Of a stretch of 64,000 nt of DNA, positions 1-64,000 are shown piece by piece. The position numbers were made by a program, and so were the translations under genes. The notes beneath the pieces were generated by a model, which was given only the letters and a program-made list of their open reading frames with translations, did not search any database and was not told where the DNA came from. Position 1 is the first letter of the stretch; every line of letters starts with the position of its first letter. Origin of the DNA: Spirosoma radiotolerans. GTDB lineage: Bacteria > Bacteroidota > Bacteroidia > Cytophagales > Spirosomataceae. Location of the stretch: positions 5,968,501 to 6,032,500 of the forward strand of contig NZ_CP010429.1 in the NCBI RefSeq assembly GCF_000974425.1, in the 5' to 3' direction.

Positions 1-907
<907 letters not shown>

Positions 908-1064
908 GTTTTTAAAACGCTATTGTGAACTGTTTTTTTTTATTGAATGAACTCGCTGAAAATAAATTAAACCCAGCGAAATCATCCTCATTTGAGGAAT
1001 GACGCCGTTTAGGCTTAATACCGCACGGGCGGCCCCGTTAACAAAGATTTCAGAAGAAATCTCG

Positions 1065-1136
<72 letters not shown>

Positions 1137-1163
1137 TTGCTTTTAACAGTGTGCAATCAACTG

Positions 1164-1236
1164 AGCGGAAGACGGGTCTCGAACCCGCAACCTATAGCTT
1201 GGAAGGCTATCGCTCTACCAATTGAGCTACTTCCGC
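1164..1236 (-). tRNA. tRNA-Gly(TCC)
   Basis: A 73-nt tRNA on the minus strand with acceptor arms GCGGAAG/CTTCCGC. The anticodon stem ATAGC/GCTAT encloses loop CTTCCAA, giving anticodon TCC. The T-loop contains GTTCGAG. It lies between tRNA-Tyr and tRNA-Thr. Confidence 0.95.
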
Positions 1237-1304
1237 AAACTTAGCGGTTGATACTAGTCATTACTTAAACAACTATAACTGACTAATACCTGATCACTAA
1301 ATAG

Positions 1305-1387
1305 TGGGGAGTGGAGGATTCGAACCTCCGAAGGCGTACGCCAGCAGATTTACAGTCTGATCCATTTGGCCACTCTGGAAACTCCCC
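1305..1387 (-). tRNA. tRNA-Tyr(GTA)
   Basis: An 83-nt class II tRNA on the minus strand with acceptor arms GGGGAGT/ACTCCCC. The anticodon region CAGA-CTGTAAA-TCTG gives GTA. The long variable arm typical of bacterial tRNA-Tyr follows. It is the first gene of the tRNA-tuf transcript. Confidence 0.95.
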
Positions 1388-1436
1388 AAAAGCACTGTTA
1401 AAGAACATTTTCCGCCCCGTTTCCGGTTTGGAGTTG

Positions 1437-1466
1437 CAAAATTACACGTTTTTATGGTGTTGTCAA
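1437..1466 (-). promoter_or_regulatory. Promoter of the tRNA-Tyr/Gly/Thr-tuf operon
   Basis: Read on the minus strand, TTGACA (1466-1461) is followed after 16 bases by TAATTTTG (1444-1437). The second box matches the Bacteroidota -7 consensus TAnnTTTG and the first matches a -33/-35 box. It lies about 50 bases upstream of tRNA-Tyr. Confidence 0.6.
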
Positions 1467-1501
1467 CACATGCCCAGAAAATAATTGAGTAAACATAAAT
1501 T

Positions 1502-2038
1502 TTAATTTAATAATTGTGTTAATGACTTCCCGTTAGGATACTGGATATCAGCAATTCGCCACCGGCCAGCCACCTGTTGCATAGTCACTTTCATCTCCTC
1601 GGGCTTGCTCTTATTTTCAAATGTCACATAAACAATTGCCTTCGACCCGCCGATAACTGCTGGCAATACCCAGGTTTTTTTAATGGAAGCATCGGGCTCA
1701 TTATAGAGTAAATTTATTTTTGACCGATTTATTTTACCCTGTGTAGCTTTTGCATCGTTCCAGATAAGATCGCCTGTCGACTTTACAAAAAACTGGTCGA
1801 CTAAAGCTCTGTCTTTTACTTCCCGCATTGGATTTTCGGTTTTATTATGCTCAAAGTAAAGCGCTCTTACCAAGCGATCAGCCGCCGACCGGGGTGTATC
1901 AGGTCCGGGGCGCTTTGCCAGGCTTGCTGTGCTATCTACCGTCTCGGCGGCTGAAGCCGTTTGTGTTTCCTGCTTGGGCTTGGTTTGGCATGACAGAGTA
2001 AAGAACAGCAAAATGGGAATAAGTCGTGACGTTATCAT
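1502..2038 (-). CDS. Hypothetical lipoprotein
   Basis: 178 residues. The N-terminus is a lipoprotein signal with a hydrophobic stretch ending in LSC (Cys17), followed by a low-complexity T/S/A-rich linker. The rest is a small soluble domain carrying a YFEHNK segment, VDQFFVKSTGDLIWND and, near the end, QVAGRWRIADIQYPNG. This resembles small secreted domains of the DUF3828 type, but I cannot confirm that. The ATG at 2038 puts the signal peptide directly at the start. It stands alone between the tRNAs and the M13 peptidase, on the same strand as the peptidase. Function unknown; probably exported and anchored in the membrane. Confidence 0.75.
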   Translation of the reverse strand: MITSRLIPILLFFTLSCQTKPKQETQTASAAETVDSTASLAKRPGPDTPRSAADRLVRALYFEHNKTENPMREVKDRALVDQFFVKSTGDLIWNDAKATQGKINRSKINLLYNEPDASIKKTWVLPAVIGGSKAIVYVTFENKSKPEEMKVTMQQVAGRWRIADIQYPNGKSLTQLLN

Positions 2039-2201
2039 GGTAGACAGGCTTGCCGGTTTAGGTTGATTAAGGCTTATTCTTTCGAGTGAAATAAACTCTT
2101 TACCAACAGCAAGTATAAAGCTGTGCTTGTTGAAAAACTAACGATAGAAGACAAAGCACGCCATACGTTTCGCAACGTAATGCATCCTGTTTTAAACAAG
2201 G

Positions 2202-2231
2202 AAGCCATGCCCGATTTACCAGGCATGGCTT
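2202..2231 (-). terminator. Hairpin after the M13 peptidase
   Basis: Perfect 10-bp inverted repeat AAGCCATGCC / GGCATGGCTT with a 10-base loop, just past the stop of the M13 peptidase gene. On the minus strand it is followed by the moderately T-rich CCTTGTTT. Confidence 0.6.
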
Positions 2232-2253
2232 TGGTCATCAATCAAACTTAGTG

Positions 2254-4275
2254 TTACCAGACTTTAATCCGGTCTTCGGGCTTTTTGTACATCTTATCTC
2301 CGGGCTGAACGTTGAAGGCCTGATACCAGGCATTGATGTTGGACAACGGACCGTTGCAACGGTATAAGCCCGGTGCATGGGGATCGGTCATAATGAGTTG
2401 CGCTTCCGTTTCAGGTAGAACGTTGATACGCCACACCTGCGCCCATGACAAAAAGAACCGCTGGTCGGGCGAGAAACCATCAATCAGGCTTTTCTTGCCA
2501 CTTGATTTGCCCTGAGCTGTCTTTTTGAACGCATCATAGGCAATGGCCAGCCCGCCCAGATCGGCCAGATTTTCGCCAAGCGTTAACTGACCGTTCACTT
2601 TTATAGAATCAAGCACTTTGAAGCCAAAGAACTGCTCTTTCACCTGATCAGCCCGTTTTTTGAAATTGTCGGCATCGGCTTTCGTCCACCAGTCACGAAG
2701 GGTTCCATCGGCATCGTACTGCCGGCCGGAATCGTCGAACCCGTGTGTCATTTCGTGACCAATTACAGCACCAATACCTCCGTAGTTAATGGCATCATCG
2801 GCGTTGAAATCGAAGAATGGGAATTGCAGAATAGCCGCGGGGAAAGCGATCTCGTTATTGACCGGGTTATAATAGGCGTTTACCGTTGGCGGTGTCATGC
2901 CCCACTCAGTTTTGTCAACGGGTTTGCCCAGCCGATTAATCATGTAGTTGTATGACCATTTGCCAGCCGATTTTACGTTGCCATAATAATCGGTGCGGTC
3001 GATGACAACGCCCTCATAGTTCTTCCACTTGTCGGGATAGCCGATTTTCCGCCGAAACGACAGGAGCTTCGTCAGGGCTTTCCTTTTAGTGTCTTCGCTC
3101 ATCCAATCGAGGTTTTTGATATGCTCTTTGTAGGAGGCTTCCAGGTTGTCGACCAATGTCAGCATGCGCTGTTTGGCTTCAGGCTTAAAGTATTTCTGAA
3201 CATAAAGCTGCCCCAGTAAATCACCCAATGAACCATCAATCAGGCTGCTAATGCGCTGCCAGCGGGGTGTTTGTTCCTTTTGGCCAGTCAGTACACGCGA
3301 GAACGCGAAGTTTTGTTTCACAAACGCATCACTCAGGTAAGGAGCCGATCCCTTTAGAATATTCCAGCGCATATAGGTCCGCAGTTCCTCAATGGGCGTG
3401 GCTGTTACCAGACTATCAAGCGACCGAAAAAACGCAGGGCTCTGTACTAAAATCGTATCCTGCCCTTTAGCGCCGTATTTTGTCAATTGATCAGCCCAGT
3501 TAATGCTCGGTGTCAATTTAGAAAAACCGCTAACGGTTAATTTATTATAGGTTTTATACGGATCACGAAGATCGACACGCGGCATTTGTGCTTTCGCTAA
3601 CGCCGTTTCAACGCGCATAATCACATCTGCATCCTGAGCAGCTTGGGTTGGCTCTTCGCCAATCAGGGCAAACATTTTGGTCAGGTTATCATGATACGCA
3701 TTGCGAATCTTCAGGCTGCGGGCATCACTTTTCAGGTAATAATCCCGGTCCGGAAGTGTGGTGCCACCCTGACTAAACTGAGGCAAGTATTTGGTAACGT
3801 TTTTGCGGTCCTGGCCAACAAAAAAGCCAAACAGCATCCCGTTGCTTTGCGTCCGTTGGTAGGCTAACTCATCGAGAAAAGCTGCTTTATTATTAACTTT
3901 TTCGATGCGGGCAAGATCGGGCTTGATGGGATCGAAACCACGCTGTTCAATGGTGGCGCTGTCCATACCGCTAACATAGTAATCACCCACCATCTGATAT
4001 AAACGTCCTTTTGTTGTCGTCTTCGAGGCTTCTTCCAGCAACGACTTCATGGCATCGAGGCTCTTCTCACGTAATTCATTGAAGCTTCCCCACGACGTTT
4101 TAGACGCAGGGATAGCATTTTTTTTTAGCCAGCTTCCGTTAGCATACTGATAAAAATTATCACCCGGCTTCACCGATAAATCCATATTTTGGGGATCGAT
4201 GAACTTCTGGGGAACTGCCGCTATAATGCCGACAGTGGCAGCTATTGCAAGAAGAAAAGTTACTCGTTTCGTCAT
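2254..4275 (-). CDS. M13 family zinc metallopeptidase (neprilysin/PepO-like)
   Basis: 673 residues, normal for bacterial M13 endopeptidases, which cleave oligopeptides outside the cytoplasm. A signal peptide is visible (FLLAIAATVGIIAAVPQ). The zinc site is HEMTH (residues 507-511) inside VIGHEMTHGFDDSG, with the third ligand Glu568 in ENLADLGG. The substrate-binding segment NAYYNP lies upstream, and the C-terminus ends KPEDRIKVW, a typical M13 ending. The opening DPQNMDLSVKPGDNFYQYAN is also characteristic. Transcribed alone; a hairpin follows it. Periplasmic or surface location is inferred from the signal peptide. Confidence 0.95.
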   Translation of the reverse strand: MTKRVTFLLAIAATVGIIAAVPQKFIDPQNMDLSVKPGDNFYQYANGSWLKKNAIPASKTSWGSFNELREKSLDAMKSLLEEASKTTTKGRLYQMVGDYYVSGMDSATIEQRGFDPIKPDLARIEKVNNKAAFLDELAYQRTQSNGMLFGFFVGQDRKNVTKYLPQFSQGGTTLPDRDYYLKSDARSLKIRNAYHDNLTKMFALIGEEPTQAAQDADVIMRVETALAKAQMPRVDLRDPYKTYNKLTVSGFSKLTPSINWADQLTKYGAKGQDTILVQSPAFFRSLDSLVTATPIEELRTYMRWNILKGSAPYLSDAFVKQNFAFSRVLTGQKEQTPRWQRISSLIDGSLGDLLGQLYVQKYFKPEAKQRMLTLVDNLEASYKEHIKNLDWMSEDTKRKALTKLLSFRRKIGYPDKWKNYEGVVIDRTDYYGNVKSAGKWSYNYMINRLGKPVDKTEWGMTPPTVNAYYNPVNNEIAFPAAILQFPFFDFNADDAINYGGIGAVIGHEMTHGFDDSGRQYDADGTLRDWWTKADADNFKKRADQVKEQFFGFKVLDSIKVNGQLTLGENLADLGGLAIAYDAFKKTAQGKSSGKKSLIDGFSPDQRFFLSWAQVWRINVLPETEAQLIMTDPHAPGLYRCNGPLSNINAWYQAFNVQPGDKMYKKPEDRIKVW

Positions 4276-4314
4276 GATGACAGTTAGGATTAATAAAAGG
4301 CTACAAAAATAAGC

Positions 4315-4410
4315 AAAAAAGAAGAACGCAGATTAAACGGCCTAAGCGGAGAAAAACAGATAATTCCGTTTAAACCCGTTGGATCCAATTAATCTGCGTT
4401 CTTCTTTTTT
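4315..4410 (-). terminator. Long nested hairpin terminator after the thioredoxin-like gene
   Basis: Two 22-base arms (4315-4336 and 4389-4410) are perfect inverted repeats, with A/T6 tracts at the outer ends. A smaller inverted repeat (AAACGG/CCGTTT) lies inside. It sits directly after the stop of the thioredoxin-like gene, and on the minus strand the far arm ends in T6, as an intrinsic terminator would. Confidence 0.7.
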
Positions 4411-4416
4411 GGATAC

Positions 4417-5007
4417 TTATCTACCCGCCGTTAGGGCTGACTGAAACTCCTTATAAGTACCGGCTTTATACTGGTCGAACGGCTCTTTTTGGTGATAGTT
4501 CTTCCCGAAATACGTGATAATCTGGTGAAACGTACGAGGCTCCAAGTAACCAGGAATTGGCTGAATCAGGTTAAATTTCTCATCTAAAAATACCGTCGTT
4601 GGGTAGCTCATCTGGTTTTTCAGTAACGCTGCGGCCAGTTCATGAACACCCCGGCTTCCTCCGCTGATGTATTTAAACGTCTGGTTCCCCAGCGTTACAT
4701 CACCTGTTTGTTCGGCGTTAAACCGAACAGCGTAATAATTTTGGTTGACGTAATCGACGATGGCAGGTTTCGAAAACGTTTCGCGGTCCATTACTTTGCA
4801 CCAGCCACACCAGTCTGTATACACATCGACAACAAACTTTTTCGGCTTCTTCTGTGTCAGGGCGTACGCTTCCTGAATCGTTAGCCATTTAATGTGCTTG
4901 GGTTCGTCACGAACCTTGTTCAGGGCTGGCTCAATGGGCAATGTGGTTCGAAATGCGGTGATCGTAAATAAAACGAAAGCCGCACAGATGAGAAGCAGAC
5001 GGTTCAT
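4417..5007 (-). CDS. Exported thioredoxin-family protein
   Basis: 196 residues from the ATG at 5007. A longer in-frame reading exists, but it runs into the neighbouring mnmD gene, and the signal peptide MNRLLLICAAFVLFTITAF begins at 5007. After the signal comes a thioredoxin fold with the redox motif CGWC (residues 67-70) in DVYTDWCGWCKVMD and a cis-Pro segment MSYPTTVFLD. It likely acts as a disulfide reductase or isomerase in the periplasm; the partner is unknown. It lies 88 bases downstream of mnmD on the same strand and ends at a strong terminator. Confidence 0.88.
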   Translation of the reverse strand: MNRLLLICAAFVLFTITAFRTTLPIEPALNKVRDEPKHIKWLTIQEAYALTQKKPKKFVVDVYTDWCGWCKVMDRETFSKPAIVDYVNQNYYAVRFNAEQTGDVTLGNQTFKYISGGSRGVHELAAALLKNQMSYPTTVFLDEKFNLIQPIPGYLEPRTFHQIITYFGKNYHQKEPFDQYKAGTYKEFQSALTAGR

Positions 5008-5095
5008 AAGTACTGTTGTTTTAACAGATAACGTTCGGTGGTTAATAAAATTAGCAAAATAAGTCTTTGCAGGTAAAAAAGCGTTTAGTAATTCA

Positions 5096-5779
5096 TTAGA
5101 ACACCTTTTCTCCTGGCTTAACGGCACGCAGTATATCGCGTTTATGAAGCGGGCCATTGTGCTTCTCTACCGTCAGACCAGCAGCCCGCATATTGCGCTG
5201 TACGTAACTTTTCGAACAGTAGGTGGTCAACATACCACCCGGCAGCAAGAACTGCGCCAGTTGACTAAATATCTCCGGCTCCCAAAGTTCAGGTTGAGTT
5301 GATGGCGCAAACGCATCAAAATAAATGACGTGAAAACGGTCGGTGGTTTGCAGATCCTGTAACTTCCCTTCGGTTTTAATAAATGTAAAATAGGGATTCA
5401 GGGCAGTTGGCTCATGCCAGGGAGACTCATGGAGTACCGGTAGATAAGCTGTACCAAAAAACTCATCGTAATTCAGTTGGCGAGCCTGCTCGATTGACAT
5501 AGGGTAGGCATCAATAGCGGTGTAAACTACAGGCCGCTGGTTAGCCTGTGCTTCCCGGGCGGTCAGCAAGGCGTTTAAACCGGTCCCAAAGCCCATTTCG
5601 AAAATATGCAGCTGAGAATCAGGAAATTTTTCGAAGGCGGGTAGTAGTCCCAGCTCAATATATACCCGCTGCGATTCCTGATAGGCACCATGAATGGAGT
5701 GATACGGTTTATCAAACGCTTCGTTTACGGCGGTGTGCGAACCATCAGCGGTTACCATCAGGTGAATATCTGCTTTCAT
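5096..5779 (-). CDS. mnmD: tRNA 5-methylaminomethyl-2-thiouridine methyltransferase (MnmD)
   Basis: 227 residues. It matches the N-terminal methyltransferase half of MnmC as a stand-alone protein (MnmD), which uses SAM to complete mnm5s2U at the wobble base of certain tRNAs. Seen: the opening TADGSHTAVNEAF...YHS typical of MnmC/MnmD, the SAM motif FEMGFGTGLNAL (about residues 60-71), and YFDAFAPSTQPELW near residue 150, followed by GGMLTTYCSK. No FAD oxidase half is present, as is usual in Bacteroidota. It is divergent from the DUF4293 gene across a 95-base gap. Confidence 0.9.
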   Translation of the reverse strand: MKADIHLMVTADGSHTAVNEAFDKPYHSIHGAYQESQRVYIELGLLPAFEKFPDSQLHIFEMGFGTGLNALLTAREAQANQRPVVYTAIDAYPMSIEQARQLNYDEFFGTAYLPVLHESPWHEPTALNPYFTFIKTEGKLQDLQTTDRFHVIYFDAFAPSTQPELWEPEIFSQLAQFLLPGGMLTTYCSKSYVQRNMRAAGLTVEKHNGPLHKRDILRAVKPGEKVF

Positions 5780-5874
5780 TATCTGTCGTTTTTGGCCTAT
5801 TTTTGCTCGTTCATGTACGGTATAGTGGACTACTTCCTATACAGTACCTACTACTCATTCATCTGTTAACTCTA

Positions 5875-6384
5875 ATGATCCAACGCGTTCAAACGATATT
5901 TTTGTTTCTTATTACCGTAGCAATGGGCATTGCCCTGACCAATCCTTTATGGGAGAAGGCTGGTACAAAATCGCCGGAAATGGCACATCTCACAGCCTTA
6001 CAATATACAGCTCAACAATCCGTAGCAACGCAACCGGGGTTACCCGCTCAAACATTGCCAACCACGTACATCGATTCGCTCTGGTATTTGGCGCTGTTGA
6101 TCGCTCTGGTCGGCTTGTCAGCCTTTTACGCCATTTTCCAGTATAAAAACCGATTGACTCAAACGGCCTTGTGTGCCGTCAACGCCCTTATGCTAACCGC
6201 CATTATGGGTATCATTCTTTACCAAACGCTTTATGCGGGTAAAGGGTATGGAAACCCGGCCGATCAGGGTACTTTTCTGACTGGTTTTTATGCCATCATT
6301 GCCGCGCTGGTTTTTAACGCTCTCGCCAATCGGTTCATTCGTCGGGATGAAAAATTAGTAAGAGGTTCAGACCGTTTACGGTAG
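5875..6384 (+). CDS. DUF4293 family membrane protein
   Basis: 169 residues from the ATG at 5875 (MIQRVQTIFLF). An upstream in-frame extension runs over the mnmD gene and is rejected. The opening is the DUF4293 signature, and four hydrophobic segments can be counted (about residues 5-25, 60-80, 90-112 and 127-147). Function is unknown; the family is an inner-membrane protein found in Bacteroidota. A TATTTTTG box at 5798-5805 fits a -7 promoter element about 65 bases upstream. Confidence 0.85.
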   Translation: MIQRVQTIFLFLITVAMGIALTNPLWEKAGTKSPEMAHLTALQYTAQQSVATQPGLPAQTLPTTYIDSLWYLALLIALVGLSAFYAIFQYKNRLTQTALCAVNALMLTAIMGIILYQTLYAGKGYGNPADQGTFLTGFYAIIAALVFNALANRFIRRDEKLVRGSDRLR

Positions 6385-6521
6385 ACGATCACCTTCAGGA
6401 AAATTTACAGAATAGCCCGGTCTTACTAGAAAGTTTGGCCGGGCTATCCTTTTGTAATCATATCTACTGTTCTATACCTGCTTTTGCCGTATCTTGAGCC
6501 GAATTACAACCTCAATTGACA

Positions 6522-9104
6522 ATGCGAAAACAGGTACTCTTTTTTTACTATTTGTTACTCACCATTCCTTGTCTGGTTTCTGCCCAACCAACCAGCGGAA
6601 CCGGAACAGCTGGCAGCATTTCTACCTTCACCACGGGCATGGAACGCAACCCCGGTTTCATGACCTATTACTGGGACGCAAAAAAAGGGAAAGTATGGCT
6701 TGAAATAGCGGCTTTCGATACCGAATTCCTGTATTACCCAACCTTGGCGCAGGGCGTTGGCTCCAACGATATTGGTCTGGATCGAGGCCGACTAGGCCAG
6801 GAACACGTGGTGAAGTTTCAGCGGAGTGGTCCAAAAGTTCTGCTAATTGAACCAAACTATGCCTATCGGGCCATTACCAACGACCCACTCGAACGCAAAG
6901 CCGTTGAGGAATCCTTTGCCAAATCGGTTCATGCGGGCTTCGACATTGTAGCCGAAGAGAACGGCAGGGTGCTTGTCGATCTGACGCCGTTTCTATTGCA
7001 GGACGCAGTCGGGGCCGTACAGGCCATTAGTCGTACCAGACAGGGCTCGTTTAAGTTCGATCCAACCCGGAGCACCCTGTACCTGGCCCGTACCAAAGCG
7101 TTCCCGCAGAACACGGAGTTCGAAACGATCATTACCCTCACGGGCGATAATCCGGGAGCTTATCTGCGAGAAGTGGTGCCGACACCTTCAGCCGTTACTA
7201 TGCACCAGCACCATTCGTTTGTGCAATTACCCGTCCTGGATGGATCGGACAAAAGCTACAAACCACGGGTATTCGACCCACGGATTGGCTACGGCGGTAT
7301 CGAATATTTCGATTATGCCACGCCCGTAAATCAGCCGATTATGAAACGGTATATTTCGCGGCATCGGCTTGAGAAGAAAGATCCGTCGGCAGCGGTCAGC
7401 GAAGCGGTTAAACCCATTGTCTACTATATCGATCCCGGCACGCCTGAACCCATTCGCTCGGCGCTGATGGAAGGTACCGCCTGGTGGAATCAGGCGTTTG
7501 AAGCGGCTGGTTATAAAGACGCATTTCAGGTGAAATTGCTTCCAGCCGACGCTGATCCAATGGACATTCGCTACAACCTTGTTCAATGGGTTCATCGCTC
7601 TACCCGGGGCTGGTCGTATGGCGGTAGCATCAGTGATCCACGTACGGGGGAAATTCTTAAAGGAAAAGTTACCCTTGGCTCGTTGCGGGTTCGGCAAGAC
7701 TACCTGATCGCGCAAGGTCTAATTGGCAACTTTGCCGCAACCGGACAGGACTCCTCGCAAACAGATCCCATGATGACGATGTCGCTCGAACGTTTGCGGC
7801 AACTGGCGGCTCACGAAGTTGGTCATACCCTTGGTTTGCCGCACAACTACATAGCCAGTACAGAAGGCAGTGCGCCCGGCGCTACTGAGCGCTTTGGCCG
7901 GGCATCGGTAATGGACTACCCCACCATGGTCGCCAAAATAAAAGGGGCCAGCATTGACTTATCCGATGCTTACGCTAAAGGCATTGGTGCTTACGATAAG
8001 TGGAGCATTCGCTATGGTTACGAGCAGTTTCCTAAAGGCACTAACGAAAAACAGGCGCTGGATAAACTGGTAAACGACATGCACAAGGCCGGCCTCACCT
8101 TTCTGACCGATCAGGATGCCCGGCCCGAAGGTTCATCACACCCCAGAACGCACTTATGGGATAACGGGGCAAATGCCGTTGACGAATTGAAGCGGGTTAT
8201 GGATGTGCGCAAGATAGCCCTGGCGAATTTTACGGAGAAGAAAATTACCGTCGGCGCGCCTATGGCGACCTTAGAGGAAGTATTTGTGCCGATGTACATG
8301 TTTCACCGGTATCAGGTTGAAGCAGCCGCTAAAGTATTGGGTGGGCAAACGTATACAAATGCCTTACGAGGAGATGGCCAGGCCGTTCTGGCTACGGTTC
8401 CGGCAGAGGAGCAGAACCGAGCACTGGGCGTACTGTTGTCAACCCTTAACCCAGGGTTTCTGGCCGTACCCCAAGCCGTGCTCAACCTGATTCCACCCCG
8501 TCCATTTCGGTATGACCCCAATCCGCGGGAGGTCTTTAAACGCCATACAGGCATTACTTTCGATCCTTTAGGCCCACCCGAAGCAGCGGCTGGCATGACA
8601 CTCAGACTGATGCTGAATCCTGAACGCTGTGCCCGGTTGGCGAGTCAGCGATGGATTGTCAATGGTCAACTGCCGAGTCTGGACCAGGTCATCGATCAGT
8701 TGATTACATCGACATACGGCTCTCCGCAAAGCTACCGTCAAACTAAAAAAGACGCCACCTACGACGGAGCGATTCGGCGCATGTTGCATCGTAAAGTATT
8801 GGAGAATCTGATGCAATTAGCTGTCGATAAAGAGTTGGATGGTGCTGTTCGGGCATCAGCGCACGAAGGCATCATGCGCATCAAGAGCCAGTATGCTGTA
8901 GAACCGACGGTTCGTTTACCAACGAGAGAGACGCTCAATCGGGAAACGTCTTCGGGTGCAACACCTGATTATCTGTATTGGCTGATTGGCCAATACGAAA
9001 CGAATCCGAGCTCGATTCCGGTAATGGCGGCTCTGGCCCCACCCGATGGCGCACCCATCGACCCTGGTCAGGAATGGCTCTCGCCCGATTGCGATTGGAA
9101 GTAA
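6522..9104 (+). CDS. Secreted zinc metalloprotease (DUF5117/DUF4953 type)
   Basis: 860 residues. The ATG at 6522 is preferred over a TTG two codons earlier because it starts the signal peptide MRKQVLFFYYLLLTIPCLVSA. The N-terminal half matches the DUF5117-type domain (FVQLPVLDGSDKSYKPRVFD, then DPRIGYGGIEYFDYATP). The catalytic zinc motif is HEVGHTLGLPHN, with HEVGH at residues 431-435, the extended metzincin form HExxHxxGxxHN. A met-turn candidate (SVMDYPTM) follows, then a long DUF4953-like C-terminal region. Such proteins are widespread in Bacteroidota; substrates are not known. Transcribed alone and followed by a strong terminator. Confidence 0.92.
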   Translation: MRKQVLFFYYLLLTIPCLVSAQPTSGTGTAGSISTFTTGMERNPGFMTYYWDAKKGKVWLEIAAFDTEFLYYPTLAQGVGSNDIGLDRGRLGQEHVVKFQRSGPKVLLIEPNYAYRAITNDPLERKAVEESFAKSVHAGFDIVAEENGRVLVDLTPFLLQDAVGAVQAISRTRQGSFKFDPTRSTLYLARTKAFPQNTEFETIITLTGDNPGAYLREVVPTPSAVTMHQHHSFVQLPVLDGSDKSYKPRVFDPRIGYGGIEYFDYATPVNQPIMKRYISRHRLEKKDPSAAVSEAVKPIVYYIDPGTPEPIRSALMEGTAWWNQAFEAAGYKDAFQVKLLPADADPMDIRYNLVQWVHRSTRGWSYGGSISDPRTGEILKGKVTLGSLRVRQDYLIAQGLIGNFAATGQDSSQTDPMMTMSLERLRQLAAHEVGHTLGLPHNYIASTEGSAPGATERFGRASVMDYPTMVAKIKGASIDLSDAYAKGIGAYDKWSIRYGYEQFPKGTNEKQALDKLVNDMHKAGLTFLTDQDARPEGSSHPRTHLWDNGANAVDELKRVMDVRKIALANFTEKKITVGAPMATLEEVFVPMYMFHRYQVEAAAKVLGGQTYTNALRGDGQAVLATVPAEEQNRALGVLLSTLNPGFLAVPQAVLNLIPPRPFRYDPNPREVFKRHTGITFDPLGPPEAAAGMTLRLMLNPERCARLASQRWIVNGQLPSLDQVIDQLITSTYGSPQSYRQTKKDATYDGAIRRMLHRKVLENLMQLAVDKELDGAVRASAHEGIMRIKSQYAVEPTVRLPTRETLNRETSSGATPDYLYWLIGQYETNPSSIPVMAALAPPDGAPIDPGQEWLSPDCDWK

Positions 9105-9114
9105 GTTCAGGCAA

Positions 9115-9150
9115 AGAGCCAACTGTTCGTTAACAGTTGGCTCTTTTTTA
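9115..9150 (+). terminator. Intrinsic terminator of the zinc metalloprotease gene
   Basis: A perfect 13-bp stem (AGAGCCAACTGTT / AACAGTTGGCTCT) with a 4-base loop is followed by a T-run. Confidence 0.9.
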
Positions 9151-9252
9151 TCCGAAACACATCCTTAAAATATATAGGAAAGGCCTCAGTCTAAGTTTAA
9201 TTCTAATTTAACCGTAGGCCTACGCCCTTCTATACCCTACCGTTATAGCTTT

Positions 9253-9476
9253 GCCGTGAGACCAGATCAGCACTATTATGCCTAGAGTTCTTTAGTCTCT
9301 CTGGGCAGAGCCTTGCTACTAATACGTTGCAACTTTTTGCGGGTAGCTGGCCTAGCTGGTTAACCAGTCAATGTCAATTTTTTATGTAACCTTTTGCAAG
9401 TTGGACCCGCCGGTCATTTAATCATTGGCACGGCACAAATCAAAAAATCCCGCTCCTTATTTGGCGGGATTTTTTA
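9253..9476 (+). ncRNA. Candidate structured non-coding RNA (6S-like size)
   Basis: A 444-base gap between genes contains what looks like a complete small transcription unit. TAGCTTTG at 9246-9253 matches the TAnnTTTG -7 box, and a strong terminator lies at 9443-9476. Between them are nested complementary segments: GCCGTG (9253-9258) with CACGGC (9429-9434), GACC (9260-9263) with GGTC (9412-9415), GCCTAGAG (9280-9287) with CTCTGGGC (9299-9306, one G-U), and GCGGGT (9339-9344) with ACCCGC (9405-9410), plus the hairpin CTGGTTAACCAG (9356-9367). The outer stem closes about 180 nt, the size of 6S RNA, but I cannot assign a family. The strand is set by the promoter-like box and the terminator T-run. 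No clear -33 box was seen. Confidence 0.4.
9443..9476. terminator. Bidirectional terminator before the mdh stop
   Basis: The stem AAAAATCCCGC / GCGGGATTTTT (11 bp) has an 11-base loop, with A-tract and T-tract ends that would work in both directions. It can end the candidate RNA on the plus strand and mdh (end at 9550) on the minus strand. Confidence 0.8.
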
Positions 9477-9549
9477 TGCGCGTAGTTCTTTACTATTTCC
9501 TGGCGGCTTACATCTAAAAAGCCTCTTTTTTATGAGAAATGATTTATTT

Positions 9550-10491
9550 CTACACGCCGATGTTCAGCGTGCTTAATACACCGTTCATGTTCCGTACGGC
9601 ATCGGCTGATTTATTGAAAGCAGCCTGCTCTTCGTCGGTTAGTTTATAGTCGATGATTTCTTCCCACCCATTGCGTCCCAGCACAACCGGTACGCCAAGG
9701 CAAATGTCCGACTGCCCATATTCACCTTCCAGCAATACACAGGATGGGATAATGCGTTTCTGATCGCGCACGATGGCTTCAACCATGTAGGCACCGGCAG
9801 CGCCGGGTGCATACCAGGCCGATGTGCCAATCAGGCCCGTTAGTGTTGCGCCACCCACCATTGTATCGGCTGCTACTTTCTTCAGCGTTTCTTCATCCAG
9901 AAACTGGCTCACGGGCACACCGGCTTTGGTCGCCAAACGTGTCAGCGGGATCATGGTCGTGTCGCCATGACCACCGATAACGGAAGCCTGCAAATCATTA
10001 GGCGAACACTCCAGCGCTAGCGACAGATAGGTTTTGAAACGAGCGGAGTCCAATGCACCACCCAAACCAATAACCCGATTTTTAGGTAATCCCGACGATT
10101 TAAGCGCTAGGTAGGTCATGGTGTCCATTGGGTTGGAGATGATAATGAAGATCGCGTCGGGCGAGTATTTCAGAATATTTTCCGTTACCCCTTTTACAAT
10201 ACCAGCATTGATACCAATCAGATCTTCGCGGGTCATGCCGGGTTTACGCGGCAAGCCCGAGGTAATCACAACAACATCTGAACCGGCTGTTTTCTCATAA
10301 TCATTGGTCGAGCCAGTCAGCTTTATGTCGCAGTCGAGCAATGTCGATGCTTGGAGCATGTCGAGCGATTTTCCTTCGCTGATACCCTCTTTGATATCTA
10401 AAAGAACAACTTCATGGGCGAGTTCCCGACGGGCAATGTTGTCGGCACAAGTGGCTCCAACGGCCCCAGCACCTACTACGGTAACTTTCAT
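9550..10491 (-). CDS. mdh: Malate dehydrogenase
   Basis: 313 residues; interconverts malate and oxaloacetate with NAD in the TCA cycle, in the cytosol. Seen: the Rossmann motif GAGAVG (residues 7-12), Asp32 in LLDIKEG, which favours NAD, the substrate-loop arginines in GLPRKPGMTR (Arg82, Arg88), Asp148 and Arg151 in LDSARF, and the catalytic His175 in IGGHGDTTM. Arg82 in the loop is typical of malate rather than lactate specificity. This is the LDH-like MDH subgroup. Monocistronic, with a promoter-like sequence upstream at 10527-10554. Confidence 0.96.
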   Translation of the reverse strand: MKVTVVGAGAVGATCADNIARRELAHEVVLLDIKEGISEGKSLDMLQASTLLDCDIKLTGSTNDYEKTAGSDVVVITSGLPRKPGMTREDLIGINAGIVKGVTENILKYSPDAIFIIISNPMDTMTYLALKSSGLPKNRVIGLGGALDSARFKTYLSLALECSPNDLQASVIGGHGDTTMIPLTRLATKAGVPVSQFLDEETLKKVAADTMVGGATLTGLIGTSAWYAPGAAGAYMVEAIVRDQKRIIPSCVLLEGEYGQSDICLGVPVVLGRNGWEEIIDYKLTDEEQAAFNKSADAVRNMNGVLSTLNIGV

Positions 10492-10526
10492 ACTGTATTC
10501 GAAATTAAAAGGTTAACAAGTGAGCG

Positions 10527-10554
10527 CAAAAGTACGGTTCCGTGCGAAGACAAA
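10527..10554 (-). promoter_or_regulatory. Putative mdh promoter
   Basis: On the minus strand TTTG (10554-10551) is followed after 16 bases by TACTTTTG (10534-10527), which fits the TTTG/TAnnTTTG pattern. The predicted start leaves a leader of about 30 bases before the mdh ATG. Confidence 0.5.
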
Positions 10555-10674
10555 CCAAGGCGTATGGATTAAAACTTATAAGGGGTTACAACGTTTATAG
10601 ATTATTCAGTGTTTTTTGTGAAACATTCATACGTAATTGCTTTCCGGATCAGCGATCAGTAATAGTTCAATACA

Positions 10675-11136
10675 ATGGCAAACAGTAGTCTTATTTCGCG
10701 TATTTTATCGTCTATTTTCTTTAAACGAGCCAATGTGGGCGCGGTACGCTATGCCCGCAATTCCCGGAGTCTCTTTCAGCTGGTCAAAGACGCGCTGGCC
10801 AAAAGCGGTGGTTTGTCGGGCAATAATATTGCGGCATTTAGAGAACAGTTGGGCGTTGTTACCCGGCTGATTAGAGCCTACGCATCGGGCGAGTATCGCC
10901 AGTTGCCGTGGAAAACCCTGACCAGCATTGTGGCCGTACTCCTCTATTTTGTCAATCCTTTAGACATTATTCCGGATATCCTGCCGATTGTTGGCTTTGC
11001 CGATGACATTGCGCTGGTTGGCTGGCTGTTTAGTTCGATGGGCAGCGACATTGAGAAGTTCCGTCAGTGGGAACAAACAACGGCTAATTCCACAGAAACA
11101 AACGCCCACCCACCGAAAACAATCAAGATTGGGTGA
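10675..11136 (+). CDS. YkvA-like (DUF1232) membrane protein
   Basis: 153 residues. The DUF1232 signature is clear: VLLYFVNPLDIIPDILPIVGF followed by ADDIALVGWLF (about residues 87-118), two short hydrophobic segments joined by an NP-D-IPD motif. The N-terminal half is basic and soluble, and the C-terminal tail is polar. The molecular role of the family is not established. It stands alone between mdh (divergent) and tatA; the gap to tatA is about 210 bases, so co-transcription is unlikely. Confidence 0.85.
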   Translation: MANSSLISRILSSIFFKRANVGAVRYARNSRSLFQLVKDALAKSGGLSGNNIAAFREQLGVVTRLIRAYASGEYRQLPWKTLTSIVAVLLYFVNPLDIIPDILPIVGFADDIALVGWLFSSMGSDIEKFRQWEQTTANSTETNAHPPKTIKIG

Positions 11137-11300
11137 GTATAAAAGCCCCGGTCTGTGATTTGAAGTTAAACGTTTCGTTCAGAAATGATATCATTTGAAC
11201 GAGTAAATAATCGGTGTACCGAGTGAAACTTAAAATATAAAGCAGAAGGGTTGAAACTAAACAGCCTGTTGATGCGTAAGTTTCACCGACTTTTAATAGA

Positions 11301-11327
11301 TTGTACGAGAGAGTTTTGTTAATTTTG
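11301..11327 (+). promoter_or_regulatory. Putative tatA promoter
   Basis: TTG (11301-11303) is followed after 16 bases by TAATTTTG (11320-11327), matching the -33/-7 pattern. It would give a leader of about 20 bases before the tatA ATG. Confidence 0.5.
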
Positions 11328-11350
11328 CATACATTCAAATCCCAGGAAAC

Positions 11351-11554
11351 ATGATTTTGGCAAGCATTTTAGGAATTATGGGTTTGGGCGGTCAGGAAAT
11401 GATTTTCATCTTTCTGGCATTGCTCCTGTTGTTCGGCGCAAAAAAGATCCCCGAACTAGCACGGGGACTTGGTAAAGGCATCAAAGAATTCAAAGACGCA
11501 ACTAAAGACGTTCGCGAAAACATCGAAGAAGGTCTGAAGGAGTCCGAGAAATAG
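11351..11554 (+). CDS. tatA: Sec-independent translocase subunit TatA/TatE
   Basis: 67 residues, the usual size. One N-terminal transmembrane helix is followed by the hinge FGAKKIPELA (residues 28-37) and an amphipathic, then charged, tail. TatA oligomers form the pathway through which TatC passes folded proteins carrying a twin-arginine signal. No tatC is adjacent. It matters in this window because both ferritin-like proteins at 31973-33450 carry twin-arginine signals. gatA follows at 11653; a 98-base gap leaves co-transcription open. Confidence 0.92.
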   Translation: MILASILGIMGLGGQEMIFIFLALLLLFGAKKIPELARGLGKGIKEFKDATKDVRENIEEGLKESEK

Positions 11555-11652
11555 TCTAATCTTTTTATAGGCAGACAATTAAGCAGCCCCAAACCGGAGC
11601 CGCTTGATTGTCTGTTTCTGCTTTATAGGGTTTTCATGTTACGTTCTCTGTT

Positions 11653-13113
11653 TTGACACTATACCGTAGCTTTTCCTCCGTTCAGGCCGATCTCAAATCC
11701 GGCTCCATTACCTGCCGTCAATTGGTGGAGCAATACCTCGCTCGTATTGATGCGTACCGCCACCTTAATGTTTTTACCGATGTCTATGACACCGATGCCC
11801 TACAACAGGCCGTCTCAATTGATCAAAAAATAGCGGCTGGCACCGCTGGCCGATTAGCCGGTATGGTCATCGGTATCAAAGATGTGCTTAGTTACGCCGG
11901 CCATGGTGTTCGGGCGGGAAGCCGCATATTGGATGGCTTTACAGCCCAGTTCACCGCAACGGCTGTGCAGCGCTTACTGGACGAAGATGTTATTATCATT
12001 GGCCGCCAGAACTGTGATGAGTTCGCCATGGGCTCATCAAACGAGAACTCATCTTTTGGCCCGGTCCTCAACGCAGCCGATCCGAACCGGGTACCTGGTG
12101 GATCAAGCGGTGGTTCAGCAGTGGCCGTGCAGGCCGGGCTTTGTCTGGCCAGTATCGGTTCCGACACGGGTGGCTCTGTTCGCCAGCCGGCCGCCTTCTG
12201 TGGCGTTGTGGGGCTAAAACCGACTTACGGGCGTATTAGTCGCTGGGGTTTAATTGCTTATGCATCTTCTTTTGATTGCATTGGTCCCATTGCCAATACC
12301 GTCGATGATGCAGCTCTACTCCTCGAAATCATGGCGGGCGCCGATGAGTTTGACAGCACCGTATCCAATCAACCCGTTTCAGCCTATACACAGGCCACCC
12401 TGCCCAATCGACCGCTTCGCATCGCTTATTTACGCGATGGCGTAGAAAGTACAGGCGTCGATCCATCCATTCGGGAAGCGACTCAGAACAAGATTTCTTC
12501 ATTAAGAGAGGCAGGCCACACGGTAGAACCTGTTGACATATCGCTTCTTAACTATCTGCTTCCCACTTATTATATCCTAACGACGGCCGAAGCTTCATCC
12601 AATCTGTCGCGTTTCGATGGTGTCCGATATGGGTATAGAAGTACGTCGGCCAATGCATCACCTTTAGATCTTTTGTCGTTGTACAAAAAAAGCCGTACGG
12701 AAGGATTCGGCGTCGAAGTCCGTAAGCGGATTTTGTTGGGCACATTTGTATTGAGCGCCAGCTATTACGACGCCTATTATACAAAAGCGCAACAGGTTCG
12801 GCGATTGATTCGTCAGGAGACTGAACGCCTGTTTGAGCACTACGATTTTCTATTATCACCCACAACGCCAACACCAGCGTTTTTACTGGGTGAGAAAACA
12901 GGGCAGCGCCCGGACGATGATCCATTGCAAATGTATCTCGCCGATATTTTTACGGTGCAGGCCAATGTAGTTGGCTACCCGTCGATATCCATTCCCAACG
13001 GCACGAATACCGGCTCTGGTGATGGACAAGGATTGCCTATTGGTTTGCAGCTAATGGCTCCACCCTTTGCAGAGGGCGCATTGATTGCCATGGCAAAAGA
13101 GCTGGCTAATTAA
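11653..13113 (+). CDS. gatA: Asp/Glu-tRNA amidotransferase subunit A
   Basis: 486 residues. GatA supplies ammonia from glutamine to GatB, which amidates mischarged Glu-tRNA(Gln) or Asp-tRNA(Asn). The amidase triad is intact: Lys76 (GIKD), the cis-Ser Ser151 in GGSSGGS, and the nucleophile Ser175 in DTGGSVRQPA. The start is a TTG at 11653-11655. No in-frame ATG lies upstream, because the nearby ATG at 11636 opens a 6-codon frame whose TGA (11654-11656) overlaps the TTG. The protein reads MTLYRSFSSVQADL, the expected N-terminus. gatB and gatC are not in the window. Confidence 0.93.
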   Translation: MTLYRSFSSVQADLKSGSITCRQLVEQYLARIDAYRHLNVFTDVYDTDALQQAVSIDQKIAAGTAGRLAGMVIGIKDVLSYAGHGVRAGSRILDGFTAQFTATAVQRLLDEDVIIIGRQNCDEFAMGSSNENSSFGPVLNAADPNRVPGGSSGGSAVAVQAGLCLASIGSDTGGSVRQPAAFCGVVGLKPTYGRISRWGLIAYASSFDCIGPIANTVDDAALLLEIMAGADEFDSTVSNQPVSAYTQATLPNRPLRIAYLRDGVESTGVDPSIREATQNKISSLREAGHTVEPVDISLLNYLLPTYYILTTAEASSNLSRFDGVRYGYRSTSANASPLDLLSLYKKSRTEGFGVEVRKRILLGTFVLSASYYDAYYTKAQQVRRLIRQETERLFEHYDFLLSPTTPTPAFLLGEKTGQRPDDDPLQMYLADIFTVQANVVGYPSISIPNGTNTGSGDGQGLPIGLQLMAPPFAEGALIAMAKELAN

Positions 13114-13169
13114 TATAGGCTGTAGGATGTATAATATATAGTGTAGAACATACATCCTACAGCCTATAT
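13113..13169. repeat. 20-bp perfect inverted repeat after gatA
   Basis: Arms 13113-13132 and 13150-13169 are exact reverse complements around a 17-base AT-rich loop. The right arm is followed by CTTAAACG, not a T-run, so it is not a textbook terminator. It overlaps the last base of the gatA stop codon and probably marks the 3' end or protects the mRNA. Confidence 0.75.
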
Positions 13170-13204
13170 CTTAAACGTAACGAACCTAACTGAACGAAAT
13201 CTAT

Positions 13205-14854
13205 ATGAACTACATGAACCGTAGCCTGTTAAGATTGGGGCTGTTGAGTGCTATAATGGGACTATTGATTGTGGCCCATGCGAATCCAAGCCAGGCCAAT
13301 CCAGGCCGGACCAATCCAGGCCGGACCGATACTACGATTCAATCAGATAGTACCATCGTTAAAAAGGATACTGTTGCCATCGTACCAACGGTGCCTGACA
13401 GCCTGCTACGGGAGCGATTGGCAAAATTGCAAAAAAGTATTCCGTTGAACTACCATAAGTCGGTTCAGGCTTACGTAGACTATTTCACTTTTCGCAAGGC
13501 CAGCACAACCAAGACAATGCTGGAGCGTATGCCCCTTTTCTTTCCGCTTTATGAGCGGATGCTGGCTCAGTATGGCTTACCCGATGAGCTAAAGTATTTA
13601 TCAATTGTTGAATCGGCACTTAATCCACGAGCTATTTCTCACGCGGGAGCCGGTGGGCTATGGCAAATTATGCCGGGTACAGGCCGCGATCTTCGTTTGT
13701 ATCAGGATGATTATGTAGATGAGCGGATGGACCCCGTCAAAGCAACCGAAGCCGCCTGCAAATACCTTCGTGATTTATATAACATCTTTGGGGACTGGGA
13801 GCTGGCCATGGCTGCGTATAACTGTGGGCCAGGCGCTGTTAAACGAGCCATGCGCCGGTCGGGGGGTGATTCATTTTACACCATCTTCGACGCATTGCCG
13901 AAAGAAACCCGGGGCTATGTCCCGCAGTTCGTCGCGTTTACATACCTGATGAACCATGCCAATGATCATGGTATTGTTGCTGAAACCTACGAATATCCCA
14001 TTCCGCACGATACGATTCAAATAAGTGGCTATTTCAATCTCGAAACGTTTGCCAAACACAGCACCATGCCTCTGGCCGACTTACAGAAGATGAATCCGGC
14101 CATCACAACCACTATTCTACCCGAATACACCAACCGGTATCCATTGCGGGTGCCCCGCCAGCAGTACGGCTACTTTGCTAGCCGTCGTCGGGCCATTCTG
14201 GATTCGGCGAGTCAGCGGCCGGGCGTTATGGAACACATCCTGCTGGCAAATGCCGAAGAGGTTCGCTATGGTACTGACTCCATGGGCGCCTGGAACGCAT
14301 TGGGTCGTAACCCACTTGCCGGTATAACTAATGAAGAAACGCTATCCGAAGAAGTAGCGACTGCGGCAAGGAATAGCGCAAAACCAGCGAAGATAACAGC
14401 ACAACTTGCCGTAGCAGAATCGGCCGATGAACCTGAAGAAGACATTGAAACCGTTGTGCTGCGCAAACCAAAGAAACAAACCTATGTTGTCAGGAAAGGC
14501 GATAACTTGGGCGATATTGCCGACCGGTATCATGTTGAACTCTACGACATAAAACGGTGGAATCACCTGCGTTCTACCAAAATTCAGCGTGGCCAGAAAT
14601 TGGTTATTCTGAAAGAAGTTGCTGAAACCCGTGCTGAACGATTAGCCGATCAGGGTACCCCAAAAGGACGAAAGAAAGCCGAAGAGATTGCCAAAACCAA
14701 GCGTTATAAACCACGTTACCACCGGGTTCAGGACGGCGATACCCTCTGGAATATTGCGCAGCGTTACGACGGCCTGACGATTGACCGGCTCAAGAAACTA
14801 AATCATATCCATAGCAACTCGCTTCGTCCAGGGCAGAAGCTGATTGTAGGGTAG
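13205..14854 (+). CDS. Lytic transglycosylase with two LysM domains (MltD-like)
   Basis: 549 residues. A signal peptide is followed by a short degenerate repeat of NPGRT units (about residues 31-41). The SLT domain carries the catalytic Glu136 in LSIVESALNPRAIS, then GAGGLWQIMPGTGR and MAAYNCGPGAVKRA, all signature motifs. Two LysM modules (about residues 425-470 and 505-549; VVRKGDNLGDIADRY and RVQDGDTLWNIAQRY) bind peptidoglycan. The enzyme cleaves glycan strands in the periplasm during wall growth. The GLWQIM motif and the C-terminal LysM pair match MltD. Followed by a terminator before ruvA. Confidence 0.93.
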   Translation: MNYMNRSLLRLGLLSAIMGLLIVAHANPSQANPGRTNPGRTDTTIQSDSTIVKKDTVAIVPTVPDSLLRERLAKLQKSIPLNYHKSVQAYVDYFTFRKASTTKTMLERMPLFFPLYERMLAQYGLPDELKYLSIVESALNPRAISHAGAGGLWQIMPGTGRDLRLYQDDYVDERMDPVKATEAACKYLRDLYNIFGDWELAMAAYNCGPGAVKRAMRRSGGDSFYTIFDALPKETRGYVPQFVAFTYLMNHANDHGIVAETYEYPIPHDTIQISGYFNLETFAKHSTMPLADLQKMNPAITTTILPEYTNRYPLRVPRQQYGYFASRRRAILDSASQRPGVMEHILLANAEEVRYGTDSMGAWNALGRNPLAGITNEETLSEEVATAARNSAKPAKITAQLAVAESADEPEEDIETVVLRKPKKQTYVVRKGDNLGDIADRYHVELYDIKRWNHLRSTKIQRGQKLVILKEVAETRAERLADQGTPKGRKKAEEIAKTKRYKPRYHRVQDGDTLWNIAQRYDGLTIDRLKKLNHIHSNSLRPGQKLIVG

Positions 14855-14877
14855 CTTCTGCTAAACTGACCATCAAC

Positions 14878-14912
14878 CCCATGACTTTATACCAGAAAAG
14901 TCATGGGTTTTT
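14878..14912 (+). terminator. Terminator of the transglycosylase gene
   Basis: Perfect 11-bp stem CCCATGACTTT / AAAGTCATGGG, then TTTTT (14908-14912). A TATCTTTA box immediately after (14915-14922) could be the -7 element of ruvA. Confidence 0.85.
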
Positions 14913-14964
14913 CGTATCTTTAGGGGTATATAACACGCTAGAAAACAAGCTTTTCAACCAAAGA

Positions 14965-15555
14965 ATGATTGCTTATTTAGACGGAACACTGTCCTATAAA
15001 GAACCCACTCTTGTCATTATTGACGTACATGGAGTTGGGTACTCGGTCCATATATCTCTTCAAACGTATGCCCTTTTGCCCGGGGGTGGCGACCGGATAA
15101 AACTATTCATTCATCACCTCTTTCGCGAAGACTTGCAGGCGCTTTATGGCTTCGCGAGTGCTGACGAAAAGAGCTTATTTTTAGACCTGGTTGGCGTATC
15201 GGGCGTTGGTCCGAACACGGCTTTGGGTATGTTGTCGGCCATGCAGCCCGGCGATCTGCGACTAGCTATTTTGGGCGAAAACGTGCGGGCCGTACAGGCA
15301 ATTAAAGGGATTGGTGCTAAAACAGCGCAGCGTATTATTCTCGAACTACGCGACAAAATGAAGAAGTCGGGCGTTGTGCCCGACGGGCCTACTTACCGGC
15401 AGCAACCAGCCGCAAATCCCGTTCGGGAAGAGTCACTCGCTGCGCTTATTGCATTGGGGTTACCTAAACCGACAGCAGAAAAAAGTGTAGACGATGCTCT
15501 GAAAGCAGATCCGGATCTGAGTGTCGAAGACGTTATCCGCCGGGCATTACGCTAG
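14965..15555 (+). CDS. ruvA: Holliday junction branch migration protein RuvA
   Basis: 196 residues from the ATG at 14965 (MIAYLDGTLSYKEP). An earlier in-frame ATG lies inside the preceding terminator and is rejected. Seen: the N-terminal OB-fold with VGYSVHIS, and two helix-hairpin-helix motifs (LVGVSGVGPNTALGML and AIKGIGAKTAQRIILEL) that bind the junction. The C-terminal domain III, which touches RuvB, has SLAALIALGLPKPTAEK. RuvA forms tetramers that hold Holliday junctions for RuvB helicase during recombinational repair. No ruvB or ruvC nearby. Confidence 0.95.
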   Translation: MIAYLDGTLSYKEPTLVIIDVHGVGYSVHISLQTYALLPGGGDRIKLFIHHLFREDLQALYGFASADEKSLFLDLVGVSGVGPNTALGMLSAMQPGDLRLAILGENVRAVQAIKGIGAKTAQRIILELRDKMKKSGVVPDGPTYRQQPAANPVREESLAALIALGLPKPTAEKSVDDALKADPDLSVEDVIRRALR

Positions 15556-15563
15556 GCTTATTG

Positions 15564-15619
15564 AAAACGAAAGAGCGCAGATAAGGTGTGTAACAACCTT
15601 ATCTGCGCTCTTTCGTTTT
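15564..15619. terminator. Bidirectional terminator between ruvA and the K/A-rich protein
   Basis: 24-base arms (15564-15587 and 15596-15619) form a perfect stem with an 8-base loop, with AAAA and TTTT at the outer ends. It serves the convergent genes on both sides. Confidence 0.9.
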
Positions 15620-15624
15620 GCTAT

Positions 15625-15945
15625 TTAGTTTACTCCAGCCGCTTGTTTACTTTTCTCTTTAGCAACCGCTTTCAGTTCTTTTGCTTCGCCTTTCAACACT
15701 TTCTTTTCAGCCTTCTCCATTTTCCGGTCGGCCTTGGCCATTCTTGTTTTGGGATCAGAAATGCCTTTAACTTCTAACCCTTTATGGGTTTTGGCTTCCA
15801 TTTTATACTCCTCTGCTTTGGCTACTTTCTTTTCAGCCTTCATTTCTTTTTTAGCCGCTTTTCCTTCCTGAACAGCCTGTGAAAACCCGGGGTTTGCTGC
15901 TACTAGCAAAGCGCATGCTGATGCAGCCATGATTAATTTTTTCAT
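15625..15945 (-). CDS. Small secreted Lys/Ala/Glu-rich protein, unknown function
   Basis: 106 residues. A clear signal peptide (MKKLIMAASACALLVAANPGFSQA, first 24 residues) is followed by a highly charged sequence made of repeated K-A-E-K-K type blocks, predicted to be helical or coiled-coil, with one short non-helical segment (GLEVKGISDPKTR). No catalytic motif. It would be released to the periplasm. I do not recognise a family. Ends at the shared terminator with ruvA; upstream is a long AT-rich gap. Confidence 0.72.
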   Translation of the reverse strand: MKKLIMAASACALLVAANPGFSQAVQEGKAAKKEMKAEKKVAKAEEYKMEAKTHKGLEVKGISDPKTRMAKADRKMEKAEKKVLKGEAKELKAVAKEKSKQAAGVN

Positions 15946-16284
15946 AACAGTTAACGTTTTGTGTAGTATGCTCCCTACGTGCAGAGCATTTTAGTGATTC
16001 CTAACAGACACAAAACAATTTTGTTTAACAGGAATTTATGTATGCTTTTTATTCTACCATATCTATAGAAACTAAAGTATGTAATATAAATCCCTACTAA
16101 TCAAAGTATTAATCACGCCATAATACCAAACTAAATATTAATATATTTTAATAATATTTAGTAATTTAGTATGTGTCTAAAATATATAGCTTACCTATTT
16201 AACCAATAACAGGGTAGAGCTCCTGACCATGGCTCATCTTCTGAGTATGCTATTTGTAAGGGAAACGGTATAACGTCTACACAA
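15946..16284. other. AT-rich intergenic region
   Basis: No gene seen. The segment is strongly AT-rich, especially 16020-16190, and holds an 11-bp inverted repeat (ACTAAATATTA at 16130-16140 / TAATATTTAGT at 16152-16162). It must contain the promoter of the K/A-rich gene, but no clear TAnnTTTG box was found. Confidence 0.5.
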
Positions 16285-16319
16285 AAACGCCCAACCGGCG
16301 TCGGGCCGGCTGGGCGTTT
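16285..16319 (-). terminator. Terminator of the S9 peptidase gene
   Basis: 15-base arms AAACGCCCAACCGGC / GCCGGCTGGGCGTTT pair with one mismatch around a 5-base loop, directly after the S9 peptidase stop codon. On the minus strand the outer end reads TTTTTGT. Confidence 0.85.
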
Positions 16320-16325
16320 CTTAGC

Positions 16326-18548
16326 TTAATTTACCGGGGCACTTTTTAAGTTTGTTTCCAGGTATGTCGTGTACTGCTGAAACAGGAGAAGCACCGTCCC
16401 AGAGCTGTAGGCGACTCCGTGAGCGCCGGGCGGATAGATTCTAAGATCCGCATCTTTTCCCGCGTCTTCAAGCGCATTCATCAGTTGGAAGGTATTCCGA
16501 ACATGTACGTTTTCATCCATCGTTGAGTGGGCGATGAACATCTTACCGGCAAGGTTCTTGGCGTAAGTCGATACAGCACTAACCTTATACTTCTCTTCAT
16601 TTTCGGGAAGCAGGCCCATGTAACGTTCGGTATAAATGGAATCATAAAGCCGCCAATCCGTAACGGGAGCGCCTACCAGCGAGACCTTAAATACGCCCGG
16701 ATGAGTAAGCATCGTATAGCTACTCATATACCCACCGTAGCTGTGCCCCCGAATGGCCATCCGATTGGCATCGACCCAGGGTTGTTTGGCCAGATAAGCA
16801 GCCGTTTCGGCGAAATCCAGACTTTCGTATTTCCCCAGCTTTTCATAGACGACTTTCTCGAATTCACGGCCGTAGCCTCCGCTGCCCCGGTTGTTTACGC
16901 CCACGACGATATAACCCGTTTGTGCCAGCCACTGATGCCAGCCCGTTGTGGCAAATTCATTATAGACCGACTGCGCCCCTGGCCCGCCGTAAATGTCCAA
17001 CATAACAGGGTACTTTTTCGTAGGGTCGAAATCAAGCGGCTTGATGATAGAAATGTCGATCTGCTGTCCGTCAGACGTTTTAAAGCTGCTTAACTCCTTG
17101 GGCGAATAGTCATGGCTGGCTACATAATCCGTCACACGCTTGTTCGTTTCCAGCGCTTTGATCAGTTGACCTTTCGTATCGCGCAGTTCCACCTGCGTGG
17201 GAGTCGATACATTTGAATATTTGTCGATAAAGTACTGTCCATTGGGTGAAAAATTGACCGTATGCCGACCCGGTATGGTCGTAAGCCGACGTTTATTCTT
17301 GCCATCTACATCCGTCACAAACAACTGGCGTTCCAGCGGGGATGCTTCTGTAGACGTAAAATAGACCTTCCTGGCTTTCGGGTCAATGTGATGAACATAA
17401 CTAACCTCCCACTTGCCGCTGGTTACCGCATTGAGTAGTTTCCCGGTATAATCATAGCGGTACAAATGGGCAAATCCATCCCGATCCGACACCCAGTAAA
17501 ATTCCTGAACACCCGCCGGGAAATAGATCAGGTGATTGATTCCCGCAAAAAAGTCGAACACATCAACCCAGGTCGTCGACTTTTCTTCCATGATCTGTTT
17601 GGCCTCGCCCGTGCGGGCATTAGCCATAAACAGACGCAAGTGATTCTGTTTGCGGTTCAGGTGAACCAGAGCAAGCTGCCCTTCCTGCGACGTCCAGTAG
17701 ATACGCGGAATATAGCCATCTCCAAGGTCTACCTTCATCCATTGTTTGGACTTGCCGGCAATCTCAATGACACCAATACGCACCGTTGGGTTTTTATCAC
17801 CAACGCGCGGGTAAGGCAAGGAGTCAAATTTTTCGTCGAAGCCTTTGTAATCCGTTAGTTTATAAATCGGCACCTGCCGTTCGTCGGACTGCCAGAAGGC
17901 AATGAACTTACTATCGGGCGACCAGTCCCAGGCCTGCGCCAACCCGAATTCTTCTTCATAAGCCCAGCCAAACCGCCCGTTGTAGAAGGCCGCTTTGGCA
18001 TCGTCGGTGAGTTGGGTTTCTTTTTGTGTGACGAAGTCAAACACGAAAAGATTACCACCTCGCTCATAGCCAACCTTGCTGCCATCGGGCGCAAGTTCTG
18101 CCGTCTGGGCATCTTTAGCCACCAGCTTTAAGCTCTTGTCAGCTACCGAATAAACGTAGTAATCAGACACCCCCGAGCGCCGATAAACGGGCCGAAAATC
18201 GGCCTGAAACAAGATGTTTTTCGAGTCTTTTGACCACTGAAAAGATCCGTAGGCAAAAGGTTTGTCAGTGCCCGGAAACTTGAGCTGGCTCCCGTCGAAA
18301 ATGACGTCCTCTTTTTGATCTTTCGGAGATAATGTTTTGATCGTATTCTGGCCGTCGATGAAGGAAAATTTAGTACCGCCTTCGATCCAGTTTACGCTAC
18401 GTGGGCCTGGTGAGCCAGCCAACTGCCCGCCAGAAGATACGGCTTGTTGAAGATTTGTGTAACGCTGCTTGGTCGGCTGCGCGGTTGCCAGATGGGCAAA
18501 CAGTAAAGCAACGCCAATCAGCCAGCCAGCTTGATATCGTTTGATCAT
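16326..18548 (-). CDS. S9 family peptidase, dipeptidyl-peptidase IV type
   Basis: 740 residues with signal peptide (LIGVALLFAHLATAQ). An N-terminal beta-propeller (DPPIV_N) precedes the alpha/beta hydrolase domain. The catalytic triad is readable: Ser603 in RGHSYGGYMS, Asp678 in STMDENVH, His710 in PGAHGVAY. The acidic pair that holds the substrate's free amino group is in WAYEEEFGLAQAWDW. The family removes X-Pro or X-Ala dipeptides from the N-terminus of peptides. Likely periplasmic or outer-membrane associated. Monocistronic; divergent from susC. Confidence 0.95.
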   Translation of the reverse strand: MIKRYQAGWLIGVALLFAHLATAQPTKQRYTNLQQAVSSGGQLAGSPGPRSVNWIEGGTKFSFIDGQNTIKTLSPKDQKEDVIFDGSQLKFPGTDKPFAYGSFQWSKDSKNILFQADFRPVYRRSGVSDYYVYSVADKSLKLVAKDAQTAELAPDGSKVGYERGGNLFVFDFVTQKETQLTDDAKAAFYNGRFGWAYEEEFGLAQAWDWSPDSKFIAFWQSDERQVPIYKLTDYKGFDEKFDSLPYPRVGDKNPTVRIGVIEIAGKSKQWMKVDLGDGYIPRIYWTSQEGQLALVHLNRKQNHLRLFMANARTGEAKQIMEEKSTTWVDVFDFFAGINHLIYFPAGVQEFYWVSDRDGFAHLYRYDYTGKLLNAVTSGKWEVSYVHHIDPKARKVYFTSTEASPLERQLFVTDVDGKNKRRLTTIPGRHTVNFSPNGQYFIDKYSNVSTPTQVELRDTKGQLIKALETNKRVTDYVASHDYSPKELSSFKTSDGQQIDISIIKPLDFDPTKKYPVMLDIYGGPGAQSVYNEFATTGWHQWLAQTGYIVVGVNNRGSGGYGREFEKVVYEKLGKYESLDFAETAAYLAKQPWVDANRMAIRGHSYGGYMSSYTMLTHPGVFKVSLVGAPVTDWRLYDSIYTERYMGLLPENEEKYKVSAVSTYAKNLAGKMFIAHSTMDENVHVRNTFQLMNALEDAGKDADLRIYPPGAHGVAYSSGTVLLLFQQYTTYLETNLKSAPVN

Positions 18549-18707
18549 GAAGTATATATAGAACTTATCAAAGATTCAAAGCTACTAAAAAAATGGATTT
18601 TATTTTTTACGGCGGATAGTAGACTCGATCGAAGCCAGGCCGCTTTTTTTAAGTATATTTCGCGTTAAAAATTATTCATTTTTATTCACCGACCAACTAT
18701 CTTACCT

Positions 18708-21700
18708 ATGATAAACAGGTACTCTATCGTTGGCCAACGTATTCCGTTTGTATGGATACTCTGGTTAACCTTGCTGTTTTGTACAAGCACATTGGCACAG
18801 AACGCACGCTTCACAATCAAAGGCCGCGTTACGGATGCGGACAAACTAGCGCTCCCCGGCACCACCGTGGTGATTGTTGGCACAACCCTTGGCACCACAA
18901 CCGATGCCGATGGAAATTACACGTTCCCCGTAACCCTTAAACCTGGCCCAATAACCCTTGCGTTCACCGCCATTGGGTATGAAACGCTCCGGCAAAACAC
19001 GACGCTTGGCAATGCAGAGCAGATTACGGTTAATGCTGAGTTGGTTGCCGCCACAACTAACCTCGACGAAGTTGTCGTTACGGGCTCTACCCTCTCGGCA
19101 CCCAAGCGCGAATTAGGCAACGCAATCAGCACCATCAACGGCTCGGCTTTACAGCAGAGCGGCTCGGCCAACCTGATCAATGCGTTGCAGGGCAAAGTGC
19201 CGGGCGCTCAGATTACTCAGAACTCCGGCGACCCGGCGGGTGGCATCAGCATTCGTTTGCGGGGTATTAAGTCGCTGGTTGGTTCGTCGGATCCGTTGTA
19301 CGTTGTGGATGGGGTAATTGTGAGCAACGCCAGCACCAACGTGTCGCAGCTTGCACTCTCCAATGATGTGGGCAATGCCAACGTGGGTCAGAACCGCCTT
19401 TCGGATATTAACCCCGACGATATTGCCACGTTAAACGTCATTAATGGTGCAGCAGCCGCAGCTCAGTATGGTTCGCGGGCGGCCAATGGCGTAGTTATTA
19501 TTACCACCAAGCGCGGGCAGACGGGGAAGGCACAGGTTTCGTTTTCGACGTCCTTCAACATCAATGAATTGCGTAAAAGCGTACCAGTCAATACGTATGG
19601 CAAACAGTTTGGCTTTGCGGCCTTGCGGCTGTACCCAATCGGCGGTATTTCGGCAGCTCAGATTGCAGCTAACCCCGGCACAACGACGACCAACATTTAC
19701 CGCGATGGGGCTTACACACCCCTGGCTACGAATCTGGTTGATGTACAGCGGTACAACTACTTCGACCAGATTTTTCGGACAGGCTATGGCACCGATAATA
19801 ACCTCTCCGTTTCGGGAGGCCGCGATAATACCCAGTATTATGTATCCTTTGGCTATCTGAAAAACGAGGGGATTATCAAAGGCACCGACTTCACACGCTA
19901 CAACCTTCGGGCCCGTATCGATCAGCGGCTCGCCAGTTGGGCCAAAATATCGGTGGGTCTAAGCTACATCAATAGCCTGTCTAACGAGAAAGCCAACGGG
20001 AATGTGTTCTATAGTCCGATCAATTCGGTGAATATCACGAACAACATTTATGACATCACCAAGCGTGATGCCGCCGGTAATTTGCAGGCGGTTGAGCCCA
20101 CGCGTGTGAACCCACTGTCAACGATAGAAGACATGAAGTTCTCGCAGTCGGTGAGCCGCACGATCAACAGCGTTCAACTGAATTTAACTCCGCTGAAAGG
20201 ATTGAGCGTTGATTACATTGTGGGCGTTGATGCCTATTCACAGTTTGGCAAAAACTACATTCGGCCCTATCCCTACCAGGCGGTTGCCGGTTTGCCTGCA
20301 GCCCGCTATCCGGGTGGCTTTGCGGCAACGGCCACTAATCAGTCGTTACAGTTCAACAATGACCTGAACGCCACCTACGAGCGGCAATTCAACGATAAGT
20401 TCAAACTGAATGCCGCTATTGGGTATAGCTACCAGTACTTTCAGGCTGACTATACGATCAATAGTGGCCAAAATCTGGCTCCCTTCATTGAGACGGTTAG
20501 TGGTGCCAGCAACACAACCTATCAGGTGGCCTACAACCTGGACAGATTTAGTTTGAGCGGTTTATTTGCGCAGGCGACGTTTGGCTACAAAAATCTGGCG
20601 TTCATTACAGGAGCCGTCCGCCGGGATCAGTCGTCGAAATTCTCACCTACGCAGACCAACCAGTATTATCCAAAAGTGAGCGGTTCGTTTATTGTATCGG
20701 ACCTCGATTTCTGGAAAAACATCTCGGCCAATAACGTTTTCAACAGCCTGAAACTACGGGCCAGTTATGGCGAAGCGGGTAACCTGTCGGGGATTGGTTC
20801 TTATGCTCGTTTTTATCAGTTCAACCCGGTCGGTTTCCTGGGTAAGAACACCATTGTACCAGGTACGCAGTTGGCCAACCCCGATGTACAGCCGGAACGG
20901 ATGGGCGAACTCGAAGGGGGCGCCGATCTGTCGTTCCTGAGTGGCCGAATTGGGTTGGGCATCACCGCTTACCATCAGAAAATCACGAACCTGGTGGTCA
21001 ACCGGACCCTGGCCCCAACAACGGGCGGAACAAGCATCGTCAACAATGTTGGCGAAATGGAAAACAAAGGGTTTGAAATCGTGCTGGATGCAACGCCCAT
21101 TAAGACCAAGAATCTGAACTGGGACGTCACCTTCATTTACAACCACAACCGCAATAAAGTCCTGAGTCTGGGTGGCCTGCCCATCATCAACCCCGATGCC
21201 TCATCGGCTTCAGGATCACCGGTCAACCTGATTGTTGGGCAACCGGTGGGTGTCTTCTACGGCAGTGCCTACGCCCGGAATCCCGATGGTACTCTCCTGC
21301 TTTCACCTTCAGGCTTTCCGCAATCCGAACGGGCCAATGGCCAGGGAAATGGTGCCATTGATTACATACCGGCCCGCAATTCCGATGGCTCGCTTGATGT
21401 CAGCAAGCCAACCGCCAACGTCATTATCGGTAACCCAAATCCAAAATGGACGGGTTCGTTCAGCACCAATCTGTCCTACAAAAAGCTGACGTTGCATGTG
21501 TTGCTGGACATGGTTCAGGGTGTCGACGTGTTCAACGCCGATAAACGGACGCGTCAGGGTGTGGGACTGGGCGATTACGCTGAACAGGAACTACGCGGTA
21601 CGCTGCCTCGCGGCTACATCTTTGGCATCTACAACACGCAGGAGTTCCGGGTCGATCCGGGTTCATACACCAAGCTGCGTGAGGTATCGCTCAGCTATAC

Positions 21701-21896
21701 GCTGCCTACATTTATCAAGAGTATTAGCCGACTCAATGTCGCGTTCGTTGGCCGCAACCTGTATTCCTGGGATAAGTACACGGGCTTCGATCCGGAAACC
21801 AACGCAGGTGGCAACAATGATCTGCTCCGAGGCATCGACTTCGGAAACGTCCCCATTCCACGCACCTATCAACTTAAACTGTCGGCGACATTTTAA
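18708..21896 (+). CDS. SusC/RagA-type TonB-linked outer-membrane transporter
   Basis: 1062 residues. A signal peptide ends near STLAQ. It is followed by a CarboxypepD_reg-like domain (FTIKGRVTDADKLALPGTTV; GTTTDADGNYTF), the plug with the SusC signatures LQGKVPGAQI, SDPLYVVDGV and RAANGVVIITTKRG, and a 22-strand type barrel ending in LKLSATF. It takes up an oligomeric nutrient energised by TonB, working with the SusD lipoprotein whose start lies 2 bases downstream. No glycoside hydrolase, sulfatase or regulator adjoins the pair, so the substrate cannot be inferred. Confidence 0.95.
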   Translation: MINRYSIVGQRIPFVWILWLTLLFCTSTLAQNARFTIKGRVTDADKLALPGTTVVIVGTTLGTTTDADGNYTFPVTLKPGPITLAFTAIGYETLRQNTTLGNAEQITVNAELVAATTNLDEVVVTGSTLSAPKRELGNAISTINGSALQQSGSANLINALQGKVPGAQITQNSGDPAGGISIRLRGIKSLVGSSDPLYVVDGVIVSNASTNVSQLALSNDVGNANVGQNRLSDINPDDIATLNVINGAAAAAQYGSRAANGVVIITTKRGQTGKAQVSFSTSFNINELRKSVPVNTYGKQFGFAALRLYPIGGISAAQIAANPGTTTTNIYRDGAYTPLATNLVDVQRYNYFDQIFRTGYGTDNNLSVSGGRDNTQYYVSFGYLKNEGIIKGTDFTRYNLRARIDQRLASWAKISVGLSYINSLSNEKANGNVFYSPINSVNITNNIYDITKRDAAGNLQAVEPTRVNPLSTIEDMKFSQSVSRTINSVQLNLTPLKGLSVDYIVGVDAYSQFGKNYIRPYPYQAVAGLPAARYPGGFAATATNQSLQFNNDLNATYERQFNDKFKLNAAIGYSYQYFQADYTINSGQNLAPFIETVSGASNTTYQVAYNLDRFSLSGLFAQATFGYKNLAFITGAVRRDQSSKFSPTQTNQYYPKVSGSFIVSDLDFWKNISANNVFNSLKLRASYGEAGNLSGIGSYARFYQFNPVGFLGKNTIVPGTQLANPDVQPERMGELEGGADLSFLSGRIGLGITAYHQKITNLVVNRTLAPTTGGTSIVNNVGEMENKGFEIVLDATPIKTKNLNWDVTFIYNHNRNKVLSLGGLPIINPDASSASGSPVNLIVGQPVGVFYGSAYARNPDGTLLLSPSGFPQSERANGQGNGAIDYIPARNSDGSLDVSKPTANVIIGNPNPKWTGSFSTNLSYKKLTLHVLLDMVQGVDVFNADKRTRQGVGLGDYAEQELRGTLPRGYIFGIYNTQEFRVDPGSYTKLREVSLSYTLPTFIKSISRLNVAFVGRNLYSWDKYTGFDPETNAGGNNDLLRGIDFGNVPIPRTYQLKLSATF

Positions 21897-21898
21897 TT

Positions 21899-23209
21899 AT
21901 GAAAAAAACACTAATACCAATCCTCCTTACGGGTCTTATGCTCACGCAGAGCGCCTGCAATAAGGAATATTTGAACCCTAGCTCCATCAGTCAGTCACAG
22001 GCCGTTAGTTCGCCGGACGGATTGATGACGCTTTGCAACGGGCTGCAATACCGGTACACAACGGGTGGGGCGTTGAGCGTTTTGTATGCCAGCACCGCCG
22101 GTGCAGGCCTGACAACTCGGGAAGACTTCGTCTTAAATGCAGGGAATGCCGATGAAGCGAATCTGGCATTGGGTGCCAGCAACGTTAATAACATCAATAG
22201 TGTGGTTCGTAACCTTTGGACACAAAGCCACCTGGTACGCTCAAACGCCGAACTGATCCTGGCCAATACGGGTGTAGTGGCGGATGCCGGAACGAAAAGC
22301 GGCATTGTCGGGTATGCGTCGATCTTTCGGGCATTATCTCTGGGTACATTGGGCTTATTTTTCGAGCAGTCGCCGGTCACAACGGGAAATAACGTTCCAT
22401 TTGTGCCCCGGGCGCAGGTCTTCAAAGAAGCGATCACTACACTGGAGACAGCAGCCACGCAGGTAGCCAGTACGCCCATTTCGGCTGACTTTGCGGGAAA
22501 AATCGTGACCGGTATTGATATTCCTAACACTATTCAGGCGTTGATTGCCCGGTATGCCCTGTTTTCGGGTGATTATGACAAAGCGCTGGCGGCAGCGGCC
22601 AAAGTTGATCTGAGTAAAAAATCGGTATTCAACTTTGATGACAACACCCGCAACCCGTTGTTCGAATACACCTTTGGTAACCTGAACGTGTTTCAGCCAA
22701 CCAATGCCAGCCTTGGCCTAACGGGTGCTCTGACGCCCGATGCAGCCGACAAACGGATTGGTTTCTTAACCAAGGCAAGTGCTAATCCGGCGGTTGCGCC
22801 CGTAATTGCGACAGCATTTTATACGGCCAACAACGCAGCCGTCCCGGTTTATCTGCCCGGCGAGGTTTTGCTGATTCAGGCCGAAGCGTATGCGCGTAAA
22901 GGTGATCTGGCAAATGCAGTAACCTCGCTGAACAAGGTGCTAACGAAAACAGCGGCTCAGGATGCCTTTGGCTTGGGAGCCGCCTTACCCGCTTATTCGG
23001 GTGCCCAAACGGCCGACGCTATCCTGACGGAGATTTACCGGAATCGTCAGATTGAACTGGCTTATCAGGGCTTCCGTCTGGAAGACAGCCGCCGGTTCAA
23101 TCGGCCGGGACCCGGCGCAACTGGCGCGGAACGGAACCGGAATTTCTTCCCGTATCCGCTAACGGAACGTAACAACAACACAAACACGCCCGCCGATCCA
23201 GCAAATTAA
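21899..23209 (+). CDS. SusD/RagB-like nutrient-binding lipoprotein
   Basis: 436 residues. Lipoprotein signal with Cys20 (TQSACNKEYL), then a helical SusD-like fold: RALSLGTLGLFFEQSP, LIARYALFSGDYDKALAAA and LIQAEAYARKGDLANAVTSLN are the TPR-like elements, and EIYRNRQIELAYQGFRLEDSRRF is the characteristic C-terminal RagB/SusD segment. It sits on the cell surface as a lid on the SusC transporter. At 436 residues it is on the short side for the family, closer to RagB-like than starch-type SusD. Start codon 2 bases after the susC stop, so translationally coupled. Confidence 0.92.
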   Translation: MKKTLIPILLTGLMLTQSACNKEYLNPSSISQSQAVSSPDGLMTLCNGLQYRYTTGGALSVLYASTAGAGLTTREDFVLNAGNADEANLALGASNVNNINSVVRNLWTQSHLVRSNAELILANTGVVADAGTKSGIVGYASIFRALSLGTLGLFFEQSPVTTGNNVPFVPRAQVFKEAITTLETAATQVASTPISADFAGKIVTGIDIPNTIQALIARYALFSGDYDKALAAAAKVDLSKKSVFNFDDNTRNPLFEYTFGNLNVFQPTNASLGLTGALTPDAADKRIGFLTKASANPAVAPVIATAFYTANNAAVPVYLPGEVLLIQAEAYARKGDLANAVTSLNKVLTKTAAQDAFGLGAALPAYSGAQTADAILTEIYRNRQIELAYQGFRLEDSRRFNRPGPGATGAERNRNFFPYPLTERNNNTNTPADPAN

Positions 23210-23214
23210 AGGCC

Positions 23215-23291
23215 ACAAACGACTAAGGGGAGTTGGAAGACAATAGGAAATAGTAACTCCTATCGTCTCCCAACTCCCCTTAGTCGTTTGT
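23215..23291. terminator. Very long bidirectional terminator between susD and the Gfo/Idh gene
   Basis: 34-base arms (23215-23248 and 23258-23291) match except for two positions, with a 9-base loop. It lies between convergent stop codons at 23209 and 23296. Confidence 0.85.
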
Positions 23292-23295
23292 TATT

Positions 23296-24372
23296 TTAAA
23301 ATTTTACAGGTGAGCCCGTCCGGGTTGATTCATAAATAGCTTGGAAGAGAGCCACGACCTTACGCCCATCCTCGCCCGTTACGGAAGGCGCCCGACCGGC
23401 CCGGATAGCGTCGCAGAACTCAGCGATCTGAATACCAAAATAATGAACGGTCGCGTCGATTGTGTTGAAGAAGGCGGTATCATCGGCAATGAACTGGGCC
23501 AGTAAATTCTCTTCGCCCGGTACTGTCCAGAGGTCATTGACGGGTGGATCGGTAATGGTCGACATACCGGCAATAAACAAGGCTCCGCCATCCGTTTGCA
23601 CACCCACCGATGCGCCGTTTTGCCCATGTACATGGACCTTTCCGAATATGCCGGGTTTCTGCGAATTACTGACAATGATATTGCCCAGGCCGCCATTTTT
23701 AAATTTCACGATGGCCAGCGCCGTATCATCTACCTCGATATAAGGGTGATTCAGGTTGCGCCAAACGCCAAACACTTCGTCAATTTCGCCCATATACCAG
23801 AGCAGCAAATCCAATTGGTGGGGCGATTGATTGACCAGAACGCCCCCACCCTCATCGGCCCAGGTTCCGCGCCAGGCATCGCTTTGGTAATAGGCCTCGC
23901 TGCGCCATCCTAGCATCTGAATCGTTCCGAGAACCGGTGTCCCTAGTTTACCCGCATCAATGGCTTGCCGAATGCGCTGGCTGGGTTCATAAAACCGGCG
24001 CTGGCTAATGACGCCCAACTGACGGTTATTGCGTTTGGCAGCTTCGATCATGGCATCACAATCTTCGAGCGTCGACGCCAGTGGTTTCTCGACCAACACG
24101 TGCGACCCGGCGTTAAGAGCCGCCACAGTAGGTTCACGATGAGCCGGGTGCGTTGTGCAAACAAGGCACAGGTCAACATTCTCCCGGTCGACCATGTCAT
24201 ACACATCGCTGTAAGCGCGAATTCCGTACTGATTGGCGAAGTCTTCTGCTTTCTGATAGGTCCGGCCATAAACGGCAACTAATTCGGCATCGGGTGTTTC
24301 CAAAACGGCTTTCGCGTGGAGGTGGGCCACTTTACCGGGGCCAATGATGGCAATGCGTATGGGATCAGGCAT
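23296..24372 (-). CDS. Gfo/Idh/MocA family oxidoreductase
   Basis: 358 residues. The N-terminal Rossmann domain begins RIAIIGPGKVAHLHAKAV, and EKPLAST (about residues 95-101) is the motif whose Lys is catalytic in this family. The C-terminal alpha/beta domain carries GGGVLVNQSPHQLDLLLWYMG, with the His of the active site. Such enzymes oxidise or reduce sugars and inositol-like cyclitols with NAD(P). No signal peptide is present, so it is cytosolic. Substrate unknown. Divergent from a small lipoprotein gene; a TACTTTTG box lies about 60 bases upstream. Confidence 0.92.
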   Translation of the reverse strand: MPDPIRIAIIGPGKVAHLHAKAVLETPDAELVAVYGRTYQKAEDFANQYGIRAYSDVYDMVDRENVDLCLVCTTHPAHREPTVAALNAGSHVLVEKPLASTLEDCDAMIEAAKRNNRQLGVISQRRFYEPSQRIRQAIDAGKLGTPVLGTIQMLGWRSEAYYQSDAWRGTWADEGGGVLVNQSPHQLDLLLWYMGEIDEVFGVWRNLNHPYIEVDDTALAIVKFKNGGLGNIIVSNSQKPGIFGKVHVHGQNGASVGVQTDGGALFIAGMSTITDPPVNDLWTVPGEENLLAQFIADDTAFFNTIDATVHYFGIQIAEFCDAIRAGRAPSVTGEDGRKVVALFQAIYESTRTGSPVKF

Positions 24373-24431
24373 AGTTTTAAAACGTATTCCAACGAAATGC
24401 GTTTTTTGAAGGTCTTCTACTCAAAAGAGCG

Positions 24432-24439
24432 CAAAAGTA
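24432..24439 (-). promoter_or_regulatory. -7 box for the Gfo/Idh gene
   Basis: TACTTTTG on the minus strand, matching TAnnTTTG, 60 bases upstream of the ATG. It ends one base before the start codon of the divergent lipoprotein gene, so the -33 region would lie inside that gene. No good -33 box was seen. Confidence 0.35.
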
Positions 24440-24440
24440 T

Positions 24441-24851
24441 ATGAAACGGTGGTTATTCGTCTTCTCGTTGATGCCTGTTGTGTTCGGGGCTTGCCAGAAA
24501 GAGGCCACCATTGGGCCAGCGGTTTTGCTCTTCAAACGGTGGCAGGTTTACCAAACCCGCGATGTGAGCAGCCCTACCTGGACGATGCAGACTCCGGGCA
24601 CGTATTATGATCTGGAATATCGGCAGGATGGAACGGTCATTTACTACAAAGACAGCGTTGTGACGGCAACGCCCTGCTGTGCCGGAAGCCGATTCGAACG
24701 AAAAGGAGTATTTATTCAGTACGCGGAGTTTCCTGCCTGCCCGACCGTCTATTGTGGCGCCAGCACAGATGCGCAGATTCTGGCGTTGAACGATACGTTG
24801 CTGGAACTGCAAACTGGAGACCGGATTACGCAGTATAAACCGGCCCCATAA
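24441..24851 (+). CDS. Small lipoprotein, unknown function
   Basis: 136 residues. Signal peptide MKRWLFVFSLMPVVFGAC with lipidation Cys18, then a compact domain of beta strands: LLFKRWQVYQTRD, YYDLEYRQDGTVIYYKD, LNDTLLELQTGDRITQY. This resembles lipocalin-like small lipoproteins of Bacteroidota (W near the N-terminus, Y-x-DGTV hairpin). Four extra Cys (CC around residue 79, CPTVYC near 98) may form disulfides. It sits between a divergent Gfo/Idh gene and a convergent dehydrogenase gene. Function cannot be stated. Confidence 0.7.
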   Translation: MKRWLFVFSLMPVVFGACQKEATIGPAVLLFKRWQVYQTRDVSSPTWTMQTPGTYYDLEYRQDGTVIYYKDSVVTATPCCAGSRFERKGVFIQYAEFPACPTVYCGASTDAQILALNDTLLELQTGDRITQYKPAP

Positions 24852-24862
24852 GTTGCCGCTTT

Positions 24863-25909
24863 TTACGGTTTCAGGACTACTTTAATTAATCCTTTTTCTT
24901 TGTCGTAGAGTCGTTTAAACCAGTCAGCGCCTTCTTCCAGTGGCACTTCAGCACTCAGAATGGCTCCGACATTAATACGACCGGATGAAATCAGGGCCAG
25001 CGCGGCCTCGTATTCGCCGTTGATGGCGCAGGAGCCCTGCAACCGCAATTGCCGGGTCACAACGGCCTGCAACGGAATCTCGACCGTTGGAGCCAGATTA
25101 CCCACTAGGGTCACGGTAGCGCCTTTCCGAACGCAGTCGATGGCTGTTTTGACGCTTGGCCCTGCTCCGACAACTTCAAAGGAAACATCAGCACCACGCC
25201 CGTGGGTGAGATTTTGAACCTGCGTTAGCACATCGCCATGCTGAGGATCAGTTACTCCGGCATTGATCGTATGTGTAGCGCCCAGCTTCTGCGCCAGGGC
25301 GAGCCGATCCTCATCCAGATCAATGGCGATGATCGTATCACAACCCGCCAGTTTGAGCGCCTGAATAACAAAAAGGCCAATCATGCCAGCCCCAACGACC
25401 ACTGCGGAATCGTTGATTTGAATAGGCGTCAAACTAACTGCATGTAGGGCGACCGCCACCGGCTCAACTAAAGCAGCCTGGGTAAAGCTGACATTGTCGG
25501 GAACAGCGTATAAGATATGTTGTGGCACCGAGACATATTCGGCAAAGGCACCATTGCGCTTGAAGTCCGGCGTTGATACACCCACGACTTCGCGGCCATC
25601 GCTGAGGTTATACTGTCCCCGTCGGCTATACCAGTCATCGAGGGCATATACTGTTGAGTCGAAGGTAACGCGGTCTCCAGTGGCCCAGTTGCGCACGTCA
25701 CTGCCCACTTCGGCGATGATTCCGCTGGCTTCATGGCCCATGACGATGGGCGGAATGCGTCGACCGCTACTTCCATCCATGCCATGCACATCGGAGCCGC
25801 AAATCCCGACGGCCTTTACTCGCACCAATACCTCGTTGGGTCGAATAGTTGGTTTAGGCACATCCTGTAAATCGAGCTGATTGTATTGAGTAAGAACGAG
25901 TGCTTTCAT
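24863..25909 (-). CDS. Zinc-type alcohol/polyol dehydrogenase (MDR family)
   Basis: 348 residues from the ATG at 25909 (MKALVLTQYN). A GTG five codons earlier is possible but less likely. Catalytic zinc ligands are present: Cys37 (GICGSD), His59-Glu60 (GHEASG) and the Glu in LVEPVAVALHA. The NAD site is GAGMIGLFVIQ, followed by the acidic IAIDLDEDR. The sequence resembles L-threonine/sorbitol/galactitol-type dehydrogenases. The lobe loop that normally carries four structural-zinc Cys reads VYALDDWYSRRGQYNLSDGR, with none of them left. Substrate unknown; cytosolic. Confidence 0.9.
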   Translation of the reverse strand: MKALVLTQYNQLDLQDVPKPTIRPNEVLVRVKAVGICGSDVHGMDGSSGRRIPPIVMGHEASGIIAEVGSDVRNWATGDRVTFDSTVYALDDWYSRRGQYNLSDGREVVGVSTPDFKRNGAFAEYVSVPQHILYAVPDNVSFTQAALVEPVAVALHAVSLTPIQINDSAVVVGAGMIGLFVIQALKLAGCDTIIAIDLDEDRLALAQKLGATHTINAGVTDPQHGDVLTQVQNLTHGRGADVSFEVVGAGPSVKTAIDCVRKGATVTLVGNLAPTVEIPLQAVVTRQLRLQGSCAINGEYEAALALISSGRINVGAILSAEVPLEEGADWFKRLYDKEKGLIKVVLKP

Positions 25910-25910
25910 A

Positions 25911-25983
25911 AGTAACGCGGACACCCTGTCCGCTAGGATAATGACTTTTCATTTTATAAAGGAGACAACCTGTCCGCGTTACT
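25911..25983. repeat. REP-like palindromic element upstream of the dehydrogenase
   Basis: AGTAACGCGGACA (25911-25923) and TGTCCGCGTTACT (25971-25983) are perfect 13-bp inverted repeats about 47 bases apart. GGACA-CCC-TGTCC (25919-25931) is itself palindromic, and the block GGAGACAACCTGTCCGC repeats the pattern. It may be a dispersed extragenic palindrome or an operator for the adjacent dehydrogenase gene. Confidence 0.55.
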
Positions 25984-26043
25984 GCCAATATAATGCTCAT
26001 GCCTCATTAAGAGAACAGGGTGCTGGAATGCCACACCACCGCG

Positions 26044-27642
26044 TTACGGCTTCTGATAAATCCTGACGAACGTGTCAGTCGGCACTTGTTCGTAATCACC
26101 CGTCTGTAGGTTGGAATTAATTTCGTAGGTAACCATTTCGTCTATCGAATCTGGCGTTTCCCCGAATAACTTGCTGGCTGCTACAGTGGTGTATTTCTTT
26201 TTAATCCGAATCAGGCGCAGGTCAGGATCTTTCCCCCACGCGGGATTGTCGCCCAGGATTAACTGGATCTTTTCCCAATCGTTAAAAAAATACTCCTGTA
26301 ATAAGGGAATGATTCGATCGCGAAACACCTCACAAAGGTCAGCGTGGGTTTCGACGCTGGTCAGATAAGCATGGCCGATCTGATGATCACGATCAAGTAA
26401 ATACTCAATCCGTTCGTTGATTGTGCGTAGTAGCTGACCTAAATCGACATCATCAATTATGCCCAGAATCGTCGGATCAGGCAGCATTTCGCGAAACGAA
26501 AACCGGCGTCGCAGAGCAATGTCCAGCAAGGCAATCGACCGGTCGGTGGTATTCATGGTAGCCACGATGAACAGATTCGACGGCACACCAAACCGCTCCT
26601 GCGAATAAGGTAACGTCAACAAGAGCTCATTTTCAGCACCGAGTCGTTTATCGGTTTCAAGGAGTGTAATCAGCTCACCAAACACGCTGGCCACATTGGC
26701 GCGGTTGACTTCGTCGATCAGCAAATAATAAGCGGGCGCTTTTTTCAGCTTCCGGCTTCGGTTTTCCGGCGAGTCGTGCAGGCAATCGGCCAATGTACTG
26801 TACCCCGCCTGCTGAACGGCAGAGACACAGGCTTTATGGAAAATGCCCTTGCGAATCCGGTAACTCATTTGCCCGCTAAACACTTCAGGTCGGATACCCT
26901 CTACGAATTCTTCGTAGCTGTAGGACGGATGAAAGGTGATAAACGAGTTGTTTTCGCGTAGATACGGCTGTAGCGCAAATGTTTTCCCCGTACCGGGAGG
27001 CCCAAACAAGATCAGGTTTTGTGGCTGAGCAGGCTTTCCCGGTTCAACGTCATATTCTGCTTCCGGCTCCTCAACCGCAAGGCCATTCGGAAAACGGTCG
27101 CTGAGGGTTGGGTCATCAGCAAGCCGCATCAACTCCGTCAGGAAAGCTTCGTCTTCGGCCGCCCGATATACATCGGTGTTATGCCGGGCAGAGTGCGGGC
27201 CCCGCTTGCTGCTCTCGACCAGTTCGAGCAGGCAGTCTTCCCAGCAGGTTCGCAGAGCAGGCTGATACAGCAAATGGACATTCGATTGCCCAATGATGAC
27301 GGCCAGATAATCGGACTTCTCGGTTAATGGCTCGAAAACCAGCTCTTCTATACTACTCAGCCGATCCTGGCAGGATTTCTTAACCGTCAGGTGATATTCT
27401 ACTTCGGCACCGCGCGGACCTACACGGCGTGGTCGCTGAATACGAAGGGCCTGAAAATAATTAATATTGGCAATGATAGCCGTTTTCTCCTGTCGTACGG
27501 TAAACGCCAGTCGGGCATCACCATTGGGCAGGTTAACAATGTCGATCAACTCCTTTAGCAACCCAAAGAACCGCCGGACCGCTTCGGGATGACCAATGTC
27601 GCGAATACGTTCAATGAGTGCTTGTTGCGGGATGTCAGTCAA
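26044..27642 (-). CDS. McrB-like AAA+ NTPase, no McrC partner
   Basis: 532 residues. The first ~205 residues have no motif I recognise and take the place of a DNA-reading domain. The AAA+ core has Walker A GPPGTGKT (214-221), Walker B LLIDEVNRAN (307-316), MNTTDRS (363-369, the McrB-type MNTxDRS signature) and the arginine segment RRRF (378-381). In McrBC systems McrB is a GTP-driven translocase that activates the nuclease McrC against modified DNA. Here the neighbours are an alcohol dehydrogenase and thrA, and no mcrC-like gene occurs in the window, so a defence role is not shown. A housekeeping MoxR/McrB-like role is equally possible. Confidence 0.85.
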   Translation of the reverse strand: MTDIPQQALIERIRDIGHPEAVRRFFGLLKELIDIVNLPNGDARLAFTVRQEKTAIIANINYFQALRIQRPRRVGPRGAEVEYHLTVKKSCQDRLSSIEELVFEPLTEKSDYLAVIIGQSNVHLLYQPALRTCWEDCLLELVESSKRGPHSARHNTDVYRAAEDEAFLTELMRLADDPTLSDRFPNGLAVEEPEAEYDVEPGKPAQPQNLILFGPPGTGKTFALQPYLRENNSFITFHPSYSYEEFVEGIRPEVFSGQMSYRIRKGIFHKACVSAVQQAGYSTLADCLHDSPENRSRKLKKAPAYYLLIDEVNRANVASVFGELITLLETDKRLGAENELLLTLPYSQERFGVPSNLFIVATMNTTDRSIALLDIALRRRFSFREMLPDPTILGIIDDVDLGQLLRTINERIEYLLDRDHQIGHAYLTSVETHADLCEVFRDRIIPLLQEYFFNDWEKIQLILGDNPAWGKDPDLRLIRIKKKYTTVAASKLFGETPDSIDEMVTYEINSNLQTGDYEQVPTDTFVRIYQKP

Positions 27643-27727
27643 AACAGCGAAGAGGAATTGTCGTTTACGAATTTACGAAGTTTTGGTGGCTTACCGGTAA
27701 TTTATCTAGTACAAGAACAACCAACAC

Positions 27728-30184
27728 CTACGCCAAATAACTACCGATACTCACCACATCGGCAAATACGCCCGAGGCAGTTACTTCGGCACCAGCACCT
27801 GGCCCTTTGATTACAAGCGGCCGGTCTTTATACCGTTCGGTGGTGAAGGAAACGATGTTGTCGGCACCGGTTAGCTGATAAAACGGATGATCCGCGTCGA
27901 CCGGCCGCAGGCCGATTGTTGCTTTATTATTCTCAAAACTGGCCACGAATCGCAGCTTTTCTCCCCGCTCGTGCGCTTCACGCAGTAAGTTCTCAAAGTA
28001 ATCATTGTTACGTTCCAGCTCCGTAAAGAACGCCGGAATCGTGGGCGCATCCAGGCACGACTGCGGCAGCAGGTTATTGATCGTTACATCGTCCGGCTCC
28101 AGAGGGAAACCCGCTTCACGCGCCAGAATCAGGATTTTGCGGGCCACATCCTGACCGTTCAGATCATCGCGGGGATCGGGCTCGGTATAGCCTTTCTCTT
28201 TGGCTTCCCGCACAACGTCGGCAAACGAAAGGCCGGGTTGGAAGGTGTTGAAGATGAACGACAGCGTACCGGATAGAATCGCTTCGATTTTTAGGAAACG
28301 ATCACCCGAGGTCATCAACCCCTGCACCGTATTGATGATGGGCAGACCAGCGCCCACGTTGGTTTCATAAAGAAACTTAACGCCCCGGTTCAAGGCCGTA
28401 CGCTGCAACCGCCGATATTCACTGTAGGAGCCGGAATTAGCTACTTTGTTGGGCGTGACGACCGAGATATTGGCATCCAGCAAGGATTCGTAGAACTGCA
28501 CAATGTCTTTGTCCGATGTGCAATCGATAAACACCGAATTGGGCAGGTTATAGTCTTTGATCTTCTCCACAAAAGCCGGTAGTGACGTCGTTACGCCGTC
28601 TGTAAGCAAACGTTGCTGCCAGCCATCCAGCGCCACCCCTTTGGTATCGAGCACCATCTTTTTGGTATTCGTCATACCAACCACACAAACCTTCAGCAAT
28701 TTCTCCGTGCGTAGGTATTCCGACTGATCGAAAATCTGTTTCAGCAGCGTTTTACCAATCAGCCCTGTCCCAACCAGATATAAATTCAGTACCCGCGCTT
28801 CGGACTGGAAGAAGATGTTGTGCAGTGAGTTGAGCGCCTTGGACAGGTTGTTTTTGTTGATTACGACGGAGATGTTAATCTCCGACGAACCCTGCGCGAC
28901 CGCGACAATATTGACCCCGTTTTTGCCTAGCACCGAGAATAGTTTCCCGGCAATACCGGAGCTCTTCTTCATGCCCTCGCCAACCGTAGCAATGACCGAC
29001 AAATCGCGCTCAATGGCAATGTTGTCGATATGCCCGTGTGCGATTTCAGCGGCAAATTCGGTATCCAGAATAGACTTTACATTTTCGGCGCCACGCGGGT
29101 CGATGGCAAAGCAAATCGAGTGCTCCGACGATGCCTGCGAGATTAGAATAACACTGATTTTGTGCGCGGCCAATACACCAAATAATTTGGCCGACACGCC
29201 CGCCACCCCAATCATACCGGAGCCCTGTACATTTACGAGGGCAATGTCGTCGATACTCGAAATGCCGGTTATTGTATACTGACGACGTTCGGCTGTGCGG
29301 CTAACGATGGTGCCCTGGTGCGTCGGGTTGAACGTATTCAGTACCCGGACCGGGATATTCTGGGCAAAAGCCGGTTGCAAACTGGGGGGATAAATCACTT
29401 TGGCCCCAAAATGCGAAAGCTCCATGGCTTCGGCATAAGTGATAGTCGGGATATTGAACGCGTTGGGCACCTTGCGCGGATCGGCGGTCATCATGCCATC
29501 GACGTCAGTCCAGATGTCGATGACCTCTGCGTTCAGAGCCGCCCCCAGAATGGAGGCCGTATAATCGGAACCACCACGTCCCAGGGTTGTCGTCTCGTTC
29601 TTTTCGGTTGAGCCAATAAAACCCGTTACCAATTGAAGCTCAGTAGCCTTGGCAAAATGTTCCTGAACAAGTTGATTGGTTAGGGTATAATTTACTTCAG
29701 CCTGCCCGAACTGGTCGTCGGTTTTAATGATTTTGCGTGCATCGCAATACTGCGCCGGAATACCCCGGCTCTTCACACATTCGGTAATGACCGTTGTCGA
29801 CAGGCGTTCGCCGAAACTGGTAATTAGATCGTGGGTGCGCAGTGATAGCTCTCGAATAAGCGAAACACCCCGCAACAAATCTTCCAGCTCGTTGATGATA
29901 CCCCGAACATGGGCAAATACTTTACTCTGCTCTTTTACGGGAATCAGCGCCTTAACCACATTGAAGTGGCGATCTTCAATTCGCCGAACCAATTCCATGT
30001 AGTCGGTTTCTCCCGATGTAGCCATGCGACCGATCTCGATCAGTTGATTGGTGATGCCGCCCATCGCCGAAAAAACAACCGTTATCTGGTCACCATTCTG
30101 CCGATGGTTGTCAATAATCTGGATAACTTGCTTTATACTTTCTACGGACCCTACCGAGGTACCGCCAAATTTAAGAACCTGCAT
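27728..30184 (-). CDS. thrA: Bifunctional aspartate kinase / homoserine dehydrogenase I
   Basis: 818 residues. The N-terminal aspartokinase starts MQVLKFGGTSVGS and has TTLGRGGSDYTAS and IWTDVDGMMTADPR. Tandem ACT-type regulatory repeats follow (GSGMIGVAGVSAKLF; AVAQGSSEINISVVI). The homoserine dehydrogenase half starts at about residue 460 with LYLVGTGLIGKTLL, then NKVANSG, the catalytic ETNVGAGLPII and LSGTLSFIFN. It makes aspartyl phosphate and reduces aspartate semialdehyde to homoserine for Thr, Ile and Met. End-product control by Thr is expected for the family. A possible leader peptide lies 60 bases upstream. No thrB or thrC directly adjoins it. Confidence 0.96.
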   Translation of the reverse strand: MQVLKFGGTSVGSVESIKQVIQIIDNHRQNGDQITVVFSAMGGITNQLIEIGRMATSGETDYMELVRRIEDRHFNVVKALIPVKEQSKVFAHVRGIINELEDLLRGVSLIRELSLRTHDLITSFGERLSTTVITECVKSRGIPAQYCDARKIIKTDDQFGQAEVNYTLTNQLVQEHFAKATELQLVTGFIGSTEKNETTTLGRGGSDYTASILGAALNAEVIDIWTDVDGMMTADPRKVPNAFNIPTITYAEAMELSHFGAKVIYPPSLQPAFAQNIPVRVLNTFNPTHQGTIVSRTAERRQYTITGISSIDDIALVNVQGSGMIGVAGVSAKLFGVLAAHKISVILISQASSEHSICFAIDPRGAENVKSILDTEFAAEIAHGHIDNIAIERDLSVIATVGEGMKKSSGIAGKLFSVLGKNGVNIVAVAQGSSEINISVVINKNNLSKALNSLHNIFFQSEARVLNLYLVGTGLIGKTLLKQIFDQSEYLRTEKLLKVCVVGMTNTKKMVLDTKGVALDGWQQRLLTDGVTTSLPAFVEKIKDYNLPNSVFIDCTSDKDIVQFYESLLDANISVVTPNKVANSGSYSEYRRLQRTALNRGVKFLYETNVGAGLPIINTVQGLMTSGDRFLKIEAILSGTLSFIFNTFQPGLSFADVVREAKEKGYTEPDPRDDLNGQDVARKILILAREAGFPLEPDDVTINNLLPQSCLDAPTIPAFFTELERNNDYFENLLREAHERGEKLRFVASFENNKATIGLRPVDADHPFYQLTGADNIVSFTTERYKDRPLVIKGPGAGAEVTASGVFADVVSIGSYLA

Positions 30185-30244
30185 TACTACGAAAGCGAAA
30201 GAGTGAGAGCGAGCGAGCGGGCCATCGATAAGACAGCAACTCGA

Positions 30245-30292
30245 TTAGCGCAAGTTAATGATGACGATGTTGATGAGGGTAGTTTTTGACAT
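30245..30292 (-). CDS. Candidate thr leader peptide
   Basis: A 15-codon frame, MSKTTLINIVIINLR, ends 60 bases before the thrA ATG. Six of the 15 codons are Thr (2) or Ile (4), which are end products of the pathway thrA feeds, and Leu and Val are also present. The ATG is immediately behind a TATCTTTG box, so the transcript would be almost leaderless. The composition resembles attenuator peptides of thr operons, but no terminator/antiterminator hairpin is obvious in the 60 bases that follow. A longer in-frame extension exists upstream of this ATG but crosses the promoter box. Confidence 0.4.
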   Translation of the reverse strand: MSKTTLINIVIINLR

Positions 30293-30293
30293 G

Positions 30294-30301
30294 CAAAGAT
30301 A
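30294..30301 (-). promoter_or_regulatory. -7 box upstream of the thr leader and thrA
   Basis: TATCTTTG on the minus strand, a full match to TAnnTTTG, about 110 bases upstream of thrA. No clear -33 box. Confidence 0.45.
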
Positions 30302-30445
30302 AGATGAAACATTGGTGTGGATAACATCATCCCTGCATTGGCCAAAAACAGCCATTGCTCCATCTGTCTTATTTAATAAAGTAAGAACCTGTAGCCGTTT
30401 GATTATCAACTGTATTAACCTTGACCAGTAGGCCTGCTTTATCAC

Positions 30446-31288
30446 TTATTGTAATTCGCCGTAATAGTCTATCCTGTCCCCTATCGTGGCTTCACTCCGC
30501 TGTTGAGGTAGTACATCCATCCGCTCATAAGCCAGTAAGATGGCCTTCGCCAGTTGGGCATGGCCGAAGGAATTTAAATGGCATCCGTCCGGCAACAGAA
30601 CCGCATCAGGTAGATTGAGACAGGAAAATGAATTAATAACAGTGACCCCAGCGGCTTCTCCTTCTTTAATAAATATCGCGCTGGCCATGCGTCGTAATTG
30701 ATTCATAAATGGGTCACAGACGGGCATAGGTGTTATCAGGATAACCTTACTCCGACAGGTGCTTAGGGCAGTTAATGCATCGTTTAACATCTGTCTCATA
30801 TCGGTCAGCCGATCGATGCGTCCAAACCTATACGCTAATTCCAGAATTACCTGTTTTCCCAACCGACGCAGGCGTTCCCTACGACCGGTCGGCTTATAAT
30901 GAGGTTCAAATACTTTATCGGCGTCTTTCAGTAACTTTTCATGAAACACATGAACCGATATGGGCTGACTCTGGTGATCGATTACACAATGCCCCTCATA
31001 AACCGCTGTATTCGAGCCGACCAACAGTGGTTGAAAAAGCTCTCGGAAATACGTATGAATTACCTCAAAATGACCTGGTTGGAGAAAAATAAGATCATAT
31101 TGGTTCAGCTGAGCATCTAAATTGGCCAATAATGGCCTAATGTGGCTCATTTTGGCAGGCGCGTAATAATCAAGAATAAGGTCCTGTCCAGTTCTGCCTA
31201 ATGCTGAGGCTACTTGTTGAACGAACCCTTTTCCAGATTCGATCCCAAATCCATAAGTATGGCACCCTCCGATAACTAGTAGTCTCAT
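30446..31288 (-). CDS. SGNH/GDSL-like protein with Cys at the nucleophile position
   Basis: 280 residues from the ATG at 31288 (MRLLVIGGCHTYG); an ATG seven codons earlier is possible. The fold looks like an SGNH hydrolase: block I is VIGGCHTYGFGIE, where the family normally has GDSHTYG, and block V is PDGCHLNSFGHAQLA with the Asp and His of the dyad. Position 9, the usual nucleophilic Ser, is Cys, and the preceding Asp is Gly. The central part (LIFLQPGHFEVIHT; KVILITPMPVCDP) fits an SGNH core. No signal peptide. It stands alone, and its activity is uncertain. Confidence 0.7.
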   Translation of the reverse strand: MRLLVIGGCHTYGFGIESGKGFVQQVASALGRTGQDLILDYYAPAKMSHIRPLLANLDAQLNQYDLIFLQPGHFEVIHTYFRELFQPLLVGSNTAVYEGHCVIDHQSQPISVHVFHEKLLKDADKVFEPHYKPTGRRERLRRLGKQVILELAYRFGRIDRLTDMRQMLNDALTALSTCRSKVILITPMPVCDPFMNQLRRMASAIFIKEGEAAGVTVINSFSCLNLPDAVLLPDGCHLNSFGHAQLAKAILLAYERMDVLPQQRSEATIGDRIDYYGELQ

Positions 31289-31309
31289 TTTATTTGAGCA
31301 AACAATCAT

Positions 31310-31912
31310 TGAATCATAAAACCAACAAGGCTTATTGGCTGTCCAGGCTGTGATTTATTAGTTACTCTGACAGAAGTGACCTTTTATTGTACATAAGGAT
31401 ATAGGATTGACGTTTGCACAGGCCACGTTCAAGCGCTGGGAAGACAGCGTTAAAAAACCAGAAGTCATGATTTTTCGATCTCACGCTATTATTAAGATTA
31501 ACATTGGATATGCACTCTGATAAGGCCTTAATCTGTTATATGCACCTGTAGCGACTGGCTTTTAGATCAAAGGAATAGTGCGATTTATAGACGTGAATTG
31601 CCCTTTATAGTAACCTATTTATATATTAATTATAACTTATGGACATCAATATCCCTTGGCAGCTTAATAGGGTTAAAGCCAGTTGGCGCAAGGCACTCGT
31701 ACAACGGTCACTGGCAATGAGGAGCTAAACAGCGTTGATCTCCAGCTTTCTTAATGAAAAAGATGGATTAAACAAGGATATTAAACGCATTCGTTAACCA
31801 TCCCGCTTTTGGTCCAGATTACTCGTATAAGCAGAATGTGACCTATTCCTGAAGACATTCCTCCGGCCAGTTTCTTCATTAAAATAAATCCAAATTAGCG
31901 AGGAGGCCGTAA
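31310..31912. other. 600-base intergenic region
   Basis: I see no coding region, RNA or repeat here. It is moderately AT-rich, with no recognisable terminator and no strong TAnnTTTG box, although it must hold the promoter of the ferritin-like pair and that of the divergent SGNH gene. Confidence 0.45.
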
Positions 31913-31955
31913 GTGTGTCGAACTGTCTGGTTAAATAGCAGTTGTATTGACACAC
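31913..31955 (+). promoter_or_regulatory. 5'-leader hairpin before the ferritin-like pair
   Basis: GTGTGTC (31913-31919) pairs with GACACAC (31949-31955), and AACTG (31921-31925) with CAGTT (31939-31943), making one two-part stem that ends 17 bases before the ATG. It may influence translation or mRNA stability. Confidence 0.4.
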
Positions 31956-31972
31956 TTAGATTATATTACGTT

Positions 31973-32692
31973 ATGAGCAAGCAACAGAATGAATCCGGCC
32001 TGACCATGCTTCCAGGCCAGTTAGAGCCGGTAATGGTTGGTCGTCGGTTATTTCTGCGTTACGCAGGCGCTTTTGCTGCGGGGGGCGTCATTCTGGCATC
32101 CTGTAAGGATGGCGAAGAAAACCCAACAACTGTAATGGCAGCAGTTGATTTGGGAACGGGCGATGTTGGTATTTTAAACTACGCGTTTGCCCTCGAGCAG
32201 TTGGAAGCCGCTTTCTACACACAGGTTCTTACTACGCCTTACAGCGGTATGACAGATGCGGAAAAAGCTGTTCTGACCGATATTCGTGATCACGAAATCA
32301 TTCACCGCGAATTCTTCAAAGCGGCTATTCCGGCCGCCAACCGCATTGCCGACCTGGTACCGAATTTCACCAGCATCAATTTCGGTGACCGGGCCAGTGT
32401 GTTGGGAACAGCTAAAGCGTTCGAAGATCTGGGCGTATCGGCTTATAATGGTGCAGGTCCATTGATTACAGACGTGAATTACCTGGCTCTGGCGGGTAAG
32501 ATTGTATCGGTAGAAGCGCGTCACGCAGCCGCTATCCGTGATTTGCTGAATCCAAAATCAGCCGACTTCGCTGGCGACGATGTGGTCACGCCAAGCTCCG
32601 GACTCGATGCGTCGAACGCACCGTCTGTTGTGCTGCCCACTGCGCAGAAGTATGTGAAAACACAAATCACGGCCACCAATCTTCCCAAGTAA
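31973..32692 (+). CDS. Tat-exported ferritin-like lipoprotein
   Basis: 239 residues from the ATG at 31973 (MSKQQNES); an upstream extension runs through the leader hairpin. The N-terminus has a twin-arginine signal (VGRRLFLRYAG, Arg24-Arg25) and a lipobox ending at Cys44 (ILASC). The body is a Ferritin_2-type four-helix domain: LNYAFALEQLEAAFY, DIRDHEIIHREFF and SVEARHAAAIRDLL provide the Glu and E-x-x-H positions expected of a carboxylate-bridged metal site. Probably folded with its metal in the cytosol and exported by Tat. Followed after 14 bases by a paralogue. Confidence 0.88.
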   Translation: MSKQQNESGLTMLPGQLEPVMVGRRLFLRYAGAFAAGGVILASCKDGEENPTTVMAAVDLGTGDVGILNYAFALEQLEAAFYTQVLTTPYSGMTDAEKAVLTDIRDHEIIHREFFKAAIPAANRIADLVPNFTSINFGDRASVLGTAKAFEDLGVSAYNGAGPLITDVNYLALAGKIVSVEARHAAAIRDLLNPKSADFAGDDVVTPSSGLDASNAPSVVLPTAQKYVKTQITATNLPK

Positions 32693-32706
32693 ACCGACAC
32701 AACGCT

Positions 32707-33450
32707 ATGAATCTATTTAAGTTAATTTCCGATATCGAAAAGGTTGATCCCGAAATCAGCGAACGTTACAGCTTCTATTCTCGCCGGAATCTCCTCAAAT
32801 TTGGTTCCAAGCTGGCAGCAGCCGGTATTCCAACGCTGGTTGCCGCTAGTTTAAATAAAGCCCTTGCGCAATCGACAGCCCCTTCGCAGGCAGCTATCGA
32901 TGTGCTGATGTTTGCCCTCACACTCGAGTACCTTGAGGACGAATTTTACCGCACGGGACTATCAACAGCAGGTCTGGTTCCGGCTTCTGATCAGGCCGTT
33001 ATCAACCAGATCAGCAAACACGAAACGGCACACGTTGCTCTGCTGAAAGGAGCTTTAGGCGCGGCCGCTCCGGCAAAGCCAACGTTCAAATATCCAGCGG
33101 GTACATTTGCGACCTATGCTACCTTCCTGGCTACAGCTCGTGTTCTCGAAGATACAGGCGTTCAGGCTTACAAAGGCCAGGCCGGTAACCTGATCAACGA
33201 CAAGGGTATTTTGCAAACTGCCCTTCAGATTCACTCCGTTGAAGCCCGGCACGCGTCGGAAGTTCGCCGGATACTGGGTATGAAAGGCTGGGTTTCTGAC
33301 CCAACCCAAACGACATTCACACAGGGCGGTGTAAATCTGAAAACACTGCCAAATGTGACGGGCATTACGGATGACAATTTCCGTGGCGCCTTCGACGAAC
33401 CATTGACCAAAAATCAGGTTCTGGCGGCTGCCGCACCGTTCTTGGGGTAA
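32707..33450 (+). CDS. Tat-exported ferritin-like protein
   Basis: 247 residues, paralogous to the preceding gene. Twin-arginine signal YSRRNLLKFGSKLAAAG (Arg26-Arg27) with likely cleavage after ALAQ (residue 55). The ferritin-like helices show LMFALTLEYLEDEFYRTGL, ISKHETAHVALL and HSVEARHASEVRRIL, with Glu and E-x-x-H ligand positions matching those of its neighbour. It lacks a lipobox, so one partner would be lipid-anchored and one soluble, perhaps forming a heteromer. Function of the family is not settled; iron storage or stress protection is possible. Followed by a terminator. Confidence 0.9.
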   Translation: MNLFKLISDIEKVDPEISERYSFYSRRNLLKFGSKLAAAGIPTLVAASLNKALAQSTAPSQAAIDVLMFALTLEYLEDEFYRTGLSTAGLVPASDQAVINQISKHETAHVALLKGALGAAAPAKPTFKYPAGTFATYATFLATARVLEDTGVQAYKGQAGNLINDKGILQTALQIHSVEARHASEVRRILGMKGWVSDPTQTTFTQGGVNLKTLPNVTGITDDNFRGAFDEPLTKNQVLAAAAPFLG

Positions 33451-33491
33451 AACTCATATATAGGGAGGCCGGGAAACCGGCAGGGTGACGG

Positions 33492-33525
33492 AAGGCATCG
33501 GGGATTTTCTCCGGTGCCTTTTTTT
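33492..33525 (+). terminator. Terminator after the ferritin-like pair
   Basis: The stem AAGGCATCGGGGA / TCTCCGGTGCCTT, with G-U pairs, is followed by T7. Confidence 0.8.
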
Positions 33526-33596
33526 GTACTGCTTTCCCTTCCGTCGCTTTTTTTTGTTGCTTGCAGGTAAATTCGTTCGCGTTGGCCGCAAGCCTT

Positions 33597-34952
33597 ATGA
33601 AATTTATCCGTATCCTTCTGAAAGTCCTGTTGGGGCTCGTTGTCTTCATTCTGCTCTTTCTGGCCGTTAGTCTGGCCCCAGTCGATGAGACGCCCTACCA
33701 GCAAATGCCCTATTATACACAAACGAAAGCGCGTCTGGCCCAACTGCCCGCTCCACCAGCGGCTAAAGCACCGCTTCGGGCCGGTTGGGCAAAAGCAAAC
33801 ATTACGCCCCCCTACTCTACGCCAACAGGTGGATACGGCGCCCGGCGGGGTAAGCATTGGCACGTGGTGGCCGACTCTATTTTTGCTCGCGCCATCGTTC
33901 TCGACAATGGCGGGACCAAAGTTGCTGTAGTGGGCCTCGACCTGCTGATTACGCCCCCAACAGTGGTTGAAGCGCTAAAAAAACGCCTGCCTGAACTGGG
34001 ACTGCGCTGGGAGAACGTTTACATGGGCGCTATTCACTCGCACAACAGCGTGGGCGGTTGGGCACCGGGCATTGTCGGCCAGTTAATTGCCGGTGGTTAC
34101 GACGAAAAAATCGTGACCCGCGTGACCGACGGTATCCTGACCGCCATTCGGGATGCGCAGGGCAACATGGCTCCGGTAGAGGTAGGATTCGGTCAAACCG
34201 ACGCCAGCGACCACATTTACAATCGCATCGGTTTTTCGGGGCCAACCCAGCCACTCGACGGTATGATTCGCTTGCTGAAGCTAAGGAAAGTAACTGGCGA
34301 ATCGGCCTTGCTATGTACGTTTGCCGGTCACGCAACCCTGTACGAAGATAGTATGTGGAATTACCTCAGCCGCGATTATCCCGGTTCGCTGGTAGATCGA
34401 CTCGAAAAGAAATCCGCTGATTTCGCCGTATTTATGGCGGGGGCCGTTGGCAGCACCGGTCCACAGGCGCGTGGCAAAACCGACTTTCAGGAGATTCGCA
34501 ATTATGCCGGCGATCTGGCGCTTCGCATCGAACGGACAGTTCCTCAAATTCAGACCAAACCCGATAGTGCGCTGGCCATGCTGACGCTTCCGCTGGGATT
34601 GCGCGAACCGCATCCACGCGTTATTGGCAACTGGCGGGTACGCCCCTGGCTCTTTTATGCCGTCTATGGCGACTACCCCTCCGATCTGAAAGCCCTGCGC
34701 ATTGGAAAAACCGTACTCCTCGGTACACCCTGCGATTACTCAGGCGAGTTCGTAGCCGACTTTAAACCACTAGCTACCCAGAAAGGCGTTAACTTGATGG
34801 TCACCAGCTTCGATGGCGGCTACATTGGCTACGTAACCCCCGACCGGTATTACAATCGTACGACCTACGAAACCCGCGACATGAACTGGTTCGGCCCCTA
34901 CAACGGAGCGTATTTTGAGGAAATGATAATGGGGTTGTTGAAGAAGATATAA
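33597..34952 (+). CDS. Neutral/alkaline ceramidase-like hydrolase
   Basis: 451 residues from the ATG at 33597 (MKFIRILLKVLLGLVVFILLFLA), which begins an N-terminal membrane anchor. The domain matches the N-terminal part of neutral ceramidases: RAGWAKANITPP...TGGYGARRG, then VAVVGLDLLI and the zinc-site segment GAIHSHNSVGGW (His147, His149). FAGHATLYEDSMWNYLSRDYPG and GAVGSTGPQA follow. It is shorter than full ceramidases (about 650 residues) and lacks their C-terminal Ig-like domain, so the substrate may be a different amide or lipid. Membrane-anchored, facing the periplasm. Transcribed alone. Confidence 0.85.
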   Translation: MKFIRILLKVLLGLVVFILLFLAVSLAPVDETPYQQMPYYTQTKARLAQLPAPPAAKAPLRAGWAKANITPPYSTPTGGYGARRGKHWHVVADSIFARAIVLDNGGTKVAVVGLDLLITPPTVVEALKKRLPELGLRWENVYMGAIHSHNSVGGWAPGIVGQLIAGGYDEKIVTRVTDGILTAIRDAQGNMAPVEVGFGQTDASDHIYNRIGFSGPTQPLDGMIRLLKLRKVTGESALLCTFAGHATLYEDSMWNYLSRDYPGSLVDRLEKKSADFAVFMAGAVGSTGPQARGKTDFQEIRNYAGDLALRIERTVPQIQTKPDSALAMLTLPLGLREPHPRVIGNWRVRPWLFYAVYGDYPSDLKALRIGKTVLLGTPCDYSGEFVADFKPLATQKGVNLMVTSFDGGYIGYVTPDRYYNRTTYETRDMNWFGPYNGAYFEEMIMGLLKKI

Positions 34953-35089
34953 GTGAGCGCACGATAAAAAATCGTTCCAGAAATCCTTTCTACCACCCAA
35001 TGGGCTTTACCACTTCACCTACTAGCCAGGTTTATGGCTCATTTTAACGTTGACAGCCTGACCAGACGAACTTTTCATTTACCAAAACT

Positions 35090-37672
35090 ATGCTTGTTCG
35101 ATTAGCACTTATGACCGCTTTGCTTTTTGGCTTATTATCTGTCACAAGGCATGATGGGGCATCGGCAGTAATCCGGATAAATTTGCTTGGCTATCGACCC
35201 GGTAGTCCAAAAGTAGCTATCTGGGGAAGCCTGACCGGACAAACGGTAGCTACTTTTGATCTGGTTGATGAACAGACAAACCAAGTGATTCAACAGCTTT
35301 CGGCGGGGCGGGCGTTTGGTGCGTATGGTGCGTTTAAGGAAACCTATCGGCTGGATTTCTCGGCCTTTCAGAGGCCCGGCCGGTATTACCTGCGCACGGC
35401 CGACGGTGCCCGGTCTCCAGGTTTTCGCATTGGCGAGGATGTTTATGCCGGAGCGGCCGATTTTTGTTTGCGGTATATGCGCCAGCAGCGGAGCGGCTAC
35501 AATCCCTTCCTGAAAGACTCCTGCCATACCCATGATGGCTATACCATGTATGGCCCCATGCCCGATAGCACCCACATCGACGCGTCGGGGGGCTGGCACG
35601 ATGCCTCGGATTACTTGCAGTATGTAACAACCTCCGCCAACGCGACGTACCACCTGCTGGCTGCGGCCCGTGACTTTCCGACGGCCTTTGGCGATCAGGT
35701 TCAGACGAATGGTTTACCGGGTGCTAATGGACAACCCGATGTGCTGGATGAAGCCCGGTGGGGGCTCGACTGGTTATTGAAAATGCATCCCACCGACACG
35801 TGGTTATTTAATCAGTTGGGTGACGACCGGGATCACTCGGCGATGCGGATTCCCAGGCTGGACAGCATGTATGGCAAAGGAGCCGAGCGTCCTGTTTACT
35901 TTGCTACTGGTCAGCCGCAAGGATTATTCAAGTACAAAAACCGGGCAACGGGCACGGCCTCCACAGCCGGAAAAGTAAGCAGTGCTTTCGCACTTGGGTA
36001 TCAGTTATTGCGGAATCATAAAGCTCGCTATGTCAACCAGGCATACGTCGACAAACTCCGGCAGCGGGCACAGTCTGCCTACCGGCTGGGCTTAGCAAAG
36101 CCCGGAAATTGCCAGACGGCTCCGGGGCGGGCGCCCTATTTTTATGAAGAAGATAATTATACTGATGACATGGAATTGGCCACGGTTGAGCTGCTCAATG
36201 CGACGGAGCCAACTGGCGATCAGGCCAATTTATTACGTAACACTGCTTTGGCCTTCGCCCACCGGGAGCCAGTTACTCCCTGGATGCTGAATGACACGGC
36301 GCGGCATTATCAGTGGTATCCGTTTGTCAATATTGGTCACGCGGAACTGGCGAAACAGCTACCCGCCCATACTCGAAAAACTGTTACTGATTTTTACAAA
36401 TCGGGAATCGAGCTGGTTTGGCAGCGGGCTCGTAAAAATGCATTTTACCGGGGTGTTCCTTTTACCTGGTGCAGCAATAACCTGACCACATCTTTCGCCA
36501 CTCAATGCTTCTGGTATCGTCAACTCACTCACGACGATCAATTTATGGCTCTGGAACAGGCCAACTTCGACTGGCTGTTTGGCTGCAATCCCTGGGGAAC
36601 GAGTTTTGTCTATGGCTTGCCGGCCAATGCCGACACCCCATCAGACCCCCATTCCGCCTTTTCACACCTGAAAAACTATCCCATTGATGGCGGACTTGTG
36701 GACGGCCCTGTGCGCGGCAGCATCTACGGAAACCTGATTGGCATTACCCTGCACGAACCCGATGAATATGCTTCGTTCCAGAGTTCAGTAGCGGTCTATC
36801 ACGACGACTATGGCGATTACAGCACCAACGAACCAACTATGGATGGTACGGCCTCGCTCATTTACCTCCTGGCAGCCAAACAGGCCGAAAAGCGAACGAC
36901 TATTGGCAAAGCCCACAGTTCTAAAAAAGTCAATCGGCCCGTCGACAAACCAGTTGCCAAACCTGTTACTGACTCGAAATCAACGTATTTTAAAGGGGCA
37001 AAAATCAGGGGCGATACCACCGCCCGTCGATTTTCACTGGTATTCACCGGCGATGAATTTGCCGACGGCGGATCAACCATTGCCCGAACGTTGCGGAAGC
37101 ATCACGTTCGGGCTTCTTTTTTTCTAACCGGACGTTTTTTGCGCAACCCTGCATTTTCTCCACTGATAAAACGACTGAGGCAGGATGGACACTACATTGG
37201 CCCTCACTCCGACCAACACCTGCTATATTGCGACTGGGTAAAGCGCGACAGCTTGCTGGTGAGTCGGGCGCAATTTAAGGCTGATCTGCAGGCCAATTAC
37301 GAAGTCCTACATCATTATGGACAGGCTAAATCCAAATCGAACTTGTTCTTACCGCCCTATGAATGGTATAATGACAGCATTGCCACCTGGACCAACGCAG
37401 AAGGAATTCAGTTAGTTAACTATACGCCGGGTACACTTAGCCATGCCGATTACACCATCCCTACGGATCGGAACTACCGAAGCAGTGCAACCATTCTGCA
37501 ATCTATTCGCACGTATGAACAGCAAAAACCGGCTGGATTGAACGGTTTTATCTTGTTGATGCACTTGGGTACGGCACCCGCCCGAACAGACAAACTCTAT
37601 TCGCACTTGGACGAGTTCTTGACTGATTTTCAGCGAAAAGGATATCAGTTTATAAGAATTGACGAGCTATGA
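35090..37672 (+). CDS. GH9 endoglucanase fused to a NodB-type polysaccharide deacetylase
   Basis: 860 residues. Signal peptide, then a CelD_N Ig-like domain (about 27-110; IRINLLGYRPGSPKVAI). The GH9 catalytic domain follows (about 115-605): Asp171 and Asp174 in GGWHDASDY, the acid Glu581 in STNEPTMDGTA, and FPFVN/GCNPWGTSFVYG motifs. A Lys/Pro-rich linker (about 606-640) leads to a NodB fold (about 645-860). This has FTGDEF (Asp655-Glu656) for motif 1, HSDQH (His706, His710) for the metal site, LPPYEWY and LLMHLG. The combination suggests cleavage and deacetylation of the same glycan, probably cell-surface or environmental. Which glycan is unknown. Confidence 0.93.
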   Translation: MLVRLALMTALLFGLLSVTRHDGASAVIRINLLGYRPGSPKVAIWGSLTGQTVATFDLVDEQTNQVIQQLSAGRAFGAYGAFKETYRLDFSAFQRPGRYYLRTADGARSPGFRIGEDVYAGAADFCLRYMRQQRSGYNPFLKDSCHTHDGYTMYGPMPDSTHIDASGGWHDASDYLQYVTTSANATYHLLAAARDFPTAFGDQVQTNGLPGANGQPDVLDEARWGLDWLLKMHPTDTWLFNQLGDDRDHSAMRIPRLDSMYGKGAERPVYFATGQPQGLFKYKNRATGTASTAGKVSSAFALGYQLLRNHKARYVNQAYVDKLRQRAQSAYRLGLAKPGNCQTAPGRAPYFYEEDNYTDDMELATVELLNATEPTGDQANLLRNTALAFAHREPVTPWMLNDTARHYQWYPFVNIGHAELAKQLPAHTRKTVTDFYKSGIELVWQRARKNAFYRGVPFTWCSNNLTTSFATQCFWYRQLTHDDQFMALEQANFDWLFGCNPWGTSFVYGLPANADTPSDPHSAFSHLKNYPIDGGLVDGPVRGSIYGNLIGITLHEPDEYASFQSSVAVYHDDYGDYSTNEPTMDGTASLIYLLAAKQAEKRTTIGKAHSSKKVNRPVDKPVAKPVTDSKSTYFKGAKIRGDTTARRFSLVFTGDEFADGGSTIARTLRKHHVRASFFLTGRFLRNPAFSPLIKRLRQDGHYIGPHSDQHLLYCDWVKRDSLLVSRAQFKADLQANYEVLHHYGQAKSKSNLFLPPYEWYNDSIATWTNAEGIQLVNYTPGTLSHADYTIPTDRNYRSSATILQSIRTYEQQKPAGLNGFILLMHLGTAPARTDKLYSHLDEFLTDFQRKGYQFIRIDEL

Positions 37673-37836
37673 ACCGTTTTTTGGCTAACCCTTATCAGGC
37701 CCTTGCCAGTTTATAAAACCAGTGAGCGTAAGAGACCACGGTTATCCCAAAACTTTACGCATCAAAGTCAGTTGATAGCATACCAGATTTCAATAGTTTC
37801 GTTGGTATCTGTTTACTCAACAACTGATCTTTTCGT

Positions 37837-38133
37837 ATGCGTACGCTCGTGTTTTTTTTAGCGGCCAGCCTGTCTGGCTCCATCTGTCTCGCACAAAGCG
37901 ATACATCCAAAACAGTACGGGAAACTCAACAGGAACCCGTTGAAAGACAGGTCGCTATTCCGGGTGTCGATACGCCTATATCGGGTGGTGGCATGACGGC
38001 TCAGACGCCGATGAATCCTGTTCCTCCGGTTCAAAACAATAAAAAACGGAAAACTCAACCACCCAGCGATCCACGTGCCTTTGGCGTGTCGGTGCCGGTT
38101 GGCGGTGGTAAGGCGAAAAGAGATACGTTATAA
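37837..38133 (+). CDS. Small secreted Pro/Gln-rich protein
   Basis: 98 residues. Signal peptide MRTLVFFLAASLSGSICLAQ, then a short low-complexity sequence rich in Gln, Pro and Lys (PMNPVPPVQNNKKRKTQPPSD) ending with VSVPVGGGKAKRDTL. No domain recognised and no Cys in the mature part. Likely periplasmic. It ends one base before a strong bidirectional terminator. Confidence 0.65.
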   Translation: MRTLVFFLAASLSGSICLAQSDTSKTVRETQQEPVERQVAIPGVDTPISGGGMTAQTPMNPVPPVQNNKKRKTQPPSDPRAFGVSVPVGGGKAKRDTL

Positions 38134-38178
38134 TACGAAACGCATCCTGCTCGCTAAACGGGCAGGATGCGTTTCGTA
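38134..38178. terminator. Bidirectional terminator between convergent genes
   Basis: A perfect 17-bp stem (38134-38150 / 38162-38178) with an 11-base loop, between stop codons at 38133 and 38184. The T-tracts are weak. Confidence 0.75.
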
Positions 38179-38183
38179 CCTCA

Positions 38184-39395
38184 TCAACTTGTTGGTTTAG
38201 TCGGTAACGGAGCGGATGCATGAAACTCATCGTAAATCCGATGCATGTAGTTGTCCAGCAACGTGCGAATACGGGAACGATCATCAGATTGGATGATTAA
38301 ACCGACATGGTATTCGCGGTTCATACGCCAGAAAATCTCCGGCTCAGAAAACACCGACAAATCGGGCCACTGCTGCCGGGCCAGTGATACAATGAGACCG
38401 GCATGGCCGCCATTGTCAGTGGGTGGCAGGTAATGTTCCTTGCGAGCCATGGCCGTTTCGAGTTTAGCCCACTCGCGCCATAGGTTCACGCCCGAGGCAG
38501 CCTCGATCATTTCGGCGATGTGCGCACCGCCCACGCGAGATGCTGTTTCCAGGAAATACAATTCTCCGTCGTGATCACCGCGAATGTATTCGGAGTGCGA
38601 GGCACTATAGCGCATGCCAAAGGCAGACATGACCTGGTCGTTGATTTGCCGGAGGGCATCCGCTTCAGGCGTATCGACCTGGAGCGTGCCGGTGCGGAAT
38701 ACCCCGCCACCATGCGCTACTTCCATTGGCGTGGCTAAATACTGGCTGACGCGCGTAAAAACGGCTTTCCCATCAACTGACAGGGAGTCGACATGGTAGA
38801 CTTTACCCGGCTTAAACTCTTCAATAAGATAGGTGTGCCGGTTATCGCCCAGCAAATGAATAGCCGACCAGGCTTCATCCAGTGAGTGAACTTTGCGAAT
38901 TCCCGTCGCCGATGCTTCCGACCGTGGTTTAATGAGCCAGGGGGCCTCCGTTGTCTGTAAAAAAGCGGTTACCGTTTCGTCATGAAAGAGCGGACAGAAC
39001 GCTGGCACCCGAATATCAGCAGCAAAGGCCCGTGTTCGCATGGCTAGTTTATCGCGGAAATAACGCGAGGTCGTCTGGCCCATGCCGTCAATGCGGAACG
39101 TCTCCCGAATAAGGGCCCCTTTCTCCACATCGAAGTCGTCCAGCGCTACTACCCGATCAATTCGGCGCGAGCGCATGGCATGTGCAAGTCCTACGATCAT
39201 TTGCTCTAAATCTTCGGGGGCGTTGCTGGGCGAGTTCAGGAAGAACATCTCGTCGATGGACTCGCGGGGCCACGATTCGTTAGCAAGTTTCTGGTCGGTC
39301 AATAAATAGACCGTATTACCCAGCTCTTTACAGGCCCGCATAAAATCCTGCCCCTTCAGAAAGGTAGCAATACATAGGAAAGACAATTGGCTCAT
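38184..39395 (-). CDS. ATP-grasp domain protein
   Basis: 403 residues from the ATG at 39395 (MSQLSFLCIATFLKG); a longer reading upstream lacks family-like sequence. The ATP-grasp fold is visible: PWLIKPRSEASATGIRKV (phosphate-binding loop), YLIEEFKPGKVYHVDSL, and YFLETASRVGGAHIAEM with the metal-binding Glu and Asn-equivalent positions. The layout resembles BacD-type amino-acid ligases and carbamoyl-phosphate-synthase-like ligases, which join a carboxylate to an amine using ATP. The actual substrate is unknown. No signal peptide; cytosolic. Monocistronic. Confidence 0.88.
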   Translation of the reverse strand: MSQLSFLCIATFLKGQDFMRACKELGNTVYLLTDQKLANESWPRESIDEMFFLNSPSNAPEDLEQMIVGLAHAMRSRRIDRVVALDDFDVEKGALIRETFRIDGMGQTTSRYFRDKLAMRTRAFAADIRVPAFCPLFHDETVTAFLQTTEAPWLIKPRSEASATGIRKVHSLDEAWSAIHLLGDNRHTYLIEEFKPGKVYHVDSLSVDGKAVFTRVSQYLATPMEVAHGGGVFRTGTLQVDTPEADALRQINDQVMSAFGMRYSASHSEYIRGDHDGELYFLETASRVGGAHIAEMIEAASGVNLWREWAKLETAMARKEHYLPPTDNGGHAGLIVSLARQQWPDLSVFSEPEIFWRMNREYHVGLIIQSDDRSRIRTLLDNYMHRIYDEFHASAPLPTKPTS

Positions 39396-39549
39396 ACTTT
39401 GGTTGTTCAAGTGTAGTTTCAGACTCATACAAGCATAAACACTGTACTGATCCGGAAGGCCTCGACTGGAAATTACCCAGCCAGACCGAACCGCCAAACT
39501 CTATTCGGCCAAAAAAGATACGGCCAAATGCCCAAACAACGAATGTTTC

Positions 39550-41025
39550 TTATCTTTTTTCTACTATAAGTCGTTGTAAATAGTCAATTAACAGACGAAT
39601 ACCAAACCCTGTTGCGTTCTTCTGCGAACCGAACTCCGTATCGGCGAAAGCCATCCCGGCGATGTCCAGGTGGGCCCAGGCCGGGTGTTTCTCGCTGAAG
39701 AATTCCAGAAACTTAGCTGCGCTGATGGAGCCAGCCAGCGGCTTACCACTGTAATTTTTCACATCCGCGACATCTGACTTTATATCCTCCAGGTAAGCAT
39801 CCCAAACGGGTAAACGCCAAATTTGCTCGCCCGTCTGGTTAGCCGATTCAGTGAGTTGGGCAGCCAAGCTATCATTGGACGTAAATAAACCGGCTGCATG
39901 ATAGCCCAAAGCCGCAATAACGCTTCCGGTCAGGGTAGCCAGATCGATTAGCACTTCGGGCTGAAAATTACGAACCATGTATCCCAGTCCATCCGCGAGA
40001 ATAACGCGCCCTTCGGCGTCGGTATCAATGATCTCGATGGTTTTGCCGGAATAAGCCGTAATTACGTCGCCGGGTTTGGTAGAGCGCCCATCCGTCGAGT
40101 TTTCGGTTGATGGCACAATGCCGATCACATGAATAGGTAGTTTTAGTTTAGCCGCTACCTCCACCGTTCCCAACACAGCCGCAGCGCCCCCCATATCACT
40201 TTTCATCAGGTGCATGTTGGCGGAAGATTTGATAGATATCCCCCCCGTATCGAACGTTACGCCTTTGCCAACCAGCCCTACCGTGCGGGGATTGTCGATG
40301 CCTTCGGGTTTATATTCGGCAATGATCAGCACCGGCGGCACAGCGCTCCCCTGGCTGACACTCAGCAAGGCACCTAATTTCTGCCGTTCGAGTTCGGCTT
40401 TGTCAAGAATCGTTACGGTATAATTATACTGCTTACCCGACGCAACGGTCCAATCGGCCAGTGTTTGCGGGTTTTTGTAGTTGGCGGGCGCATTCATCAG
40501 ATCCAGCATCTGAAGCTGGGTTTGAGCGATGGCCTCACCCCGAATCAGAGCTTCCTGCGCCGTTGCCAGTTCCGTCTCCTGAACGTAGAGCGTTAATGCC
40601 CCAGCCTCGGAGAAAAAAAACGGCGCGTCAGCTTTATCGGTCTGATAAAGTTTGAGGTCATAGCCACCACCACGAACACCCAGCACAACCCCTTCGACCA
40701 CAGTGCCATCGACGGCCGTCAAGTCTATGCTTAGCTGCGCGGGCAATTTGCTTTTCTGGTCAAAAAAGAACTTCCTGAAGGTGCGCAGCCAATCCATTTG
40801 TTTCGGATCGGTGCCCAGTCCTAATAAGCTTGTTTTCTGGCCATTCGGGCCATAGCTAACCAGAACTTCTTTGGCTCCAGCGGTAAAATCGCGCTGCAGT
40901 ACGTTGGCGGGCAAACCCAGTTGGGGCGCCAGGCTGATCAACTGGTCAGCCAGCGCATCGGTTTGTCTAAACGGAATGATGAGATCGCCGGTGGTGGGCG
41001 ATTGGGTACTTAAGGTAATAGTCAT
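39550..41025 (-). CDS. pepA: Leucyl aminopeptidase (M17)
   Basis: 491 residues, normal for M17. It removes N-terminal residues from peptides using two metal ions, as a cytosolic hexamer. Seen: VGKGVTFDTGGISIK (Lys254, Asp259, Lys266), MKSDMGGAAAV (Asp277), and DTDAEGRVILADGL (Asp336, Glu338, Arg340), covering both metals and the catalytic Lys/Arg. The usual NTDAEGR signature has Asp for Asn here, a small variation. The start codon is 9 bases downstream of the esterase gene stop, so the two genes form an operon. Confidence 0.95.
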   Translation of the reverse strand: MTITLSTQSPTTGDLIIPFRQTDALADQLISLAPQLGLPANVLQRDFTAGAKEVLVSYGPNGQKTSLLGLGTDPKQMDWLRTFRKFFFDQKSKLPAQLSIDLTAVDGTVVEGVVLGVRGGGYDLKLYQTDKADAPFFFSEAGALTLYVQETELATAQEALIRGEAIAQTQLQMLDLMNAPANYKNPQTLADWTVASGKQYNYTVTILDKAELERQKLGALLSVSQGSAVPPVLIIAEYKPEGIDNPRTVGLVGKGVTFDTGGISIKSSANMHLMKSDMGGAAAVLGTVEVAAKLKLPIHVIGIVPSTENSTDGRSTKPGDVITAYSGKTIEIIDTDAEGRVILADGLGYMVRNFQPEVLIDLATLTGSVIAALGYHAAGLFTSNDSLAAQLTESANQTGEQIWRLPVWDAYLEDIKSDVADVKNYSGKPLAGSISAAKFLEFFSEKHPAWAHLDIAGMAFADTEFGSQKNATGFGIRLLIDYLQRLIVEKR

Positions 41026-41034
41026 AGATCCTGA

Positions 41035-42111
41035 TTAATAAAACAACCACTCCACTGCTTTCGGAAATTCGCGGCCCCAATGGGCTTCCTGATGGGTTCC
41101 CGTCGGGTCGACCGATACGCGAACATCGATCGAATGTCCGCCATAGTTCTGCCGCACCAATGATTCATTGAACCGCTGGATATTGGGCACCATATATTCG
41201 GATTCTTTTTCTCCGCCATACGCGTATATTTTCATGGGCACAGGTGCCTTGAAGCGAATAGCATCGAAGTAAATTTTAGGGGAAATCCAGAGCGAAGGAG
41301 AGAAAACCATCAATCGCCCAAACACGTCAGGATGCAGCAACCCCGCATAAATACTGATCAAGCCCCCTAACGAACTCCCCCCTACCCCGGTATGAGCCGC
41401 ATCGGGCAACGTACGGAACCGCTTATCGACGAGGGGCTTTACGGTACGTAGAATAAAGTCAAGGTAATATTGCCCGCGACCTTTGCCGGCCCGTGTTCGG
41501 TCAAATGTAAATTCCCGGATACGCTCGTCGTTGGCGTGGTCAATGGATACAAGGATAACGTCGTGATGACGGCGGGCAGCGAGTATGGCCATTTTCTGAT
41601 CTACTTCCCAGCTTCCGTAGCCAGACCCACCACCGAACAGATTCTGCCCATCGTGCAGATACAGAACAGGATATACTTTGCGCGACGTTTCATAATCATG
41701 AGGCAGCAACACATGAACCCGGCGGCTGGAACCCAGTTGCGGAGCCTCGAATGAATCGCCAAGGAGTTCTATTTTGGGCAATAGCTCTGGGTTGAATGGC
41801 ATGCCAAACCACCGCCAGTGGGGCACATAATCCTGTTTCACCGTTTCGGAAGCAGACACCGTCCGATCCGTCACACCCTCACCCGAGAGGCCCAGTTCAA
41901 CGTGGTCCCAACCACCCCGTGTGTATTTGTACACCAGTTTTTCGGGCAATTCCAGGTCTGCTGGAAACTCGTAGACAAACTGCCCTTCGCCAGCGGACTG
42001 CATTTGAAACAAATCCAGGTCGGGAAGCCAGTCACAAAAATTACCCGAAACGAAAACCGGTCGGTCGTCGGTGCAGTAGGTACGTAATTCTAAACGTATT
42101 GATGAAGACAT
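41035..42111 (-). CDS. Enterochelin-esterase-like alpha/beta hydrolase
   Basis: 358 residues. The N-terminal ~110 residues look like a CBM48/early-set beta-sandwich (FVSGNFCDWLPDLDLF; GGWDHVELGLSGEG). The esterase D-type domain follows with VYPVLYLHDGQNLF, the nucleophile elbow GGSSLGGLISIY, and PTGTHQEAHWGREFP holding the likely catalytic His. In Fes/IroE relatives the enzyme hydrolyses trilactone siderophores, but many homologues act on other esters. No signal peptide is present, which suggests a cytosolic enzyme. Upstream of pepA in the same operon. No siderophore biosynthesis genes nearby. Confidence 0.85.
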   Translation of the reverse strand: MSSSIRLELRTYCTDDRPVFVSGNFCDWLPDLDLFQMQSAGEGQFVYEFPADLELPEKLVYKYTRGGWDHVELGLSGEGVTDRTVSASETVKQDYVPHWRWFGMPFNPELLPKIELLGDSFEAPQLGSSRRVHVLLPHDYETSRKVYPVLYLHDGQNLFGGGSGYGSWEVDQKMAILAARRHHDVILVSIDHANDERIREFTFDRTRAGKGRGQYYLDFILRTVKPLVDKRFRTLPDAAHTGVGGSSLGGLISIYAGLLHPDVFGRLMVFSPSLWISPKIYFDAIRFKAPVPMKIYAYGGEKESEYMVPNIQRFNESLVRQNYGGHSIDVRVSVDPTGTHQEAHWGREFPKAVEWLFY

Positions 42112-42193
42112 ACGTACAGAATCCGATACAAGGGTGAGTTGGTTCAGACGCTGGCAGGAAAGTTAGGCTAACCGAATCTTATCGGGTTCGCCA

Positions 42194-42622
42194 TCAAGCG
42201 AGTGCCCACTGCTCGGTGAGCCCCTGCGCCAGCATGACCAACTGATTGTAGTTGGCGGGTTTCGTCATGAACTGATTAGCGCCAAGCGCCAGACTACGCT
42301 GAAGGTCGCAGCTATCCGATGATGTTGTTAGCATAACAACGGGTAAATGGGCGAACGTAGGTGTACTGCGGAGTTGCGTCAGGGTATCAAATCCATTCTG
42401 ACGACGCATATTGATATCGAGCAGAATCAATCGGGGCAACTTTTGGCAGGAGGCCAGCTTTGGCAAAAGCTGATCGCCGTCAGCCAGCGCCAGGACGCTG
42501 ACAGGACATTGTATATCCTCAAAGGCTGAGCTAATAAACAACCGATCATCTTCGTCGTCATCAACGACCCAAACGGTTGGTTCATCTGATTGCCCAAGGC
42601 CCGTAGGTGAGTGAAAAGCCAT
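42194..42622 (-). CDS. Single-domain response regulator
   Basis: 142 residues, a CheY-like receiver without output domain. The acidic pocket is DDDEDD (21-26), the phosphoacceptor Asp69 lies in LILLDINMRRQNG, Thr100 in VVMLTTSSD, and Lys121 in FMTKPANYNQL. This is the Rcp1/two-component relay type common in Cytophagales. It likely passes phosphate from a histidine kinase elsewhere in the genome or acts by protein contact. No kinase adjoins it. A TATCTTTG box at 42814-42821 on the minus strand may be its promoter, with a leader of about 190 bases. Confidence 0.93.
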   Translation of the reverse strand: MAFHSPTGLGQSDEPTVWVVDDDEDDRLFISSAFEDIQCPVSVLALADGDQLLPKLASCQKLPRLILLDINMRRQNGFDTLTQLRSTPTFAHLPVVMLTTSSDSCDLQRSLALGANQFMTKPANYNQLVMLAQGLTEQWALA

Positions 42623-43003
42623 GACGAATAGGTTAGATATGAAGTGCGTTAACGGAAGGAACTCACCGACTGACTACGGCGTACAAGCAAGCGGGAAATA
42701 GGTATACAGCTTTAGAAACGCATCAATCGCTTTCTCCCTGTATGGTTTATGCTCTTACGCTAATGCAGTTAAAAAGCGTTGCAAGCTGGCTGTAAATAGA
42801 TCAGAAGATAGACCAAAGATATAAGTTTGGCTACCGATTTACCACCCTATACTCAATTAATTAATGCCTATTTAACTTATTAACTACAATTTAATCAGTT
42901 TTTTATCATAATCAAGCTAAACATAAAGCTTTACAATACAGGTCCTTAGGCTATTATTTGAAAATATTCTAAACAATTCTTTATAATTAGTCTAAATCCC
43001 GCC
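42623..43003. other. Divergent intergenic region upstream of the DUF4856 operon
   Basis: No gene seen in about 380 bases. The half next to the DUF4856 operon is very AT-rich. It holds CAAAGATA at 42814-42821 (a minus-strand -7 box for the response regulator). Two loose direct repeats, TTCTAAAC and GTCTAAAT (about 42967 and 42990), lie just upstream of the operon promoter and could be regulator contacts; I cannot identify a Fur box. Confidence 0.4.
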
Positions 43004-43011
43004 TACCTTTG
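43004..43011 (+). promoter_or_regulatory. -7 box of the DUF4856-imelysin-HTTM-TonB operon
   Basis: TACCTTTG, a full match to TAnnTTTG, 31 bases before the DUF4856 ATG. No convincing -33 TTG at the expected distance, which may point to an activator. Confidence 0.55.
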
Positions 43012-43041
43012 TAGAAACATTCCAAATAAGGAAATTATAGA

Positions 43042-44214
43042 ATGCTAACACCTACTACACTCAATCGTATATTAGCCGTTGTCACCCTGGCTTTCTGCTT
43101 ATCAGCCTGTAACGACCAAGACAATCCAACAACCGTTACACCCCAGCTTCGCAAGTCAATTGCGTATACCAAGCTGACTGATACCACTACGTATGCTAAC
43201 TTCTTCGTGGATGACGCTGGTGTCAAAACCGTAGACCTGACCACCGGTGCAAATCGGCTACTCATGTTCCGGGCCATTAATACCTACAACGGTACAGCCG
43301 TCGGAACAGGCGCTACACTGGATGCCAATGTCCTGAAAAACATGTTCTCGAATACGGGCAACCCATTTTCAGGTACGGCCAATACAGCCCTGAACACATC
43401 GGGCGTTCAGTTGCGCAACGTAACAGCCTCCTCTTTGCCAGCTGCTGATGCGGAAAAAGAACGGCAAACCATCGAGGCTAGTTTTCCCAAAATTGCCACC
43501 GCCAGTCAGTCAGTATCTGCCGTTGCTTCGGAAGGAAAAGCGGGTAAACTGGGTAGTTATCTGGTTGATGCGCAAGGCATCGAATATGGTCAGATCATTC
43601 AGAAAGGCCTGATTGGTGCGTTTCAGGTCGATTATATTGGCAATGTTCTTCTGAGCGACAAGAATCTTGCCTTAGACAATACTACGCTGGTCGCCGGTAA
43701 AAACTATACGCAGCTTGAGCAGAACTGGGATGAAATCTATGGCATCTTAACCGCTAACCCGATCTACGGCGCAAAAGCTACAGCTACCTCATCCGGCGAA
43801 AGCTTCATTGGCTCGTATATCTGGGAGTATAATAAGGATGATTTCCCGAAAATTTATGCGGCTTTATTGAAAGGCCGGGCGGCCATCGTCAACAATGATA
43901 TGACCGTTTTGAAAGAACAGGCGGCTTTCATTCACTTAGCGATGGAGAAAGCCATTGCCAACGCGGCCCTGGGTTATTTGGGCAAATGGAAAACAGCCGG
44001 TACTAATACGGCGGCTGCGGCCCACGCCATGGGCGAAGGCTTAGGCTTCATTTACTCGCTTCGGTATGCTAAACTGAACAAAGCCGATGCGGCCTTTTCT
44101 GATTCAGTCCTGGCCGGACTTATCTCAGCCCCTAATGGTTTTTGGGGCTTGACCAATGCGAAAATCGATGCGGCTTCGGCAGCTATCCGAACTAAGTTCA
44201 ATATACCTGTCTAA
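43042..44214 (+). CDS. DUF4856 lipoprotein
   Basis: 390 residues. Lipoprotein signal with Cys23 (FCLSACNDQD). Family traits are the opening YTKLTDTTTYANFF, FRAINTYNG, and a helical body with QLEQNWDEIYGIL, FIGSYIWEYNKDDFPKIYAALLKGRAAI and HAMGEGLGFIYSLRYAK. DUF4856 proteins are typically encoded next to imelysin-like lipoproteins, and both are mainly helical surface or periplasmic proteins. The molecular role is not established; a part in iron uptake is inferred from the operon, which ends with a FecA-like receptor. First gene of the operon. Confidence 0.88.
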   Translation: MLTPTTLNRILAVVTLAFCLSACNDQDNPTTVTPQLRKSIAYTKLTDTTTYANFFVDDAGVKTVDLTTGANRLLMFRAINTYNGTAVGTGATLDANVLKNMFSNTGNPFSGTANTALNTSGVQLRNVTASSLPAADAEKERQTIEASFPKIATASQSVSAVASEGKAGKLGSYLVDAQGIEYGQIIQKGLIGAFQVDYIGNVLLSDKNLALDNTTLVAGKNYTQLEQNWDEIYGILTANPIYGAKATATSSGESFIGSYIWEYNKDDFPKIYAALLKGRAAIVNNDMTVLKEQAAFIHLAMEKAIANAALGYLGKWKTAGTNTAAAAHAMGEGLGFIYSLRYAKLNKADAAFSDSVLAGLISAPNGFWGLTNAKIDAASAAIRTKFNIPV

Positions 44215-44247
44215 GCACCTGGGTAATCAATCATTTTTCATTCAGAC

Positions 44248-44283
44248 AGAGCGATACTCATGGTGTCGCTCTATCCCTTTTTT
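44248..44283 (+). terminator. Terminator/attenuator between DUF4856 and imelysin genes
   Basis: The stem AGAGCGATAC / GTGTCGCTCT (one G-U) is followed by a T6 run (44278-44283), only 6 bases before the imelysin ATG. It could reduce read-through into the downstream genes. Confidence 0.6.
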
Positions 44284-44288
44284 ACGCC

Positions 44289-45452
44289 ATGACAAGAAAT
44301 AGCTGGAAACGAGTTGGCTTTGTGTGTGTGTTCGTGAGTGCGCTGTGGGCCTGTTCGGGTGGGGGCTCCGATAACCCGGCTCCGGTCACCCCTACTACAC
44401 CAAGCGATCAGGCAGGCAGCGACCGGAAAGCGATGCTGACCAACATTGCCGACAATATTATTCTGCCCAGTTACGCCAACTTCAAAACCAAGTTTGAGTT
44501 GATGCTGACTAAATCGGACGCTTTTGCCGCGAAGCCCGATAAAGCAGCCCTCACCGATTTGCGGCAGGCCTGGGCAGACGCCTACACAGAATGGCAGAAA
44601 GTTGAACTGTTCGATGTAGGACCGGCAGAGCAAAACACACTTCGCAACTTCTTTAATATCTACCCAACCAGCGTTACGGGCATTGAAGAATATGTAGCGG
44701 CAGGTTCGGGTTCTTTTGATGTTCCAGCCTCTTATCCTAAACAGGGCTTTCCGGCCTTAGATTACCTCATCAACGGCCTTGGCGCTACCGACGATGCCAT
44801 TGTAGCCCGCTATACCACAGCCGCCGATGCTGCCAAACGGCTTGCTTACCTGAAACGGCTCACGGCGCAAATGAACACCCAGTTTACGACCGTCTACACC
44901 GCTTGGACGACCGGCGGTTATCGGGATACATTCATCAATTGCACGGCCCTGAATGCCGGTTGCTCAACCTCTAAACTAGTCAATGGCTTTGTGCTCAACT
45001 ACGAACGCTACATTCGTTCGGGAAAATTCGGGATTCCATCGGGCGCTATGACCAACGGGACACCAGCCCCCGACAAAGTAGAAGGGTATTACAAAAAAGA
45101 CCTGTCGCTTACACTGGCCAAAACAGCCCATCAGGCTACGGTTGATTTCTTCAATGGAAAAAGCGTAAAAACAGGACAGGAAGGCCCCGGCCTGAAGTCT
45201 TATCTCACGTCACTTGGCGCTAAGGATAGCAGCACGGGCACATCGCTGGTCGACATTATCAACAAGCAGTTCGACGCGGTTAATCAGCAGCTCAGCACGC
45301 TAAAGCCCAATTTGTCCGACGAAATCAAAACCAACAATGCAGCCGTCTCGCTGGTGTACACCCAAATGCAGAAAGCGGTACGTATGCTCAAGGTCGACAT
45401 GACGACGGCGATGAGCATCACCATTACGTACACGGATAACGACGGCGATTAA
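44289..45452 (+). CDS. Imelysin family lipoprotein
   Basis: 387 residues. Lipoprotein signal with Cys22 (ALWACSGGG). The imelysin fold is recognisable from IILPSYANFKTKFE, LRQAWADAYTEWQKVELFDVGPAE, FNIYPTS and the long helical C-terminal half. The conserved GxHxxE motif of imelysins reads GFPALDYL here, so the His is Pro and the Glu is Asp. Imelysins such as IrpA and EfeM/EfeO-type proteins are linked to iron uptake; direct metal binding through the usual site is doubtful here. Second gene of the operon. Confidence 0.9.
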   Translation: MTRNSWKRVGFVCVFVSALWACSGGGSDNPAPVTPTTPSDQAGSDRKAMLTNIADNIILPSYANFKTKFELMLTKSDAFAAKPDKAALTDLRQAWADAYTEWQKVELFDVGPAEQNTLRNFFNIYPTSVTGIEEYVAAGSGSFDVPASYPKQGFPALDYLINGLGATDDAIVARYTTAADAAKRLAYLKRLTAQMNTQFTTVYTAWTTGGYRDTFINCTALNAGCSTSKLVNGFVLNYERYIRSGKFGIPSGAMTNGTPAPDKVEGYYKKDLSLTLAKTAHQATVDFFNGKSVKTGQEGPGLKSYLTSLGAKDSSTGTSLVDIINKQFDAVNQQLSTLKPNLSDEIKTNNAAVSLVYTQMQKAVRMLKVDMTTAMSITITYTDNDGD

Positions 45453-45461
45453 CTGGTTTTT

Positions 45462-45497
45462 GGTTCACCGGTTGTGCTTTACGCTGACCGGTGAACC
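45462..45497 (+). repeat. Hairpin between imelysin and HTTM genes
   Basis: GGTTCACCGGT (45462-45472) and ACCGGTGAACC (45487-45497) are perfect 11-bp inverted repeats with no T-run. It is likely an mRNA processing or stability element, not a terminator. Confidence 0.7.
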
Positions 45498-45512
45498 AGA
45501 AAGCATCTATTC

Positions 45513-46862
45513 ATGGTAAATTATTTTCGCAACACAACCTCTTCGGCTCCGCTGGCCGTTTTCCGGCTCCTGTTTGGATTGATGCTCTTTGGGAGCATTA
45601 TCCGTTTCTGGAGTAAAGGATGGATTGCCGAATTATATATTCAACCGCATTACTTTTTCCCCTTTTACGGCTTCGAATTTGTTAAACCGCTTGGCTCTCA
45701 CACGTATGAGCTATTTGCTGTTTGTGGACTTTCGGCGCTACTGGTAGCCATCGGTCTGTTTTATCGCGCGGCCATTATAAGTCTTTTTCTGAGCTTCACC
45801 TACATTGAACTGATCGACAAAAGCACGTATTTAAACCATTACTATTTCACAAGTATGGTTTGTCTGCTGCTGGCTTTTCTGCCTGCCCACGCTTATTTTT
45901 CAGTAGATGCGTACCGGCGTCGGAGTTTGGCCGCCGACCAGATACCAGCCTGGTGTCTCGACTCGCTGAAACTGCTGATCACCATTCTGTATGTGTACGC
46001 GGGACTAGCCAAGCTCAATAGTGATTGGTTGCTGAATGCACTACCCCTCCGTATCTGGTTACCAGCCCACAATGATGTTCCGCTTATCGGGTTTTTATTC
46101 AACTACGCCTGGGTACCTGTCGCGTTTAGCTGGTTTGGGTGTTTATATGACCTAAGTATTCCATTCCTGCTTTGGTATCGCCCAACGCGGCCTTGGGCCT
46201 ATGTGGCCGTTGTGGTGTTTCATGGTTTAACCGCGTTTCTGTTTCCCATCGGGATGTTCCCGTACATCATGATCGTGACAGCGCTGATCTTTTTCTCGCC
46301 CGGCTTCCACCTGACCATTATCCGCCAGGTAAGCCATTGGCTGACGATACCGGCCACTTTTCTCTTCACCCACCGAACGTACGTGTACCAACCTGCCGCA
46401 GCTACCGCGATCCGTCTGTTCCTGGGCCTTTTCTTTGTGGTTCAACTGCTTTTCCCATTCCGCTATCTACTCTATCCCGGCGAATTATTCTGGACCGAGC
46501 AAGGCTATCGCTTTTCGTGGCGGGTGATGCTGATGGAAAAAGCGGGTTACGCGCAGTTTACAGTAACAGACAACGCCGGGCACCGAACCATTGTGAACAA
46601 CACGGAATTTCTGACGCCTTTACAGGAAAAAATGATGGCTACCCAACCGGATATGTTGCTGCAATACGCGCATATACTCCGGGATTATTACGCCCAGCAT
46701 GGATTTCAGCAACCGGCCGTATACGTCGATTCCTATGTGGCGCTCAACGGCCGGTTGGGACGCCCATTGATTGACCCAAAAACGAATCTGGCTATCCAGC
46801 AGGACTCATTTACCCACAAAGAGTGGATCACCTCCTTCCATGACAACATTTACGGTTTTTAA
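45513..46862 (+). CDS. HTTM domain membrane protein (vitamin-K-carboxylase-like)
   Basis: 449 residues with at least eight hydrophobic segments. The HTTM domain is recognisable from LAVFRLLFGLMLFGSIIRFW, FYRAAIISLFLSFTYIELID and STYLNHYYFTSMVCLLLAFL. These recall the membrane part of vitamin K-dependent gamma-carboxylase, including the YLNHYY segment near the carboxylase active region. A soluble C-terminal part of about 130 residues follows (FRYLLYPGELFWTEQGYRFSW). Bacterial HTTM proteins have no proven reaction. Its gene overlaps the start of the FecA-like receptor by 23 bases, so the two are translationally coupled. Confidence 0.88.
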   Translation: MVNYFRNTTSSAPLAVFRLLFGLMLFGSIIRFWSKGWIAELYIQPHYFFPFYGFEFVKPLGSHTYELFAVCGLSALLVAIGLFYRAAIISLFLSFTYIELIDKSTYLNHYYFTSMVCLLLAFLPAHAYFSVDAYRRRSLAADQIPAWCLDSLKLLITILYVYAGLAKLNSDWLLNALPLRIWLPAHNDVPLIGFLFNYAWVPVAFSWFGCLYDLSIPFLLWYRPTRPWAYVAVVVFHGLTAFLFPIGMFPYIMIVTALIFFSPGFHLTIIRQVSHWLTIPATFLFTHRTYVYQPAAATAIRLFLGLFFVVQLLFPFRYLLYPGELFWTEQGYRFSWRVMLMEKAGYAQFTVTDNAGHRTIVNNTEFLTPLQEKMMATQPDMLLQYAHILRDYYAQHGFQQPAVYVDSYVALNGRLGRPLIDPKTNLAIQQDSFTHKEWITSFHDNIYGF

Positions 46863-49320
46863 TTTTCTTAAGTCAGCGTTAGCAGTTCAATTGTCCCGCA
46901 GAGAGCGACTATTTTCGCTGATCTGTCTCATTTGCATCCTCCCAACAGCCAGCGTTCTGGCGCAATACCAGCTTTCGGGCAGGGTAACTCATCAGGATAG
47001 TGTTGCCGTAAACGGATGTACAATCTATTTGAACAATGGGAATCGTACTACCCTGACGGATAGCCTCGGCCAATTCAGCTTTTCAAACCTGCCCAATGGC
47101 ACTTATGTCCTGCACACGAGTTGCCCCGATTTTAAAGCTGCCCGGCAGACGGTACGCATCGCCGGACAGGATCAGTCTGTTGTCATTCGGGTCATGAGTC
47201 GGCTGGAGACTTTGAACGAGGTAACCGTTACCGATAAGCAATCGGACTTCGGTTTCACGCGGATGCGGGGCGTTGAGAATATGGGAATTTATGAAGGCAA
47301 AAAATCAGAAGTGATCATTCCGGATCAGCTGGTGGCAAACCTGTCGACCAACAACGCCCGTCAGATTTACGCCCGTGTGGCTGGCCTGAATATCTGGGAA
47401 AACGAAGGTGCCGGACTTCAACTCAGCGTTGGCGGCCGTGGTCTCGACCCGAACCGAAGTTCGAATTTCAACGTGCGCCAGAATGGCTACGACATCAGCG
47501 CCGATGCCCTGGGCTACCCGGAGAGTTATTACACCCCACCGATAGAGGCCGTCGGGCGTATCCAGATCGTGCGGGGAGCGGCTTCCCTTCAGTACGGTAC
47601 GCAATTTGGCGGACTACTCAATTTTGTCATGAAAAAACCCATTGCCAACCGAAAGCTGGAACTGACGGCCCGCCAGACCATTGGTTCATTTGGGTTTTAC
47701 AATGCCTTTACCAGCGCCAGTGGCACCGTTGGCAAGCTGAGTTATTACACGTTTTTTCAGTATAAGAAAGGCGATGGCTGGCGGCCAAATTCTCACTTTA
47801 CGAACTATACAGCCTTTGCTGATATTGACTACCGGCTTTCGGAAAACACGACGCTGGGGGTCGACATCACCCAAATGAGTTATCTGGCGCAGCAACCCGG
47901 TGGTCTGACAGATGCCATGTTTCTGGAAAATCCCCGGCAAAGCAACCGGGAACGCAACTGGTTTAAGGTCAACTGGACAATGCCCGCCCTGCATGTCGAC
48001 CATAAAATCAACGCCAACAATGAAGTCAATTTGCGCGTCTTCGGCCTGTATGCCTATCGGTATTCGCTGGGATTTCGTCCTAACCGTGTGGCCAGTGTTG
48101 ACGACAACAGTGAGCGCGACCTGATTAAAGGTGATTTTCAGAACTATGGTGCCGAAGCCCGGTACTTAAAACGGTATTATGTGGGCAAAAAACAGGCCGT
48201 TTTACTGGTCGGCACTCGGTATTACCACGGCTATAACCACAGTATACAAGGGCTGGGGAGCACGGGAAAAGATGCCAACTTCACGTTTGTCGACAATGAA
48301 CAGGGCATTGCTTCCGACTACCAGTTTCCGAACCGAAACGTGTCGCTCTTTGCCGAAAACATTCTGTATATAGGCGACAAGCTATCCATTACACCAGGCG
48401 TTCGCTTCGAGTACATTCACACAACGGCCGACGGTTTCTACGGCACCGTCACACGCGATCTGGCAGGCAACATCATCGACGCCACCCGCACGAACGAAGT
48501 CCGCACCAATGGGCGGCAGTTCGTGATTGGCGGACTTGGCCTTAGTTATAAGCCAACGGCACAACTGGATATTTACGGTAATTTGTCGCAGAATTACCGC
48601 TCCATTACATTCAGCGATATGCGGATTGCCAATCCATCGTCGGTTATTGATCCCAATTTGCAGGACGAAAAAGGGTACTCACTTGATCTGGGCATTCGAA
48701 GCACCCAAACCACGCTGTACAATTTCGACGTCAGTGCCTTTTACCTCAACTATAACAACCGCATCGGCGAGGTCCAGTTCTACGACGCCAATGACCGCGT
48801 TCTCCGTCGCCGGGGCAACATCGGGCAGGCCGTCATTATGGGCCTGGAGGCCTACGCCGAAGGCGATTTCCTGCGGCTGGCCAATCCCGGCAATCCAGAT
48901 TTAAGCGGGGTTCTGTTTGCTAACGTCGCGCTGATTCACTCGACCTACAAAGCCAGCGAAATTGCCGGGGTTGTCGGCAATCAGGTCGAGTTCGTCCCCA
49001 ACGTGAACCTGAAAAGTGGTGTCCGGCTGGGGTATAAGAATCTGAAAGCGTCGTTTCAGTACACGTATCTTTCCGATCAATTTTCCGATGCCACCAACTC
49101 CCGCGAGGGGGGCGTGTCAGCGGTTATTGGCCTGATTCCGGCTTACTCGATTATGGATGCCAGCCTGTCGTATCAGTTCAGTCGGTTTCGGCTGGAAGGC
49201 AGCCTCAACAACCTGGCAAACCGGGCTTACTTCACCCGCCGGGCCACGGGCTATCCGGGACCCGGCATTCTTCCATCCGATGGACGTGGGTTATACGTGA
49301 CCATTCAGGCGAAGTTGTAA
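46840..49320 (+). CDS. TonB-dependent receptor, FecA-like
   Basis: 826 residues from the ATG at 46840, which lies inside the 3' end of the HTTM gene. A long N-terminal signal (ICLICILPTASVLAQ) precedes a CarboxypepD_reg-like domain (LSGRVTHQDSVAVNGC; LTDSLGQFSFSNLPNG). The plug has NARQIYARVAGLNIWENEGAG, VGGRGLDPNRSSNFNVRQNG and IQIVRGAASLQYGTQFGG, which resembles ferric-dicitrate (FecA) receptors. The barrel ends GRGLYVTIQAKL. It imports a metal complex, most likely iron, energised by TonB. Last gene of the operon; convergent with the beta-propeller gene. Confidence 0.93.
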   Translation: MTTFTVFNFLKSALAVQLSRRERLFSLICLICILPTASVLAQYQLSGRVTHQDSVAVNGCTIYLNNGNRTTLTDSLGQFSFSNLPNGTYVLHTSCPDFKAARQTVRIAGQDQSVVIRVMSRLETLNEVTVTDKQSDFGFTRMRGVENMGIYEGKKSEVIIPDQLVANLSTNNARQIYARVAGLNIWENEGAGLQLSVGGRGLDPNRSSNFNVRQNGYDISADALGYPESYYTPPIEAVGRIQIVRGAASLQYGTQFGGLLNFVMKKPIANRKLELTARQTIGSFGFYNAFTSASGTVGKLSYYTFFQYKKGDGWRPNSHFTNYTAFADIDYRLSENTTLGVDITQMSYLAQQPGGLTDAMFLENPRQSNRERNWFKVNWTMPALHVDHKINANNEVNLRVFGLYAYRYSLGFRPNRVASVDDNSERDLIKGDFQNYGAEARYLKRYYVGKKQAVLLVGTRYYHGYNHSIQGLGSTGKDANFTFVDNEQGIASDYQFPNRNVSLFAENILYIGDKLSITPGVRFEYIHTTADGFYGTVTRDLAGNIIDATRTNEVRTNGRQFVIGGLGLSYKPTAQLDIYGNLSQNYRSITFSDMRIANPSSVIDPNLQDEKGYSLDLGIRSTQTTLYNFDVSAFYLNYNNRIGEVQFYDANDRVLRRRGNIGQAVIMGLEAYAEGDFLRLANPGNPDLSGVLFANVALIHSTYKASEIAGVVGNQVEFVPNVNLKSGVRLGYKNLKASFQYTYLSDQFSDATNSREGGVSAVIGLIPAYSIMDASLSYQFSRFRLEGSLNNLANRAYFTRRATGYPGPGILPSDGRGLYVTIQAKL

Positions 49321-49338
49321 GTGACGCAAACCGTTGTT

Positions 49339-50550
49339 CTACAGCCCTTCCATCGTCCGTACCACAATGGTAGAGTTTCCGTTATCCTTTTTTTGTTCAT
49401 ACGCCATTAGTACGCCGTGTTTCGTAGCGAGCACTGCCGGATAAGTAGCGTTAACCGTTTCAGGGGTAATGTACGTCGTAGCACTGGCCTTCCCCTGGGC
49501 GAAAGTCCGCATGCCAATTCGCTGCACGAAGGAGCCCATTTCGCCCGAGCCGTCCGTCGAGATGGCTTCATCCCAGACCCAGACAAGCTGATCGCCAACA
49601 GTAGCCACCTGCGGATGTTTTGCCCGGCTGGAGAGCACACTCGACGCCAGCTTTTTTGAGCCCAACTGCGCCAGCCGCAAACCAACGGCCTCTTCTTTTC
49701 CCGAGAACCAGGTCATCAACAGATCATTACCCAACTGCGCCACCACCGGGCCCGCATGCGGGCAGGCATTGACCTGCCAATGGTCGGCATAGACTACCTG
49801 TGGCTTGCTGAACGTTTTGCCGCCATCGGCCGACACAACCGTGCTGATGTCGCGGGAAGCTGGTTCGCCGGTTTTGGCCGCAGGCAACAGATCGCGGTAG
49901 GTCAGGTGAATGTTTTTCTTCGCGTCGACAAACACGTTTGTCCGGCAACATTGACAGGCATTGTTATCGACCAGTACCGCCGGACCAAAGCCTTTCCCTT
50001 TCGTTGTTTGCGCGAATACGACCGGGCGCCCTTCCTGACCGGCCAGTTTCTCATCGAGCCAAACCACGCCAATTTCGCCATTGGGCAGGCGGGTCAGGTC
50101 ACTAAATGAATGGCTACTACCGGGCGACGTGTTTTGATGAACGGGTTTAGGCTCAGACCAGGTTTTGCCGTTATCGGCAGACATAGTATAGAGCAGATCA
50201 CCCGCAAAACGTGACTCCTTCGTTGGATTCGGCACCTCAAAAACCGCCACGAACGTACCGTCGGCTTTCACCGCAATTTTGGGCATACCTTCCGCATGAG
50301 TCGACAGATTAGCGGGCGCTTTTACCTTGATTTTCTCACCAAAGGTTTGTCCATCCGCTGCGATAGCGACGTAAAAAGCGGCTTCTTTTTCGTTGATTTT
50401 CTCTACCCAGCTTAGTAACGGAGTACCCTTGGCATCGGTTGTCAGGCGGGGAACGGCACCTACAAACTGAGGGTCAGAAACCGACGTTTCCGGGACTGGC
50501 GTAAACGTTATCAACCAGCCAACAATGAAAATTAGAGATGCGTAATTCAT
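49339..50550 (-). CDS. Sialidase-fold beta-propeller with CQCC motif
   Basis: 403 residues from the ATG at 50550 (MNYASLIFIVGWLITFTPVP, a signal peptide). The upstream reading overlaps the receptor gene and is rejected. BNR/Asp-box blades (SADNGKTWSEP; SADGGKTFSKP) indicate an exo-alpha-sialidase-like six-bladed propeller, but the arginine triad and other sialidase residues are not evident. Instead there are DNNACQCCRTNV (Cys199, Cys201, Cys202) and NACPHAGP (Cys263, His265), a likely metal or redox site. It lies 22 bases downstream of a TonB receptor gene. A role in handling the metal taken up by the receptor is inferred. Confidence 0.8.
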   Translation of the reverse strand: MNYASLIFIVGWLITFTPVPETSVSDPQFVGAVPRLTTDAKGTPLLSWVEKINEKEAAFYVAIAADGQTFGEKIKVKAPANLSTHAEGMPKIAVKADGTFVAVFEVPNPTKESRFAGDLLYTMSADNGKTWSEPKPVHQNTSPGSSHSFSDLTRLPNGEIGVVWLDEKLAGQEGRPVVFAQTTKGKGFGPAVLVDNNACQCCRTNVFVDAKKNIHLTYRDLLPAAKTGEPASRDISTVVSADGGKTFSKPQVVYADHWQVNACPHAGPVVAQLGNDLLMTWFSGKEEAVGLRLAQLGSKKLASSVLSSRAKHPQVATVGDQLVWVWDEAISTDGSGEMGSFVQRIGMRTFAQGKASATTYITPETVNATYPAVLATKHGVLMAYEQKKDNGNSTIVVRTMEGL

Positions 50551-50572
50551 GGTTATTTGCTTTGTGTCTGGC

Positions 50573-52912
50573 TTATTTTCCTGAAAAAGTATACTGCACC
50601 CCAACCACAATCGTACGCGGGGCCGCCGGGGTGTAGGTGGTTCGGTCGGTGGCGTTGTTTCCTCTTGTGGCGTTGGTGGCAAAAAGGGCGTTCGTGGCGT
50701 TCAGAACGTTGGAAAATACCTCAATTCCTCTCCACTGATAACCCATGCGGACATTGGCAAAGTCATAGCCATCGTACCGAACCGTATTGGTCTGATTCTG
50801 GTACCAGCCAGCCACATGCTGCCACTCAACCGACGTCCGGAAATTCTTAAGCCAGGCGGGATAATAGCTCAGTTCGGTATTCCAGAGCGTTCGCGGAGCC
50901 GATGGCATGTCTTTCCCATTCACATTTTGTACGGCATCTGACGACCGCTGACTCAGCGTAAACTCGACAAACTGGTGTACGGCATGCGTACCACCAAACC
51001 GAAAAAATACCTGCTTCGACGGTCGGTACGTAATCCCGACTTCAACGCCCCGGTGGAGCGTTCGACCGGCCGATTGGTAGTCGGTTGAGTTGTCGGGCTG
51101 GCGGATATTGAGGAGCTCATTTGTGCCCTTCATCTGATAGAGCGCGGCATCTACATATACTTTATTCTTCAGCAGCGAAGCCCAGCCGCCAATCTCTATA
51201 TTGTCGAATTTGGCGGGCTGAAGGTTGTAGTAGAACAAATCGCCGGTAGTTGTTGGCGTTGTACGCTTGAGAAAAATTGCCGTGAGCGCGGGGGGCGAAA
51301 AGCCTTTTGCGTAGTTGGCATACAGGCCCATATTGTTGCTCAACGCAAAAGTTGCCCCGACTTTAGGCGTTAGCTGGCTGTAATCTTTCCCGCCCGAACT
51401 TTTGTCCAGCGCGTTGGTATAATCGAAAGCCATACGGTCATAACGCAGGCCAGCCGATACCCGTACTTTGGGCAACGGTTCGAAATCATACTGCACGTAG
51501 GCCGCCGTATTATGAATATCTGCCTGATAATTGGCTAACTGGATATCAGGCCGTTCAGCGATCTGCGTATACGTCTCCACTGACTTCTTGTCGGCTCGCA
51601 ATTGTGCCGTCAAATTGGTCTGGTAAGCCAGGTACGTGTTGGGCGATAGATCGAGGGTAGCCCCGGCAATGAGTTTACTATTCAGAAAACTAAGCCGTTG
51701 GGTATGCTGGGCAATGAAGCCATAGCTCTTGAAATCGTTGCTGTTGATCTGCCCCGTAGCCGTCGTCGCGCCTGTTGTCCATCGGATCGAATAGGCTGGG
51801 TTTTGAGCAACCGTGTTGTTCCGAACAAAGACCGTCAGGAACGATTGCGACCCGTTTGCCCAGTCATGTTCCAGCGTTAGCCGATTACGCATAGAGACCG
51901 TTTTTCGATACGTAAAATCGGTGGTGCTGACGTATTGTCGGGCAAAAAACGCAGTACTGTCGACACTGCCGCTGGTCTGCGAATTGTAGTTATTATACGA
52001 AAGGGTGCCCGTTAACCGCGTTTTGGTTGTGAATGCGTATTCGAGCCGGGTAAAATACGAGGACTTGTCGTAGTCGGAACTGGCCAGCCAGGCGTTGCGC
52101 TGCCGCGAAACAAAGCCCCCAACGTAGATACCAAATTGACCCTGTGTGGCACCCGCCCCAACCTGCACGCGCTGGTAGCCCCACTGATCGGCCTGAACTC
52201 CAATACGCACCGTAGGTACGGCTGTTGGCCGCTGGGTGATAAAATTCACAGCGCCACCTACCGCTTCCGGCCCATAAATTGACGAGACGGGCCCCTTGAC
52301 CACCTCAATGGAGCTCACCGTAAACTGATTCATTTCGAGCAGCGCGTTGTGATTGAACACGCCCATTGGCCGGATGGGAACTCCATCCTCCATGTACAGA
52401 AAATACGCGTTGGTGGTCATCGGTTGGCGAATGGCCATCATGTGCTGCTCATTATTGAGATTCACCATGAGCACGCCGGGTGTTTTGTTGATGACTTCGT
52501 AGATACTTGTCGGCTTGGTCTCGTTGATCAGCCTGGCCGATAATTTGGAAATGGCGATGGGTGTTTCGGTACGCAATGCAGCCTCGCGATTGGCCGTTAC
52601 AACGACCGTTTGCAGGTCTTCTACTGCCTGTTCGAGGGCGATACGAGTAGACTGACCAGCCAGTAAGCTAACTTCCTGTTTCCGATACCCAACCGCTGAT
52701 ACAATCACCTTCGTAGTGTTGCTCAATGGCCAAAAGTGTCCGTTGGCATCCGTACTGGTCCCCCTACCATCGGGAAACAACACCGTTACACCCGGCAACG
52801 GCTCTTTGGTCTGGGCATCGAACACAAGGCCCTGATGCCTAGCTTGTGCCGACGCACTCAAGGTAATACCAACCCATAACCCAATGGTTATGAGGATCTT
52901 AAAAATAGTCAT
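50573..52912 (-). CDS. TonB-dependent receptor with CarboxypepD_reg-like domain
   Basis: 779 residues. Signal peptide (GLWVGITLSASAQ), a CarboxypepD_reg-like domain (GLVFDAQTKEPLPGVTVLFPDG; GTSTDANGHFWPLS), a plug (SIYEVINKTPGVLMVNLNNEQ; SSIEVVKGPVSSIYGPEAVGGAVNF), and a barrel ending in VVGVQYTFSGK. The plug contains MVNLNNEQHMMAIRQPMTTN, a Met/His-containing stretch near the extracellular path. The ligand is not identifiable. The neighbours, two Cys-motif membrane proteins upstream and the CQCC propeller downstream, suggest a metal, perhaps copper. Confidence 0.9.
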   Translation of the reverse strand: MTIFKILITIGLWVGITLSASAQARHQGLVFDAQTKEPLPGVTVLFPDGRGTSTDANGHFWPLSNTTKVIVSAVGYRKQEVSLLAGQSTRIALEQAVEDLQTVVVTANREAALRTETPIAISKLSARLINETKPTSIYEVINKTPGVLMVNLNNEQHMMAIRQPMTTNAYFLYMEDGVPIRPMGVFNHNALLEMNQFTVSSIEVVKGPVSSIYGPEAVGGAVNFITQRPTAVPTVRIGVQADQWGYQRVQVGAGATQGQFGIYVGGFVSRQRNAWLASSDYDKSSYFTRLEYAFTTKTRLTGTLSYNNYNSQTSGSVDSTAFFARQYVSTTDFTYRKTVSMRNRLTLEHDWANGSQSFLTVFVRNNTVAQNPAYSIRWTTGATTATGQINSNDFKSYGFIAQHTQRLSFLNSKLIAGATLDLSPNTYLAYQTNLTAQLRADKKSVETYTQIAERPDIQLANYQADIHNTAAYVQYDFEPLPKVRVSAGLRYDRMAFDYTNALDKSSGGKDYSQLTPKVGATFALSNNMGLYANYAKGFSPPALTAIFLKRTTPTTTGDLFYYNLQPAKFDNIEIGGWASLLKNKVYVDAALYQMKGTNELLNIRQPDNSTDYQSAGRTLHRGVEVGITYRPSKQVFFRFGGTHAVHQFVEFTLSQRSSDAVQNVNGKDMPSAPRTLWNTELSYYPAWLKNFRTSVEWQHVAGWYQNQTNTVRYDGYDFANVRMGYQWRGIEVFSNVLNATNALFATNATRGNNATDRTTYTPAAPRTIVVGVQYTFSGK

Positions 52913-52970
52913 AATGATCGTTTAAGTCGAGAAAATGAAATGAAACACTCGACCGCGCAAGCGGCCCGAC

Positions 52971-53384
52971 TTAACGTTTGGGGGGACGAAACAGGCTCGT
53001 TACACAAGCCACAGGAGACGCTAAATGATAGGAAAAGAAGTTGGCCAATACCAGCGAAACCCAGGTTGGGCGAAATAGAAAAGGCACATGTGGCTGGCAA
53101 AACAGGTGAAGTACGGGCGTACTCTGTACGCGCTCGGTTGTTTCTTTATCCTGTTTATCCTGACGGGCTTTTAACTGTTTGGCCAGGTAGCATTGCCCAT
53201 CACAATGAAGTTGAGGCTTGTCCCGATTCTGACACAATACACGGGCGATGTACGCTTTGTTCAACTGGTAATGCGCAATGATTCCCCACTGGCTGAACGT
53301 TGGCAGCAGTGTTGTGAGCAGTAGCCAATAGATGACAATCGTCCGCACGGGCGGCCTGTTAATAAGAGCAGAACCGGTCAGCAT
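52971..53384 (-). CDS. Small membrane protein with NRDKPQ-HC-CYL motif, copy 1
   Basis: 137 residues from the ATG at 53384; other in-frame ATGs lie further upstream, so the start is uncertain. One N-terminal hydrophobic segment (IVIYWLLLTTLLP) is followed by NKAYIARVLCQNRDKPQLHC and DGQCYL, then a charged helix (KARQDKQDKETTERVQ) and a second, weaker hydrophobic region. The Cys/His cluster C-x(8)-H-C-x(3)-C looks like a metal-binding or redox site. Similar proteins with CENxDKPxxxCxGKCYL are common in Bacteroidota near metal and TonB genes; function unknown. The downstream TonB receptor gene starts 58 bases after its stop. Confidence 0.75.
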   Translation of the reverse strand: MLTGSALINRPPVRTIVIYWLLLTTLLPTFSQWGIIAHYQLNKAYIARVLCQNRDKPQLHCDGQCYLAKQLKARQDKQDKETTERVQSTPVLHLFCQPHVPFLFRPTWVSLVLANFFSYHLASPVACVTSLFRPPKR

Positions 53385-53597
53385 ATAGCAGACCATAAGC
53401 CGTTGGGCGTTGCTACTGTAAACACAGCCAATGATAGGCCGCATACCGTATAAATTGCAGTACGGTTCATGGATATTTAAATCAGTTGATGGATGCGACA
53501 GCACGATTGCCGCTTACGTACAGTCGTTGATTTGCGGCAAAGCAGGCAGAAGCCCCGCCATGAACAGACGGAAACTAGAGCCAATCCAGAAAGCTGA

Positions 53598-53975
53598 TTA
53601 AACCTGAGGGGGGCGAAACAGGCCCGATCGTGGAGCCAGATAAGTCGGAAACTGATATGTCGAAAACGCGACCGGCAACAGAGCCGCCCAGTACTGGCGA
53701 AATTGGAAGGGCAGATTAGTCTGGCAAAACAGTTGTAAAACGGGTGTATTCTGCACTCGCTCGGTCGTTTCCTTATCCTGCCGGTCCTGTTGCGCTTTCA
53801 GTTTTTTGGCCAGGTAGCATTGCCCATCGCAGTGGAGTTGTGGCTTGTCCCGATTTTCGCAAAGGACACGGGCAATGTACGCTTTGTTGACCTGATAATA
53901 CGCAAGGGTTCCCCACGGGCTAACGGTCGGCAGCAGCGTCGCGATAAGGAGAATATAAACCAGTGCGTTCTTCAT
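53598..53975 (-). CDS. Small membrane protein with NRDKPQ-HC-CYL motif, copy 2
   Basis: 125 residues. Paralogue of the next gene on the strand: over the 56-residue core from NKAYIAR to LFCQ, 50 positions are identical by my count. N-terminal hydrophobic segment (ALVYILLIATLLP), Cys39, His48-Cys49 and Cys53 in ENRDKPQLHCDGQCYLAKKL, a charged helix and Cys84. The C-terminal end SGLFRPPQV mirrors SLFRPPKR of the other copy. First gene of the minus-strand set that ends with the receptor and the CQCC propeller. The duplication looks recent and both copies are intact. Confidence 0.8.
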   Translation of the reverse strand: MKNALVYILLIATLLPTVSPWGTLAYYQVNKAYIARVLCENRDKPQLHCDGQCYLAKKLKAQQDRQDKETTERVQNTPVLQLFCQTNLPFQFRQYWAALLPVAFSTYQFPTYLAPRSGLFRPPQV

Positions 53976-54052
53976 TCGGGCGTAAAGGTAGGCCAGGATT
54001 CCGGTTAGTTCAACAGTCAGCCAGGAAAGCTGTCGTCGTTAGAACGTCCGTT

Positions 54053-54454
54053 TTAGACAATACGAACCGGCTTTTTATCCTCATCAAGCGCAACAAACGT
54101 GAACGTGCCGTGAATGGCCTGGTGGCGCTCCATTGAATACATTTCTTCAACGAAAATCTCGACAGCGATCCGAATACTGGTATTTCCGACGTGCTCGACA
54201 CGGCCAACCAATTCAATGATCGTACCGGCCGGAATCGATTTAGTAAAATTAATTTTGTCGGAAGAGACGGTCACCATCCGCTTACGGGAAAATCGGGTGG
54301 CGGCAATGAAGGCAACTTCGTCCATCAATTGCAGGGCCGTACCGCCGAATAAAGTATCGTAGTGGTTGGTTGTATTCGGAAAAACTGCTTTGAAGATTCG
54401 TGTTTCAGCGGCTGCAATCCGGTCGTCTATTGATTGGGGCTCATCAATGGCCAT
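54053..54454 (-). CDS. Acyl-CoA thioesterase (hotdog fold, YciA/Acot7-like)
   Basis: 133 residues. The hotdog segment NHYDTLFGGTALQLMDEVAFIAATR carries the Asp and GG typical of the YciA/BACH group, and ELVGRVEHVGNTSIRIAVEIF forms the core strands. It hydrolyses acyl-CoA to free acid and CoA in the cytosol; chain-length preference cannot be seen. Its start overlaps the 3' end of the CWC gene by 11 bases, placing it third in a PAS-CWC-thioesterase operon. The functional link with its partners is not evident. Confidence 0.9.
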   Translation of the reverse strand: MAIDEPQSIDDRIAAAETRIFKAVFPNTTNHYDTLFGGTALQLMDEVAFIAATRFSRKRMVTVSSDKINFTKSIPAGTIIELVGRVEHVGNTSIRIAVEIFVEEMYSMERHQAIHGTFTFVALDEDKKPVRIV

Positions 54455-54692
54455 TTATTAATTGGGTTAATTTTTCCCGGTGGGAATTTTGGTTGTATTC
54501 GGTTCGTAACGCCAGCAGACAGTCAGCGCACAAACAACCCTCATACAGAGAACGTATGTAGCGATGCTGATCGTCGGTCAGGGTAAGCGTCTGGCACTGG
54601 CACAGGTTAATGCTGCCTACGCGGCACTCGAAGTGGCCCTGGCAACGCGGACAGCTAATATGTTCGTGCTTAGTGGTCGATGTAAGACTCAT
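54444..54692 (-). CDS. Cysteine-rich CWC family protein
   Basis: 82 residues from the ATG at 54692, which lies inside the 3' end of the PAS gene. Cys pairs CPRCQGHFEC and CQCQ, then EGCLCADCL, follow the pattern of the cysteine-rich CWC family: eight Cys, probably binding zinc. Such small proteins are often encoded beside unrelated enzymes; their role is unknown. Overlaps both neighbours (PAS by 23 bases, thioesterase by 11), so all three genes are translationally coupled. Confidence 0.85.
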   Translation of the reverse strand: MSLTSTTKHEHISCPRCQGHFECRVGSINLCQCQTLTLTDDQHRYIRSLYEGCLCADCLLALRTEYNQNSHREKLTQLINGH

Positions 54693-55197
54693 CAAAGGGA
54701 ACCTCCTTTTCGAAGGCAATAAAGTTGACGACCTCTTTCTGCCGGTTCATAATTGGCCGGATAATGAGCTGGCACCAGTACGGTGACTCATCTTTTCGAT
54801 GGTTAAGGACCACCTCACTAATTGATTTCCGCTGCTTAATGGCTTCCCGAATGCGTTGACGGACCTTTGGGGAAGTGGATTCGCCCTGCAAAAAATTGGG
54901 TTTGCGGCCAATAGCTTCGTAAGTTGCGTAACCCGTCATTTTTTCAAATCCCGAGTTTACGTATTGTATCACCTGATCGGTATCCGTGATCACAAGCGTC
55001 CATGTATCGCTTAACAAATCATGCCGAATGGGAGCCGTTAAGGCCCAGTCATGCGCTTTCGCCAGGGCCCGCCATCCGGCATCCCCAACAAATGCAACTG
55101 GCCGTTGCCTGAACTCCCAACCGGCCATCAGGGGCGTGCACAGGGATGGCCGGTACTGGGCAGCAATCTGTTTGTCGTATGGTCCACTGAAGTTCAT
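54670..55197 (-). CDS. LOV-like PAS protein lacking the photoactive Cys
   Basis: 175 residues, a single PAS domain (about 60-168) with no output domain. It is LOV-like: VNSGFEKMTGY, GRKPNFLQGESTSP and LNHRKDESPYWCQLIIRPI align with LOV landmarks (GRNCRFLQG; NYRKDGTPFWN). The position of the photoactive Cys is Pro100, the second flavin-contact Asn is Cys142, and the terminal Gln is Glu163. Classical blue-light adduct chemistry is therefore not expected, though flavin or another ligand may still bind. The N-terminal 55 residues are of unknown nature. First gene of the overlapping operon. Confidence 0.85.
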   Translation of the reverse strand: MNFSGPYDKQIAAQYRPSLCTPLMAGWEFRQRPVAFVGDAGWRALAKAHDWALTAPIRHDLLSDTWTLVITDTDQVIQYVNSGFEKMTGYATYEAIGRKPNFLQGESTSPKVRQRIREAIKQRKSISEVVLNHRKDESPYWCQLIIRPIMNRQKEVVNFIAFEKEVPFDESYIDH

Positions 55198-55355
55198 AGT
55201 GGCGAAAATAATGTCTTCTACCGACTAATGACAGAAGACCATTGTTTATTGTACAGATTCCATAACTAATTCGCGAAGGTTTCGGATAGCCTGTCGCCTA
55301 TTTTTTATTGTTTTCTGGGAGAAGAGCAACGCCCGTCGGCCAAAAAATCCCGCTC

Positions 55356-56651
55356 CTACGCATCCTGTCTGGTCAACTGGCTTAGCCGCGTATACTCGGC
55401 TGGACGGTTCATGAGAGATGATTGCCAGCGAGCATCGAATGCCCGCTTATTGGCCAGTAGAGCCGCCATGGCCCCACAGTCGTCTGGCTCCAGAAAAAGC
55501 GTTGTTAGGTTAGCGACTTCATCCAGTTTTTGCCGGGCAAACGCCAGCCACTGGTTAATATCCGGACTCAATGCCGGCTCATTAGCTTCGGATTGTAAAT
55601 CAGAAGGGACGTGCACCAATGAGCAGGAAGGCGCAATCAGAATGCGGTCCATACCTAACGCCAGTACGGCATGCTCAATCGTTGCCAGTGACCGCCCCAT
55701 ATCATTAATCCAGATGTTGCGGCCATCCACTACGCCCAGCGAGAGCTGGGTTTTTTGGTATACAAAATCCGTTTGCAGAAGATCATCGAGTTGATTTGGG
55801 CAGTGTACCAGATCGAGGTGAAGCGCATCGACAGGCAATTTTATAGCCAGGTCCAGGTTGCTTCCATAACCTTCGAAATAGGAGGCCAGCAGGAATTTAA
55901 GCAATGGAAACTGCTCGCTAAGGCGATTATAGGCTGTTATAAATGCCTTTTGTTGCTTAGGCGTCAGATCATTTGCCAGGCAGGGCTCATCGAACTGAAC
56001 CCATTTGGCACCCTGTCCCTGCAAACGGGTCAGTATCTGTTCATAAACCGGCAATAACCGGTGGAGCAAATCCAGCCGGTCGAAGCCCGCTTCATTTTCT
56101 TTCCCTAACAAGAGGTAAGATACCGGGCCCAGCAAAACGGGTTTCGGCGTTTCAGTCAGCGTTCGTTGGGCTTCGTCGAATTCAGCAAAAATCGTTTCTG
56201 AAAGCAGCGAAAACGATTGGTTGGCCGAAAACTCCGGAACGACGTACCGATAGTTTGTATCGAACCATTTAGCTACCGGCATTGCGTCCAGAACGAGCCC
56301 GTCCTGCTGATAACCCCGTGCCATCGCAAAGTACAGGTCTAACTGGCTGGCCTCGGTCTGGGCCAAATCGGCCTGGAGTGACCCAGGCCGGTGGAGCAGC
56401 GGGTGAAACCGTTCAGGAATGGCCCCAACGGTTAGAGACATATCCAGTACCTGATCGTAGAACGAAAAATCATTGCACGGAATCAGGGCAATACCCGCCT
56501 GCTGCTGGGTCAGCCAGTTGGCCTGCCGGATTTGCTGCCCGGTTTCCTGAAGCTGTTGCGCTGTAATTTTTTGGGCCCAGAATTGCTCACAGGCCTTTAT
56601 CAGTTCGCGGTGACTACCGGTTCTTGGATAGCCGAGATTGTGTGCGATCAT
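55356..56651 (-). CDS. MetE-like protein with only the N-terminal domain
   Basis: 431 residues, against about 750 for full cobalamin-independent methionine synthase. It aligns with the N-terminal (Meth_synt_1) half: IAHNLGYPRTGSHREL, AKWFDTNYRYVVPE, LGPVSYLLLGKE, WVQFDEPCL, SYFEGYGSNLD, LPVDALHLDLVHC, LSLGVVDGRNIWINDMG and IAPSCSLVHVPSDL are all typical. It stops at the interdomain linker, before the TTTIGSFPQT segment that starts the catalytic half, so the zinc-binding residues for homocysteine are absent. Only about 160 bases separate its stop from the next gene, so the missing half is not downstream. It may be a truncated remnant or a folate-binding protein. Confidence 0.88.
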   Translation of the reverse strand: MIAHNLGYPRTGSHRELIKACEQFWAQKITAQQLQETGQQIRQANWLTQQQAGIALIPCNDFSFYDQVLDMSLTVGAIPERFHPLLHRPGSLQADLAQTEASQLDLYFAMARGYQQDGLVLDAMPVAKWFDTNYRYVVPEFSANQSFSLLSETIFAEFDEAQRTLTETPKPVLLGPVSYLLLGKENEAGFDRLDLLHRLLPVYEQILTRLQGQGAKWVQFDEPCLANDLTPKQQKAFITAYNRLSEQFPLLKFLLASYFEGYGSNLDLAIKLPVDALHLDLVHCPNQLDDLLQTDFVYQKTQLSLGVVDGRNIWINDMGRSLATIEHAVLALGMDRILIAPSCSLVHVPSDLQSEANEPALSPDINQWLAFARQKLDEVANLTTLFLEPDDCGAMAALLANKRAFDARWQSSLMNRPAEYTRLSQLTRQDA

Positions 56652-56802
56652 GTTGTTGATTTAGTAAAATGGTCGATCTCGTTCGCGGCCGAACTCCATA
56701 CGCCTACTACTCTCCGCATAATTTCCCAATACGCCCCCATCTGGCCCCGCCAAGAAAGGGCTCTTTCCCATTTTTGACTACCGGTTGCATTCATCCACGT
56801 TT

Positions 56803-56810
56803 TACCTTTG
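56803..56810 (+). promoter_or_regulatory. -7 box of the DUF6660-TonB-CDF set
   Basis: TACCTTTG, a full TAnnTTTG match. The downstream ATG is at 56816, so the mRNA would be leaderless or nearly so. TTG occurs at 56785-56787. Confidence 0.5.
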
Positions 56811-56815
56811 CCAGC

Positions 56816-57133
56816 ATGAACGGGGTGCTTTATCTTTTTTCGATATGGCTATTGCTTCTGACGGGCCTCCCCTGTCCAGATGCCGAATGCCATGCCCACA
56901 CGGATAAACTAGCCCAATCGTCGGACGCTCATTCCGACGACGATCATAAACACAAAGCTCCTTGTAGTCCCTTTTGCCATTGTGCTACCTGCCCTGGCTT
57001 TTCCATACCCCGGCCATTCAGCTATGCCTGTCCGTCCCAGCTAAGCGCGCCCATTTCATCGCAGCGGGTATTTTCGTACGACGCTTCTAGCCAGACTATG
57101 GTTGTTCTGGCCGTCTGGCAACCGCCCCAATAA
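56816..57133 (+). CDS. Small exported His/Cys-rich protein (DUF6660-like)
   Basis: 105 residues from the ATG at 56816 (MNGVLYLFSIWLLLLTGLPC), the start of a signal peptide; a longer reading upstream runs through the promoter. Cys residues lie at 20, 25, 50, 54, 56, 59 and 72, and a His/Asp stretch (DAHSDDDHKHKAPC) precedes the cluster CSPFCHCATCP. This resembles the DUF6660 family found upstream of metal-related TonB receptors in Bacteroidota. A periplasmic or surface metal-binding role is inferred from composition and from the CDF exporter downstream. First gene of the set. Confidence 0.78.
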   Translation: MNGVLYLFSIWLLLLTGLPCPDAECHAHTDKLAQSSDAHSDDDHKHKAPCSPFCHCATCPGFSIPRPFSYACPSQLSAPISSQRVFSYDASSQTMVVLAVWQPPQ

Positions 57134-57291
57134 GAAGCTTTTCTTGTGGATTTCTTTACCGCCGGCCATCCATCGGCTGGCTTATTCCTTTGTTTTCCTT
57201 TCTGGATTTTTTCACTCCCGCTGCGTCATGGCTCCTGGTTGCTGCATGCCAGGAATCCTAACAGCGTCAGTGTGAAAGACCTACTTCATAC

Positions 57292-59550
57292 ATGATGAAA
57301 ACCGTTTTTTTACTCTTATTCCTACTTATAACCCGTGTTAGCGGGCTAGCTTATTCACAGGATACACTCCGTATTTCCGTTCGCCATGCGACTACACAAC
57401 AGCCTATTGCCGGGGCTACCGTCGTTCTGATCGGTACAGCAATGGGTACGGTTACCAATGGGGTTGGTTATGCCCAATTACACACGCCATCAGTTGCTCC
57501 GTACCAGATTCGGGTTTCGGCAGTCAGCTTTCACTCTGTTACACAGACAATATCTGTGCCAGTTCGTGATACGATCCAGATAGCGCTCGAAACAGCCGAA
57601 GAAGCGCTGGAAGAAGTCACGGTGTCATCAACGCGCGGTGGCCGGAGCGTTGCGGATGAACCCACCCGCGTCGAAGTGATTGACGGTGAGGAACTGGACG
57701 AGAAAGCTAACATGCAACCCGCTAATATTGCGGTGATTCTGCGCGAAAGTCCGGGTATTCAGGTACAGCAGACCTCGGTTATGTCGGCCAACGCTACCTT
57801 CCGGATTCAGGGCTTGGATGGCCGCTACACCCAGCTTTTGCAGGATGGGCTTCCTCTTTACAGCGGTTTTTCGAGCGGCCTGAGCCTGATGCAGGTGCCA
57901 CCCCTGAACCTGAAACAGGTGGAGGTCGTAAAAGGATGCCAGTCGACGTTGTATGGCAGCGGGGCCATTGCGGGGCTGGTCAATCTGGTTACCAAGGAGC
58001 CTACCCGCGAGCGGGACCTTTCTTTTTTGATCAATGGCACGTCGGCACTTGGGCTTGACCTGAACGGCTATTATGCCCAGCGAAATGAGAAAGTTGGCCT
58101 GACGTTCTATGCAACCCGCAATCTGCAACGCGCCTACGACGCCAACTCGGATCAGTTTTCGGATTTGCCCCAAACGGCCCGAACCACGCTGCAACCGAAG
58201 CTATTCTGGTATCCAAGTCCAACGACGACCGTATCGGCAGGATTGATCTGGTCTGACGAACAACGAACGGGCGGCTATCTGCCAACCATCAAAAATGAAT
58301 CGACGTTGGGGTATACAGAAGCCAACAATTCACAACGACTAGCCACTCAGTTCAGGCTGGAGAAACGATTTACCAACGGCCTTCTGACGATAAAAAATAG
58401 CATCAGTCGCTTTAAACGAGCTATTGTTCTACCCAACTATCGGTTCGACGGATTGCAGCAGTCGTCGTTCTCGGAAATCAGCTACTTCACGCATCAGTCA
58501 AAAGCAGACTGGATTGTCGGGCTGAACCTCTGGACAGATGCGTTTCGTGATTCGAACCCAATCCATGTACCTGCGCTAGCCGATGTTTATCACCAGACCA
58601 TTGCGGGGCTTTTCGTGCAGAATACGCTGACCTTGTCGGAACAGCTAAGTCTGGAAACGGGTCTACGCGCCGATGTTGTCAATACAAGCACCAGCAACCC
58701 GTCTGACCCAGCAAAGCCAACACTATTTCTGTTACCACGCTTTTCGCTTCTGTATCGGGCATCCGATCACTGGACGAGTCGGCTGGGGGGCGGACTGGGC
58801 TATAAAGCGCCGACTATTTTTACCGAGGACGCCGAACGATTATCGTTTCAGGGAGTCGATTTAAGGTCCATTCGCAGCGATCAAACGGAGTCGTCGATAG
58901 GAGTAAACTGGGACATTAATTACCGAACTCAACTAGGCAACGAAACCACACTGTCCATCAATCAGTTATTCTTTTATACAACATTGAACCGACTGACCGT
59001 ATTGAGCGCACAACCAAATGGCTACGGGTTTCGGACGGCCAATGGCAATCTATCGACGCGCGGATTTGAAACGAATATCCGTCTGGTGTACCACGATTTT
59101 CATACGTTCCTGGGCTACTCGTTTATTGATACGCAGCGCCGATACGATGACCTAACCGGTATAACGCCACTAACCGCCAAACACCGACTGTACTTTACAA
59201 CACTCTACGAAACGGATCGAATCAAGACCGGTTTTGAAGCGTTTTATACTGGGCAGCAGCAACGTACCAATGGAACAACCACGCGGGATTACTGGACCAT
59301 TGGCTACATGATTGAACGTAAATGGAGTTTTGGTGGCGCTTCACAAGGCCGGGCCACGTTAGGCCGAGCCAATGCAGGCGGGGCCATCAGAGGAAGTGTT
59401 TTTATTAATTTCGAAAACATCCTGGATGTGCGCCAGTCCCGGTTCGAATCATTGGTGAGTGGCGCTGTTACCCAGCCGACTTTTGTTACAGATATTTATG
59501 CCCCCACCGACGGGCGAATCATCAATGGCGGTATTAAACTGAATTTATAA
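57292..59550 (+). CDS. TonB-dependent receptor next to CDF exporter
   Basis: 752 residues (ATG at 57292, or the second ATG one codon later). Signal peptide (FLLLFLLITRVSGLAYSQ), a CarboxypepD_reg-like domain (LRISVRHATTQQPIAGATVV; GTVTNGVGYAQL), plug (IAVILRESPGIQVQQTSVMS; RIQGLDGRYTQLLQDGLPLY; VEVVKGCQSTLYGSGAIAG) and barrel. The plug resembles BtuB/CirA-type receptors. It ends 2 bases before the CDF gene, which indicates co-expression with a zinc/cobalt-type exporter. The ligand, likely a divalent metal complex, is inferred only from context. Confidence 0.92.
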   Translation: MMKTVFLLLFLLITRVSGLAYSQDTLRISVRHATTQQPIAGATVVLIGTAMGTVTNGVGYAQLHTPSVAPYQIRVSAVSFHSVTQTISVPVRDTIQIALETAEEALEEVTVSSTRGGRSVADEPTRVEVIDGEELDEKANMQPANIAVILRESPGIQVQQTSVMSANATFRIQGLDGRYTQLLQDGLPLYSGFSSGLSLMQVPPLNLKQVEVVKGCQSTLYGSGAIAGLVNLVTKEPTRERDLSFLINGTSALGLDLNGYYAQRNEKVGLTFYATRNLQRAYDANSDQFSDLPQTARTTLQPKLFWYPSPTTTVSAGLIWSDEQRTGGYLPTIKNESTLGYTEANNSQRLATQFRLEKRFTNGLLTIKNSISRFKRAIVLPNYRFDGLQQSSFSEISYFTHQSKADWIVGLNLWTDAFRDSNPIHVPALADVYHQTIAGLFVQNTLTLSEQLSLETGLRADVVNTSTSNPSDPAKPTLFLLPRFSLLYRASDHWTSRLGGGLGYKAPTIFTEDAERLSFQGVDLRSIRSDQTESSIGVNWDINYRTQLGNETTLSINQLFFYTTLNRLTVLSAQPNGYGFRTANGNLSTRGFETNIRLVYHDFHTFLGYSFIDTQRRYDDLTGITPLTAKHRLYFTTLYETDRIKTGFEAFYTGQQQRTNGTTTRDYWTIGYMIERKWSFGGASQGRATLGRANAGGAIRGSVFINFENILDVRQSRFESLVSGAVTQPTFVTDIYAPTDGRIINGGIKLNL

Positions 59551-59552
59551 AC

Positions 59553-60479
59553 ATGGCTCACGATCATAACCACGACCACGCCGGTCACCACCACGGTCCC
59601 ACCGTATTGACGTCCATCAACCGGGCGTTGATTATCGGGGCCATTCTGAACGCGGGCTATGTCGTTGTGGAATTCGTCCTCGGATTCTATTATAATTCAC
59701 TCGCCCTCGTTGCCGATGCGGGCCATAACCTGAGCGATGTGGCCAGCCTGTTGCTGTCACTGCTCGCCTTTCGGTTGGCGCGGGTTCGGCAAACGCCGAG
59801 TTTTACGTATGGCTTCCGAAAAAGCACAGTACTGGCGTCGCTCACCAATGCCGTTATTCTTTTGATCACCATTGGCGCTATTTTGTGGGAAAGTATCAGC
59901 CGGTTCCGGCACCCCGAACCAGTAGCGGGTGGGGCTGTAGCCTGGGTTGCGGGCCTGGGAATGCTAGTCAATGCGGCCTCCGCCATGCTGTTTTTTCGGG
60001 ATAAAGAGCATGATTTGAATGTAAAAGGGGCTTATCTGCACCTGGCAACCGATGCGCTGGTATCACTGGGTGTGGTCGTGTCGGGCATTGTTATCAGTTA
60101 TACCAACTGGACCTGGCTCGATCCGGTTATCGGCATTCTGGTTGCCGTTGTGATTATGGGATCGACCTGGCGTTTGCTGACGGATAGTCTGCGGCTTTCA
60201 ATGGATGGCGTCCCGGCGGACATCGACCTGCCAACCGTACTGGCTGACCTGCGGGCGGTGTCGGGTGTGCAGGACGTACACCATGTGCATGTGTGGGCGA
60301 TGAGCACCACCGAAAATGCCCTGACGGCTCACCTCGTGCTGCAACCGGGCCTCTCCGATTCGCAGATTGCCACCCTTAAGCACGAGGCCCGCCACAGGCT
60401 TGAACATCAGAAGATCAGTCATGCTACGCTCGAAACCGAAACCACGACTAAAGATGAATGTGAAGCAGAAGTGTGCTAA
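59553..60479 (+). CDS. Cation diffusion facilitator (CzcD/ZitB-like)
   Basis: 308 residues. His-rich N-terminus (MAHDHNHDHAGHHHGP), then six hydrophobic helices. Metal-site residues are visible: ADAGHNLSD (Asp55, His58, Asp62) in helix 2 and HLATDAL (H-x3-D) in helix 5. The C-terminal cytosolic domain has VQDVHHVHVWAMST. CDF proteins exchange Zn, Co or Cd for protons to remove excess metal from the cytosol. Start codon 2 bases after the receptor stop. Importer and exporter in one operon suggest regulated metal homeostasis. Confidence 0.95.
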   Translation: MAHDHNHDHAGHHHGPTVLTSINRALIIGAILNAGYVVVEFVLGFYYNSLALVADAGHNLSDVASLLLSLLAFRLARVRQTPSFTYGFRKSTVLASLTNAVILLITIGAILWESISRFRHPEPVAGGAVAWVAGLGMLVNAASAMLFFRDKEHDLNVKGAYLHLATDALVSLGVVVSGIVISYTNWTWLDPVIGILVAVVIMGSTWRLLTDSLRLSMDGVPADIDLPTVLADLRAVSGVQDVHHVHVWAMSTTENALTAHLVLQPGLSDSQIATLKHEARHRLEHQKISHATLETETTTKDECEAEVC

Positions 60480-60549
60480 TTATTAAACGAGATATAGTCC
60501 GGGCCAAGCCATCTACGATCCATTTTGGCCATGCAGCCATGCACTCCGT

Positions 60550-60703
60550 CCGTGGTTCGTGTCCTCACAAACCACCTTTCCGGTAAGCAAACTTGGCTGA
60601 CGCACGAGTGGTTCGTGAGGACACGAACCACGGACATAAACTTTGAAGTATAATCAAATTACTCAATCATCTATTCCGTGGTTCGTGTCCTCACAAACCA
60701 CGG
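60550..60703. repeat. Three copies of a REP-like palindrome
   Basis: Copies lie at 60550-60575, 60608-60633 (inverted) and 60676-60703. Each is built from GTGGTTCGTG and CACRAACCAC arms around TCCTCA or TGAGGA, so each is an imperfect palindrome. They fill the gap between the convergent CDF and ABM genes. They resemble REP elements moved by RAYT transposases, though no such transposase is nearby. Confidence 0.8.
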
Positions 60704-60719
60704 ATCCAGGAAAGATAAG

Positions 60720-61037
60720 TTATAGCTCGAAGCTATAATCCCGCTCCACTTTGCACACGCGGACTTTGTAGCGCTCATACCAGCGTTCGCGGCCTATTTG
60801 CTGGGCAATCCGATGATCGAGGACGTGTTTCCACCCCCGAATTGACTCCAGACTTTCCCAGTAGGATACCGTAATACCGATTTCCGTTCGGGCTGATTCG
60901 ACACCAAGAAAACCTGGTTGCGCATGAGCCATCTCGACCATTCGGGTAGCCATATCCGCATAACCATCTTCGAATTCCGTGCGGATGGAGGTGAAAATAA
61001 CGGCATAATAAGGTGTATCGGGTGTCGTAGCAATCAT
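60720..61037 (-). CDS. Antibiotic biosynthesis monooxygenase (ABM) domain protein
   Basis: 105 residues from the ATG at 61037. An ATG at 61055 (six codons earlier) is possible, and a further one at 61091 lies inside the palindrome and is rejected. ABM-domain features: YYAVIFTSIRTEFEDGYADMATRMVEMAHAQPGFLGVES, then ITVSYWESLESIRGWKHVLDH. The dimeric ferredoxin-like fold hosts quinone or heme monooxygenases, but many members have unknown substrates. Divergent from the FAD oxidoreductase gene, with which it shares a perfect palindrome, so both are probably under one regulator. Confidence 0.85.
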   Translation of the reverse strand: MIATTPDTPYYAVIFTSIRTEFEDGYADMATRMVEMAHAQPGFLGVESARTEIGITVSYWESLESIRGWKHVLDHRIAQQIGRERWYERYKVRVCKVERDYSFEL

Positions 61038-61059
61038 CCAACGAAGATAAATCATTGCA

Positions 61060-61106
61060 GGCGCCATTTCACAAATGCAACATAGTTGCATTTGTGAAAT
61101 GGCGCC
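61060..61106. promoter_or_regulatory. 47-base palindromic operator between divergent genes
   Basis: Arms 61060-61081 and 61085-61106 are perfect 22-bp inverted repeats around the centre ATA. The core reads TGCAAC-ATA-GTTGCA. It overlaps the -33 region of the FAD-oxidoreductase promoter and lies a few bases upstream of the ABM gene. As an RNA it would form a hairpin, but it has no T-run on either side, so an operator is more likely. Confidence 0.75.
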
Positions 61107-61115
61107 TTATCTTTG
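61086..61115 (+). promoter_or_regulatory. Promoter of the FAD oxidoreductase gene
   Basis: TTG (61086-61088) is followed after 19 bases by TATCTTTG (61108-61115), a full TAnnTTTG match. The -33 part lies inside the palindrome, so a bound protein would block it. Confidence 0.6.
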
Positions 61116-61136
61116 CCTAAAAATTAATAAGCAGCT

Positions 61137-62072
61137 ATGGAACAGAATCTTCTTTTTGATGTAATTATTGTAGGTGGCAGCTATTCTGGCCTGAGTGCTG
61201 CCATGACCCTAGGGCGCTCGTTGCGCAAAGTACTCGTGATTGACAGTGGCAAACCTTGCAATCGGCAAACACCCCACTCGCATAATTTTTTGACACGGGA
61301 CGGGGAGACACCAGCCAACATCGGCACCATCGCCCGCGAGCAGGTTCTCCGCTATCCTTCCGTATCGTTTCTTTCCGATTTAGCCACCAAAGCGTATTCC
61401 AATCTGGATGGCTTCGTGATTGAAACCGATGGTGGCCAACGGGTCAGGTCAAGAAAGCTAATTTTGGCAACTGGCGTCGAGGATCTGATGCCGCCCATCA
61501 GTGGCTTTGCCGAATGCTGGGGCCGGTCCGTTCTACACTGCCCCTATTGCCACGGCTATGAGGTAGCTGGTCAGCGGTTAGGCGTTCTGGCCAACGGGGA
61601 TACGGCTTATGAACTGGTTTATCTTATTCAACATTGGAGTGCCAACCTAACCTTGTTTACCAACGGACCCGCAACGCTCTCGCCGGACCAGCGCCAGCGC
61701 ATCGATCAACTCAACGTGCCCATTATTGAGACGACCCTTACTGCCATAGCACACGACCAGGGCCAGCTTACAGAACTTCAATTTGCCGATGGGTCCACCT
61801 ACGCCGTAGATGCATTGTATAGCCGGGTGCCGTTCCGGCAACATTCTGATCTGGCCAAACAGTTGGGCTGCGCTATGACCGAGTCAGGCTTAGTCGATAC
61901 ATCCGGGTTTGGCAAAACCAACGTGCCGGGTGTGTTCACGGCGGGGGACAATAGTTCGCCCATGCGCCAGGTAAGCATGGCCGTAACCAACGGTAGCCTG
62001 GCTGGCGTCTGGGTAAACCGGGAACTGATTGAGGAGGGTTTATCCGCTCGCCCTGTACAGGCAATTGGTTGA
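61137..62072 (+). CDS. FAD-dependent thioredoxin-reductase-like oxidoreductase
   Basis: 311 residues. FAD-binding motif GGSYSG (13-18), the second FAD motif VPGVFTAGD near the end, and the redox pair Cys135-Cys138 in LHCPYCHGYE. The second nucleotide-binding region lacks the usual GGGxSA glycine run (GVLANGDTAYELV), so NADPH binding is uncertain and it is not a standard TrxB. The CPYCHGYE motif is typical of a group of small FAD disulfide oxidoreductases related to those acting on small-molecule dithiols. Cytosolic. Divergent from and probably co-regulated with the ABM gene. Confidence 0.9.
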   Translation: MEQNLLFDVIIVGGSYSGLSAAMTLGRSLRKVLVIDSGKPCNRQTPHSHNFLTRDGETPANIGTIAREQVLRYPSVSFLSDLATKAYSNLDGFVIETDGGQRVRSRKLILATGVEDLMPPISGFAECWGRSVLHCPYCHGYEVAGQRLGVLANGDTAYELVYLIQHWSANLTLFTNGPATLSPDQRQRIDQLNVPIIETTLTAIAHDQGQLTELQFADGSTYAVDALYSRVPFRQHSDLAKQLGCAMTESGLVDTSGFGKTNVPGVFTAGDNSSPMRQVSMAVTNGSLAGVWVNRELIEEGLSARPVQAIG

Positions 62073-62115
62073 GCATCCGAAATCAGACCATCAACCAACC
62101 CAGTTTACGGGTCCG

Positions 62116-62571
62116 TTACCGGCGCTTCATCAGGATATAGGCGCCAGCAGTTATCAATCCTCCAAATAGATACCAGCCAACCGTCATAGCGGCCGTGGCC
62201 GTTGTGCGGCTGCTGGGCGCCGTTCCTAAACCCATTGGGCCGGGCAGCGCTACGGCACCAACGCCCGCAGCCAGTCCTAAAGCCGCTCCAGTCAGTAACG
62301 CATCTTTTGGTTTAGCCAGCCCAATTAAGCTGTAATAGATTGCGTTGGAAACAATATCACCGCCCAATGCCCAGTCATGCAGTTCATCGTCGGCGGGTGG
62401 CTCCTCATCAACCTTGTTCATCACTTTTTTGATGGCGCGCATGCCCAGAATGTCGGCACGGGGCGCTTCTGGAATAAACTGACGGGCCGTTTCGTGGAGA
62501 GCTGTCAGTGCACAGGCACCCGCCAAACCACTGCCCAGGGATTGCAGGATAGTTTTGTTTATATCGGTCAT
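62116..62571 (-). CDS. Small membrane protein, unknown function
   Basis: 151 residues. Three hydrophobic segments (about 12-25, 88-105 and 128-146), the last ending AGAYILMKRR. The polar middle (IPEAPRADILGMRAIKKVMNKVDEEPP) carries many charges. No recognised family or active-site motif. Starts 59 bases before the GH43-like gene, on the opposite strand. Convergent with the FAD oxidoreductase gene. Confidence 0.7.
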   Translation of the reverse strand: MTDINKTILQSLGSGLAGACALTALHETARQFIPEAPRADILGMRAIKKVMNKVDEEPPADDELHDWALGGDIVSNAIYYSLIGLAKPKDALLTGAALGLAAGVGAVALPGPMGLGTAPSSRTTATAAMTVGWYLFGGLITAGAYILMKRR

Positions 62572-62630
62572 AGGTGCTTAACTTGTAAGCCTGTGCAAAT
62601 GTTAATGACCCTCCTAAACCTGACCATTCC

Positions 62631-64000
62631 GTGCGATTCCTATTCTCATTTTTCCTGCTGATCGGCATTCTTCTTTTCGGTATCCAGCCAGCAGTTGGGC
62701 AGCAGAAACCAAGCGTGGCCCGACCAAGCGTGGCCCGTACGTATTGCAATCCGATGGATATTAGTTATCGGTACAATTTCGAGCAGTTGAATGAAAAGAT
62801 TTCTTACCGCTCCGGGGCCGACCCGGTCATTATCAACCACAAAAACGAGTACTACCTTTTTGTAACTATACAGGGTGGCTGGTGGCACTCGAAAGATTTA
62901 GTGAACTGGCGGTACATTGTCCCCGACAAATGGCCGATGGAGGATATGTGCGCCCCGGCGGCTCTTTCCGTCCGCGACACGATGTACCTGTTTCAGTCCA
63001 CATTTGAGCAACGCCCTATTTTTTATTCGACAGAACCGGAGAAAGGAAAACTCAAATTTCTGAATCGCTGGATGCCACGTCTACCCAAAGATATTGGCCC
63101 CTGGGACCCGGCCTTGTTCCACGACGATGACACCGACAAATGGTATATGTACTGGGGCTCATCGAACGTATACCCGCTTTTTGGGGCTGAGCTGGACAAA
63201 AAACGCAACCTGACGTATGCCGGAAATAATCCGGCAGAATCGTACAAGGCTATGCTCTGGCTCGATCCGTACAAACATGGCTGGGAACGCTTCGGCCCCA
63301 ATCACTCGGACCCATTCAAGCCATTTATGGAAGGTGCCTGGATGACCAAGTATAAAGGCACTTATTACCTGCAGTACAGCGCTCCGGGCACAGAATACAA
63401 TGTATACGGTAACGGTACCTATGTAAGTAAAGACCCGCTGGGCCCGTTCGAATATGCGCCATACAACCCCATTGCCTACAAACCGGGCGGGTTTGCTACG
63501 GGCTGCGGGCACGGCAACACGTTTCAGGACAATTTCGGTAATTACTGGAACACAGGCACGACCTGGATTGGTCATAACTGGGGCATGGAACGACGTATTG
63601 TGATGAATCCGGCCGGCTTTGACAAAGACAATCAGTTGTTTGTCAACACGCGGTTCGGTGATTTTCCGCACTACCTGGCCACAAAAGCCGGGCAGAATAG
63701 CGACGAACTATTTACAGGCTGGATGCTCCTTTCCTACCGCAAACCAGCGGTTGCTTCGTCTACGTTCAAAGCATCGGCCGTCGATAGCCTGTCGGCCGAT
63801 AAAACGACGGACGAAAATCCGCGAACGTTCTGGGTAGCGGCTCAGAATAAACCCGGCGAAACCCTAACCCTCGACCTGGGTGCCGAACGCGACGTTCGGG
63901 CGGTGCAGGTGGACTACATTGATTATCGCCAAACCATTTATGATTCCGATTCGACGGTGTACACGCAGTTCAAAATACTAACCTCGACGGATAACAAAAA
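62631..64000 (+). CDS. GH43-like glycoside hydrolase, 5' part (runs off the window)
   Basis: Open to the window end, 456 codons seen. The frame opens with GTG at 62631, giving a good signal peptide (RFLFSFFLLIGILLFGIQ); an in-frame TAA at 62586 and no in-frame ATG between fix this start. Blades of a five-bladed propeller are seen: SGADPVIINHKNEYYLFVT (catalytic-base Asp), PWDPALFHDDDTDKWYMYWG and FMEGAWMTKYKGTYYLQYS (acid Glu candidate). From about residue 375 a discoidin-like (CBM32-type) domain begins (ASAVDSLSADKTTDENPRTFW). It likely acts on plant or algal polysaccharide side chains outside the cell. A small direct repeat (CCAAGCGTGGCCCG) sits near codon 28. Confidence 0.85.
   Translation, partial: MRFLFSFFLLIGILLFGIQPAVGQQKPSVARPSVARTYCNPMDISYRYNFEQLNEKISYRSGADPVIINHKNEYYLFVTIQGGWWHSKDLVNWRYIVPDKWPMEDMCAPAALSVRDTMYLFQSTFEQRPIFYSTEPEKGKLKFLNRWMPRLPKDIGPWDPALFHDDDTDKWYMYWGSSNVYPLFGAELDKKRNLTYAGNNPAESYKAMLWLDPYKHGWERFGPNHSDPFKPFMEGAWMTKYKGTYYLQYSAPGTEYNVYGNGTYVSKDPLGPFEYAPYNPIAYKPGGFATGCGHGNTFQDNFGNYWNTGTTWIGHNWGMERRIVMNPAGFDKDNQLFVNTRFGDFPHYLATKAGQNSDELFTGWMLLSYRKPAVASSTFKASAVDSLSADKTTDENPRTFWVAAQNKPGETLTLDLGAERDVRAVQVDYIDYRQTIYDSDSTVYTQFKILTSTDNK

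Follow-up and report, generated by a model that had tools for sequence, protein, structure and literature searches.

The window analysed here, a stretch of 64 kb from Spirosoma radiotolerans whose genome is a single contig of 7.03 Mb, carries on its minus strand four consecutive genes, which encode two small cysteine-containing proteins (small1 and small2), a TonB-dependent receptor, and a propeller protein. The features of this set are as follows.

53598..53975, minus strand: small1, 125 aa, ends LFRPPQV; putatively exported protein with three cysteines (Cys3), first gene of the set and proposed nascent-chain copper sensor
52971..53384, minus strand: small2, 137 aa from the ATG at 53384, ends LFRPPKR; tandem paralogue of small1, its stop codon facing the receptor gene
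52965..52974, minus strand: 5' arm of the proposed stem, TTAAGTCGGG; includes the small2 stop codon and pairs with 52922-52931
52922..52931, minus strand: 3' arm of the proposed stem, CTCGACTTAA; ends 9 nt ahead of the receptor ATG
50573..52912, minus strand: TonB-dependent receptor, 779 aa; carboxypeptidase-regulatory-like, plug, and barrel domains (Pfam)
49339..50550, minus strand: CxCC propeller, 403 aa; CQCC at 199-202, CPH at 263-265; sialidase-like fold, probable signal peptide

The open reading frames of the window bear out the four minus-strand genes in a row that a first-pass annotation had described, and the Cys/His clusters it had named are there to the letter: C-x8-H-C-x3-C in small1 and small2, CQCC and CPH in the propeller. 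Two of the starts are our choice. The small2 frame was listed as 52971-53504 and was shortened to the ATG at 53384, a start that is uncertain; the propeller frame, listed as 49339-50682, was set to begin at the ATG at 50550, since in its longer form it runs into the receptor gene. On one side the set is flanked by a thioesterase gene and a gene for a Cys-rich CWC protein. From the other side a plus-strand run at 43042-49320 converges on it, with DUF4856, imelysin, HTTM/VKGC, and FecA-like TonB genes in a row, which we take to be an iron-type uptake set.

For the comparisons we used two collections. The named loci are the best 80 of 278 confirmed stretches from a scan of named genomes, while the phylum sample consists of 40 stretches hand-picked from small-protein matches so as to avoid the vicinity of propellers, 37 of which gave 39 small genes. 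The two small proteins of the window are 62% identical over their alignment. Searches with small1 returned its own genome at 100%, and 72 of the 99 related genomes searched have a relative (E 0.001); within the phylum, relatives of the small proteins occur in 153 of 395 genomes, again at E 0.001. At E 0.01 neither small1 nor small2 matched any family of Pfam or NCBIfam, and DUF2946 (PF11162) was absent among 25 of the 26 families given for 40 small-protein members (Pfam, E 1). An alignment of 40 sequences (the two of the window and 38 from named loci) has C39, C49, and C53 invariant, together with N41, P45, G51, L55, P122, and P123. The proposed motif C-x8-HC-x3-C hence stands in its cysteines, conserved in 40/40, and takes the general form C-x9-C-x3-C. 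Its histidine is the commonest residue at the position and is not conserved; an essential histidine was rejected, as it is present in only 24/40 proteins of the alignment, 43/72 of the named loci, and 16/36 of the phylum sample.

The other constant feature lies at the C-terminus. Of 72 small proteins from the named loci, 71 have two consecutive prolines within their last 8 residues, with 1-5 residues after them, compared with 13 of 1,245 other ORFs from the same loci, or 12 of 400 when these are limited to ORFs shorter than 220 aa; in the lone exception (L123) the PP ends a few residues farther in. All 39 of the 39 small proteins in the phylum sample end in PP plus 2-7 residues. The residue directly in front is H, Q, or R in 64/72 and 30/39 cases, respectively. 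From the last cysteine to the PP we count 63-72 residues in 40/40 proteins of the alignment and 63-70 in 36/39 of the phylum sample, the 36 being those in which the motif pattern was found. This spacing is nearly constant despite a mean identity of only 16% over residues 61-115. The predicted structure has a long N-terminal helix (2-29) and further helices at 31-38 and 52-76; past residue 80 it is of low confidence and has neither helix nor strand. Judged from the hydrophobic N-terminal helix, the small proteins are probably exported.

Proteins that are exported, carry an invariant Cys3 motif, and stand beside an importer could be membrane-anchored periplasmic chaperones or ligands, which hand copper from the receptor to the propeller and in which the C-terminal PP plays a structural role. 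The first-pass annotation had suggested chaperones or sensors of the imported ion, and the model, with its long N-terminal helix and the helices around the motif, would agree with the former. However, the part past residue 80 has no predicted fold and yet keeps its length and its PP. Furthermore, the small genes head TonB or MbnP operons; in the loci listed they always precede their downstream partners and never sit between them, and a chaperone offers no place for the stem between stop and start described below. We therefore regard the chaperone role as unlikely and do not favour it. The sensor role comes close, but the small proteins would act in cis, as nascent chains, on the next gene.

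The propeller has relatives in 48 of 99 related genomes (E 1e-10) and in 95 of 395 phylum genomes (E 1e-20), the closest named ones being from Spirosoma with 72-77% identity (best five among the matches listed). In 59 of the best 80 named loci a small gene and a TonB gene both lie upstream of it, so that the linkage of small Cys protein, TonB receptor, and CxCC propeller, on which the idea of a common set depends, recurs in Bacteroidota. The named loci include Spirosoma, Fibrisoma, Larkinella, Fibrella, Runella, Arcicella, Aquirufa, and Emticicia, but also Chryseolinea, Pontibacter, Adhaeribacter, Chitinophaga, and one Flavobacterium. Among the 21 loci lacking the full cassette, 9 lie near contig ends with less than 3.6 kb of upstream sequence; in the other 12 of the 80 there is enough room, and the call for the small gene or the TonB gene is missing. 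Counted over propeller matches, a small gene is located upstream on the same strand in 26 of 54, including all 23 best-scoring ones; this count draws on part of the match lists (54 propeller and 42 small-protein rows) and may overstate the misses. Many propellers from the 395 phylum genomes lack a small gene in their vicinity, and the cassette accordingly covers only part of the propeller family. The small-protein family, in turn, is wider than the cassette.

Which substrate does the set handle? The first-pass annotation had proposed uptake of a thiophilic metal such as copper. The neighbourhood of the 80 named loci contains clusters of MbnP-like (17), MbnH-like (17), NosD (14), NosZ (12), SCO1/SenC (6), and YHS (4) proteins, each cluster being named from one tested member; the tested NosD, NosZ, SCO1/SenC, and YHS members score above the cut-off, the MbnP-like (TIGR04052) and MbnH-like (TIGR04039) ones below their NCBIfam cut-offs. 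At least one of MbnP, MbnH, SCO1, NosZ, and NosD is present in 31/80 loci. The 12 NosZ loci (4 Runella, 5 Aquirufa, one Sandaracinomonas, one Spirosomataceae MAG, and one Bacteroidetes MAG) are not independent events. The MbnP/MbnH pair (TIGR04052, TIGR04039, PF20243) does not belong to the set of the window, but its operons are headed by the same small-protein family as the cassette. Indeed, the next same-strand gene after the small gene in the phylum sample encodes a Plug protein in 15/39, MbnP (PF20243) in 14/39, YHS in 3/39, and YtkA in 1/39 cases. A further cluster, c6, comprises proteins of 146-188 aa near small, TonB, or MbnP genes in 14/80 loci (L069, L074, L080, L096, and ten others); its member from L080 gave no Pfam or NCBIfam match. 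On plasmids, propeller relatives were found in 64 records. Two of these, from Roseobacter plasmids, were opened and sit in copper-resistance operons with neighbours annotated as copper oxidase, copper-binding protein, plastocyanin, and metal P-type ATPase; they have CTCC for CQCC and GCPV for ACPH, so that CPH is not kept.

The receptor is a TonB-dependent receptor by its plug (PF07715) and barrel (PF00593) matches, both above the Pfam cut-off. An alignment of 68 receptors (67 that precede a propeller in the named loci and the one of the window) has 90 invariant columns, among them 5 His and 3 Met: M149, H157, M159, H188, H403, H620, H646, and M669. Going by the alignment, these are likely copper ligands. 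The median share of Met, His, and Cys is 3.2% in the 68 receptors and 1.9% in 22 others that belong to the same cluster. The model for NosA/OprC-type copper receptors, presumably TIGR01778, which we take to be the NCBIfam model for TonB-dependent copper receptors, is absent among the 21 families listed for our receptor. Within NCBIfam the receptor scores best against general siderophore and haemin models, in each case under the cut-off.

The propeller passes the Pfam BNR_2 cut-off, and its AlphaFold2 model is of high confidence (mean pLDDT 92.6, pTM 0.90). Foldseek returned sialidases as best matches with TM values near 0.5 (best solved match 8gn6) and, among the matches listed, Photorhabdus lectins with 0.68 by target length. 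The residues C199, C201, C202, C263, P264, and H265 are invariant in 51 propellers (the one of the window and 50 of the 80 named loci), which means that all four cysteines are conserved in 51/51. The predicted strands place CQCC after strand 192-198 and before 205-208; CPH is framed by strands 232-240 and 269-273. Provided that the Asp boxes 124-131 and 240-247 are C-D turns, both would be located in D-to-A loops of neighbouring blades, a proximity judged from strand order. The face of the D-to-A loops is the active-site face of sialidases. CQCC and CPH may thus form one metal site, or else engage in disulfides. With GH33 sialidases the protein shares the propeller fold and the Asp boxes, but it has CxCC and CPH and lacks the Arg of the (F/Y)RIP motif: where a solved sialidase has the Arg of YRIP, the profile alignment puts a Gly (propeller consensus HAEGMPK). 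This agrees with the earlier description of a sialidase fold without an evident active site, and we rejected the propeller as an ordinary sialidase on the grounds of this Gly.

Outside the cassette, 15 of 16 stretches gave a propeller ORF. CxCC is present in 15/15 of these and CPH in 3/15 (L231, L232, and L246). The propellers of L231 and L232 follow genes that are TonB-like by size alone (809 and 765 aa). The former is a second propeller of our own genome (C1:2083500-2091000), with CDCC and CPH; no small gene was found there. In another genome (L240, G410:C6:29600-38700) a propeller with CxCC but no CPH comes immediately after a gene for a 588-aa protein, which by its N-terminus we take to be a CusB-type adaptor, and small genes that appear to encode heavy-metal-domain-like proteins are nearby.

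One may ask whether the set imports another metal or substrate, such as zinc, iron, or a glycan, with the propeller as a sialidase-like enzyme. The siderophore and haemin scores of the receptor, the sialidase-like fold, and the adjoining imelysin/HTTM/TonB set would fit this idea. The copper-linked neighbours, the Gly opposite the YRIP Arg, and the cysteines invariant in 51 propellers speak against it, and we consider it very unlikely. Gene linkage and conservation support the proposal that the imported metal is thiophilic, and copper is the most likely one; we infer that the propeller is a copper-binding exported protein.

We then come to the RNA between the genes. In the window the region of the small2 stop codon is predicted to form a stem with the start region of the receptor gene (p 0.005 versus 2,000 shuffles). 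Between the small1 stop and the small2 start no stem was found for any of three guesses of the small2 start (p 0.63, 0.94, and 0.62). When the stop segment was compared with the start segment of the next gene, 20/50 loci gave p<0.05 compared with 34/398 control gaps, these loci being related and the statistics uncorrected for kinship; in 30/50 loci the stem is not significant. The significant helices cover the whole stop codon in 20/20 loci, compared with 13/34 controls. The stem is significant in 14/34 cases of the phylum sample, 5/39 having been left out for long gaps, and in 12/29 related genomes. A duplex test that tolerates bulges gave 12/49 loci versus 21/400 controls. The start codons were assigned by rule, in some cases wrongly: three loci (L045, L053, and L055) show probable upstream GTG starts, with the stem intact.

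The arms covary. The pairs TTTAAGTCGA/TCGACTTAAA, TAAGTCAGA/TCTGACTTA, and CAGGTTTGATT/GATCAAACCTG come from the 50-locus test, GGTTTTAGTCGAAT/ATTCGACTAAAACT from the related-genome set, and in some loci of the phylum sample the start codon lies inside the 3' arm, for example in CATAAAAACG/CGTTTTTATG. For a named 12-pair stem the arms of 21 related loci align, with 72.6% paired cells and changes on both sides in 7/12 pairs. Its covariation is 0.223 versus 0.161 in shuffled alignments, 0/500 of which reached that value, and slid versions gave 0.03-0.14. RNAalifold predicted no pair for the 21 intergenic regions, in which the loop lengths vary much. The gap from the small-gene stop to the TonB start is also stable against shuffles (median z -2.56, 39/50 below -1.5) when compared with 80 control gaps (median z -1.43, 39/80 below -1.5). 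Minimum-energy folds join the stop and start regions in 45/50 loci, but whole-region folding is a weak argument, because 158/316 control gaps also join both regions.

Even with no arrest, translation would be coupled by a stem that covers the stop codon. Such a stem could accordingly be a device of mere constitutive coupling between the small gene and the receptor, free of a copper-dependent pause, and the fact that half of the ordinary gaps fold with both regions linked speaks in favour of this. Coupling of this kind leaves the Cys and PP residues, invariant at near-constant spacing, unaccounted for, and the stem on the stop codon is in excess of the controls and shows covariation. We find constitutive coupling rather doubtful.

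We prefer to read the small proteins as regulators, because they have the anatomy of the nascent-chain copper sensors CruR and CutF: a small, exported protein that carries a Cys motif and, at its C-terminus, a PP, and whose gene immediately precedes a copper-related one. This is a likeness in function and not in homology. The C-terminal PP at near-constant spacing, the position at the head of TonB and MbnP genes, and the proposed stem from stop to start are the evidence for such a regulator. According to the portion of the report at hand, CruR (DUF2946), in bp2923-bfrG-bp2921 of Bordetella pertussis, is a small exported Cys-motif protein that heads a TonB receptor operon (PMC9426467). The Cys motif, the C-terminal PP, the order small protein-TonB receptor-third gene, and the near-fixed Cys-PP spacing are common to both. 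CruR, however, has CXXC and RAPP with 45 residues between them, Rho termination in a 162-bp gap, and a DUF2946 domain (PMC9426467, same portion); here we have C-x9-C-x3-C and (H/Q/R)PP at a distance of 63-72 residues, a proposed stem at the stop codon, a CxCC propeller as third gene, and no DUF2946 match among the families listed. CutF of Rhodobacter capsulatus, as far as the available text of its report goes, has CxxxC, a Sec signal, a proline-rich C-terminus, and an intergenic stem that hides the next start (PMC9973294). It resembles our proteins in the Cys motif, the C-terminal prolines, the head position, and the intergenic stem that we propose; it differs in that a multicopper oxidase gene follows it, whereas TonB or MbnP genes follow the small genes here. 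The same text states that copper enhances the CutF pause and counts Bacteroidota as a large share of the catalogued CutF-like proteins (PMC9973294), so our family may be part of that catalogue. That text does not describe the Cys3-PP motif, the MbnP operons, or the stop-codon stem. Finally, a 2025 survey, in the sections accessible to us, describes RAPP/RGPP arrest peptides in small proteins that are secreted and encoded ahead of TonB and copper genes, and reports copper-related RAPP/RGPP uORFs as missing from Bacteroidota (PMC12992588). The C-terminal PP is common to both, but here it directly follows H, Q, or R.

We consider it probable that the four genes form a copper-uptake operon in which small1 and small2 sense copper as nascent chains and act in cis. 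The mechanism would follow the CutF/SecM logic, in which a ribosome over the stop codon holds the stem open, with the sign of CruR. Copper or one of its complexes would cross the outer membrane through the TonB receptor, and the exported propeller would probably receive or buffer the copper via its cysteines. The small protein would be exported during its translation, and the ribosome may pause at the PP just ahead of the stop codon. About 68 residues should suffice to carry a Cys past the translocon. At the pause the Cys3 motif, 63-72 residues back, could thus have arrived on the translocon's periplasmic side. At low copper the paused ribosome would sit on the stop codon and keep the stem open, so that the receptor is made; copper on the nascent motif would end the pause, the stem would close, and the receptor would be switched off. 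The arrest, the copper binding, and the direction of the switch are those we infer. The direction was assumed, because receptor expression at low copper needs the sign of CruR, and CutF is reported with the opposite sign.

Another candidate lies in the window itself. A His/Cys-rich DUF6660 protein (56669-57133, plus strand), which ends WQPPQ, heads a second TonB operon, continued by a TonB gene (57292-59550) and a cation efflux gene (59553-60479). The DUF6660 ORFs of related genomes end in WQPP plus a few residues in 19/20 cases, and a stop-to-start stem is significant in 6/20, always on the stop codon; the copy of the window has none (p 0.79). The gene after DUF6660 is a TonB gene in 2/5 and an RND pump in 3/5 of those checked. 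Among HYC_CC_PP relatives encoded ahead of TonB-type or RND genes (L171-L190), 0/20 have PP in the last 14 residues, and about 11/17 show a significant helix that begins just past the stop codon and not on it.

Nascent-chain copper sensors are already known, and CutF-like proteins of Bacteroidota are already catalogued. No paper on the cassette, the Cys3-(H/Q/R)PP family, or a copper propeller turned up in searches of an open-access library. More tentatively, and with a chance that we put just short of even, the small proteins may represent a phylum-wide copper switch of the Bacteroidota's own, in which a Cys3 nascent chain ends in (H/Q/R)PP and the stop codon is one arm of a stem closing the next start. 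It would serve both uptake (TonB plus CxCC propeller) and the MbnP/MbnH operons, with DUF6660 as a second such family before RND efflux and other TonB genes. The small-protein family is a concrete arrest-type candidate for copper in Bacteroidota, with another proline motif, a proposed RNA element open to testing, and a defined importer, and a copper role is suggested for propellers that are publicly recorded as "sialidase family protein".
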